Below are positions 1 to 37,790 of a stretch of DNA of 37,790 nucleotides, one piece after another; positions within the stretch are counted from its first letter, which is position 1; each line of letters begins with the position of its first letter. Source of the stretch: an uncultured Selenomonas sp. (lineage in GTDB: Bacteria; Bacillota; Negativicutes; Selenomonadales; Selenomonadaceae); assembly GCA_905234515.1 (NCBI GenBank), contig CAJOIN010000002.1, positions 2,091 through 39,880 of the forward strand. The letters are read 5' to 3'. Under the pieces are notes generated by a model, which saw only the letters and a program-made list of their open reading frames with translations, made no database searches and was not told the origin of the DNA. The translations under genes and the position numbers were made by a program.

Positions 1-452
1 GCCAGCACATCGGAAGGGTAGTGAACCCCCACATACAAGCGTGAAAAGGCCATGAGCAGGGCAAAGGAGAATACTGCATAGCGCACCTTGCCTGATAGAG
101 GGGACCACAGGATGATCCAGGCCACGGAAAAAGAAGAAACCGTGTGGACGGATGGGAAGGAGTAAGAAGTTGGAGGAGCTACCAGGGGAACAAGCTCTGG
201 GATTTCCAGAAAGGGACGGGGCCGCATGACCGTATATTTGAGGATCTCACCCAAACTGACACAGACAAGCAGGGAAAGCCCTGCTGCCAGCCCAAGCTTC
301 CTGGTTCTGGGATAGATGAGCAGCATCAGCAGGAATACCAGCCAGATGGCACCTTTATTGCCTAAAAGGGTAATGGAACAGAACAGGCTGGAAAGAAAGT
401 CGGAGCGCAGGTAATCCTGAATGAAAAGCAACAGCGTCTGGTCAAAGTTCAT
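1..452 (-). CDS. PAP2-family phosphatase, 3' end outside the window
   Basis: Reverse-strand translation contains ...VMRPRP...SYSFPSVHTVSS...LYVGVHYPSDVLA, the PAP2 motifs (KX6RP-like, PSGH-like, SRXXXXXHXXXD-like). ATG at 450-452 follows an AGGGAGGG RBS. Confidence 0.85.
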   Translation of the reverse strand, partial: MNFDQTLLLFIQDYLRSDFLSSLFCSITLLGNKGAIWLVFLLMLLIYPRTRKLGLAAGLSLLVCVSLGEILKYTVMRPRPFLEIPELVPLVAPPTSYSFPSVHTVSSFSVAWIILWSPLSGKVRYAVFSFALLMAFSRLYVGVHYPSDVL

Positions 453-716
453 AGAGCCCTCCCTGGAGTATGAATAATCAAGATATGCATCAAACTGCTT
501 TATCATAGCACCGCTATCGTTAATTTATCTGAAAAAGCATTCCAGAGAACAGGACAGATTGTTGGCAGGGCGTCAAGATTCCTTTGTGCATGGGGGCAGG
601 AACTATGAGCAGATAGCTTTGCTGACAGAGGCGGACGCAAGGCCAACAAGCCATCTTTCTTCCACCGTCTTCTCGGCAAGGAGGAGAAGGCCACGGAGGG
701 AGATACTTTCCGAAGC

Positions 717-1289
717 TTGCTTAATAAGGAAATTGCTGCCCAACGTTATGAAGGAATGACTTCGATAGAAAGACGAGAGGCAGAGGAAATCGACCAAAAG
801 GAAATATGGCTGAAGGACTTGCAGCGGGCAAAGGACTGCGAGGAGGACGGTGATGTAGAGGGCATGCTTGCCATTTGGAAACACATGGCCGCAGAGAAAT
901 GCGGCATGGCTATGATTAAACTGGGGATTTTCTACCGTGATAATGGGGATATCAAGGCGGCCAAGGAGTGGTTTCTCAATGCCACATTGGCGAATTTTGC
1001 CGATGACAGGAGCATGGGCTGGTACTTCCTGGGACTTCTCTACGCTAATGGCCCGGAGACAGACGGTGAAATGGCGTTACGTTATTTTGAAAAAGCTGCA
1101 GCTCAAGGTGCAGCCGAGGCATGGGCTGAATTGGGGCACTGCTATATGAATGGCATTGGTAGTGAGAAGGATTTGGACAAGGCTGCTGAGTGCTTTGAAA
1201 GAGGTGCTGATGCAGGAGATATGGCTTTCAATGTCTTTCTTGTTTGGAAGGGGATGGAAGACCTTCCCGATGTTGCTGAAAAAAACTAG
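717..1289 (+). CDS. Sel1-like/TPR repeat protein; true 5' end uncertain
   Basis: Repeats such as ALRYFEKAAAQGAAEAWAELGHCYMNGIGSEKDLDKAAECFERGADAGD. The listed start is TTG; protein-like sequence continues upstream in the same frame. Confidence 0.75.
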   Translation: MLNKEIAAQRYEGMTSIERREAEEIDQKEIWLKDLQRAKDCEEDGDVEGMLAIWKHMAAEKCGMAMIKLGIFYRDNGDIKAAKEWFLNATLANFADDRSMGWYFLGLLYANGPETDGEMALRYFEKAAAQGAAEAWAELGHCYMNGIGSEKDLDKAAECFERGADAGDMAFNVFLVWKGMEDLPDVAEKN

Positions 1290-1348
1290 AATCTTAATTG
1301 GCAGGTTTGAATGCAGCCTTAGGCTGGCCGCAGAGGGGGCAGACGTAC

Positions 1349-1807
1349 TTATTTTTGCTGCAGATTATCCGCCATACGCATCATGAAGGACATAAGCTGC
1401 TCCCGCTCTTCCGTGCTGAAGCCCCGCAGGGCCTGCTGCCTGTGCTCTGTGACAGGGCGGGAGAGTTTTTTCACGGCGGTTTCCCCTTTGGCTGTGAGCC
1501 GTATGGCGTTGCCCCGCTCCCTGCCTGACTCCCGGCAGATGATGCCCTTCTTTTCCAGGCGGGTGAGGGTGCGGGAGATGGCGGCGGGCTCCACCCCCAG
1601 GCGCTGGATGAGCTCTCCCTGCATGATGCCGGGAAGGCGGGCTGTGAGGTTCAGCACCATCCATTCAGAGCTGTGGATGTCCTCCTGGCTCACTGCCCCG
1701 TTCAGGGTGCGGGAGAAGGCCCGGGCCGTGCGGAAGAACTGGCGGATAAGTCCGTCATCGTAGTCATCTTGAAGGAGTTTCGTATCAGGCATCTTCTGCC
1801 TCCGCAA
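1349..1807 (-). CDS. MarR-family transcriptional regulator
   Basis: Winged-helix MarR pattern: GELIQRLGVEPAAISRTLTRLEKKGIICRESGRERGNAIRLTAKGE. Confidence 0.9.
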   Translation of the reverse strand: MRRQKMPDTKLLQDDYDDGLIRQFFRTARAFSRTLNGAVSQEDIHSSEWMVLNLTARLPGIMQGELIQRLGVEPAAISRTLTRLEKKGIICRESGRERGNAIRLTAKGETAVKKLSRPVTEHRQQALRGFSTEEREQLMSFMMRMADNLQQK

Positions 1808-2990
1808 GTTCCGGCAATTCCTGTGATCCTTTGGCAGGCCGCAGATAGTACTGGGCTGCCGACAGCAGGAGGAACAGGGCCATGAGGCTGAAGATGGCGT
1901 AAAACATACCTGTAAAGCCCACCTGCCCGGCTACGGCTCCCAAAGCGATGAGGCCTGTGCTGGTGCCTATGTCCAGCATATTGTAGAAAGTGGCGCTGGC
2001 GGCGCTGTGGCGTGAGGAAGCTACGCTGTTCAGCATCCAGGTGAGGAGTGCCGGCAGGAGTGCCCCTGCCCCCAGGCCGTAAAACACGGAGGAGAGCAGG
2101 AGGCCTGCGAGGCTGCCGGAGTAAATCATCAGTGCAAGGGCCATGAGGTAGGAAACTGCCCCGGGCAGCACCACCGCAAAGGCGCCGTATTTATCCAGCA
2201 GCCGGCCACCGAAGGGACGGGAGATAAAGACGAAGATGGTGCCCACGATGAAGAACAGCCCGGCATTATCAATGCCTTTTTCCGCCGCCAGCATGGCAAT
2301 GTAAGTGTTGACGCTGCCATAGCCTGCGCCGAAGAGGATGGTCAAAAGAGAGGCACCGGCAGTGCCCTGCTCACAGAGGCGGTTCTTGATGGAGGAGCGG
2401 ATGGGGGAGGCGGCGTTGATGCCTGCAGGGGCCTTTTTCGTCCGGCAGAGCCAGGCCATGAGGATGGCAGCAGCGCTAAAAGACATGGAAGCAGCAAAGA
2501 GCAGAGCGGGGCTCTCCTCCAGCAGCCAAAGTCCCAGGGCAGGAGCCAGGGCCATGGCCACAGTGCTGCCCATGCCAAAGTAGCCGATGCCTTCCCCCCG
2601 GCGGGAGGCAGGTATCACATCAGCAGCCATGGCAGCGGCAAAGGTTGTGGAAAGGCCGAAGCCAAAGCCGTGGATGACCCGGGCCAGGATGATGGCATTG
2701 ATGCTGGTGAAGAAAAGGTACCCCAGCACTGCCAGTATGCAGAGGCCGAGGCCTGCATAAAGGCATTTTTTCTTGCCAAAGGTCCGCACTCCCGTATCAG
2801 TGAACAGGCGGATAAAGATGGCTGAGTAGCCGAAGATCCCCCCAATCAGCCCCAGCTGCAGGCCCGTAGCACCCAGGGAAGAGGCATAGATGGTGATGGT
2901 GGGCAGGAGAAAGTGGAACCCGGCAAAGAGAAAGCCATTGGCTCCAATCAGGGCGAGGAAATTCCTCGTCCAAAGTTTTTCCGTGGACAT
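1785..2990 (-). CDS. MFS transporter
   Basis: Twelve-TM-like MFS protein (MSTEKLWTRNFLALIGANGFLFAGFHFLLPTITIY...). Start trimmed to ATG at 2990, preceded by AAGGAAG RBS. Overlaps the marR ORF. Confidence 0.88.
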   Translation of the reverse strand: MSTEKLWTRNFLALIGANGFLFAGFHFLLPTITIYASSLGATGLQLGLIGGIFGYSAIFIRLFTDTGVRTFGKKKCLYAGLGLCILAVLGYLFFTSINAIILARVIHGFGFGLSTTFAAAMAADVIPASRRGEGIGYFGMGSTVAMALAPALGLWLLEESPALLFAASMSFSAAAILMAWLCRTKKAPAGINAASPIRSSIKNRLCEQGTAGASLLTILFGAGYGSVNTYIAMLAAEKGIDNAGLFFIVGTIFVFISRPFGGRLLDKYGAFAVVLPGAVSYLMALALMIYSGSLAGLLLSSVFYGLGAGALLPALLTWMLNSVASSRHSAASATFYNMLDIGTSTGLIALGAVAGQVGFTGMFYAIFSLMALFLLLSAAQYYLRPAKGSQELPELAEAEDA

Positions 2991-3015
2991 GAAGACGCTT
3001 CCTTTCATTTGGTAA

Positions 3016-3060
3016 ATTGACATGTCAATCAATATAGCAGATTTAGATTGACATGTCAAT
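3016..3060 (-). promoter_or_regulatory. Two perfect 14-bp palindromes (ATTGACATGTCAAT) over a consensus promoter for the MFS-marR operon
   Basis: ATTGACATGTCAAT at 3016-3029 and 3047-3060. Minus-strand -35 TTGACA (3054-3059), 17-bp spacer, -10 TATATT (3031-3036). Confidence 0.85.
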
Positions 3061-3236
3061 TTTCGACCGTTTTTATGCATGTATTGCTTTTGCGGGAGAG
3101 GCTGGCCATTGGGGAGGATATTCTGGGACTGCTCTTGCTGTGCATCGGCATCGGCTCCCTCCTCACCATGCCCATGTCCGGGGCGGCAGCAGTGCAGTTT
3201 GTCATTGCGTGGTATGTGTACAGGAAGGTGCTTTGA
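3048..3236 (+). pseudogene. MFS transporter remnant
   Basis: RERLAIGEDILGLLLLCIGIGSLLTMPMSG resembles the TM1-TM2 region of a YbjJ-like MFS protein, then runs directly into an unrelated short tail; only 62 aa. Confidence 0.5.
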
Positions 3237-3305
3237 AGGGAGGATTTTGCCCCTGCTGGGGCGAAGTAGGCAGACAGGTTGGAATGTGTATGGAGGAGAG
3301 GTCTT

Positions 3306-3704
3306 ATGGAAACGAGCAAGCGTGCAGAAGCAGGCGTGGAATTCAAGCGTAAGAACAACTGTGCCCAGGCGGTACTATTGGCTTTTCAGCCGGAAACAGG
3401 TATGGAAGAGGATATACTCAAGGCCATGGGCTCTGGTTTTGGTTCTGGCATGGGCGGCATGGAAGCTACCTGCGGAGCACTATGCGGTGCAGGCATGGCT
3501 GCAGGGCTTATCAACAAAAGCAATACGCCAACCAAGATGTTCTGCAAGGAAATGCTCCAGGATTTCAAGGCTGTTGCTGGTGTCACCATCTGTGGTGATC
3601 TGAAGGGCATAAAGACTGGGAAAATGCTCTTTAGCTGTGACGACTGTGTGAGACAGTCAGTACTCGGTTTGGAAAAACGCCTGGGGAAAATGGCTGAAAA
3701 CTAA
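3306..3704 (+). CDS. C_GCAxxG_C_C family (putative redox) protein
   Basis: NCAQAVLLAF...GSGFGSGMGGMEATCGALCGAGMAAGL...C...CDDCV pattern. ATG at 3306. Confidence 0.85.
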   Translation: METSKRAEAGVEFKRKNNCAQAVLLAFQPETGMEEDILKAMGSGFGSGMGGMEATCGALCGAGMAAGLINKSNTPTKMFCKEMLQDFKAVAGVTICGDLKGIKTGKMLFSCDDCVRQSVLGLEKRLGKMAEN

Positions 3705-3768
3705 ATGCACCAATTCCTTATAAGCCTTGTGGTTTCTAGAATACATATCAAGAAGGGATTACGGAAGT

Positions 3769-4278
3769 ATGAACCAAGATGAGGTAATACGGCTGCAAAG
3801 TATCGTCAAAAAGCTCCAATCTGAGGATGGATGCCCCTGGGACAGGGTACAGACCCACGAGAGTATAAAGGCTGGTTGCATTGAAGAAGCTTGTGAGGTT
3901 CTGGCAGGTATCAATATCCTGACAGAAACAGGCAAGGCTGATAACCTGAAGGAAGAACTGGGAGATTTGCTTCTGCAAGTCATCTTCCATGCCAATCTGG
4001 CAGAAAAAGAAGGGCTGTTCGATTTGCAGGATGTGGCCCGGGCTGCCGCTGATAAGATGGTGAGGCGTCACCCGCATGTATTCCATGACCCCATGCGGGG
4101 CAAAGACGGACAACCAGTTACGGACTGGGTAGAAATCAAGCAGCTGGAGAAAGAGGGGCGTGAATGGGAAGAGGAGTATCTGCCTGGGGCGTTGGAAGAA
4201 GGGCGGGAGCTCATTAACAAGGCTGCGAAACGCAAGGGCTTGTCAATGCCCTCTGAAGGAGGAGATAGATTAAGATGA
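3769..4278 (+). CDS. mazG: MazG-family nucleotide pyrophosphohydrolase
   Basis: LRSEDGCPWDRVQTHESIKAGCIEEACEV...EELGDLLLQVIFHANLAEKEG...KMVRRHPHVF. Confidence 0.92.
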   Translation: MNQDEVIRLQSIVKKLQSEDGCPWDRVQTHESIKAGCIEEACEVLAGINILTETGKADNLKEELGDLLLQVIFHANLAEKEGLFDLQDVARAAADKMVRRHPHVFHDPMRGKDGQPVTDWVEIKQLEKEGREWEEEYLPGALEEGRELINKAAKRKGLSMPSEGGDRLR

Positions 4279-4559
4279 AGACGTATCGCGTTTATCAGGT
4301 GGACTCCTTCACCAGGCAAAAGTTCTCCGGCAATCCGGCTGGGGTGGTGTCTAATGCCGATGGCTTGACCGAACAGCAGATGCAGCAGCTGGCCCGGGAG
4401 CTTAACAATTCTGAAACGGCCTTTATATTTGCGGGGCAGAAGCCAGACTATGATGTGGAGGTGCGGTATTTCACCCCTACTACGGAGGTGCCAATCTGCG
4501 GTCACGCCACCATTGCAGCACATTATGTAAGAGCGGTGGAAGGGAAACTGCCTGCGTAG
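4275..4559 (+). pseudogene. Truncated PhzF-family isomerase/epimerase
   Basis: MKTYRVYQVDSFTRQKFSGNPAGVVSNADGLTEQQMQQLARELNNSETAFIF...FTPTTEVPICGHATIAAHYVRA is a PhzF N-terminus. It stops at TAG (4557-4559); the frame continues as IEYSIGTVKILLDIF before a second stop. Confidence 0.75.
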
Positions 4560-4726
4560 ATTGAGTACAGCATCGGGACTGTCAAAATACTGCTGGATAT
4601 ATTTTAACCTAAACAGGAAAAGTCTATAAGTTTGCCGAAGAAAACAAAGAAGACTGGCAATTAACAGGCAGTATTAAAAGGAGAGACCAAAAGTATTGGC
4701 ATTGGCAAAGGTTGGCGGGGGATTAT

Positions 4727-5497
4727 ATGACGGAAGAGATGCTCAAGAATTTTTTGAGAAAATACAAGGAAGGCCAGATTCCTGATGAGGAGGCTGCTTC
4801 AGCCTTGGGAAAGCTTTTTGTGGAGGAAATGGGGTTTGCAGCGGTGGACCATATCCGGGAACTCAGGCAAGGGTTCCCGGAAGTGGTATACGCAGAGGGC
4901 AAGACCAAGGAGCAGGTAGCTGCTATCATGGAATCCCTTTATGAGCGGGGACAGGGCAATATCATGGCCACGCGGGCCAGCCGGGAAAAATATGATTACG
5001 TGCAGAAACTGCTGCCGGAGGCCCGGTATGATGAGACCGCCAGAATAATTTACATTGAACGCAAGGCTTTGCCTGCAGAAAAGGACGGACGCTATATACT
5101 CATTGTCACTGCAGGAACCAGCGACATTCCCGTGGCTGAAGAAGCCAGGCTTACCGCACGGTTGTGGGGGAATGAAGTGCATACCTGCTATGACTGCGGG
5201 GTGGCAGGCATCCACCGCCTGTTTGCCCATTTGGAAGAAATCAGGAAGGCCAATGTCCTTATTGTAATTGCTGGCATGGAAGGTGCCTTGGCCAGTGTGG
5301 TGGGCGGCCTTACGGACAAGCCTGTCATTGCTGTGCCCACCAGTGTGGGCTATGGAGCTTCCTTTCAGGGAATGGCAGCCTTGCTTTCCATGCTGAACAG
5401 CTGTGCCACAGGTGTATCAGTGGTGAATATCGACAACGGCTTTGGCGCGGCCGTCATGGCCAGTAAAATCAATCATTTGAGCAGAGGGGAAGAATGA
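4727..5497 (+). CDS. larB: Nickel-pincer cofactor biosynthesis protein LarB (AIR carboxylase-like)
   Basis: GFPEVVYAEGKTKEQ...MATRAS...VTAGTSDIPVAEEA...CGVAGIHRL...GMEGALASVVGGLTDKPVIAVPTSVGYGASFQGMAALLSMLNSCATGVSVVNIDNGFGAA. Confidence 0.92.
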   Translation: MTEEMLKNFLRKYKEGQIPDEEAASALGKLFVEEMGFAAVDHIRELRQGFPEVVYAEGKTKEQVAAIMESLYERGQGNIMATRASREKYDYVQKLLPEARYDETARIIYIERKALPAEKDGRYILIVTAGTSDIPVAEEARLTARLWGNEVHTCYDCGVAGIHRLFAHLEEIRKANVLIVIAGMEGALASVVGGLTDKPVIAVPTSVGYGASFQGMAALLSMLNSCATGVSVVNIDNGFGAAVMASKINHLSRGEE

Positions 5498-5498
5498 G

Positions 5499-6251
5499 AT
5501 GAAAGCAATATATCTGGATTGCTTTTCAGGTATCAGTGGTAATATGCTCCTGGGCGCGTTTCTGCATGCCGGGGTTCCTGCGGAGCACCTGAAGGCAGAA
5601 TTGCAAAAGATTCCTCTCCCTGATGTGTATGAGATTACCATAGATAAAGTGACCAAACAGGGCATTTCCGCCCTGTATGTGAATGTATCGCTTGCTCATC
5701 AGCATGAGGTCCATGAAGAAGGGCATAGCCACCATCATCGTACCTGGGCAGACATCCGCAAGTTTATTGATGATTCTGCCCTGTCTGCTGGCGTGAAAAA
5801 GCAAAGCAAGGCGATTTTTGAAAATCTGGCCATGGCAGAGGGAAAGATTCACAACAGGGCAAAGGATGAGGTGGCTTTCCATGAAGTTGGGGCAGTGGAT
5901 TCTATTGTGGATATAGTGGGAGCGGTCATCTGCCTGGAATACCTGGAAATCGAAAAGGTCATGGTTTCTGCTGTAAACACTGGCAGCGGCTTTGTGCACT
6001 GTGACCATGGCATACTGCCTGTGCCGGCACCGGCAACGGCAGAACTCTTGAAACGCTTTCCTGTATATCACCAAGGAGCGGAAAAGGAGCTCACCACCCC
6101 TACAGGTGCTGCGTTCCTGTACACCCTGGCCTCTTATGAAGAAAATATGCCCCAGAACTTCCAGGCAGAGAAAATAGCCTATGGGGCAGGTTATTGGGAT
6201 CTTGAGATTCCTAATGTGCTGCGGATGTACATTGGCGAAGTAAGCGCTTAG
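5499..6251 (+). CDS. larC1: LarC N-terminal domain (LarC1); no LarC2 region evident downstream
   Basis: MKAIYLDCFSGISGNMLLGAFLHAG...HHRTWADIRKFI...HEVGAVDSIVDIVGA...ELTTPTGAAFL...YGAGYWDLEIPNVLRMYIGE, ending in TAG at 250 aa. Confidence 0.88.
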   Translation: MKAIYLDCFSGISGNMLLGAFLHAGVPAEHLKAELQKIPLPDVYEITIDKVTKQGISALYVNVSLAHQHEVHEEGHSHHHRTWADIRKFIDDSALSAGVKKQSKAIFENLAMAEGKIHNRAKDEVAFHEVGAVDSIVDIVGAVICLEYLEIEKVMVSAVNTGSGFVHCDHGILPVPAPATAELLKRFPVYHQGAEKELTTPTGAAFLYTLASYEENMPQNFQAEKIAYGAGYWDLEIPNVLRMYIGEVSA

Positions 6252-6301
6252 GGGACCTTAAGGATAATACGGATAATATGGAGGCGTCAGGGTATATAAG
6301 C

Positions 6302-6330
6302 TTGACACAGTACAAAATTGATGGTAGGAT
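6302..6330 (+). promoter_or_regulatory. Candidate promoter for the MATE leader
   Basis: TTGACA (6302-6307), 17-nt spacer, TAGGAT. Confidence 0.55.
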
Positions 6331-6335
6331 ATCAG

Positions 6336-6475
6336 CCAGTATATTGGTCACCGGAGGACAGTGTGCCGTAGCACGGGGGATAGCAGGGAGATTTTCCTGC
6401 AGGCCGCCTGTCGGATAAGGTGTCGGGTGAGCCCGGATTCTGTATTTTTGCAGAGCCCGGGCTTTTTTGTATGCC
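6336..6475 (+). ncRNA. Candidate structured leader/riboswitch with intrinsic terminator upstream of the MATE gene
   Basis: Possible closing stem GGTCACC/GGTGAGCC, inner GACAG/CTGTC, hairpins GTGC-CGTA-GCAC and GCAGG-N8-CCTGC, followed by terminator AGCCCGGATTCTG...CAGAGCCCGGGCTTTTTT whose 5' arm overlaps the closing stem. Confidence 0.6.
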
Positions 6476-6496
6476 CGGGCGGTCAAAGGAGATTGC

Positions 6497-7705
6497 ATGC
6501 ATTCTGAAATCTTTTCCAAAATGCCGCCAACCAGGCTGTTTTTCCATTGTGCTCTGCCAGCCATGGCCACCTCGCTGGCAGGGGGCCTATATGCCATTGT
6601 GGATGGCATTTTTGTGGGACGATATCTGGGGGCCGAGGCCTTGGCGGCAGTGAATATCGTCATGCCGCTGATTATGATTATAGAGTCCCTGGCCAACATG
6701 GTGGCAGTGGGGACCTCCGTACACATTGCCACGTTGCTCGGAAAGGGGAAGCGTCAGGAGGCGTCCCGGGCATTTTCTTTCTCGGTGAAGTTTATCCTGC
6801 TCTTTTCTTCCCTGATGGCCCTTATGGGTTTCGTATCTGCTGAGGCAGTGGCCGCCTGGCTGGCTCCGGGAGCGAATGGGGAAACACTGCAACTGGTTGC
6901 CTCTTATTTGAGGATTTACGCCCTTTTCGGCCCGTTGATTCCCATTTACTTTGCCACGGACAATTACCTGCGGGATTGCGGGCGCCAGCAGCTGAGCATG
7001 GGCATCAACATTTTCACTCAGGTACTGAACATTACTTTGGACTTCCTGTTCATTGTTATGTTCGGCTGGGGGATTGAAGGGGCTGCCATGGCCAGCTGCA
7101 TATCTATTGCCCTCGGCTCAATCATTACTTTGGCACTTTTTAGCGGACGGCGGCTGGATGTCTATTACACCTGGGAAAATATTCCCTTGGCCCAATTCCT
7201 GCGCATCATGGCCAACGGCTCCAGTGAGTTTTTGACCAGTATTTCCTCTGCCATTATGGGGCTCATTCTGAATATCTTCCTGCTGAAATACGGAGGCACC
7301 TCTGCGGTAGCAGCCTTTGCCATAGTCATGTACGTGGACAGCATTATCGGCATGCTGAACTTTGGCCTTTGTGACTCCCTTCAGCACGCCCTTAGTTATT
7401 GCTATGGTGCAGGGAAGAAAGAACGTCTGCAGGCCATTTTCGCCTTTTCCTATCTGGCCGGGTGGATAGATTTGTGCTTTTCAGCCTACTTCACAGCACT
7501 TGATATGCCCGCCCGTTCACTGTTGGTGTCCTTCGTGGGAACGCTTGTACTGCCCATAGCACTGCTTGTCCTGCTCCCCCAGGCCTACGGCCTGTCAGGC
7601 ATCTGGCTGATGCCGCCCCTGGCCAGTGCCCTCAGCGGTGTCTTTACCCTGTGGCTATACAAGGGAAGCAAAATCGGAATTGACAACCATAGGCAACGGT
7701 TATAA
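6497..7705 (+). CDS. MATE-family efflux transporter
   Basis: ALPAMATSLAGGLYAIVDGIFVGRYLGAEALAAVNIVMPLIMIIESLANMVAVGTSVHIATLLGKG; ATG 6497 after AAAGGA. Confidence 0.9.
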   Translation: MHSEIFSKMPPTRLFFHCALPAMATSLAGGLYAIVDGIFVGRYLGAEALAAVNIVMPLIMIIESLANMVAVGTSVHIATLLGKGKRQEASRAFSFSVKFILLFSSLMALMGFVSAEAVAAWLAPGANGETLQLVASYLRIYALFGPLIPIYFATDNYLRDCGRQQLSMGINIFTQVLNITLDFLFIVMFGWGIEGAAMASCISIALGSIITLALFSGRRLDVYYTWENIPLAQFLRIMANGSSEFLTSISSAIMGLILNIFLLKYGGTSAVAAFAIVMYVDSIIGMLNFGLCDSLQHALSYCYGAGKKERLQAIFAFSYLAGWIDLCFSAYFTALDMPARSLLVSFVGTLVLPIALLVLLPQAYGLSGIWLMPPLASALSGVFTLWLYKGSKIGIDNHRQRL

Positions 7706-7878
7706 AATACGGGTGATGGATGATTTTGTCCAGATATATACTGTTTGTTATTATTTAAGGAGCTTGCTGTTTGAAGAACAACGCCTTGGAGATTGCAGGC
7801 TGACCGGGAGGTTGGCATAGCTGCAATTTCGCACCAACCTCCCTGTATTGTGGTCAACAATCATCAGGAGGTAAAACA

Positions 7879-8505
7879 ATGAGCAAAAATGACTATCTTA
7901 TCCGTTTGGAAAAAATCGAGGAACGCCATGAGGTTGAGAATCTGGTACGGGAGGCCTTTTGGAATGTCTACCGTCCCGGCTGTCTGGAGCACTATGTGCT
8001 GCACTGTCTGAGAAATGACCCTGCCTTTGTGCCGGAGCTGAATTTCGTCATGGAGAAGGAGGGCCTCTTGATAGGCCAGAATGTCTTTATGCGGGCCGTC
8101 ATCAAGGCCGATGACGGCAGGGAAATTCCCATCATGGCCATGGGACCTATCTGTATCTGCCCGGAGCTGAAGCGTCAGGGATATGGCAAGATTCTGCTTG
8201 ACTTCAGTCTGGAGAAAGCTGCTGAATTTGGCTGTGGAGCCCTGTGCTTTGAGGGAAACATCGACTTTTATGGCAAGAGCGGTTTTGACTATGCCAGTAA
8301 GTTTGGCATCCGCTACCATGGTCTGCCGGAGGGGGAGGATGCTTCCTTCTTCCTGTGCAGGGAACTGATACCTGGGTACCTTGATGGTATTACCGGCGAG
8401 TATGCCACCCCGGAAGGATATTTCGTGGATGAGGACGAGGCAGAGGCTTTTGACAAAGCTTTTCCCCATAAAGAAAAAATGGTGCTGCCGGGGCAAATTT
8501 TCTAA
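7879..8505 (+). CDS. GNAT-family N-acetyltransferase
   Basis: MAMGPICICPELKRQGYGKILLDFSLEKAAEFGCGALCFEGNIDFYGKSGF; RBS AGGAGG upstream. Confidence 0.85.
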   Translation: MSKNDYLIRLEKIEERHEVENLVREAFWNVYRPGCLEHYVLHCLRNDPAFVPELNFVMEKEGLLIGQNVFMRAVIKADDGREIPIMAMGPICICPELKRQGYGKILLDFSLEKAAEFGCGALCFEGNIDFYGKSGFDYASKFGIRYHGLPEGEDASFFLCRELIPGYLDGITGEYATPEGYFVDEDEAEAFDKAFPHKEKMVLPGQIF

Positions 8506-8537
8506 ACGAGATATCTTAAGCGTTAATATGGCATGAC

Positions 8538-8590
8538 TTGGACAGCCTCTATTGGGTGGTTAAAACCTCACTCAGTGGAGGCTGTTTGTT
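8538..8590 (+). terminator. Intrinsic terminator-like hairpin
   Basis: ACAGCCTC...GAGGCTGT stem followed by a short T-rich stretch. Confidence 0.55.
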
Positions 8591-8665
8591 ATCATTATGG
8601 GGAGCTTTGGCATGGGGAAGTGTTGAAGTTGAGTGGCTGGAGTTCAAAAAACAGGGGTGAGGGAA

Positions 8666-9412
8666 ATGGATGATATTGTAAAGCTGGCAGATATACTGCA
8701 TAAGAGCAAGAACATTGTCTTTTTTGGCGGGGCTGGGATGTCAACGGAGTCCGGTATTCCAGATTTCAGGAGTTCCAAGGGATTGTACAATCAAAAGCTG
8801 GGCCGGCAGTTTTCACCTGAGGAGATGGTGTCCCATAGCTTTTTCCTGGATCATACGGAAGAATTCTATTCTTTTTACAGGGAGCATCTGATTTATCCCC
8901 AGGCCAGGCCGAATGATGGGCATAAAGCTTTGGCGCAGTTGGAAAGACAGGGCAAGCTGAAGGCTGTCATTACCCAAAATATCGATGGCCTGCACCAACT
9001 GGCTGGCTCCACAAATGTCATTGAGCTCCATGGCTCGGTGCTGAGGAATTATTGCATGGAGTGCCATGAGGCTTATGATGCAGCTTACGTGGTGGAACAC
9101 AGGCCTGTACCCTGTTGTAAAGCCTGCGGTGGCATAGTGAAGCCGGATGTAGTGTTGTATGAGGAACCGCTGGACAATGAGTTGCTGGAAAAGGCAGTCA
9201 GGGCCATTGGGGAGGCGGATACTCTGATTATCGGCGGCACGTCTCTGGTGGTTTATCCAGCGGCGGGGCTCATAAAATATTTCCGCGGCCAAAATCTGGT
9301 GATAATCAACAAAGACACCACCAAGGCAGATGAAGATGCCGATTTGGTGATACATGATTCAATCGGCAAAGTGTTGAAGTCAGCCGTGGAAAAAGCATTT
9401 AGCGAGATGTAG
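8666..9412 (+). CDS. cobB: NAD-dependent protein deacylase, Sir2 family
   Basis: FFGGAGMSTESGIPDFRSSKGLY...TQNIDGLHQLAGS...ELHGSV...CMEC...CKACGG. Confidence 0.93.
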   Translation: MDDIVKLADILHKSKNIVFFGGAGMSTESGIPDFRSSKGLYNQKLGRQFSPEEMVSHSFFLDHTEEFYSFYREHLIYPQARPNDGHKALAQLERQGKLKAVITQNIDGLHQLAGSTNVIELHGSVLRNYCMECHEAYDAAYVVEHRPVPCCKACGGIVKPDVVLYEEPLDNELLEKAVRAIGEADTLIIGGTSLVVYPAAGLIKYFRGQNLVIINKDTTKADEDADLVIHDSIGKVLKSAVEKAFSEM

Positions 9413-9428
9413 ATTAGTTGAAATAAAT

Positions 9429-9500
9429 AATAAGACTCTATTGACTCATTTTAGACTGGATGATATTATCTAGTTATAAATGAGTCAATAGAGTCTTATT
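9429..9500. promoter_or_regulatory. Perfect 23-bp inverted repeat over face-to-face promoter motifs upstream of the RND efflux locus
   Basis: AATAAGACTCTATTGACTCATTT (9429-9451) is the exact reverse complement of 9478-9500. Plus strand TTGACT (9441-9446)-17-TATTAT (9464-9469); minus strand TTGACT (9483-9488)-17-TATCAT (9460-9465). Confidence 0.8.
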
Positions 9501-9521
9501 TTATTGTGGAGGCTGGAATAA

Positions 9522-10625
9522 ATGACAAGGCAGAAAAAGTTGTGGATAGTGGTTGTAATGGCAGTCCTTATGGCAGGGGGTGCTTTCCTGGGAAGCAGAC
9601 AGGGGGAGACAGAGGAAACCAAGGCGGTTGCGCCCCTGGCTGTGAATACCCAGAGGACCCAGGTGTCGGAAAAACAGCAGGGCCTCAGGCTCACCGGCAC
9701 GGTGGAAGGCCTGACCTCCGCCATCATCAGCAGTCGTTATTCCGGCCAAGTGGAGGAGCTGAATGTAGAGAATGGGCAGATGGTTCAGGTAGGTACACCT
9801 CTTTTGCGCACCGACAGCCAGGAGTTGGGGAACAATGTGCGGCTGGCGGAGAACGGGGTCCGCAAGGCGGCGGTGAACCATGACAATATTGCCGTGAACT
9901 GCCGCCGTCAGCAAAGTCTTTATGATATGGGGGCTGTTTCCAAGCAGAACCTGGAGGCCGCCCAGACACAGTATGCCACCAGCCAGGCAGAGGTGGATGA
10001 TGCTGCTGCCAATCTGGCCATTGCCCAGAAGCGGCTCTCAGACGCTACGGTGACCAGCCCGGTCACCGGGGTGGTGGCCAACAAGCAGGTGACCTTGGGG
10101 CAGATGGTGTCTGCCGGTACACAGCTCATGACTGTGGAGCAGATTGATGCGGTGTATGTGACTGTGCAGGTGGAGCAGCAGGATATTGACAAGGTGAAGA
10201 TTGGCCGGGAAGCCAAGGTGAAGGTGGATACTTACAAGGATACGGTTTTTACCGGCCATGTGGCGGTAATCAATCCTGTGGCAGGCCGGGATAACCGGTT
10301 GTTTGAAGTGAAGATTCGGGTGGAAAACCCAGATTTCAAGCTGATGCCCGGAATGTTTGCAGAGATAACCCTGGCTGAGGAGGAGGCCCGCCCGGTGCTT
10401 ACGGTACCTCGTGGTGCCCTGACCTCCCGCAAGGGGCAGAATTATGTCTTTGTGGTGGACGATGAGGGCAAGGCCAAGCAGCTGCGGGTGGAAACCGGTG
10501 TCCTCTTTGATGAGGAACTGGAAATCAAGGGGGGCTTACCGGAAGGGTCCCTAGTGATCACGGATAACCTGGACAAGCTGAAGGACGGAGATGCAGTGAA
10601 TGCTTATGGAGGAGAAGAAAAGTGA
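9522..10625 (+). CDS. RND efflux periplasmic adaptor (HlyD/AcrA-like membrane fusion protein)
   Basis: EGLTSAIISSRYSGQVEELNVENGQMVQVGTPLLRTDS...ATVTSPVTGVVANKQVTLGQMVSAGTQLMTV...MPGMFAEI...VPRGAL. Confidence 0.92.
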   Translation: MTRQKKLWIVVVMAVLMAGGAFLGSRQGETEETKAVAPLAVNTQRTQVSEKQQGLRLTGTVEGLTSAIISSRYSGQVEELNVENGQMVQVGTPLLRTDSQELGNNVRLAENGVRKAAVNHDNIAVNCRRQQSLYDMGAVSKQNLEAAQTQYATSQAEVDDAAANLAIAQKRLSDATVTSPVTGVVANKQVTLGQMVSAGTQLMTVEQIDAVYVTVQVEQQDIDKVKIGREAKVKVDTYKDTVFTGHVAVINPVAGRDNRLFEVKIRVENPDFKLMPGMFAEITLAEEEARPVLTVPRGALTSRKGQNYVFVVDDEGKAKQLRVETGVLFDEELEIKGGLPEGSLVITDNLDKLKDGDAVNAYGGEEK

Positions 10626-12769
10626 GTTTGCCGGAACTTAGTATCAAAAGGCCGGTACTGGCCACGGTGATGACGGCGGCCTTGGTGCTTCTTGGGGCTG
10701 TGAGCCTGCTGAACCTGAACATCGCTGAGTATCCCAATATGTCCTACCCCTATGTGTCGGTGCATATCACCTACGACGGGGCCAGGCCGGAGCAGATGGA
10801 TGCCCAGATTGTCCGCAAGGTGGAGGAGGCGGTAAGCGAGGCCCGGGGTGTGCGCCATATTACCTCTACTTCCACGGAGGGAAATGCGGATATTGGCATT
10901 GAGTTTGCTATGGAGATAGATGCGGCGGCTGCTGTCCAGGAGGTGCGGGACAAGGTCAGCGCCATCAAGGAGGAACTGCCCAGCGGGGTCAGCGAGCCCG
11001 TGGTGTCCCGTTTTGACATGAATGCAGACCCGGTGGCGGCCATTGCTATCACCTCAGAGACGCTGTCCCAGCGGGAGTTGTCTATCCTGGTGGAGGATAC
11101 GGTGAAGGACCGCACTTCCGCCGCCCGGTATGACGGAGTGCCCGCCATCGGCATCGAGGTGGGCAAGCAGTCCGGGGGCAATGCTGTGAAGGTGGCCGCC
11201 GCCGTCAAGGAGGAACTTAATAAGCTCCAGGAAAAGCTGCCGGACAGCGTGCAGGTGCATCTGGTCCGGGATGACGCCCAGCGCATCAAGGATTCCATGC
11301 ACGGTGTCTATGAGGATTTGATTCTGGGAGGCATCTTTGCGGTGATGATTTCCCTGTTTATCTCCTTTACCCTGACCCCTATGCTGGCTTCAAAGTTCCT
11401 GCGGCCGGAGGCGGAGAAAAAAGGCTGGCTATGGGACAGGCAGCGGGCTTTCAGCCGCTGGTTTGATGGCCTGGCTCTGCGCTATGGGGAGTTCCTGGCC
11501 AAGGTGTTGGCTCATCATCGTAAGAAAATCGCACTGCTGGCGGTAGGACTCTTTGTGGCCAGCCTAAGTCTGTTGGGGCTTATCGGCATGGATATGCTGC
11601 CCTCCAGCGACAAGGGGCAGTTCACGGTGAAATATGAGCTGCAGGATGGTGTGTCTCTGGTCAAAAGAGAAGAAAGCACCAGGAAGATGGCAGAGCTTAT
11701 CAGCAAGAATCCTTCGGTGGAGCATGTATATGCTACCAGCAGCACCTCCGAGGCGGAATCCCTCTTTGTGAAGCTGAAGCCCAAGAAGGAGCGTGAGGCC
11801 AGCCAGGAGGAAATCATTGCCCAGGTGCGCCAGGAGCTCAATGCTATTCCTGGGGTGAAGGTCTACCTCGAGGGGCTTTCAGATATGGGGGAGCGCCCCA
11901 TTGCCATCAGCCTGGCGGGGGCGGATATGAACAAGCTGGGGGAGGCTTCGGATATGGTGGCCAAGGCTTTGGAGGAAATGCCCGGGGCCATTGATGTGAC
12001 AAGTTCCTATAAGCCCGGCTCCCCTAGGCTGTCCATCTTCACCAAGGAGGCCCGGGCCCATGATTTGGGGGTCACTAATGAAACCATCGGCAGTACAGTT
12101 TCTACCTTACTGGAGGGAAAGAAAACCGGCAAGTTCAGCGACACCGATGAGCAGGTGGACGTGCGGCTGCGATTGGCGGAAAGCGCTAGGGAAAATCCCA
12201 GCCAGCTGAATCTTATCCAGGTGGCTACGGGGCGGACTAAGTCTGATGGCACCAGCCAGCTGGTACCTTTGGCGGCGGTGTCGGACTGGAAATATGAGAC
12301 CAGCCCCGGCAGCATTCGTCGCTATGACCGTCAGAAGGAAGTGCGGGTTTCTGCCAATGTTGATGGCATGTCCCTGGGTGAGTTTGAAAACCTTTGGGCA
12401 GAAAAGCTGGAGAGTCTTGAATTGCCTGCAGGGGTCAGCACCGGCAGCGCCGGCTAGGCGGCGGAGATGGATGAGACCATGAACAGCATTTTGCAGAAGC
12501 TGGTGCTGGGCATTGCCTTTATCTTCATGATTCTGGCGGCCCAATTTGAATCCTTCCTGGAGCCCCTGGCCATGATGATGGGCATGCTGCCCCTGGCCAT
12601 GGACATGGGACCGGGCGCCGAGGCCAGAGCCCCTATGGCTCACGCTATCCTGGGAGGGCTCATCACCTCTACACTGCTGACCTTGGTGGTTATTCCCTGC
12701 CTTTACAGCCTTTTGAAAGGTTTTCTGGAGAAACGCAAAGGAAAAGTTTATCTGCCTGTGGTAGAATGA
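10622..12769 (+). pseudogene. AcrB-like RND permease with internal in-frame losses and an amber stop
   Basis: Conserved AcrB blocks are joined without the intervening domains (VEDTVKDR|TSAARYDGVPAI; YEDLILGGIFAV|MISLFISFTLTPML; FESFLEPLAMM|MGMLPLAMDMG). TAG at 12455-12457 separates GSAG from in-frame AAEMDETMNSIL. Confidence 0.8.
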
Positions 12770-12796
12770 GATGTAGTGTGTATTAGGAGAGAGATT

Positions 12797-13333
12797 ATGG
12801 CTTACGATAGAGATGAATTGCTGGCAAAGCTGGCTCGGGCCCTGGCCCAGAATCCCGGCAGCAGCATGAAGGAGTTGGCAGAGGAGGCAGGCATCAGCAA
12901 GGCCAGCCTTCACCGCATCTATTCCACCCGGGACAGCCTGTGCCAGACATTGGTGGAGCATACGACGCATATACTTGTTGACCTGATGGAACTTTTGCGG
13001 CGGGAACATCATGACTTTGACGGGGAACTGAAGGAATTGATTGCCTTCTATGTGAAGCATGACGCCTTTGTGCTTTTCATCGGCCGGGAGGCCTTTGTCC
13101 AGATGATAGACGAAGCGGTCTGGGACAGCTGCGATGAGGCGTTGGCCTCCTTCTTCCGGGGCGGCAAAGAGGCAGGAGCCTGGCGGGCAGATTTTTCTTC
13201 AGAGGAAATGAGGGATATCTTCAGAAGCCTGGTGGTGGGAATCCTGGAACATAATCTCTGGGATGGCAAGTATGGCAAGACAGCAGAAAAGCTGATCTAC
13301 AGGGCTTTGCTGGGAGGAATCGCCTCCAAATGA
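12797..13333 (+). CDS. TetR-family transcriptional regulator
   Basis: N-terminal HTH: LAQNPGSSMKELAEEAGISKASLHRIYSTRDSLCQTLVEHT; ATG 12797 after AGGAGAG. Confidence 0.88.
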   Translation: MAYDRDELLAKLARALAQNPGSSMKELAEEAGISKASLHRIYSTRDSLCQTLVEHTTHILVDLMELLRREHHDFDGELKELIAFYVKHDAFVLFIGREAFVQMIDEAVWDSCDEALASFFRGGKEAGAWRADFSSEEMRDIFRSLVVGILEHNLWDGKYGKTAEKLIYRALLGGIASK

Positions 13334-13337
13334 GAAA

Positions 13338-13382
13338 ACAGCAAAAAGCGGCCGTATGAGCAGTACGGCCGCTTTTTGCTGT
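13338..13382 (+). terminator. Strong intrinsic terminator after tetR
   Basis: ACAGCAAAAAGCGGCCGTA-N7-TACGGCCGCTTTTTGCTGT, 19-bp stem with an internal T5. Confidence 0.85.
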
Positions 13383-13482
13383 GTATTGTATTTAGGAGAG
13401 CTTAACGAAAGCCTGGATATAATATAACACAGATGATATTGATTATCAATAGCTAAATGAAAAATATTTTCAAATAAAATGA

Positions 13483-13518
13483 GAGCCTCCAAGGCAATAC
13501 ACAAAACCTTGGAGGCTC
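13483..13518 (-). terminator. Intrinsic terminator for the glycerate kinase operon
   Basis: GAGCCTCCAAGG-N12-CCTTGGAGGCTC, T-rich on the minus-strand 3' side. Confidence 0.7.
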
Positions 13519-13566
13519 CTTAGCGTATATAACGCTCTCCTGCTATTATTCTATCACGCTTGGACG

Positions 13567-14730
13567 TTATTGTCCAAATATTTCTCCTAATTGGGAGCTG
13601 GTTTTTAGAAGCCTGAATACCTGCTCTGCAGTGTCCATTGTGTTTTGCTGGGCATTCTTCGGCTCCATGGCTTCAGTTAGTGTGGTAACCTGTCGCAGGA
13701 TAGGGAAGAAAGCGTCTATGCCGTGGTCGTTACATAGTCTGGCATCAGGGGTTGCGCAGCCGGAAAAAGCGATGACCGGCTTTGCGTGTTTCTTGGCTAG
13801 TCGGGCAACGCCTATAGGGGCTTTGCCCATTACGGTCTGACCGTCAAGGCGGCCTTCGCCGGTAACAACAAGGTCAGCCCTGGCTATCTGTTCTTCCAGC
13901 TTAGTTTCCGTCATGACAATCGCAATGCCGGATTCCAGGGCAGCCTTGGTGAAAGTGAGGAAGGCAAAGCCAAGGCCCCCCGCGGCTCCAGCCCCGGGAG
14001 CATTGGGATTGGCGTGCGGGTATTTTGCCTGGGAAAGCTCGGCGTAGCGTTGCATCCATAGGTCCATATTGGAAATCATATCCGGGGCAGCTCCCTTTTG
14101 GGGACCGAATACAGCGCTGCATCCTTTAGGTCCGCAGAGGGGATTGGTGACATCGCAGGCGATGCGGAAGGTGCACTCCTTCAGTTCAGGCAGTACTTCA
14201 GCATCATCAATAGCGGCCAGTTTTTCCAGTCCTATGGCACCGTAGGGGACGGAATTGCCTTTGCTATCCAGCATCTTATAGCCTAGGGCCTGTAGCATGC
14301 CCAAGCCACCATCGTTGGTGGCGCTGCCGCCAATACCGATGATGAAATGGCGGCAGCCCTGGCTGATGGCATCCACCAAAATCTCGCCTACGCCATAGGT
14401 GGTAGTGTAGAGAGGATTTCTCTGTTCTTTAGGCACCAGGGTTATGCCGGCAGCGGCAGCCATCTCCAGGATGGCAGTTTTCCTATCCGGCAAGACGCCG
14501 TACTGGGCCCGCACCTTTTGCCCCAGGGGGTCTGTAACTTCCGTGGTCCGAAGCTGCCCGCCCATGCCAAGGGTAAGTGCTTCAACAGTTCCTTCACCGC
14601 CATCAGCCAAGGGCAGGACTTTGATATCAGCGTAAGGATAGACCCGGAGAACGCCGGAACGGACGGCTGCGCCAGCTTCAAGGGACGTCAGGCTTCCTTT
14701 GAATGAGTCGATTGCAACTACGATTTTCAA
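13567..14730 (-). CDS. glxK: Glycerate kinase
   Basis: [26 protein letters not shown]...[14 protein letters not shown]...[20 protein letters not shown]...[22 protein letters not shown]. Confidence 0.93.
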
Positions 14731-15563
14731 GGTAAAACAGTCCTTTCTCTCAGCAGGGAAATTTCCTGAGCGTAGCCGTCGAGTTCATTGGGCGTTTCCA
14801 GTATGAAGGGAAGTTCCCGCAGCTGTGGATGGTTGATGACCTTTGTCAGTGCCTCAAGGCCAATGCAGCCTTTGCCGATGCAGGCGTGCCGGTCTTTGTG
14901 GGAGCCGCAGGGATTCAGGCTGTCGTTGAGATGGATGGCTTTGAGACGTTTTAGACCGATAATACGGTCAAACTCTTCCAGCACCCCATCCAGGTCGTTT
15001 ACTATATCATAGCCACCGTCCCAGATATGGCAGGTATCCAGGCAGATGCCAAGTTTGTCCTGCAGCTCCACCCGGTCAATTATTTCCCGCAGTTCCTCGA
15101 AGCTGCGGCCAATCTCTGAGCCTTTTCCTGACATGGTCTCCAGCAGTACCGTGGTGGATTGGGTTGGGGAGAGTACGCGGTTGAGCTCTGCGGCAATCAG
15201 CTCAATACCAATTTTACTTCCTTGTCCTACATGGCTGCCGGGGTGGAAATTGTAATAGTTCCCCGGTGTGGCTTCCATACGCTGCAGGTCATCTGTCAGC
15301 ATCTCATGGGCAAAGGTGCGTAGATTGTCTTTGGCGGCACATAAGTTCATGGTGTAGGGAGCATGAGCTACCAGTTTGACGAAATGATGTTCCTCTGCAA
15401 AGTTTGTAAAGGCTTGCACGTCAGCAGGGTCAATATCCTTGGCCTTGCCGCCGCGGGGATTGCGGGTGAAGAAGGCAAAGGTGTCAGCCTTTATGCTGAC
15501 AGCGTCTTTGCCCATGGCAAGATATCCTTTGGCAGATGAGAGATGGCATCCAATGTGAAGCAT
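14727..15563 (-). CDS. nfo: Deoxyribonuclease IV (AP endonuclease)
   Basis: [18 protein letters not shown]...FFTRNPRGG...HAPYTMNL...[11 protein letters not shown]...[13 protein letters not shown]...[15 protein letters not shown]...HLNDS...[10 protein letters not shown]. Confidence 0.95.
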
Positions 15564-15812
15564 GATAATCCCCCTTTCATATTTGCCAATATCTTAACAT
15601 GCAGTAGTGGTTGATGGCAAACAAACAGTGTGCGGAGCCAGTATGGCATTTCTCTAAATGAAATTTTGGATAATAGAATTTGATAGACTGTCTTTTTGAT
15701 GTTAGAATTGAAAAAAGATTTAAGTATCGTATGAAGGTATTGGCAGCTGCGGGAAAGAATAGTTCGTTAATAGTGAATCGGTCAATGGAGCTTGTGAGGA
15801 GGCTGAAGTATC

Positions 15813-16352
15813 ATGAAAAATCTTTTAAGGACTGCAGGATTGACCATATTCTTGCTGGTGGCGCTTATATCAACGGCTTTGGCAAATTATCCTGGAACGC
15901 TTGACAACGGAAATCTGGTGCTGGTGGATGGAGGCATGGGAGTGGGAAGGTATGCTGACAGGTCATCGGTGGCTGTGGAGAGATATGCACCGCCAGACTA
16001 TCAGATTGCTATCAACGTGGTGAGCCTGGAGTTCTCGGATGATTACTGGCGGGAGCATGGGACTTATGTTGGCGGGCCTTATAAAAAGGGAGACACGTTC
16101 ACTTTGAGTTTCCGTTACAACTGGGATCGAAAGGTCATCTCTTATTTGAGAGGCGGGCAGTGGATGGATTGGGATGTCAATCATGATTACAGCCATGCAG
16201 AAGGTGATCCCTTGATTCCATATACAGCAGAGGTAGCTTTTGTAAGTGCTTACAATATGCGCTTTTTTGATAACAAGATGGGCTACAGCCCTGTCCTGAA
16301 GAAATACCGGCCGGTTATTGATGAAACTTTGTATAGCAGTCTGGGCATTTGA
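15813..16352 (+). CDS. Putative secreted protein of unknown function
   Basis: Signal peptide MKNLLRTAGLTIFLLVALISTALA followed by a 155-aa aromatic-rich mature region; GAGGAGG RBS. Confidence 0.75.
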   Translation: MKNLLRTAGLTIFLLVALISTALANYPGTLDNGNLVLVDGGMGVGRYADRSSVAVERYAPPDYQIAINVVSLEFSDDYWREHGTYVGGPYKKGDTFTLSFRYNWDRKVISYLRGGQWMDWDVNHDYSHAEGDPLIPYTAEVAFVSAYNMRFFDNKMGYSPVLKKYRPVIDETLYSSLGI

Positions 16353-16410
16353 TAAAGAAATTGAGCAAATTCCTGTCATAGTTTAGTCATAGGAAAGGAA
16401 TGAGGAAAGT

Positions 16411-17397
16411 ATGAAATTAGCGATTTTAGGAACGGGTTTTATTGTAAAGGAGGGGATACTTCCTGCCCTCAAGGAGGTGCCGGAGATAAAGGCAGACGCC
16501 ATTTTTGCCCGGCCCGCCAGCAAGGGGAGAGCGGAGGCGTTGGCGAGAGCCTATGAAATCCCCAAGGTTTATACAGATTATGATAAATTGTTGGCTGACC
16601 CAGAGATAGATTTTGTTTATGTGGGACTAATCAACAGTGTACACTATGAGTATACGAAAAAGGCCCTGTTGGCGGGAAAACATGTCATTGTGGAAAAGCC
16701 CTTTGCTTCAGAGGCCGGGGAAGTGCGGGAATTAAAAGAATTGGCTGTTTCCAAAGGCCTCTATGTATTTGAGGCGGTGACCATTCATTACCTGCCTAAC
16801 TATGCTGCCATCCGGGAGAATCTGCCAAAACTTGGAAAAATCAAGGCCGTGGTGGCAAATTACTCCCAGTATTCCAGTCGTTATGACAAATATCTTCAGG
16901 GAGAGGTTTTGCCGGCCTTTGACCCCAAGTGCAGCGGCGGTGCCTTGTATGACATAAATATCTACAATTTGAATTTCATCATTGGCCTTTTTGGGAAACC
17001 TGAGGCTGTCACCTATACGGCTAATCTTGGCTTCAATGGCATTGATACCAGTGGCATGGTCAATATGAAATATCCTGGGTTCTTTGCACTGGCTGTTGGC
17101 GCCAAGGATACGGAAAGCCCCGGCTACATTACCATTCAAGGGGAAAAGGGCTATATAAAGGTTACGGATAAGCCCAATGAGATTCGCTCCTTTGAGATGA
17201 GCCTGCGTGGCAGCGGCGTTACTTCCTGCTATGAGCTCAATAAGTACAGCCACCGCATGGTGCATGAGTTCCAGGCTTTTGCCAAGATTTTTGCCGACGG
17301 GGATTATGAGACCATGAAGAGGGGGCTGGAGGTTTCTGTGGCTGTGATGGAAACTGCCGAGACCGCCCGCAAGCAGGCTGGCATTGTCTTTTCCTGA
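16411..17397 (+). CDS. Gfo/Idh/MocA-family oxidoreductase
   Basis: MKLAILGTGFIVKEGILPAL...DFVYVGLINSVHYEYTKKALLAGKHVIVEKPFAS. Confidence 0.92.
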   Translation: MKLAILGTGFIVKEGILPALKEVPEIKADAIFARPASKGRAEALARAYEIPKVYTDYDKLLADPEIDFVYVGLINSVHYEYTKKALLAGKHVIVEKPFASEAGEVRELKELAVSKGLYVFEAVTIHYLPNYAAIRENLPKLGKIKAVVANYSQYSSRYDKYLQGEVLPAFDPKCSGGALYDINIYNLNFIIGLFGKPEAVTYTANLGFNGIDTSGMVNMKYPGFFALAVGAKDTESPGYITIQGEKGYIKVTDKPNEIRSFEMSLRGSGVTSCYELNKYSHRMVHEFQAFAKIFADGDYETMKRGLEVSVAVMETAETARKQAGIVFS

Positions 17398-17436
17398 AAA
17401 GTCATAAACTGATCTGTGGGAGAAAGGAGATTGTTC

Positions 17437-18225
17437 TTGGAGTTCATTTTGTTTCTTTTGTTGGGCACAGGGGTTGGCGTTTTTGGTTCCTTAGTGGGGA
17501 TTGGCGGCGGGCTTATCTGTGTGCCGGTCTTTATATTTTTTATGTCCCAGGGGGGAATATATCCCTATTTTTCTACGGCAGCCCAAATTACTGGAACGTC
17601 CTTGCTTATTGTGCTGGCCAATGCCATGTCAGGGGCATTGGCATATATACGGCAGAAGCGGGTCTTTTTCCATGCAGCCATCCCTTTTGCCCTGGCCACC
17701 TTGCCAGGGGCGTTCCTGGGCTCCTGGATAGTGGACGGATTTACAGCGGGGATGCTGAATCTTTATTATGGCCTTTTTATAGGTTGTATGGCCATATTGA
17801 TGTATTGGAACGCTACGCACGCAAAGCATGAGAATCTGTTGAAAATACCTGCCGGCTTCACTTACAACCGCAAAATTGGCATTGCTGCCAGCATGGGGGT
17901 GGGATTCCTTTCCAGCATCTTTGGTGTGGGCGGGGGAATTATTCATGTGCCCATGATGGTGTATATATTGGGCTTCCCTGTGCATATAGCCACGGCAACC
18001 TCCTGTTTTATTCTGGCTGTTTCAGCCTTGGGAGGAAGCATTACCCATGTCCTTTTGAACCATGTGGTATGGATTCCTGCTATATGCATAAGTGTAGGGG
18101 CAGCTGTCGGTGCACAGATTGGGGCAAGAGTTTCCCGCAAGACACGCTCACAGACCATACTGCTTATGTTGGCCGTGGCTATGCTGTGCGTCAGCATACG
18201 TTTGATTCTTTCAGGGAGCATGTAA
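17437..18225 (+). CDS. Sulfite exporter TauE/SafE family membrane protein
   Basis: GTGVGVFGSLVGIGGGLICVPV...GVGFLSSIFGVGGGIIHVPMMVYILGFPVHIATATS. Probable TTG start after AAAGGAG; the listed ORF starts at 17416. Confidence 0.87.
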   Translation: MEFILFLLLGTGVGVFGSLVGIGGGLICVPVFIFFMSQGGIYPYFSTAAQITGTSLLIVLANAMSGALAYIRQKRVFFHAAIPFALATLPGAFLGSWIVDGFTAGMLNLYYGLFIGCMAILMYWNATHAKHENLLKIPAGFTYNRKIGIAASMGVGFLSSIFGVGGGIIHVPMMVYILGFPVHIATATSCFILAVSALGGSITHVLLNHVVWIPAICISVGAAVGAQIGARVSRKTRSQTILLMLAVAMLCVSIRLILSGSM

Positions 18226-18321
18226 AGTTAGTACAAAAGCCTTCTAAGGGGCTTTAGAAATAAGAGGAGGGGAGGCAAGGCGGTATAATTATCAGAAAAT
18301 AAAAATAATGGGACTTGTGAG

Positions 18322-18367
18322 CACAAATCTGCCAATTTGTGTTAGAATAGACAAATCATAGATTTGT
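18322..18367. promoter_or_regulatory. Paired inverted repeats upstream of the xanthine permease-xpt operon
   Basis: CACAAAT-N6-ATTTGTG (18322-18341) and ACAAATC-ATA-GATTTGT (18351-18367), flanking a -10-like TAGAAT. Confidence 0.6.
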
Positions 18368-18395
18368 TTGTGTTATAAGGAGTGGTTGAGAGAGT

Positions 18396-19775
18396 ATGTC
18401 AGAGCCGAAAATTGAAAACATCTACCAGTTGGATGGTAAGGTGCCCTTGGCAAAAGCGGTGCCCTTTGGACTGCAGCATGTGCTGGCTATGTTTGTGGCC
18501 AATCTGGCCCCCATCATCATCATTGCGGGGGCGGCAGGCCTTAGCCAGGATCAGGTGGCTATGCTTTTGCAGAATGCCATGTTTGTAGCAGGCATTGCTA
18601 CCCTGATTCAGCTTTATCCCGTTTGGCGGGTAGGGGCCAGGCTCCCCATTGTCATGGGTGTGAGCTTCACTTTTGTGAGCATTCTGTGCTATGTTTCTGC
18701 TACCTATGGTTATGGTGCAGCTGTGGGCGCAGTGCTGGTAGGTGGTATCTTTGAGGGTACGCTGGGGCTGATGGCCAAGTTTTGGCGGCGCATCATTACC
18801 CCTATTGTGGCAGCTATTGTGGTTACCACCATCGGCTATTCCCTGTTGGGGGTGGGCATACGCTCTTTCGGCGGCGGCTATACGGAAAGCTACGGCATGA
18901 TGGATAATCTTGTCATTGCCTTTATTACCCTGGCTTCCTGCTTGCTGTTCAATATCTTTGCCAAGTCTTACTGGAAGCAACTGTCGGTGCTCTTTGGTTT
19001 GATAGTGGGCTATATAGTTTCTATTTTTGCAGGCATTGTGGACCTGTCCCAGATTTTTAGCGGCAGCCTTTTCTCCCTGCCTGCTTTCCTGCCCTTTGCA
19101 CCTGAGTTCAACTGGGGGGCCATCGTTTCCGTGGCCATCATCTTCCTGGTGTCTGCTGCGGAAACCATCGGTGATACTTCTGCCATGACCATGGCAGGTC
19201 TGAAAAGGGAAATCAAGGAAAAGGAGATTTCCGGCTCTTTGGCTTGCGATGGCTTTGCCAGCTCCATTTCCTCCCTCTTTGGCTGTACTCCCATCACCTC
19301 TTTCAGCCAGAATGTGGGCCTCATTGCCATGACTAAGGTGGTGAACCGCTTCACCATCATGACCGGGGCGGCCTGCATGATTCTGGCCAGCATGTTCCAT
19401 CCCATTGGGGCGTTCTTTGCTTCCCTTCCAGCTCCTGTGCTGGGGGGCTGCACGGTGATGATGTTCGGCGCTATCATGGTCAGCGGCATCCAGATGATGG
19501 CAGCTGCTGGTCTGAACCAGCGCAATGTGACCATTGCTGCTATCTCCCTGTCCTTCGGTATCGGCGCCACCCAGGCCAGCGAGGCTGGCATCTGGCAGGC
19601 CATGCCCCAGCTGGTGCAGGATGTCTTCGGTGCTAACTGCGTGGCGGTGGTCTTCGTGATTTCCGTGCTTTTGAGTGCTCTTTTGCCCAAGGATATGGAA
19701 ATCGGCGCCATGGGTGAAGTTGAAGTGGCAGAGAATGAGGAACAGGAAGAAGGTAAGCCCGAATGGAATTATTGA
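18396..19775 (+). CDS. NCS2-family nucleobase (probably xanthine) permease
   Basis: VPFGLQHVLAMFVANLAPIIIIAGAAGLSQDQVAMLLQNAMFVAGIATLIQ...ETIGDTSAM...FASSISSLFGCTPITSFSQNVGLIAMTKVVNR; followed directly by xpt. Confidence 0.92.
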   Translation: MSEPKIENIYQLDGKVPLAKAVPFGLQHVLAMFVANLAPIIIIAGAAGLSQDQVAMLLQNAMFVAGIATLIQLYPVWRVGARLPIVMGVSFTFVSILCYVSATYGYGAAVGAVLVGGIFEGTLGLMAKFWRRIITPIVAAIVVTTIGYSLLGVGIRSFGGGYTESYGMMDNLVIAFITLASCLLFNIFAKSYWKQLSVLFGLIVGYIVSIFAGIVDLSQIFSGSLFSLPAFLPFAPEFNWGAIVSVAIIFLVSAAETIGDTSAMTMAGLKREIKEKEISGSLACDGFASSISSLFGCTPITSFSQNVGLIAMTKVVNRFTIMTGAACMILASMFHPIGAFFASLPAPVLGGCTVMMFGAIMVSGIQMMAAAGLNQRNVTIAAISLSFGIGATQASEAGIWQAMPQLVQDVFGANCVAVVFVISVLLSALLPKDMEIGAMGEVEVAENEEQEEGKPEWNY

Positions 19776-20338
19776 AGCAGAGAATTTTGGAAGAGGGCTT
19801 TTGCCTGCCGGGTAATATCCTGAAGGTGGATTCCTTCCTGAACCATCAGATTGACCCGGAGCTGACCCTGGCCATGGGCCGGGAGTTTGCCAAGCGCTTT
19901 GCTGATGTGAAGATCGACAAAGTGGTGACGGTGGAGGCTTCTGGCATCGCTATTGCCTTGGCTGTGGCGGCGGAGCTGGGGACGAAATTCGTCTTTGCCC
20001 GCAAGCATCAGTCTGTGCTCATGAAGGAGGACAGCTATGCCTGTCCTATCACTTCCTTTACCAAAAAGGAAACCAAGAATGTTTATATTCTGAAGAAGTT
20101 CCTGGATAAAGGGGAAAAGGTTCTTATCATTGATGATTTCCTGGCGGATGGCAATGCAGCCTTGGGCCTCTGCAATATCGTGGAACAAGGGGGCTGCCAG
20201 GTGGTGGGCATCGGCATCGCCATCGAAAAGTCCTTCCAGGCTGGGGCAGACCGCATCCGGGAGGCGGGCTACCGTTTGGAGTCCCTGGCCCGAATCAAGT
20301 CCTTGTCGGACTGCAAGATTGAGTTTGTGGAAGAGTAA
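19763..20338 (+). CDS. xpt: Xanthine phosphoribosyltransferase
   Basis: MELLKQRILEEGFCLPGNILKVDSFLNHQIDPELTLAMGREFAKRF...VLIIDDFLADGNAALGLCNIVEQGG. Confidence 0.95.
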   Translation: MELLKQRILEEGFCLPGNILKVDSFLNHQIDPELTLAMGREFAKRFADVKIDKVVTVEASGIAIALAVAAELGTKFVFARKHQSVLMKEDSYACPITSFTKKETKNVYILKKFLDKGEKVLIIDDFLADGNAALGLCNIVEQGGCQVVGIGIAIEKSFQAGADRIREAGYRLESLARIKSLSDCKIEFVEE

Positions 20339-20357
20339 GCAGCATTTTTGACTAGAT

Positions 20358-20412
20358 CGCTGCTGCCAGTATACCTGCTGATCGGCAGGGGGCTGGCAGC
20401 AGCGTTTTTTTC
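20358..20412 (+). terminator. Intrinsic terminator after xpt
   Basis: CGCTGCTGCCAG...CTGGCAGCAGCG plus T run. Confidence 0.85.
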
Positions 20413-20504
20413 ATTCGTGACTGATATGCACACGGTCTGGCCATAAGGGGCAGGCATAGTATAATTTAATAACTATAGATGGACAGGACAAGTAAATAAT
20501 GTTT

Positions 20505-20561
20505 TATCAAATAGAATTTTGGGGAATATCATTTGATATACATGTTGCATAATGATAAAAT
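20505..20561 (+). promoter_or_regulatory. Operator-like inverted repeat and promoter for the OhrR-like regulator
   Basis: TATCAAAT (20505-20512)/ATTTGATA (20531-20538); TTGATA (20533-20538)-17-TAAAAT (20556-20561). Confidence 0.6.
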
Positions 20562-20599
20562 CTAGCTAAGATAATAAATGCACGATGGAGGTGTATAAG

Positions 20600-21055
20600 A
20601 TGGCTAAAAAAAAGACCTTTGACCCGCTGCTGCTGGAGAACCAGCTTTGCTTTCCCGTATATGCCTGTGCCAGGAAAATCGTGGCAGCCTATAATCCTTT
20701 CTTGAAAGAGATTGGCCTTACCTACGCACAGTACATCACCATGATGGTGTTGTGGGAGGAAAAGGAGGTGGCCATGCGTGACCTGGGCAGGCGTTTGTAT
20801 CTGGACTCCGGGACACTGACTCCGGTGCTGAAGAAGCTGGAAGCTATGGGGTATCTGAAAAGATATCGCAATCCTGAGGATGAGCGCGTTCTGATGGTAT
20901 CTATTACAGATAAGGGCAAGGCCCTTAGGAAAGAAGCGGAAAAGGTGCCATATCAGATGGGAGGGCTTGTCAATCAGAAGGGAGAGCTGTTTTCTATGGA
21001 AGAGGTAAAAAAGCTCAAGGAACAGCTCTACCAGATTATCCATGCACTGGAATAA
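20600..21055 (+). CDS. MarR/OhrR-family regulator with conserved N-terminal Cys
   Basis: LLLENQLCFPVYACARKIVAAYNPFLKEIGLTYAQYITMMVLWEEKEVAMRDLGRRLYLDSGTLTPVLKKLEAMGYLKR. Confidence 0.88.
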   Translation: MAKKKTFDPLLLENQLCFPVYACARKIVAAYNPFLKEIGLTYAQYITMMVLWEEKEVAMRDLGRRLYLDSGTLTPVLKKLEAMGYLKRYRNPEDERVLMVSITDKGKALRKEAEKVPYQMGGLVNQKGELFSMEEVKKLKEQLYQIIHALE

Positions 21056-21093
21056 GCATAAGGTAAAATAAAACCGCCATAATGGATGGAAAG

Positions 21094-21125
21094 AGGCCAA
21101 CACGCCAAAGACTGCGTGTTGGCCT
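21094..21125 (+). terminator. Terminator-like hairpin
   Basis: AGGCCAACACG-N10-CGTGTTGGCCT; weak T run. Confidence 0.5.
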
Positions 21126-21210
21126 TAATCATTGCTGTATAGAGGAGATGGCAATAGAGGGCAGGAAATAGCGAGGTGATATCGAAGAGATACGGCGGGA
21201 GGATATCACC

Positions 21211-23649
21211 ATGAATATGGGACAGTATCAAGAAGAATTTTTGCTTTCCCTGCTAGGGATTCTTTGTCTTGGCATTGTAGCAGGATGGGCGCTTCCGTCC
21301 TTGCCCTTTATGCCTTTGCTGATTGTGTTTATTGGCATCATGATATGGTCTGCCTGGAGTGTTTTCCGTGCCAGCAGGCAGGTATGGCCAGCTTTCCTGT
21401 TGACAGCGTTCTTTCTTGGACTTTTGCGCATGCATGCCAGCCTGATGCTTCCTTATGATGACATTTCGCATTTTGCAGGGCAGGAGTTGAAAGTTGAGGG
21501 AAGAATTGCAGAAGAGCCGCAAGCAAAGGAGCGCAGCGATGGGAGCATTTCTGTCAGGTATTGTCTTCAGGCAGAAAAGATAAAGCCGTCCAAGGACGAA
21601 GTTCAGCCGGCCAGTGGGCGTCTTTATGTCTACACACATATCAGCAAGGATGAAGCGGTTATTATGCCTCAGATTGGCGATAAGCTGACAGCCCACGGTT
21701 CTTTGCGTCTGCCGCACGGTTTCCACAACCCTGGGCAGATAAATACAGAGCTTTTGCTTCGCAGCCAGGGAATTACCGCGACCCTTATGGCTGGGAAAAG
21801 CGGTGTGATTGCCAAGGCAATGCCGGAAAAGGATGTATCGGCCTGGACAAGCCTCCTGCGTCATTTGTCAGGAGTAAGGGCGCATTATCTTTCTTCCATG
21901 CATGCTGTAATGCCCAAGGAGGATGCAGCTGCAATCTTTGCCATGCTCTTTGGCGGCTATCAGGGGCTAAAGCCGGAACTGCTGGAAGCCTTCACGAGCA
22001 CCGGTATCGTGCACATCTTATCGGTTTCTGGCTCGCATATCAGCCTCTTGGCAGCTGTCATGGCCTGGCTTGGCTCATTTTTGCGATTGCCGGGCATGGC
22101 CAGGGCGGCGTTGGTGATTTCGACTATTGCCATATACAGCTTGCTGGCAGGGATGGTGCCGCCTGTTATACGCTCGGCCGTCATGGGAGGACTGGCTTTT
22201 CTGGCGCTTGCTCTGGATAGGGAAAAAGAGGCCAGGAGACTGTTGATTTTAACAGGGCTGTTCATGCTGACGGTATCACCGCTCCTGGTATTCCATATCA
22301 GTTTTCAGCTATCTTTTGCAGCTACAGCGGGGCTTTTGTATGTGGCTCCGGTTGTGCGGGAATGGCTGCAGGCGCATCGTGTTTCGTTCTTTCTGGCAGG
22401 GGGGCTGTCCATCACCTTTGCGGCGCAAGCTGCCACAGTTCCTATTCTGGCCTGGTATTTTAATCAGCTTTCGCTCTCATCATTTCTGGCGAATCTTGTC
22501 ATAGTGCCGATTGTGGAGCTAATTATTGTCATAGGCATTTCTGCAGGGCTGATAGCCTTTGTGATACCGCTGGTGGGAAAGATGGTCTATGCCGGCAACA
22601 GCCTGCTATTGGGGCTGGTCTATGAAATGGCACGATGGACGGCTTCTTTGCCGGGAAGCCACATCTGGATCCCTGCCTTTCCCTGGCAGGTTGTCCCAGT
22701 CTATTATGCGGTTTTGGCCTTGCTGGTGCTCAAGAATTCCTGGCGGCAGAAGATAATGTCTGGCTTGTATGCACGCAGGAAGTATCTGTTGGTAATATGT
22801 GCGGCTTTTCTTGCTTTCGGCATTGGGTATAGGTTGAGCCAGCCAAACTATATGACTCTGGCAGCCATTGACTGTGGGCAGGGTGATGCGCTTCTTCTGC
22901 ATACGCCTCATGGCAAAAATATACTTTTTGATAGTGGAGGCGAGAGGAATGGCAACGAGCCTGGGGCGTTTAACACGGGGGAACGTGTAATTCTGCCCTA
23001 TTTAAGGCATTATGGCGTAAATGAAATAGATGCAATTTTCCTGACCCACGCCCATGCTGACCATGCGGGAGGCTCTGGTGCAGTGCTAAAGAATCTGGCC
23101 GTCGGCGCTGTCTATACGGCTGACGAGGGACGTGAAGCCTATGCACGGAGCATGGGCTTGGGCGATGCCAGCCTGTTGCTGCAAAAACTCCATCCAGCCC
23201 ATGAAGGTGAGGTTTTTGAAGTGGATGGTGTTCGTATCGAGGTGGTTTTTGCGCCGGCCTTATCAGTCAAAGGTCAGGAGGCTGGCAATGAGGCATCTAA
23301 TGTCTATCGGATAGTTTATGGCAATGCCAGTTTCCTGATAACAGGGGACTTGACGAAGGAAAATGAAAAGCTGATTATGGAGAAGGGCAGAAATATTCAT
23401 TGTACGGTGCTGAAAGTAGGCCATCACGGTTCAAATACCAGCAGCTCTAAGGAGTTTCTGCAAGCTGTCGCTCCACATTATGCTATAATCTGTGTAGGGG
23501 CGGGAAACAGTTTTGGCCACCCCCAAGCAGAGGTGCTGGAGCGTTTGCGTGCTCAGGGCGCAAAGGTATTGCGTACAGATCAGGACGGAGAGGTTAAATT
23601 CTCTACGGATGGCAAGTCTATGCGGGTGGAAACATACGTGATGAGGTAA
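21211..23649 (+). CDS. comEC: DNA internalization-related competence protein ComEC/Rec2
   Basis: Competence domain (TGIVHILSVSGSHISLLAAVMAW) plus metallo-beta-lactamase-like domain (CGQGDALLLHTPHGKNILFDSGG...LTHAHADHAGG...VLKVGHHGSNTSSS). Confidence 0.95.
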   Translation: MNMGQYQEEFLLSLLGILCLGIVAGWALPSLPFMPLLIVFIGIMIWSAWSVFRASRQVWPAFLLTAFFLGLLRMHASLMLPYDDISHFAGQELKVEGRIAEEPQAKERSDGSISVRYCLQAEKIKPSKDEVQPASGRLYVYTHISKDEAVIMPQIGDKLTAHGSLRLPHGFHNPGQINTELLLRSQGITATLMAGKSGVIAKAMPEKDVSAWTSLLRHLSGVRAHYLSSMHAVMPKEDAAAIFAMLFGGYQGLKPELLEAFTSTGIVHILSVSGSHISLLAAVMAWLGSFLRLPGMARAALVISTIAIYSLLAGMVPPVIRSAVMGGLAFLALALDREKEARRLLILTGLFMLTVSPLLVFHISFQLSFAATAGLLYVAPVVREWLQAHRVSFFLAGGLSITFAAQAATVPILAWYFNQLSLSSFLANLVIVPIVELIIVIGISAGLIAFVIPLVGKMVYAGNSLLLGLVYEMARWTASLPGSHIWIPAFPWQVVPVYYAVLALLVLKNSWRQKIMSGLYARRKYLLVICAAFLAFGIGYRLSQPNYMTLAAIDCGQGDALLLHTPHGKNILFDSGGERNGNEPGAFNTGERVILPYLRHYGVNEIDAIFLTHAHADHAGGSGAVLKNLAVGAVYTADEGREAYARSMGLGDASLLLQKLHPAHEGEVFEVDGVRIEVVFAPALSVKGQEAGNEASNVYRIVYGNASFLITGDLTKENEKLIMEKGRNIHCTVLKVGHHGSNTSSSKEFLQAVAPHYAIICVGAGNSFGHPQAEVLERLRAQGAKVLRTDQDGEVKFSTDGKSMRVETYVMR

Positions 23650-23654
23650 TTGTT

Positions 23655-24227
23655 ATGCTTCAGGTTTATACAGGAAGCGGGAAGGGCAAGACCACAGCGG
23701 CTATAGGACTGGCTATTAGGGCTATAGGGGCAGGCAGGAAAGTTTATATTATGCAGTTCATGAAGAGCCTTGCCTATAGCGAGCAGAAGGTGCTGCAAGA
23801 GCGCTTTCCCGAGCTTACATTAAGAACTAGCGGCAAACCGTTTTTTATTGCAGAAGAAGGTACATTGAGTAAGTCGTTACAGGATAAGCTGGGTGACAGC
23901 GTAGTAATATTCCCCAAGGGAGAGCCGCCTCATGATTATGTTGACCTGATAAGAAATGATTTTAAAGAGGTGTCTGGGGCAGCAACCTCAGGAAAATACG
24001 ATTTGGTAATCATGGATGAGATAAATGTGGCTTTGCATTTTGGACTTATAGGAAAAGACATTGTCGAAGAATTGCTGAATAAGGTGCCGAGGAAGGTGGA
24101 GTTGGTCCTGACAGGAAGATGTGCCCCTGACTGGCTGATTGAGCATGCTGATTTGGTGACAGATATGAAGGAAGTCAGGCACTACTATGATAAAGGTGTC
24201 GAGGCTCGTAAGGGCTACGAATATTGA
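23655..24227 (+). CDS. cobO: Cob(I)yrinic acid a,c-diamide adenosyltransferase (CobO/BtuR)
   Basis: MLQVYTGSGKGKTTAAIGLAIRAIGAGRKVYIMQFMKS...YDLVIMDEINVALHFGLI...ELVLTGRCAPDWLIEHADLVTDMKEVRHYYDKGVEARKGYEY. Confidence 0.94.
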   Translation: MLQVYTGSGKGKTTAAIGLAIRAIGAGRKVYIMQFMKSLAYSEQKVLQERFPELTLRTSGKPFFIAEEGTLSKSLQDKLGDSVVIFPKGEPPHDYVDLIRNDFKEVSGAATSGKYDLVIMDEINVALHFGLIGKDIVEELLNKVPRKVELVLTGRCAPDWLIEHADLVTDMKEVRHYYDKGVEARKGYEY

Positions 24228-24295
24228 TGTAGGAGATAAAGACGGAAGCTCAGAAGGTAATGGATTAGGCGGACTTGAAAGGTATGGGATGTAAA

Positions 24296-25063
24296 ATGAA
24301 GCAGATTGCCATTATTACTGGTGCTTCCAGCGGCTTAGGGGCAGGCTTTGCCCAGTTTTTGGATAAGGAAGGTTTGAATGAGATATGGCTGGTGGCCAGA
24401 CGCGAAGGGAAATTGACTAAGCTGGCGGAGAAACTTGAAACTGACTGCCGCTATCTGTCCCTAGACCTCACTGTTGAAGCATCTTTGGATGAACTAGACG
24501 ATTTGCTTCAGAAAGAGGGGAGGGCAGGCGATTTTCAGGTGGCATATCTTATCAACGCGGCTGGGTTTGGCTGTATTGGCCTCAGTCGGGAATGCCCGAG
24601 GATGAAACTTCAGCAAATGGTAGACCTCAACTGTCGGGCTGCCCTGGCCATTACAGAAATGTGCATAACCCATATGGGAAAGGGCAGTCATATCCTTCAG
24701 ATAGCTTCCTGTTCCGCTTTCCAGCCCATTCCCAATTTGGCAGTATATGCAGCCAGCAAGGCCTTCCTGCTCTCCTACAGCCGATCCCTCAGTGTAGAGT
24801 TGCAGGATTCAGGCATTACAGTTACGGCAGTATGTCCCTTCTGGATCAAAGATACGGAGTTTGTGACCAGGGCCAGAGAAACGGATAAGCATAATGCTTA
24901 CTTTGATATGCCCGGGGCCACTAAAGTGGACAGAGTGGTAAGAAAGTCTATGGCAGCAGCCAAACGGGGGACAGTGGTTTGTACCCCTGACCCTGTAAGC
25001 TTTATGCATAGGATTTTGGCCTCGCTGCTGCCTCATTGGCTATTGTCCAGGATATGTAAGTGA
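24296..25063 (+). CDS. SDR-family short-chain dehydrogenase/reductase
   Basis: IAIITGASSGLGAGFAQFL...INAAGFG...YAASKAFLLSYSRSLSVEL. Confidence 0.92.
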   Translation: MKQIAIITGASSGLGAGFAQFLDKEGLNEIWLVARREGKLTKLAEKLETDCRYLSLDLTVEASLDELDDLLQKEGRAGDFQVAYLINAAGFGCIGLSRECPRMKLQQMVDLNCRAALAITEMCITHMGKGSHILQIASCSAFQPIPNLAVYAASKAFLLSYSRSLSVELQDSGITVTAVCPFWIKDTEFVTRARETDKHNAYFDMPGATKVDRVVRKSMAAAKRGTVVCTPDPVSFMHRILASLLPHWLLSRICK

Positions 25064-25110
25064 GATAGCAGGTTAATTGTTTTGGAATCTAAAAGTGGTG
25101 GAGAAGCACG

Positions 25111-26052
25111 ATGAAAAGGTATGGGAGGAAGATTTTAGGCGGTGCTATTCTCGTACTGTTGGCAGGAGTTGTGGCATTGGCTTATTTCATTGGGGCATAC
25201 TTTGTGGAGTATGCCTTGAAACGTGGCAACGATGTTGACCCAATGGCTCTGCCGCCTGCTTGTGAGCGCATTCAGGATAAAGGCCGCCTGATTCCTGCCT
25301 GGCCAGAGACGCCAAGTGAGGAATGGGAACTCACTACCAGTGACGGACGAAAGGTTGTTGCTACGCACCTGCTGCCAGACAATCCGGGAGAGAAGTGGGC
25401 AGTTCTTGTCCATGGCTATGGGCGTGACCAACGGTATACGGGGGATTATGCAGAGAAATACCTTGAGAGGGGATATCATGTGCTGACTCCAGATTTATGT
25501 GCCTCCGGGAAAAGTGAGGGGCAGTACATTACCATGGGAGTAAAGGAGAGTGAGGAAATTGCTCTTTGGACCCAGGAAATTGCAGCCAAGCACCCCGAGG
25601 CTGAAATTGTGCTCCATGGAGTATCTATGGGGGCTGCCACAGTGTTGATGGCAGCGGCCAGGGAGGATACAGTGAACCTCTCCGCAGTTATTGAGGATTG
25701 TGGATATACCAGCGCTCACGAGATGTTCTCGGAGCAGCTGGGGGTGATATTTGGACTACCGTCGTTTCCTATCATGGAGTTTGTTGATGTGGTCAGCGGC
25801 CTGAAAACAGGTGCCAAGGTATCCGAGGCTGCGCCAATCAAGGTGGTGGGGCGGATAAAGGTACCAGTCTTGTTTGTCCATGGAAGTGAGGATAAGTTGG
25901 TTCCTCCCATCATGATGGAAGAGCTTTATGCTGCCTGCAAAGCTCGCAAGGAAAAGTTTTTAGTGAAAGGCGCCGGCCATGGGGATGCCATGAAGGATGA
26001 CGGGGAGACGTATTGGAGAAATATATTTGCTTTCCTGTCCCAGGTGGACTGA
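25111..26052 (+). CDS. Alpha/beta hydrolase
   Basis: WAVLVHGYGRDQRYTGDYAEKYLERGYHVLTPDLCASGKSEG...VLHGVSMGAATVLMAA...VPVLFVHGSEDKLVPP...GAGHGDAM. Confidence 0.92.
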   Translation: MKRYGRKILGGAILVLLAGVVALAYFIGAYFVEYALKRGNDVDPMALPPACERIQDKGRLIPAWPETPSEEWELTTSDGRKVVATHLLPDNPGEKWAVLVHGYGRDQRYTGDYAEKYLERGYHVLTPDLCASGKSEGQYITMGVKESEEIALWTQEIAAKHPEAEIVLHGVSMGAATVLMAAAREDTVNLSAVIEDCGYTSAHEMFSEQLGVIFGLPSFPIMEFVDVVSGLKTGAKVSEAAPIKVVGRIKVPVLFVHGSEDKLVPPIMMEELYAACKARKEKFLVKGAGHGDAMKDDGETYWRNIFAFLSQVD

Positions 26053-26089
26053 GATTTATCTGCCCTGAAGGCAACTAGAAAGCGCTGGC

Positions 26090-26689
26090 TCAATATCCTG
26101 TCATTTTGAAAATCATAAGTTTTTCCCTGGGGTCGGCATCGGGGCCAGGGCGGCAATCCAGTGTTTCAGTGTGGGATATAGCCTCTAGTTTTTCCAGATA
26201 TTCACAGTAGAAGGCTGATGGGTAATAGAAGAATAGCAACATATCCCTGGGATTTTCTCTGCAGGAAGTCAGCAGGTTCATCATGACCGGGCGTAGAATA
26301 TCAAGGGAAAAGGGATTGAAAAAGAAGGCTCTGTCAGCTTTTTGGGGGACAATAAAGTCAACAGCATCTCCCTGTACAAGGGTTACAAGGTGTCCTCGTC
26401 GGGCGCTTTCCTGATTGGCTTTGGCCCTTTCAAGGAGCCGGGGATTATATTCTATGCCTATGGATCGGCATTTTGTTTGGGCTGAGAGAAAAAAGCTGAC
26501 CCGTCCTTTGCCGCAGCCGTAGTCAAGAAGGGTGTTGCTCTTGCCTATATATCCAGTGTTTGCAAGCATTTCCAGGACACGATAATCGGTGGGCTCGTAA
26601 GGGTATCGTGTGAGGTCAGAGATACTGTCATCCCGGCCAGTGGTCTTGATGCCCAGGAATTTATCCCACTCCTGGTCGTAATTTGTCAT
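26090..26689 (-). CDS. Class I SAM-dependent methyltransferase
   Basis: LLDYGCGKGRVSFFLSAQTKCRSIGIEYNPRLLERAKAN...VQGDAVDFI...FFFNPF. Confidence 0.88.
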   Translation of the reverse strand: MTNYDQEWDKFLGIKTTGRDDSISDLTRYPYEPTDYRVLEMLANTGYIGKSNTLLDYGCGKGRVSFFLSAQTKCRSIGIEYNPRLLERAKANQESARRGHLVTLVQGDAVDFIVPQKADRAFFFNPFSLDILRPVMMNLLTSCRENPRDMLLFFYYPSAFYCEYLEKLEAISHTETLDCRPGPDADPREKLMIFKMTGY

Positions 26690-26903
26690 AGCAGGTTCTC
26701 CTTAGATGTGTTTACTTCTGTAATTATACAACAAAGAAGAAATTATAGCCCTTAAGAGATTTGCGGAAATGTGAAAGAATTCGAAAATGGATACATACGT
26801 CGAATGGGAGCAGTCGGCATATTAAATAGGCCAGGTAATAAATGTTTATATTGCTTAGGCGAGGCAAGGGTAGGGGCAATGGAAAGGAAGAAGGTGGACT
26901 GAG

Positions 26904-29081
26904 ATGGCGGAAGGTGAAGATGAGTTGTTTGCGGGCTTCAATGAGTCTCAGCTTAAAGCTGTGACGGAAACTGAAGGATATGTGCGCGTTATTGCCGGGG
27001 CTGGCTCAGGCAAGACCAGGGCCCTTACCCACAGGTTTGCTTACCTGGTGAATGAGCTGGGCATTATGCCCGGGAATATACTGTGCGTGACTTTTACAAA
27101 TAAGTCTGCTGCTGAGATGAGAAAGAGGATTCATCGGCTTACCGGGGACAATGATACAGGATATATCAATACTTTCCACGGTTTCTGCGTTTCTGTACTG
27201 CAGGAGGACAGCCATGCAGTGCAGTATCCCAAGAGCTTTCTGGTGCTGGACAACAGCGATATCGATGCCATGCTCAAGATTATCTACGAGGAGAGGAAGC
27301 TGTCCCTGCGGGATATGACCTTTGCCAAAGCCCGGGATATGATTGAGATAAGGAAAGTCTTCACTGAGCCTGAGTACTATCAGGATATGATTGATATGTC
27401 ACAGGAAGCCATCAAGGAAAAATACCTGAGTGCTGTGGAGCCGGCAGATATAATCTTTTACGGCTATCTCTATCAGGAGAAGAAGTGCTTCGGCCTTGAC
27501 TACAATGACCTCATAAAATTCACCCTGTATATTTTTGAGCAGCATGAGGATCTGCGTCTCAAGTGGCAGAAGCGGCTGGAATATATCATGATAGATGAGT
27601 TCCAGGACATAGATGAGCTCCAGTACCGGCTGATGAAAATCCTTTGTGGATATCATAAGAATCTCTTCGTGGTGGGGGACCCGGACCAAACCATCTATAC
27701 CTGGCGAGGCGCCAATATTCGCTATCTCCAGAACTTTGACCAGGAATTTAAGCCGGTCAAGACTATTTTTATGATGGAGAACTACCGTTCTACCCCGGAA
27801 ATTTTAAGGGTTGCCAATGCGCTCATAGATAAAAACCGTTTCCGCATAGAGAAGAAGCTGTTACCTACTCTGCCAGATGGGGCATCGGTGCTGTGCTCCA
27901 GCTGTGATTCCCCGGAAAAGGAAGCCAAATGGATTGCCGGGGAGATTGCCAAGCTCCATGGGGCGGGTGTGCCCTATCGGGAGATTGCCGTTCTTTACAG
28001 GGCACATTATCTCACGCGTCCCCTCGAAGAAGTTTTTATGAAGGAGGAGCTTCCCTATGTGCTCTATAGCGGCACTCACTTCTTTGACAGGAAGGAAATC
28101 AAGGATGCCCTGTCCTACCTGAGGATGATTGCCTATAGGGATGATTTGTCCTTCCAGCGCATTGCCAACGTGCCCAAGCGGAATCTGGGGGAGCGGCGCA
28201 TGGCTTTTCTGCAGGAGTTTGCAGAGCAGAATAAGTGCAGCCTTTATGAGGCATTGAGCCGGAATCTTGAACATGAGCTTTTCAAGCGGACCAAGGCCGG
28301 ATCCTTCGTTTCCCTGATAGAGGAATTCTCCTCCAGCTACAGCGGCAGGCCTGTTTCCGAGGTGATGTCTGAACTCCTTGATGCCAGTGGCTATGAGGAA
28401 ATGCTCCGCACCGAGGGCAGCCAGGAAAGGCTGGATAATCTGGCGGAGCTGAAGCAGTCCATCTACGAATATGAAACCTCCTGTGGGGAGGAGGCCATGC
28501 TTGAGCACTATCTGGCCAGGGTGGCCCTTTTCACCAACAGTGACACGGCAGGCCAGGGGGACAGGGTAAAGCTTATGACCGTGCATACAGCTAAGGGGCT
28601 GGAGTTCCCCTATGTGTTCCTCTGCGGGCTGAATGAAGGGGTGTTTCCCTCCAGAAAGACCAAAACCAGGGAGGCCATGGAGGAAGAGCGGAGGCTGGCC
28701 TTTGTGGCCATGACCAGGGCCCAGAAAAGACTATATCTGTCAGCGGCAGCCGGGGTAAATTTTGATGAATCCTTGAGGTATCCCTCAAGATTCCTTTTAG
28801 AGATTGGCGAAGATCTGCTGGAATATGCCCATCCAATTCCTGATAGGGAGAAACAGGATGCCTGGGGATATATCAAAGACATGGAAAGATACATGGAGCA
28901 TAGGGAAGTGGATAAAAAAGCCCAATATGCCAAGGGAGACAAGGTGGAGCATAGGGTATTTGGCACAGGCGAAATCCTTTCCGTAGATACGGATAAAGGT
29001 GCCTATTTGATACAATTTGAGCAGATGGATACTCCCAGGGAAATATCCTTCAAAGTCAAACTGGGAGCAGGTCCTTCATAA
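26904..29081 (+). CDS. UvrD/PcrA-like ATP-dependent DNA helicase
   Basis: GSGKTRALTHR, NILCVTFTNKSAAEMRKRI, MIDEFQDIDELQY, VGDPDQTIYTWRGA, VKLMTVHTAKGLEFPYVFLCGLNEGVFPS, EEERRLAFVAMTRAQKRLYLS. Confidence 0.95.
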   Translation: MAEGEDELFAGFNESQLKAVTETEGYVRVIAGAGSGKTRALTHRFAYLVNELGIMPGNILCVTFTNKSAAEMRKRIHRLTGDNDTGYINTFHGFCVSVLQEDSHAVQYPKSFLVLDNSDIDAMLKIIYEERKLSLRDMTFAKARDMIEIRKVFTEPEYYQDMIDMSQEAIKEKYLSAVEPADIIFYGYLYQEKKCFGLDYNDLIKFTLYIFEQHEDLRLKWQKRLEYIMIDEFQDIDELQYRLMKILCGYHKNLFVVGDPDQTIYTWRGANIRYLQNFDQEFKPVKTIFMMENYRSTPEILRVANALIDKNRFRIEKKLLPTLPDGASVLCSSCDSPEKEAKWIAGEIAKLHGAGVPYREIAVLYRAHYLTRPLEEVFMKEELPYVLYSGTHFFDRKEIKDALSYLRMIAYRDDLSFQRIANVPKRNLGERRMAFLQEFAEQNKCSLYEALSRNLEHELFKRTKAGSFVSLIEEFSSSYSGRPVSEVMSELLDASGYEEMLRTEGSQERLDNLAELKQSIYEYETSCGEEAMLEHYLARVALFTNSDTAGQGDRVKLMTVHTAKGLEFPYVFLCGLNEGVFPSRKTKTREAMEEERRLAFVAMTRAQKRLYLSAAAGVNFDESLRYPSRFLLEIGEDLLEYAHPIPDREKQDAWGYIKDMERYMEHREVDKKAQYAKGDKVEHRVFGTGEILSVDTDKGAYLIQFEQMDTPREISFKVKLGAGPS

Positions 29082-29168
29082 TATTATATGAGGCGGCATA
29101 ATGAAGGAGGGGGGACATAAATAACGGGAAAAATGCGTATTATACTGTTGGATTGAAAGGAGTATAAC

Positions 29169-30488
29169 ATGCGGCAATTAAAGAAAATAGCTGCCCCTCT
29201 TGCGCTGGGGGCAGCCGTGGCCCTTTCTTCCTTTGCTTGCACGGGGCTTTTGCTGGCAGCTGGGGAAAATGTGGCAGTTTGTGAGGCAGCCAGTTATGTG
29301 GATAAAACTCTTAGGCCGATACAGCTGTCGGTTGGTACCCATTATACGATAGACCGTGATACGGAAGGAGAGCTTTTGCGTTCTTCTCGTACCATCGTGA
29401 CCCTGGTGGGCTCCGGCGAGGATACCGGGGCAATGCAGGAGGCCCTGTGGGCCTATAACAAGGCGGTGGTGGAAAAACGCCAGCAACTGCGGGAGGATAT
29501 GCTTGCCAGAGCCATTGAGGACAGGGAGGAGCGAAAGGCATATGGCTCGACATCCTTTGTCCCCCACGAAACATTTTCTGATGTTTTTGTGCGCCGCGCC
29601 GATACTTTGGCAGTAAGCCTGCTGGAGTATGGGGAGGGCTATGAAGGTGGTGCCCATAATATCTACGGTGTTATGGGACGGAATTTTGATGTCAGTACGG
29701 GGAAAGAGCTCACTCTTGACGATGTTTTCACAGACAGGAAAGCGCTCATGGCGGCTATCGAAAGCCGCCTGCGCCAGGATTACCCTAAGGCCTCCTTCAT
29801 GGAAAGTGGCGGCAGCACACTCCTGAAGGAAATGGTGGAGCAGATGGTGGGGAATGGCACAATCCCTTGGACATTGGACCCGTGCGGTGCAACCTTCTAT
29901 TTCAATCCCTATCTTATTGGCAGCTTTATGGAGGGCATTTTCACAGCCACCATCCTGTTTAACGAGGAGCCTGGGCTTTTCCATGAGAGATACCGCCATG
30001 CCCCTGCCTCCTATTGCATGGAACTTTTGCCATACAATAAGGTGCGTACATCCTTTGCCAAGGGCAGGAATTCCTCTATCAAGGTTGGTGGTTCAGACAG
30101 TGGTATTCTCGTAACTGTGGATGACAAGAAGCTTGATGACTCAGGGGAAGCAGGCGGCCTGCGCCCCGTGCTGGTAAGCTTGGCAGATGGGCGCAGGTAT
30201 TTATACGTGGATGCCCTGGATGCAGGGGAGATATGGGAGAGTACACGTATCTATGATATTTCGGGAAAAGTTCCCGTTCATGTCCCCATGCTGCGGCACA
30301 TGACACGCCGGGCAGACATTCCGGATAATTATGCTGAGCTTACAGAGGACAGCGATATGGACAAGGTTTTCTACATAATGGCTGACCCCATGCATTTCAA
30401 CATGAGCGAGCTGGGGGCGGAAGATGGCAAAATTACGCGTGAGTGCCAGGTAGGGGCAAAGGGCCTTCCTGAAGCGGCCAGGGAATAA
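29169..30488 (+). CDS. Secreted protein with DUF3298/RsiV-like domain
   Basis: Signal peptide, then SLLEYGEGYEGGAHNIYGVMGRNFDVSTGKELTLDDVFTD, typical of the DUF3298 region. Confidence 0.75.
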   Translation: MRQLKKIAAPLALGAAVALSSFACTGLLLAAGENVAVCEAASYVDKTLRPIQLSVGTHYTIDRDTEGELLRSSRTIVTLVGSGEDTGAMQEALWAYNKAVVEKRQQLREDMLARAIEDREERKAYGSTSFVPHETFSDVFVRRADTLAVSLLEYGEGYEGGAHNIYGVMGRNFDVSTGKELTLDDVFTDRKALMAAIESRLRQDYPKASFMESGGSTLLKEMVEQMVGNGTIPWTLDPCGATFYFNPYLIGSFMEGIFTATILFNEEPGLFHERYRHAPASYCMELLPYNKVRTSFAKGRNSSIKVGGSDSGILVTVDDKKLDDSGEAGGLRPVLVSLADGRRYLYVDALDAGEIWESTRIYDISGKVPVHVPMLRHMTRRADIPDNYAELTEDSDMDKVFYIMADPMHFNMSELGAEDGKITRECQVGAKGLPEAARE

Positions 30489-30494
30489 CGGAAA

Positions 30495-30524
30495 AAGCCG
30501 CCTGTCCAAAGGGATAGGCGGCTT
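30495..30524. terminator. Bidirectional terminator between convergent genes
   Basis: AAGCCGCCT...AGGCGGCTT; A5 on the 5' side gives a T5 tract for minus-strand transcription. Confidence 0.7.
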
Positions 30525-30570
30525 CTGCCGTTAAGAGATTTATAGGAATTTGCAAGAAGGGACAAGGGGG

Positions 30571-31026
30571 TTATTCGGCGCAGGAAATGGGAATCTGGTG
30601 GGTGGTGGCTGCCTGCTCCTGAAGCTTGGGCAGCTGGACCTTCAGAACACCGTCTTTGAATTCAGCCGTGGCTTTTTCTTTGTCAATGCCACTGATATAG
30701 AAGGAACGAGACATTTGTCCGTAGCTGCGCTCACGGCGGATGTAGTTGCCTTCGCTGTCCTGCTGGTCATTGTTTTCTTCCCGCTGGGCAGAAAGGGTAA
30801 GATAGTTGTTCTCATAGCTTAGGGTTATGTCTTCCTTTTTGAGTCCGGGAAGGTCGGCCGTAAGTTCATAGGCTGTGCCGTTGTCTTTGACATCGACTTT
30901 GAAGCCAAGATTGCTTGTGCTAGTGAAGGGGGTATCAAAGGCATCCCACAGGCGATTGAACAAGCTGCCTTCTCTCATGAGTTCATTGCTCGGTGCAAAT
31001 GGAACAAGACCAAACATATAGATCAA
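30571..31026 (-). CDS. Hsp20/alpha-crystallin small heat shock protein
   Basis: FKVDVKDNGTAYELTADLPGLKKEDITLSYENNYLTLSAQREENN...RRERSYGQMSRSFYISGIDKEKATAEFKDGVLKVQLPK. Confidence 0.94.
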   Translation of the reverse strand: MIYMFGLVPFAPSNELMREGSLFNRLWDAFDTPFTSTSNLGFKVDVKDNGTAYELTADLPGLKKEDITLSYENNYLTLSAQREENNDQQDSEGNYIRRERSYGQMSRSFYISGIDKEKATAEFKDGVLKVQLPKLQEQAATTHQIPISCAE

Positions 31027-31102
31027 TCTCCTTTCATGGATGATATAACATTGGCTGTAAGGTTTCAGGAGCTCATCTGCGTTCCTGTTCTCCTTACAAT
31101 TC

Positions 31103-31143
31103 TTATTATATCCATAAAAGTCAAAAAGTCAATAGGTCAAAAG
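31103..31143 (-). promoter_or_regulatory. Hsp20 promoter with three TTGAC direct repeats at 8-bp period
   Basis: Minus strand: TTGACC-TA-TTGACT-TT-TTGACT...TATAAT; TTGACT-16-TATAAT promoter. Confidence 0.6.
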
Positions 31144-31241
31144 AAAAAAGCAAGCAATATTTGAACAAAGGCCTGTCAATAGGGTATAATGTATACGAAA
31201 GCCAAGAATTATTGCAAACCGGAAGGGAGAGCAAGATATAC

Positions 31242-31970
31242 ATGTTGGAACTTAAGAACATTTCCTTCCATGTGACTGAGGGCAACAGCCAGGTGGATAT
31301 TATCCAGGATTTGAGTCTCACTGTGGACAACAGGAAATTCGTGGTCATCACGGGGCCTAACGGCAGCGGCAAGTCTACTCTGGCCAAGATTATAGCGGGC
31401 ATTGAGCAGCCCACCTCTGGCAGGATTTATCTGGACGGGGAGGATATTACTGACAAGAGTATCACGGAGCGGGCAAAGATGGGCATCAGCTTCGCCTTTC
31501 AGCAGCCCGTGCGTTTTCGTGGTCTGCAGGTCATTGACCTGTTGCGTCTGGCGGCAGGGAAGAAGATTTCCCATATCAAGGCCTGTGACTATCTTTCCGA
31601 GGTAGGACTTTGCGCCAATGACTATGTGAACAGGGAGGTAAACAGCTCTCTGTCAGGTGGCGAGCTGAAGCGCATCGAAATTGCCACCATTCTGGCCCGC
31701 AAGACCAGCCTTTCCATTTTTGACGAGCCGGAGGCGGGCATTGACCTGTGGAGCTTTCAGAACCTTATCCGCATTTTTGAGAAAATGCGGGAGGAAATAG
31801 AGGAAAGCTCAATCATCATCATTTCTCATCAGGAACGCATTTTGCAGATTGCAGACGAAATCGTCGTGCTGGCAGAGGGCAGGGTGCAGGAGCATGGCTC
31901 CGGCAAGGACATTCTGCCCAAGATCATGGATACGGAAGTCAGTATGCCTATGTGCAGGAAATTTCAGTGA
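31242..31970 (+). CDS. SufC-like ABC ATPase of an Fe-S assembly system
   Basis: VVITGPNGSGKSTLAKIIAGIEQPTSGRIYLDGEDIT...SSLSGGELKRIEIATILARKTSLSIFDEPEAGIDLWSF; adjacent SufB/D-like gene. Confidence 0.92.
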   Translation: MLELKNISFHVTEGNSQVDIIQDLSLTVDNRKFVVITGPNGSGKSTLAKIIAGIEQPTSGRIYLDGEDITDKSITERAKMGISFAFQQPVRFRGLQVIDLLRLAAGKKISHIKACDYLSEVGLCANDYVNREVNSSLSGGELKRIEIATILARKTSLSIFDEPEAGIDLWSFQNLIRIFEKMREEIEESSIIIISHQERILQIADEIVVLAEGRVQEHGSGKDILPKIMDTEVSMPMCRKFQ

Positions 31971-31982
31971 GGAGGCTCTTCT

Positions 31983-32909
31983 ATGTTAAAGATGGACGAG
32001 ATACAGAGAAGACTGCTGTTGGAGGTAGCCGGCTTGCACGAGGTACCACAAGGGGCATACAATCTGAGGGCCAATGGCAAGTCTGTGGGGCGTGGCAGCA
32101 GCGCCAATATTGAGATAACCTCCAAGGAAGATGGCTCCGGCATCGATATCCGCATCAAGCCCGGCACCAAGAACGAGAGCGTGCATATTCCCGTGGTCAT
32201 GAGCGAGAGCGGCATGAAGGAAACGGTGTATAATGATTTCTACATCGGCGAGGGAGCAGATGTGGTGATTGTGGCTGGCTGCGGCATTGACAACTGCGGC
32301 AATCAGGATTCAGAGCATGATGGTGTGCACCGCTTCTTTGTGGGGGAGAATGCCAAGGTCAAGTATGTGGAAAAGCACTATGGCTCAGGCGCAGGTGACG
32401 GACAGCGCATTTTGAATCCTGTAACCGAGGTGACCATGGAAAAGGGCAGCTCCATGGAGATGGAAATGGTGCAGATCAAGGGCGTTGACTCCACCAGTCG
32501 TACCACCAGGGCCAATCTCAAGGCTGATGCCAGCCTCATCGTGCGGGAGCGTCTGATGACCCATGGCACCCAGTACGCATACAGCGAATATGAGGTGAAC
32601 CTGGACGGTGAAAACTCTAGCGCCGATGTGGTATCCAGGGGCGTAGCCAAGGACAAGTCCTATCAGAAGCTGGATCTCCGCATCGTAGGCAACGCCGCCT
32701 GCCATGGTCATACGGAGTGCGACTCCATCATCATGGACGAGGGCAGGATTCTGGCCGTGCCTTCTTTGGAAGCCAACAACGTGGACGCCATGCTGGTGCA
32801 TGAAGCCGCCATCGGCAAGATTGCCGGCGACCAGCTTATCAAGCTCATGACCCTTGGTTTGACAGAAAAAGAAGCCGAGGAACAGATTGTCAACGGGTTC
32901 CTGAAGTAA
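31983..32909 (+). CDS. SufB/SufD-family Fe-S scaffold protein
   Basis: VVIVAGCGIDNCGNQDSEHDGVHRFFVGENAKVKYVEKHYG...GHTECDSIIMDEGRILAVPSLEANNVDAMLVHEAAIGKIAGDQLIKLMTLGLTEKEAEEQIVNGFL. Confidence 0.92.
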   Translation: MLKMDEIQRRLLLEVAGLHEVPQGAYNLRANGKSVGRGSSANIEITSKEDGSGIDIRIKPGTKNESVHIPVVMSESGMKETVYNDFYIGEGADVVIVAGCGIDNCGNQDSEHDGVHRFFVGENAKVKYVEKHYGSGAGDGQRILNPVTEVTMEKGSSMEMEMVQIKGVDSTSRTTRANLKADASLIVRERLMTHGTQYAYSEYEVNLDGENSSADVVSRGVAKDKSYQKLDLRIVGNAACHGHTECDSIIMDEGRILAVPSLEANNVDAMLVHEAAIGKIAGDQLIKLMTLGLTEKEAEEQIVNGFLK

Positions 32910-32929
32910 ACAAATATTTTCCGGTAAAG

Positions 32930-32966
32930 AGGGGCACAGGTGCAGTTTTGCTGTACCTGTGCCCCT
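32930..32966. terminator. Terminator-like hairpin between convergent genes
   Basis: AGGGGCACAGGT...ACCTGTGCCCCT 12-bp stem; poor T tracts. Confidence 0.55.
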
Positions 32967-32982
32967 TGCTTATGATATGGGC

Positions 32983-33246
32983 TTAATAAATGTGGTATTC
33001 CTTCCAGGGAATCTGGTCCAGGCGGATGGATTTCAGAAAGTCTACGATATCCTTTCTGCCATAGAAATGCGGTGTGCCATTGCTATCTTGGCTCATGAGG
33101 ACTATGGGCATGTTGGGGAAGAAGCGGGAGAGGGCGCGGCGGGCCCTGGTCAGCTTGATGGTGTAGCGCGTCACCTCTGGCCTCACGGCAATGACGGCAA
33201 AGGTCACCCCCTGCTCAATGATGACGGCTCCGTGTACGGTGGTCAT
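32983..33246 (-). CDS. Small conserved-looking hypothetical protein
   Basis: MTTVHGAVIIEQGVTFAVIAVRPEVTRYTIKLTRARRALSRFFPNMPIVLMSQDSNGTPHFYGRKDIVDFLKSIRLDQIPWKEYHIY; GGAGG RBS upstream. Confidence 0.7.
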   Translation of the reverse strand: MTTVHGAVIIEQGVTFAVIAVRPEVTRYTIKLTRARRALSRFFPNMPIVLMSQDSNGTPHFYGRKDIVDFLKSIRLDQIPWKEYHIY

Positions 33247-33319
33247 GGCTGCTTCCTCCCTGCATTTTTTGCTTAACTTAATTTTATCAGAAGGGGAGCG
33301 GTGATACAAGAAAAATACC

Positions 33320-33348
33320 TTGACAGGGCGTGGCAGGGCTCTTATAAT
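33320..33348 (+). promoter_or_regulatory. Perfect consensus promoter for the T-box-thrS transcript
   Basis: TTGACA (33320-33325)-17-TATAAT (33343-33348). Confidence 0.85.
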
Positions 33349-33369
33349 TGCTCTTATAAATATGGTAAA

Positions 33370-33620
33370 AGCAATGCGGAAGACATGATGTCTGCGGCAG
33401 TCTCTTCAGAGAGCGGGGCCTTGGCTGAAAGCCCTGTGGGAAAAAGCAGATGATTACCCCTTCCAAGCTGCAGGGCCGAAGCCTTTGGTGGGTAGGTCTT
33501 GCCGGAGCAATCTCCGTTAAAAATGTCCAAAGTGGCTCTGAGTTTTCAGGGCAAGCAGGGTGGAACCGCGAGTTTGTGACTCGTCCCTTCATTAGATTGA
33601 AGGGGCGGGTCTTTTTTAGT
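33370..33620 (+). ncRNA. T-box leader (probable Thr specifier ACC) with terminator
   Basis: T-box core AGGGTGGAACCGCG (33557-33570); Stem I AGAGAGC...CTGAAAGCCC; terminator GACTCGTCCCTTCA...TTGAAGGGGCGGGTCTTTTTT; directly precedes thrS. ACC near 33456-33458. Confidence 0.92.
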
Positions 33621-33679
33621 TTTACGTCTTTGGATACGCTTTCCTGCGGGTGTCCGGGGCGGTTTTAGGAGGAATTTTC

Positions 33680-35605
33680 ATGCTGAAAATCACGCTGAAA
33701 GACGGTGCGGTGCGCGAAGTAGCCGAGGGTACGTCCGTAATCGATTTTGTGAAGCAGGTGAGCAACAGCCTGGCCAAGAAGGTGCTGGCTGCCAAGGTGG
33801 ACGGCGAGACCGTAGACCTTACCCGCGTCCTGGACAAGGATTGCCAGGTGGATTTCCTGACCTTTGAAGAAGAGGATGGCCGCTGGGCTCTGCGCCATAC
33901 GGCTTCCCATATCCTGGCACAGGCCGTTAAGCGCCTCTATAAGGACAACAATGTGCAGCTGGCTATCGGCCCTGCCATTGATAACGGCTTCTACTATGAC
34001 TTCGATATTGACCGCCAGCTGACGGAGGCTGACCTGCGGGATATCGAGAAGGAAATGAAGAAGATCGTCAAGGAGAACCTGAAGCTGGAGCGCAAGGAAG
34101 TCAGCCGCGCTGATGCCATCGCCTTCTTCAAGGAGAAGGGGGAGAACTACAAGGTAGAGCTCATTGAGGACTTGCCGGAGGATGCTATCATCTCCATGTA
34201 CTCCCAGGGCGAGTTCACGGACCTCTGCGCCGGCCCCCATGTGCTTTCCACGGGCAAGGTCAAGGCCTTCAAGCTCCAGAGCGTGGCAGGAGCTTACTGG
34301 CGCGGCAGCGAGAAGAACAAGATGCTCCAGCGCATCTATGGCACGGCCTTCGAGAAGCAGGCTGACCTGGACGAGTATCTGCACATGCTGGAGGAGGCTG
34401 CCAAGCGCGACCACCGCAAGCTGGGCAAGGAGCTTGACCTCTTCAGCCTCCATGAGGAAGGCCCTGGCTTCCCCTTCTTCCACCCCAACGGCATGGTGAT
34501 CCGCAACGAGCTCATCAATTACTGGCGCGAAGTGCACCGCCGCTATGGCTATCAGGAAATCAAGACGCCCATGATCATGAACCGCAAGCTCTGGGAGACT
34601 TCCGGCCATTGGGATCATTATAAGGAAAACATGTACTTCACGAAGATCGATGATGAAGATTACGCTGTGAAGCCTATGAACTGCCCCGGCGGCATGCTGG
34701 TGTACAAGTCTCACCCGCACAGCTACCGCGACCTGCCCCTGCGCATGGGCGAGCTGGGCCTGGTGCACCGCCATGAGCTCTCCGGTGCTCTCCACGGCCT
34801 GTTCCGGGTCCGCAATTTCACCCAGGACGATGCCCATCTCTTTATCACTCCCAGCCAGATTGAGGAGGAAATTCAGCATACCATCGACCTGTTCGATGAG
34901 GTCTACAGCACTTTCGGCCTGTCCTACACGGCAGAGCTGTCCACCCGTCCCGAGGATTCCATGGGTTCTGATGAGATTTGGGAGAATGCTACCAATGCGC
35001 TCCGCAATGCTCTGGAGCACCGCGGCCTTGAGTACATCATCAACGAGGGTGACGGCGCCTTCTACGGCCCGAAGATTGACTTCCACCTCCGTGATTCCAT
35101 CGGCCGTACCTGGCAGTGCGGTACCATCCAGCTGGATATGCTCATGCCTGAGAAGTTCGACCTGACCTATGTGGGTGAGGACGGCGAGAAGCACCGCCCT
35201 GTCATGCTTCATCGCGTGGTGTACGGCTCCATCGAGCGCTTCATCGGTATTCTCATCGAGAACTATGCCGGCGCTTTCCCGGTATGGCTGGCTCCCGTGC
35301 AGGTGAAGATCCTGCCCATCACGGATAAGCATGCTGACTATGCTTATGAGCTGAAGAAAAAGATGTTTGACCTGGGCCTCCGCGTTGAGGTGGATGACCG
35401 CAACGAAAAGACGGGCTATAAAATCCGTGAAGCCCAGGTGAAGAAGATTCCGTATGCTTTGGTAGTGGGGGACCAGGAAGTAGAGAATGGCACTGTGACG
35501 GTCCGCCGCTACGGCGAGAAGGAAACCCAATCCATGGCAGCTGAGGACTTCATCAAGCTGGTACAGGAAAAGATTGCCAGCAAGAAGTCTGCCAGCGAGG
35601 AGTAA
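33680..35605 (+). CDS. thrS: Threonyl-tRNA synthetase
   Basis: TGS domain plus class II motifs: HTASHILAQAVKRLY, MNCPGGMLVYKSHPHSYRDLPLRMGELGLVHRHELSGALHGLFRVRNFTQDDAHLF, LHRVVYGSIERFIGILIENYAGAFPVWLAPVQ. ATG 33680 after AGGAGG. Confidence 0.98.
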   Translation: MLKITLKDGAVREVAEGTSVIDFVKQVSNSLAKKVLAAKVDGETVDLTRVLDKDCQVDFLTFEEEDGRWALRHTASHILAQAVKRLYKDNNVQLAIGPAIDNGFYYDFDIDRQLTEADLRDIEKEMKKIVKENLKLERKEVSRADAIAFFKEKGENYKVELIEDLPEDAIISMYSQGEFTDLCAGPHVLSTGKVKAFKLQSVAGAYWRGSEKNKMLQRIYGTAFEKQADLDEYLHMLEEAAKRDHRKLGKELDLFSLHEEGPGFPFFHPNGMVIRNELINYWREVHRRYGYQEIKTPMIMNRKLWETSGHWDHYKENMYFTKIDDEDYAVKPMNCPGGMLVYKSHPHSYRDLPLRMGELGLVHRHELSGALHGLFRVRNFTQDDAHLFITPSQIEEEIQHTIDLFDEVYSTFGLSYTAELSTRPEDSMGSDEIWENATNALRNALEHRGLEYIINEGDGAFYGPKIDFHLRDSIGRTWQCGTIQLDMLMPEKFDLTYVGEDGEKHRPVMLHRVVYGSIERFIGILIENYAGAFPVWLAPVQVKILPITDKHADYAYELKKKMFDLGLRVEVDDRNEKTGYKIREAQVKKIPYALVVGDQEVENGTVTVRRYGEKETQSMAAEDFIKLVQEKIASKKSASEE

Positions 35606-35632
35606 TAATCTCCTTGACTGAATGATGTCAAG

Positions 35633-35694
35633 AAAAAAGCCTTGGCAGGAAAAAGTTCTGAAACTTTTCCTTGCTAAGGCTCTTTCTTTATGAT
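35633..35694 (+). terminator. Intrinsic terminator after thrS
   Basis: AGCCTTGGCAGGAAAA...TTTTCCTTGCTAAGGCT plus T-rich tail. Confidence 0.8.
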
Positions 35695-35765
35695 AAAATA
35701 TTTTTGTTCTGTTTGGAAGCCATACCACTCAAGGTTTTCAACGTCCAGTAAGGAGGTGTAGCGAT

Positions 35766-35957
35766 ATGGCAAGTGTTTGCGAAATTTGTGCAAAGGGTGA
35801 GCTGTCCGGTAACAACGTCAGCCATTCCCATCTGAAGACGAAGCGCTCCTGGAAGCCCAACATTCAGCGCGTTCGTGCTGTGGTTGAAGGTGAGGTCAAG
35901 CGTGTTAACGTCTGCACCCGTTGCCTGCGTTCAGGTAAGGTTCAGCGTGCCCTTTAA
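35766..35957 (+). CDS. rpmB: 50S ribosomal protein L28
   Basis: CEICAKGELSGNNVSHSHLKTKRSWKPNIQRVRAVVEGEVKRVNVCTRCLRSGKVQRAL; zinc-binding CxxC pairs. Confidence 0.97.
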   Translation: MASVCEICAKGELSGNNVSHSHLKTKRSWKPNIQRVRAVVEGEVKRVNVCTRCLRSGKVQRAL

Positions 35958-35994
35958 TCTATGCGCATAGATTGGTAAAAGCTGATATATCATA

Positions 35995-36035
35995 AAAGAA
36001 GCTGCCTAGCTGAGTGCTAGACAGCTTCTTTTATT
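35995..36035 (+). terminator. Intrinsic terminator after rpmB
   Basis: AAAAGAAGCTGCCTAGC-TGAGT-GCTAGACAGCTTCTTTT. Confidence 0.8.
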
Positions 36036-36054
36036 TCTAAAGCAAAAGGTCATT

Positions 36055-36102
36055 AAAACAGACCGCTTCTTGCAAACATGTGCAAAAGGCGGTCTGTTTT
36101 TT
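36055..36102. terminator. Bidirectional terminator overlapping the end of the TPR gene
   Basis: AAAACAGACCGC...GCGGTCTGTTTTTT. Confidence 0.75.
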
Positions 36103-36808
36103 AGATATCCCAGTGCAGGGTGTCCGGGTTGGGGGTGGCTTTGTCTATTTCGGAGAGGATAAAGGGAGTGTTGTCGTGGGTGGCAGCGAAGGCATGGTCC
36201 AGGGCAGCCTGGTTCTTCTCAGGGATTTCCATGGCATGGAGGGCCATGTGCATATAATCTTTGGCGATGAGAGTGCCGTCACCACGCTCCGCAGAGAGGT
36301 GGGCTTTGAAGCGGTAGCCGTAGTAAAGGTAGCTGTTGTGCTGGATGGGCAGGTCCTTGTAGGCCTCAATGCGCTCATCTACCTCTGCCTCTGCCTGCTC
36401 GGCCATTTTCATCTTGTGCATGAGGTTCCAACGGTCAGCCCAAAGCTCACCCCTTAGCAGGTATTTGTATAGGAAGTCCGTGTTCTCTGCCAGCTCGATG
36501 GCGGCGTTGATGTGATTCAAGGCTTTTTCGTCCTGATTGAGGCCCTTTTCCAGCAGGCAGAGGCGCTGCAGGGCGTAGGCCTTTTCTTCCACTTCTTCAG
36601 GGTTTTCCTCATCTACCTCTGCTTCCACCACGCTGCGGAAAAGCTCCAGGGCTTCCTTGGTCTTATCTATACCTTTCATGGCAAGGAAATGAGCTAAACG
36701 GGCCCTGGCCCGCCAGTTGTCCATGCCGCCGGTGAAAAGGCTTTCGGGGGGATGAGCAGGTGAGTCCATTACGAGGTGGACGAGCTTATGGAATTCTTCT
36801 TGGGTCAT
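36101..36808 (-). CDS. TPR-like repeat protein of unknown function
   Basis: MTQEEFHKLVHLVMDSPAHPPESLFTGGMDNWRARARLAHFLAMKGIDKTKEALELFRSVVEAE...; AGGAGG RBS. The ORF-track start at 36937 runs into the tRNA fragment and is not credible. Confidence 0.75.
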   Translation of the reverse strand: MTQEEFHKLVHLVMDSPAHPPESLFTGGMDNWRARARLAHFLAMKGIDKTKEALELFRSVVEAEVDEENPEEVEEKAYALQRLCLLEKGLNQDEKALNHINAAIELAENTDFLYKYLLRGELWADRWNLMHKMKMAEQAEAEVDERIEAYKDLPIQHNSYLYYGYRFKAHLSAERGDGTLIAKDYMHMALHAMEIPEKNQAALDHAFAATHDNTPFILSEIDKATPNPDTLHWDI

Positions 36809-36852
36809 GCTAAAACCTCCTAAGATGGGGATGTACCCTGTAAAAAGGCATG

Positions 36853-36885
36853 AAAAAAGCTTCGAGGCATTTTGCCTCAAAGCTT
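36853..36885 (-). terminator. Terminator downstream of the tRNA-Leu 3' fragment
   Basis: Minus strand AAGCTTTGAGGC-AAAAT-GCCTCGAAGCTTTTTT. Confidence 0.85.
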
Positions 36886-36896
36886 CTGATTTCAAG

Positions 36897-36953
36897 TGGT
36901 GCCGGAAATCGGACTTGAACCGATACGTTGTTGCCAACGCCAGATTTTGAGTC
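36897..36953 (-). other. 3' fragment of tRNA-Leu(CAA): anticodon loop to CCA, candidate att site
   Basis: Minus strand GACTCAAAATCTGG-CGTTGGCAACAACG-T-ATCGGTTCAAGTCCGAT-TTCCGGC-ACCA: anticodon loop CTCAAAA, variable arm CGTTG/CAACG, T-arm, acceptor 3' strand. No matching 5' half is adjacent. Confidence 0.88.
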
Positions 36954-37066
36954 AGCCCTGAGCAATAGCCTATTTTACACTAAGTAGTGCAAACCCGCAT
37001 AAACAAAGGCTTTTTACTTGTAGCCGTTGTCTAATTTGGGCTATTTTAGTCGTAGAAGTTCAGTTG

Positions 37067-37087
37067 GTTAGTATCAAGTTAGTATCA
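37067..37087. repeat. Short tandem direct repeat GTTAGTATCA
   Basis: GTTAGTATCA-A-GTTAGTATCA, about 115 bp from the tRNA fragment. Confidence 0.6.
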
Positions 37088-37157
37088 GCATTTACAAAAC
37101 ACAATCCCCACTTTTGGGAAATAATGTTTTTATCAGGAAAGGTATATTGGCATAGCA

Positions 37158-37190
37158 AAGCCCGTCTGTGTGGTAGACGGGTCTTTTTTT
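37158..37190 (+). terminator. Intrinsic terminator with no upstream CDS in the island side
   Basis: GCCCGTCT-GTGTGGT-AGACGGGTCTTTTTTT. Confidence 0.85.
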
Positions 37191-37259
37191 ATGGAAAGGC
37201 TGCCGCCATAACTTGATACATTCCCTGCTCAGAACAGCCACGGCTCACCACCTGGGAAA

Positions 37260-37790
37260 GCTGCCAATGCTCTTATGCAGAGCGTCCTTTACACGAAATG
37301 GCAGCCCTCTATGGGGCTCGATGGTTGCCCTCGTCCATGAGGGATTATTATTTGTAGTGCTCATCCATGAGCACGGTCATCCTTGACGTTTTTTGGTGCC
37401 CCCGTCCCTGGGGGCACGGCCCGCAGCTGGCCCGCGGCAGGGCTGTCACGGGGCTTTGGTGGGCACGTCGCCCACGTCGCTCCGTCACAGCCCTGCCGAA
37501 ACTCACGCTTCGGAGGGCGGGAGTTCGCCTCGCAGGACACATCTTCCCTTGGTGGACAGGCTTCACTTCGTCCCTTCCAGCCCAGAGCTGACCTTACGAC
37601 CAGCTCCGGGCCTGCAGGGACTACGTTCCCGCCTGTCCAGTCGGTCAGAAGTGTCTGCTCGGGGTTCGGGGGGCTTCGGTTTCCTTGTTCACGCTTACGG
37701 CTGCGACGTTCAGCTGTGCTCGTCCTCCGATAGTGCCATTACGCCTATCAGGGGCGGAGAGGGGGGGCGGCGTTCCTTCCACTCATGACG
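37260..37790. other. GC-rich, hairpin-dense noncoding region; candidate structured RNA or palindromic repeat element, continues beyond the window
   Basis: Consecutive palindromes at 37269-37283, 37303-37318, 37328-37343, 37357-37374, 37396-37417, 37436-37497, 37585-37606, plus long-range GGACAGGC/GCCTGTCC and GGACAC/GTGTCT pairs. Confidence 0.65.

Follow-up and report, generated by a model that had tools for sequence, protein, structure and literature searches.

What does a dense cluster of short hairpins near the end of a Selenomonas contig represent, on which strand should it be read, and would it act as RNA or as DNA? The window, i.e., the whole stretch of 37,790 nucleotides analysed, is the end of contig C2 of the uncultured Selenomonas genome G000, and the cut falls in a hairpin that relatives have complete (G and L numbers designate genomes and loci throughout). 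The sequence-only reading of this DNA had described five hairpins with different stems and a recurring loop, and had proposed a repeat-hairpin RNA or protein-binding array whose pairing is under selection.

Hairpins, loops and their conservation

All five hairpins are present (37269-37283, 37303-37318, 37328-37343, 37357-37374 and 37396-37417) and lie far beyond chance in shuffled sequences; indeed, the array is the window's densest 125-nt stretch of hairpins with a 6-nt spacer, and its 28 stem base pairs were matched by none of 20,000 dinucleotide shuffles. Folded as single-stranded DNA, 37296-37420 gives a z-score of -4.4. Only three of the five (those starting at 37328, 37357 and 37396) are conserved, whereas L018, L019 and L021 have kept neither GCTCT/AGAGC nor most of AGCCC/GGGCT; the GCTGCCA/TGGCAGC enclosure of the first hairpin (37260-37266/37299-37305) is in the sequence but is likewise not preserved in any of these three loci. 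On the other hand, a conserved hairpin of the same loop type, GTC-ATCCTT-GAC at 37376-37387, had been omitted. The loop shared by the hairpins, which had been given as RTCCMT in three of them, is actually RTCCNT in four, and its informative form is the complement on the minus strand, ANGGAY, the opposite strand having been read originally. The four conserved hairpins are the following.

37328..37343, minus strand: CsrA-type hairpin CCCTC-ATGGAC-GAGGG (motif scan, conservation)
37357..37374, minus strand: CsrA-type hairpin GTGCTC-ATGGAT-GAGCAC; GTGCCC/GGGCAC in relatives is a compensatory change
37376..37387, minus strand: CsrA-type hairpin GTC-AAGGAT-GAC; GCC/GGC in right-end copies is a compensatory change
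37396..37417, minus strand: CsrA-type hairpin GTGCCCCC-AGGGAC-GGGGGCAC (motif scan, conservation)

The array and its flanks have homologues in G001 (twice), G003 and G031, and the search for homologues with covariation, suggested as a check of the original proposal, yielded eight array copies from four related genomes with compensatory stem changes, so that the proposal of an array whose pairing is under selection is supported. In the alignment of these copies (A1) the four hairpins keep their pairing in 95.5% of the cells and 4 pairs are changed on both sides, the covariation being 0.107 as compared with 0.052 ± 0.015 after shuffling (reached in 0 of 500 shuffles) and lying above the slid controls as well. 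Thus, the statement that stems differ while pairing is kept holds for these four hairpins but not for the first one originally described, nor for most of the second. Over the eight copies the loop reads ANGGAN in 25 of 27 scorable cases, the remaining two being AGGAAC. A covariance model of the array (R1), run on 381 genomes of the class, finds matches in just these four, and searches of plasmid and phage DNA gave no homologue of the array or of the arms described below. Two sets of candidates were discarded: 55 pattern matches in IMG/VR, a number close to the chance expectation, and L105 (with its relative L066), a weak model score that sits in coding sequence.

The minus-strand sequences of the loops are AGGGAC, AAGGAT, ATGGAT and ATGGAC, i.e., C-[ANGGAY]-G hexaloops on differing stems of 3-8 bp, and the minus-strand RNA fold (z-score -3.6) yields these stem-loops, some with one extra pair within the loop. 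Four such hairpins occur within 90 nt of the minus strand and none on the other strand of the array; the whole 37.8-kb window contains five on both strands together, four of them in the array, while 50,000 shuffles of the array contained none or one, and two just once. These loops match the binding site of CsrA/RsmE, which consists of an ANGGAN hexaloop by NMR, with the SELEX consensus RUACARGGAUGU, whose AC and GU pair to enclose a loop of six nucleotides (PMC7652899), and has been described as a "CANGGANG-containing apical hexaloop" (PMC4894983). The motif is therefore not an anonymous one, and its likely partner can be named. Stems of SELEX winners are mostly 4 bp or fewer (PMC7652899), and the 8-bp GC-rich stem of the array is more stable than most of them; the loop spacings of the array, ~16, 25 and 30 nt, bracket the optimum of 18 nt quoted for one CsrA dimer (PMC4894983). 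The host G000 encodes a CsrA (PF02599, 87.7 bits) with the RNA-binding residues L4 and R44, and its csrA directly adjoins fliW and a FlaG gene. Judged by loop, closure and arrangement, the four conserved hairpins are most likely CsrA/RsmE-type RNA-binding hairpins, arranged as in the sponge RNAs CsrB/RsmZ. Rfam gave no match to CsrB, CsrC or RsmX/Y/Z in the window, even at E 5, and none in L018; the covariance models of these RNAs are, so far as is known, gammaproteobacterial. Matches to mir-662 and similar families were dismissed as chance palindromes.

Among 1.3 Mb of fetched loci, a redundant collection of which many members were picked for a related pattern, clusters of at least three C-ANGGAY-G hairpins (stem at least 4) within 250 nt were found only in this element and in G524, a csrA-bearing genome from another family of the phylum. 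In the latter, hairpins that share this loop but differ in their stems stand in tandem between genes (C13:27578-27829, C18:22686-22810, C54:172459 and 176252), with 13 matches on one strand and none in the reversed control. At least one of these arrays lies between convergent genes and is flanked by A and T runs; the G524 arrays may double as (bidirectional) terminators and thus give only cautious support to the generality of the motif. In G515 and G639, which lack csrA, one or two RTCCNT-loop hairpins (L216, L217) directly follow a tRNA, so that the loop alone is not proof of a CsrA site. These cases would suit hairpins acting as transcription insulators or as terminator-like REP elements, with a CsrA-like loop acquired by descent or chance; as an explanation of the array this is very improbable, for no T run follows the window hairpins 3′ on the minus strand, the loop is kept while the stems change, all four hairpins face one strand, and the shuffles did not reproduce them.

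Two other repeats carry similar loops. In genus g160 (G440, G565, G700; L212-L215, L221-L223) a repeat of ~200 nt, present in several copies per genome, has one or two C-ANGGAY-G hairpins and is possibly another CsrA-binding RNA, and contigs C80 and C137 of G000 (L210, L211) contain a repeat, TTTCTTTGGCGCAAAGAAAA...CACTTCACGTGGC..., with one GGCCCC-AAGGAC-GGGGCC hairpin.

The genomic island and the recombinase element

The part of the window from position 36955 onwards belongs to a genomic island inserted in tRNA-Leu(CAA), as shown by the remnant of this gene at its border (ARAGORN reports no tRNA in the window), by the intact tRNA-Leu(CAA) at the same chromosomal place in G001, G002 and G004, where the site is empty, and by the ~6.8-kb island of G003, which is bordered on one side by the complete tRNA and on the other by the same remnant of 57 nt. 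The features around the array are listed below.

36898..36954, minus strand: 57-nt 3′ part of tRNA-Leu(CAA), which breaks off at the anticodon loop; island attachment site, from the intact tRNA of relatives
37067..37088, plus strand: direct repeat GTTAGTATCA, two copies with 11-bp spacing; arm-type sites, probably for the island's own integrase
37160..37190, plus strand: intrinsic-terminator-like hairpin, reading rightward; other terminator-like hairpins are there in L018 and L022
37195..37300, minus strand: conserved outer block of the left end, aligned in the window, L018, L022 and L021
37435..37498, no strand assigned: palindrome with 20-bp stem, first larger hairpin of the left arm; at the same position in L018 and L019
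37531..37790, no strand assigned: further part of the left arm, rich in palindromes, up to the contig end, which interrupts a hairpin that is complete in relatives

The array starts about 370 bp inside the island, behind the direct repeats and the terminator-like hairpin. Pairs of different sequence with the same 11-bp spacing occupy the same place in other islands, namely GTGGCTACAC (G001), TGACTAACTG (G003) and GACTTACT (L022), and such repeats probably serve the integrase of the island itself as arm-type sites. Four islands share arm repeats with this spacing but of different sequence, and three of them continue with a terminator-like hairpin and the conserved block. The outer block holds the first of the hairpins originally described, which does not keep its pairing in relatives, together with an AAAGGAC that is conserved and may provide a GGA site in single-stranded form. 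In G001 a 7.7-kb island (C2:117980-125660; L164, L165) is bounded by CTTTAGGGACGGATTA repeats, its far end carrying a separate integrase fragment and its near end the array element; the possibility that the array is part of the island integrase module was rejected because this island has its own att repeats, 7.7 kb apart, and that separate far-end fragment. Cargo found beside arrays includes, at L020, a restriction operon of the Z1 type, at L018 a fragment of Z1 and at L021 an ImmA/IrrE-Fic gene. The L020 operon (173-4195, in G031) encodes REase_II, a Z1 helicase and a GIY-YIG protein and is immediately adjacent to an array copy at the phoH boundary; the intergenic DNA of the G031 arm upstream of phoH is too diverged for an empty-site comparison. 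Elsewhere in the window a T-box leader (33365-33591, plus strand, 108.9 bits) precedes thrS (33650-35605).

Array copies form both inverted ends of a ~3-kb element that occurs twice in G001, with the GGA loops on the outward strand at both ends of both elements. The L018 element encodes one tyrosine recombinase (307 aa, PF00589; nearest solved structures Cre and XerD), lying between palindrome-rich, GC-rich arms of ~1 kb whose matching stretches are 75-95% complementary. Relatives of the recombinase at ~47% identity are common in the family, and a scan of genome contigs with the recombinase found just one distant relative. Long hairpins occupy fixed positions in the L018 and L019 arms (e.g., L018 2160-2270), and between window 37531-37660 and L018 one hairpin is at the same place with a wholly different stem sequence. 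The larger arm palindromes contain no GGA hexaloops and therefore need another explanation.

This architecture introduces the main rival, according to which the hairpins act as DNA. They would then be inverted-repeat or folded single-stranded sites that terminate a transposon of the tyrosine-recombinase type, comparable to integron attC sites or to the ends of IS200/IS605, and the 6-bp spacer that they share would serve for crossover or recognition. The idea of an array of core sites with a common overlap sequence preceded the minus-strand reading and has been retained. It draws on the inverted placement of the array at both ends around a Cre/XerD-like recombinase, on the single-stranded DNA fold of the left arm (z-score -7.7), on the lack of a promoter in the arms, and on the further palindromes with compensatory changes in the arms, where 11 pairs show two Watson-Crick types, a count biased towards pairing since the structure was predicted from the same alignment. 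In core sites of tyrosine recombinases, however, the arms and not the spacer alone are normally conserved, whereas here the stems vary and the loop is fixed; moreover, the exact ANGGAY consensus with its C-G closure would be left without a reason, and such arms are absent in four inspected relatives of the recombinase. We regard this rival as quite unlikely, although DNA function and CsrA binding could both be true, the structured ends having embedded CsrA sites.

Like integron attC sites, the array conserves structure over sequence next to a tyrosine recombinase, but the L018 enzyme has no match to TIGR02249 (IntI) in NCBIfam, its best models being those of XerC/XerD, far below cut-off, and the hairpins of the array are short and single, have a fixed hexaloop and lie at the ends of the element, not in cassettes. 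RIT and other tyrosine-recombinase transposons (PMC3414803) share with the element a size of ~3 kb, a tyrosine recombinase, inverted repeats and palindromes; unlike RIT elements with their three adjacent recombinases, L018 and L019 have one recombinase gene each, along with palindrome-rich arms of roughly 1 kb. The PF00589 enzyme also differs from the Y1 HUH transposase of IS200/IS605 elements; PATEs were rejected as being IS605-related by their authors' account.

Proposed transcription of the array and its possible effect on CsrA

It is fairly likely, in our judgement, that the array consists of four or more CsrA-binding stem-loops in a row, transcribed outward from the mobile element and binding host CsrA; transcription, binding and titration are what we infer from the sequence. 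An RNA would be transcribed outward (leftward in the window) from the tyrosine-recombinase element nested in the genomic island, would present C-G-closed ANGGAY hexaloops, partly joined by A/U-rich spacers, and would be bound by several CsrA dimers. Titration of host CsrA in the manner of CsrB/RsmZ, or a coupling of element RNA to the CsrA level, would be the likeliest outcome.

As to the origin of such an RNA, scanning with the sigma-70 consensus revealed no promoter-like site on the sense strand of the array in the window, which gives 370 bp upstream of the array, or in the left arm of L018. The L018 recombinase has a perfect -35/-10 of its own, and the left array lies downstream of this gene in sense orientation, with an apparent terminator (found by eye) between gene and arm, so that transcription of the array would depend on read-through or on a promoter that the scan does not recognise. 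The right arm could be served by a weak, divergent site resembling a promoter (L018 3941-3968, 9/12).

The same facts bear on the possibility that CsrA binds the array as a cis control affecting how stable the element's own RNA is or how it terminates, without meaningful titration of the host pool, the site being located in the 3′ part of the recombinase transcript at the left end or in the transcript leaving the right end. The sense orientation behind the recombinase gene and the divergent site fit this possibility, as does the number of sites, four being few compared with the about 18 CsrA subunits carried by CsrB (PMC7652899). Against it stand the terminator-like hairpin that divides the recombinase from the left arm and the fact that, following the sense direction beyond the array, no ORF of the element is encountered in the window, L018 or L020, the latter being also the reason why titration is slightly preferred. 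We regard cis control as unlikely.

Relation to known Csr systems and implications

The sRNAs CsrB/CsrC and RsmX/Y/Z of Gammaproteobacteria resemble the array in having several stem-loops, whose stems vary and whose hexaloops are ANGGA(N), and in a CsrA-encoding host; unlike them, the array sits at the ends of a mobile element in a Bacillota genome that has fliW, its window copy has four hairpins only, and neither an sRNA promoter nor an Rfam match accompanies it. CsrA-sequestering RNAs have been described mainly in Gammaproteobacteria, and many CsrA-bearing bacteria have no homologues of them. Another parallel is the flaA leader of Campylobacter, an mRNA that titrates CsrA through adjacent ANGGA-hexaloop hairpins with compensatory changes in a FliW-type host (PMC4894983); this leader, however, is an mRNA 5′ UTR, whereas the array is non-coding and is repeated at both ends of a mobile element. 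FliW and the genes controlling CsrB have been reported to be anti-correlated (PMC4894983, PMC7652899). Mobile DNA that interferes with the host Csr/Rsm system is known from RsmQ, which is plasmid-borne, and from csrA genes on mobile elements (PMC9928087, PMC7366521, where CsrT of Legionella ICEs is also cited); these elements encode a protein, whereas the array element would carry an RNA ligand. The part of the literature covered contained no report of a mobile element with a CsrA-binding hairpin array, nor of a Bacillota genome that combines FliW with a CsrB-like array.

Taken further, the array may belong to a Bacillota mobile element with a CsrA-decoy RNA at both ends, tuning host CsrA (with effects on flagellin, metabolism or its own transfer) where control by FliW instead of RNA would be expected, a proposal that we put forward tentatively, as possible rather than probable. 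If true, it would place RNA control of CsrA outside the Gammaproteobacteria, in a genome with both csrA and fliW, and would mean that mobile DNA acts on a host master regulator via RNA rather than protein; clusters of C-ANGGAY-G hexaloop hairpins would be its testable sequence signature.

Follow-up and report, generated by a model that had tools for sequence, protein, structure and literature searches.

A hairpin-rich tract at the end of a Selenomonas contig as the probable outer half of an arm of a tyrosine-recombinase element

We analysed a stretch of 37,790 nucleotides from an uncultured Selenomonas sp. (hereafter the window), and we focus on the hairpin-rich tract that closes it. The most probable reading, to which we give a probability of about 0.6, is that this tract represents the outer half of a left arm, belonging to a tyrosine-recombinase mobile DNA element that is nested just inside an integrated island. 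Such an element would consist of a Cre/Xer-type recombinase gene lying between two imperfect inverted arms of about 1 kb, largely made of DNA palindromes. We infer that the element's own recombinase acts on these palindromic ends, and four hairpins at the outer end of the arm would be its likeliest core sites, whether double-stranded or extruded. The window copy may be a lone arm, or a complete element that the assembly truncated.

An earlier note had described nested pairings from position 37430 on. These pairings are indeed present: 37436-37451 pairs with 37482-37497 (15 of 16 positions) around an inner GTGGGC/GCCCAC hairpin (37459-37464 with 37470-37475), while GGACAC/GTGTCT (37535-37540 with 37651-37656) encloses GGACAGGC/GCCTGTCC (37554-37561 with 37631-37638) and GAGCTG/CAGCTC (37585-37590 with 37601-37606). 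In 37430-37790 the top inverted repeat has a score of 14, where none of 200 dinucleotide shuffles exceeds 11, and the fold of 37160-37790 reaches -300 kcal/mol for a shuffle mean of -250 (z -5.6; 0 of 20 shuffles). The existence of a structured tract thus stands and its start has to be moved, from 37430 to near 37195, just after a terminator-like hairpin. It was also rightly said to run off the window edge: the last base is the end of the assembly contig C2 (39880 of 39880), so the window-genome assembly holds no flanking sequence and the far end is missing. The tract is non-coding as far as can be told, its two overlapping ORFs having no Pfam match, and it adjoins a tRNA-derived island attachment site, both as previously proposed. 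Elsewhere in the window, the strongest inverted repeats, at about 9400-9500 (score 23) and 13300-13400 (score 19), score higher than those of the tract and are probably terminators, and the Rfam scan placed a T-box leader (RF00230) at 33365-33591.

We refer to the window genome as G000, to two genomes of the same genus as G001 and G003, and to a genome from a second genus of the family as G031. The homologous copies are L017 (G001, contig C2), L018 (G001, contig C8), L019 (in G003) and L020 (G031, contig C38). The features of the window copy are the following.

36895..36953, minus strand: 3' half (anticodon-loop to acceptor end) of a tRNA-Leu-like gene, read from the sequence
37068..37087, plus strand: direct repeat, two copies of TTAGTATCA with an 11-bp period, resembling integrase arm-type sites
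37160..37190, plus strand: terminator-like hairpin with a T-run, before the element (from sequence and fold)
37194..37327, plus strand: left arm, outer segment, within a 353-bp, 91%-identical match to L017
37328..37343, plus strand: outer hairpin 1, loop GTCCAT (alignment A1)
37357..37374, plus strand: outer hairpin 2, loop ATCCAT (alignment)
37376..37387, plus strand: outer hairpin 3, loop ATCCTT (alignment)
37396..37417, plus strand: outer hairpin 4, loop GTCCCT (alignment)
37435..37498, plus strand: long hairpin of the earlier note, a module confined to left arms
37535..37656, plus strand: nested hairpin of the earlier note, a variable module
37722..37790, plus strand: 5' half of a large hairpin (GTCCTCCGATAGTG..CGCCTATC), from alignment with other copies

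The arm thus lies downstream of the tRNA-Leu fragment and the two TTAGTATCA repeats. The fragment, which ARAGORN did not call because it is incomplete, can be read as the putative attachment-site remnant of an integrated island; it is the part held in common with unrelated phage and plasmid records, and comparing the window end with phage and plasmid DNA gave no match beyond it. At the position equivalent to the TTAGTATCA pair, analogous but different pairs are found in G001 C2 (two copies of GGCTACACA) and on contig C278 of the window genome (two copies of GACTTACT), and terminator-like hairpins of other sequence also precede the element in L017 and C278. The outer segment has partial copies in L019 and C278, and the right-arm copies of L018 and L020 begin close to outer hairpin 1. 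The long hairpin falls within a 122-bp stretch of 97% identity to L018; the nested one is replaced by an unrelated hairpin in other copies; the 3' partner of the large hairpin, past the contig end here, is seen in other copies.

The complete form of the element is known from a single genome, G001, in which two large copies (L017 and L018) have the order left arm, recombinase gene, right arm. It measures about 3 kb, with a hairpin-rich left arm of about 1.2 kb and a right arm of about 1 kb. In L017 the arms (left, about 2200-3460; right, about 4390-5422) are inverted copies of each other, at 74% over 647 bp and 83% over the outer 107 bp, and between them a minus-strand gene encodes a 307-aa tyrosine recombinase. 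This protein carries a Phage_integrase domain (PF00589, E 2.8e-15) and a SAM-like N-terminal domain; its best PDB match is Cre and its best NCBI models are XerC/XerD. The gene of L018 is shortened at its start and retains residues 59-307 only. The two copies are 94% alike over 1776 bp, their alignment ends at the unit ends and their flanks are unrelated, so that one unit is found at different places. The window contig ends before the position of the gene, and no copy of it was detectable in the window-genome assembly.

Many relatives of the recombinase, at about 42% identity, are encoded on plasmids; the three that were inspected have no such arms, and searches of viral contigs and genome contigs gave no useful relative. 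Recombinases of related genomes, at 48% identity, lacked arms in 29 inspected loci and had no RTCCNT hairpins nearby. More broadly, a tyrosine recombinase about 42-50% identical to the element enzyme (L022-L050 and others), with no inverted arms at the inspected loci, is single-copy in most of the 67 matching genomes (of 189 family genomes) and in some cases adjoins a gene reading as polynucleotide phosphorylase; it looks resident rather than mobile.

Two of the five congeners searched have homologues of the tract, as does one genome from a different genus of the family. A DNA search of 60 related genomes matched only G001, G003 and G031, a set left unchanged by 189 family genomes, and of 383 genomes of the class, G000 and G001 alone contained an exact motif of the arm. 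Across nine genomes, the hairpin-pattern matches lay, with one exception, within the element loci, and in viral contigs just one unrelated phage-like contig matched, with an array of GGGGGCACGGGTGCCCCC. Past their 353-bp match, the window and the left arm of L017 are again 89% identical over 37 bp, with a different hairpin in between. L019 and L020 are lone and decayed arms, G003 holding decayed pieces. In its own genome the tract is single-copy, except for a self-palindromic match and a 54-bp match of its outer segment at the end of C278, so that a REP-like dispersed repeat family, the earlier note's equal alternative, is not supported. At C278 4267-4442 (L083), direct repeats, a terminator and the first 50 arm bases reach the contig end, and this is a possible second copy in the window genome.

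The genomic settings of the copies indicate how the element is placed. The G001 C2 copy belongs to a 7.7-kb island that is delimited by a 16-bp direct repeat and has GGCTACACA repeats close to either end; an integrase remnant stands at one end, and the element at the other. On C278, the GACTTACT repeats are followed by the terminator and then by the arm start. The element is therefore often close to an island end, and it is found elsewhere in L018 and L020. L018 adjoins an IS-type transposase and a truncated host gene, and its right arm begins in the last codons of a gene that is intact in G002 and G005, while the left flank differs. The right arm of L020 begins at a stop codon: in G031 an arm of about 300 bp stands alone between phoH and a restriction-type defence operon, immediately behind the stop codon of the latter. 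The right arm of L017 borders on a remnant of this operon. A defence island on G031 C38 (L020 370-3927, L079 69-5350), which has the lone hairpin arm at phoH as its border, carries Z1-domain helicase, GIY-YIG, MzaC/D/E-like and type II restriction-like genes. Within the arms, outer hairpin 4 of L018 is split at its loop by a module that has hairpins of its own (about 1857-1920), and a similar module stands in place of the 5' half of this hairpin in L019 (about 1620-1700). No clean empty site or target duplication was obtained among the compared loci, and in the PhoH-based empty-site comparison of G031 relatives the upstream regions were non-homologous.

These settings bear on a first alternative, in which the arms would terminate an integrated island, or a plasmid-like ancestor, and would have a role in replication, dimer resolution or boundary insulation, with the recombinase as a plasmid-type resolvase. 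Three islands with an arm just behind the attachment site and terminator speak for it, as do the many plasmid-borne relatives of the enzyme. However, L018 sits in a different setting, next to the transposase and the truncated host gene, and the lone G031 arm stands at a core gene, so the unit moves apart from island ends; we consider this explanation unlikely.

The reading as a mobile element with palindromic arms also depends on whether the pairing was selected as DNA or as RNA. There is moderate evidence that the stems are kept by compensatory change. Double-changed pairs number 12 in the inner arm, 8 in the large-hairpin module (whose covariation score of 0.204 compares with 0.090 after shuffling and no more than 0.065 after sliding) and 2 in the outer hairpins, counts that are inflated by related rows; in outer hairpin 2, for example, the window has T-A where other copies have C-G. 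The informative copies number only about five, from two genera, and they fall into two tight groups, left arms and right arms, so that few independent events underlie the covariation. The compensatory changes between left and right arms speak against gene conversion alone. If an RNA were under selection, G-U should be tolerated on its strand more often than A-C. Among the pairs predicted on both strands, a requirement that biases the set toward Watson-Crick, 707 are Watson-Crick, 1 is G-T, 3 are A-C and 8 are other, and the union set, which is looser, likewise has G-T and A-C in similar numbers (24 vs 20). The excess of G-T over A-C is thus not seen in the arm pairs and, although the numbers are small, this points to DNA palindromes rather than to a one-stranded RNA.

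The ROOL/GOLLD-like RNA proposed in the earlier note is not supported either, the pairing having no strand bias and no Rfam match rising above chance with E values up to 5 allowed. Gathering and permissive Rfam scans of the region returned only unrelated, mostly miRNA-type chance matches far below the cut-off; GOLLD, ROOL, OLE, HEARO and the other Rfam RNAs all failed to reach the gathering threshold. The arm does resemble GOLLD, ROOL and OLE in its large multibranched predicted fold and mobile-island setting, but it differs from them in being part of an inverted-repeat DNA element. The first reading missed this element because the window stops in the middle of the arm, the inverted arms around a recombinase being visible only in the homologues.

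All four tandem outer hairpins, whose stems differ, have a 6-nt loop that is RTCCNT or nearly so. RTYCNT loops are found in 3 of the 4 perfect hexaloop hairpins of the window arm, and none of the 59 elsewhere in the window has one. Tyrosine recombinases usually act on palindromic sites built around a short asymmetric centre. Given that a recombinase gene is linked to the arms and that the arms are symmetrical, we favour a recombinase core site, with inverted arms and a 6-bp asymmetric centre, over a CsrA-type loop. The palindromes span 6-8 bp, and usual core arms are longer (11-13 bp). Since the related recombinases are armless and have no RTCCNT hairpins nearby, comparison does not support the link between hairpin and site.

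The same loops can be read on the other strand, and a second alternative would make the tract an island-borne structured non-coding RNA, for example one that titrates CsrA, as do the CsrB/RsmZ RNAs, through ANGGA-type hexaloops. Such an RNA would come from the minus strand of the left arm, that is, the plus strand of the right arm: the reverse complement of RTCCNT is ANGGAY, set in 6-nt loops on differing stems, and tandem hairpins with GGA in their loops recall CsrB/RsmZ. Read-through transcription is plausible, the arms lying directly after gene 3' ends in several copies. A CsrA gene is present in 4 of the 4 genomes with the element, which says little, as these genes are common. However, this strand offers only 3-4 such loops, few for a CsrB/RsmZ-like RNA, and one right-arm loop is AGGAAC, not ANGGA; an RNA gene has no need of an inverted arm pair, and the Rfam and strand-bias results stand against a non-coding RNA. 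We regard this alternative as distinctly unlikely.

Compared with known tyrosine-recombinase elements and plasmid Cre/Xer-type recombinases, the element has the PF00589 recombinase in common, and it differs by the hairpin-array arms of about 1 kb that flank the gene. In integrons, too, a tyrosine recombinase goes with hairpin DNA placed right after gene 3' ends, as in attC sites, whose structure is kept while the sequence varies. Here, unlike in integrons, the enzyme is closest to Cre among structures and to XerC/XerD among NCBI models, and the arms, which come as inverted pairs, are much longer and contain no single attC-like unit; the RYYYAAC/GTTRRRY consensus was not seen at the hairpin bases when read by eye. 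One could still imagine a distinct kind of mobile unit, in which whole cassettes are moved by a Cre-like recombinase acting on arrays of folded hairpins that share a 6-nt centre and lie directly behind genes, in parallel to but independently of integrons, and in which these cassettes include restriction-type defence operons (in G031, and in remnant form in G001), a joint proposal that we hold to be speculative and rather improbable. Streptomyces-type linear replicon telomeres, which are terminal inverted repeats full of palindromes sharing a loop motif, also resemble these palindrome-packed arms, a lead only; unlike them, the arms are chromosomal, lie inside contigs and go with a tyrosine recombinase, no terminal-protein gene being seen in the element.

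To our knowledge, no described tyrosine-recombinase element ends in kilobase-long inverted hairpin arrays, and the literature on such elements with long inverted arms yielded no match. If the reading as a mobile element with palindromic arms is right, some bacterial mobile elements would end in inverted hairpin arrays a kilobase long that are selected as DNA, and the shared loop would be a concrete candidate for their recombination site. It would also mean that dense covarying hairpins near island ends can mimic large ornate RNAs, and that the strand symmetry of their pairing helps to tell the two apart.
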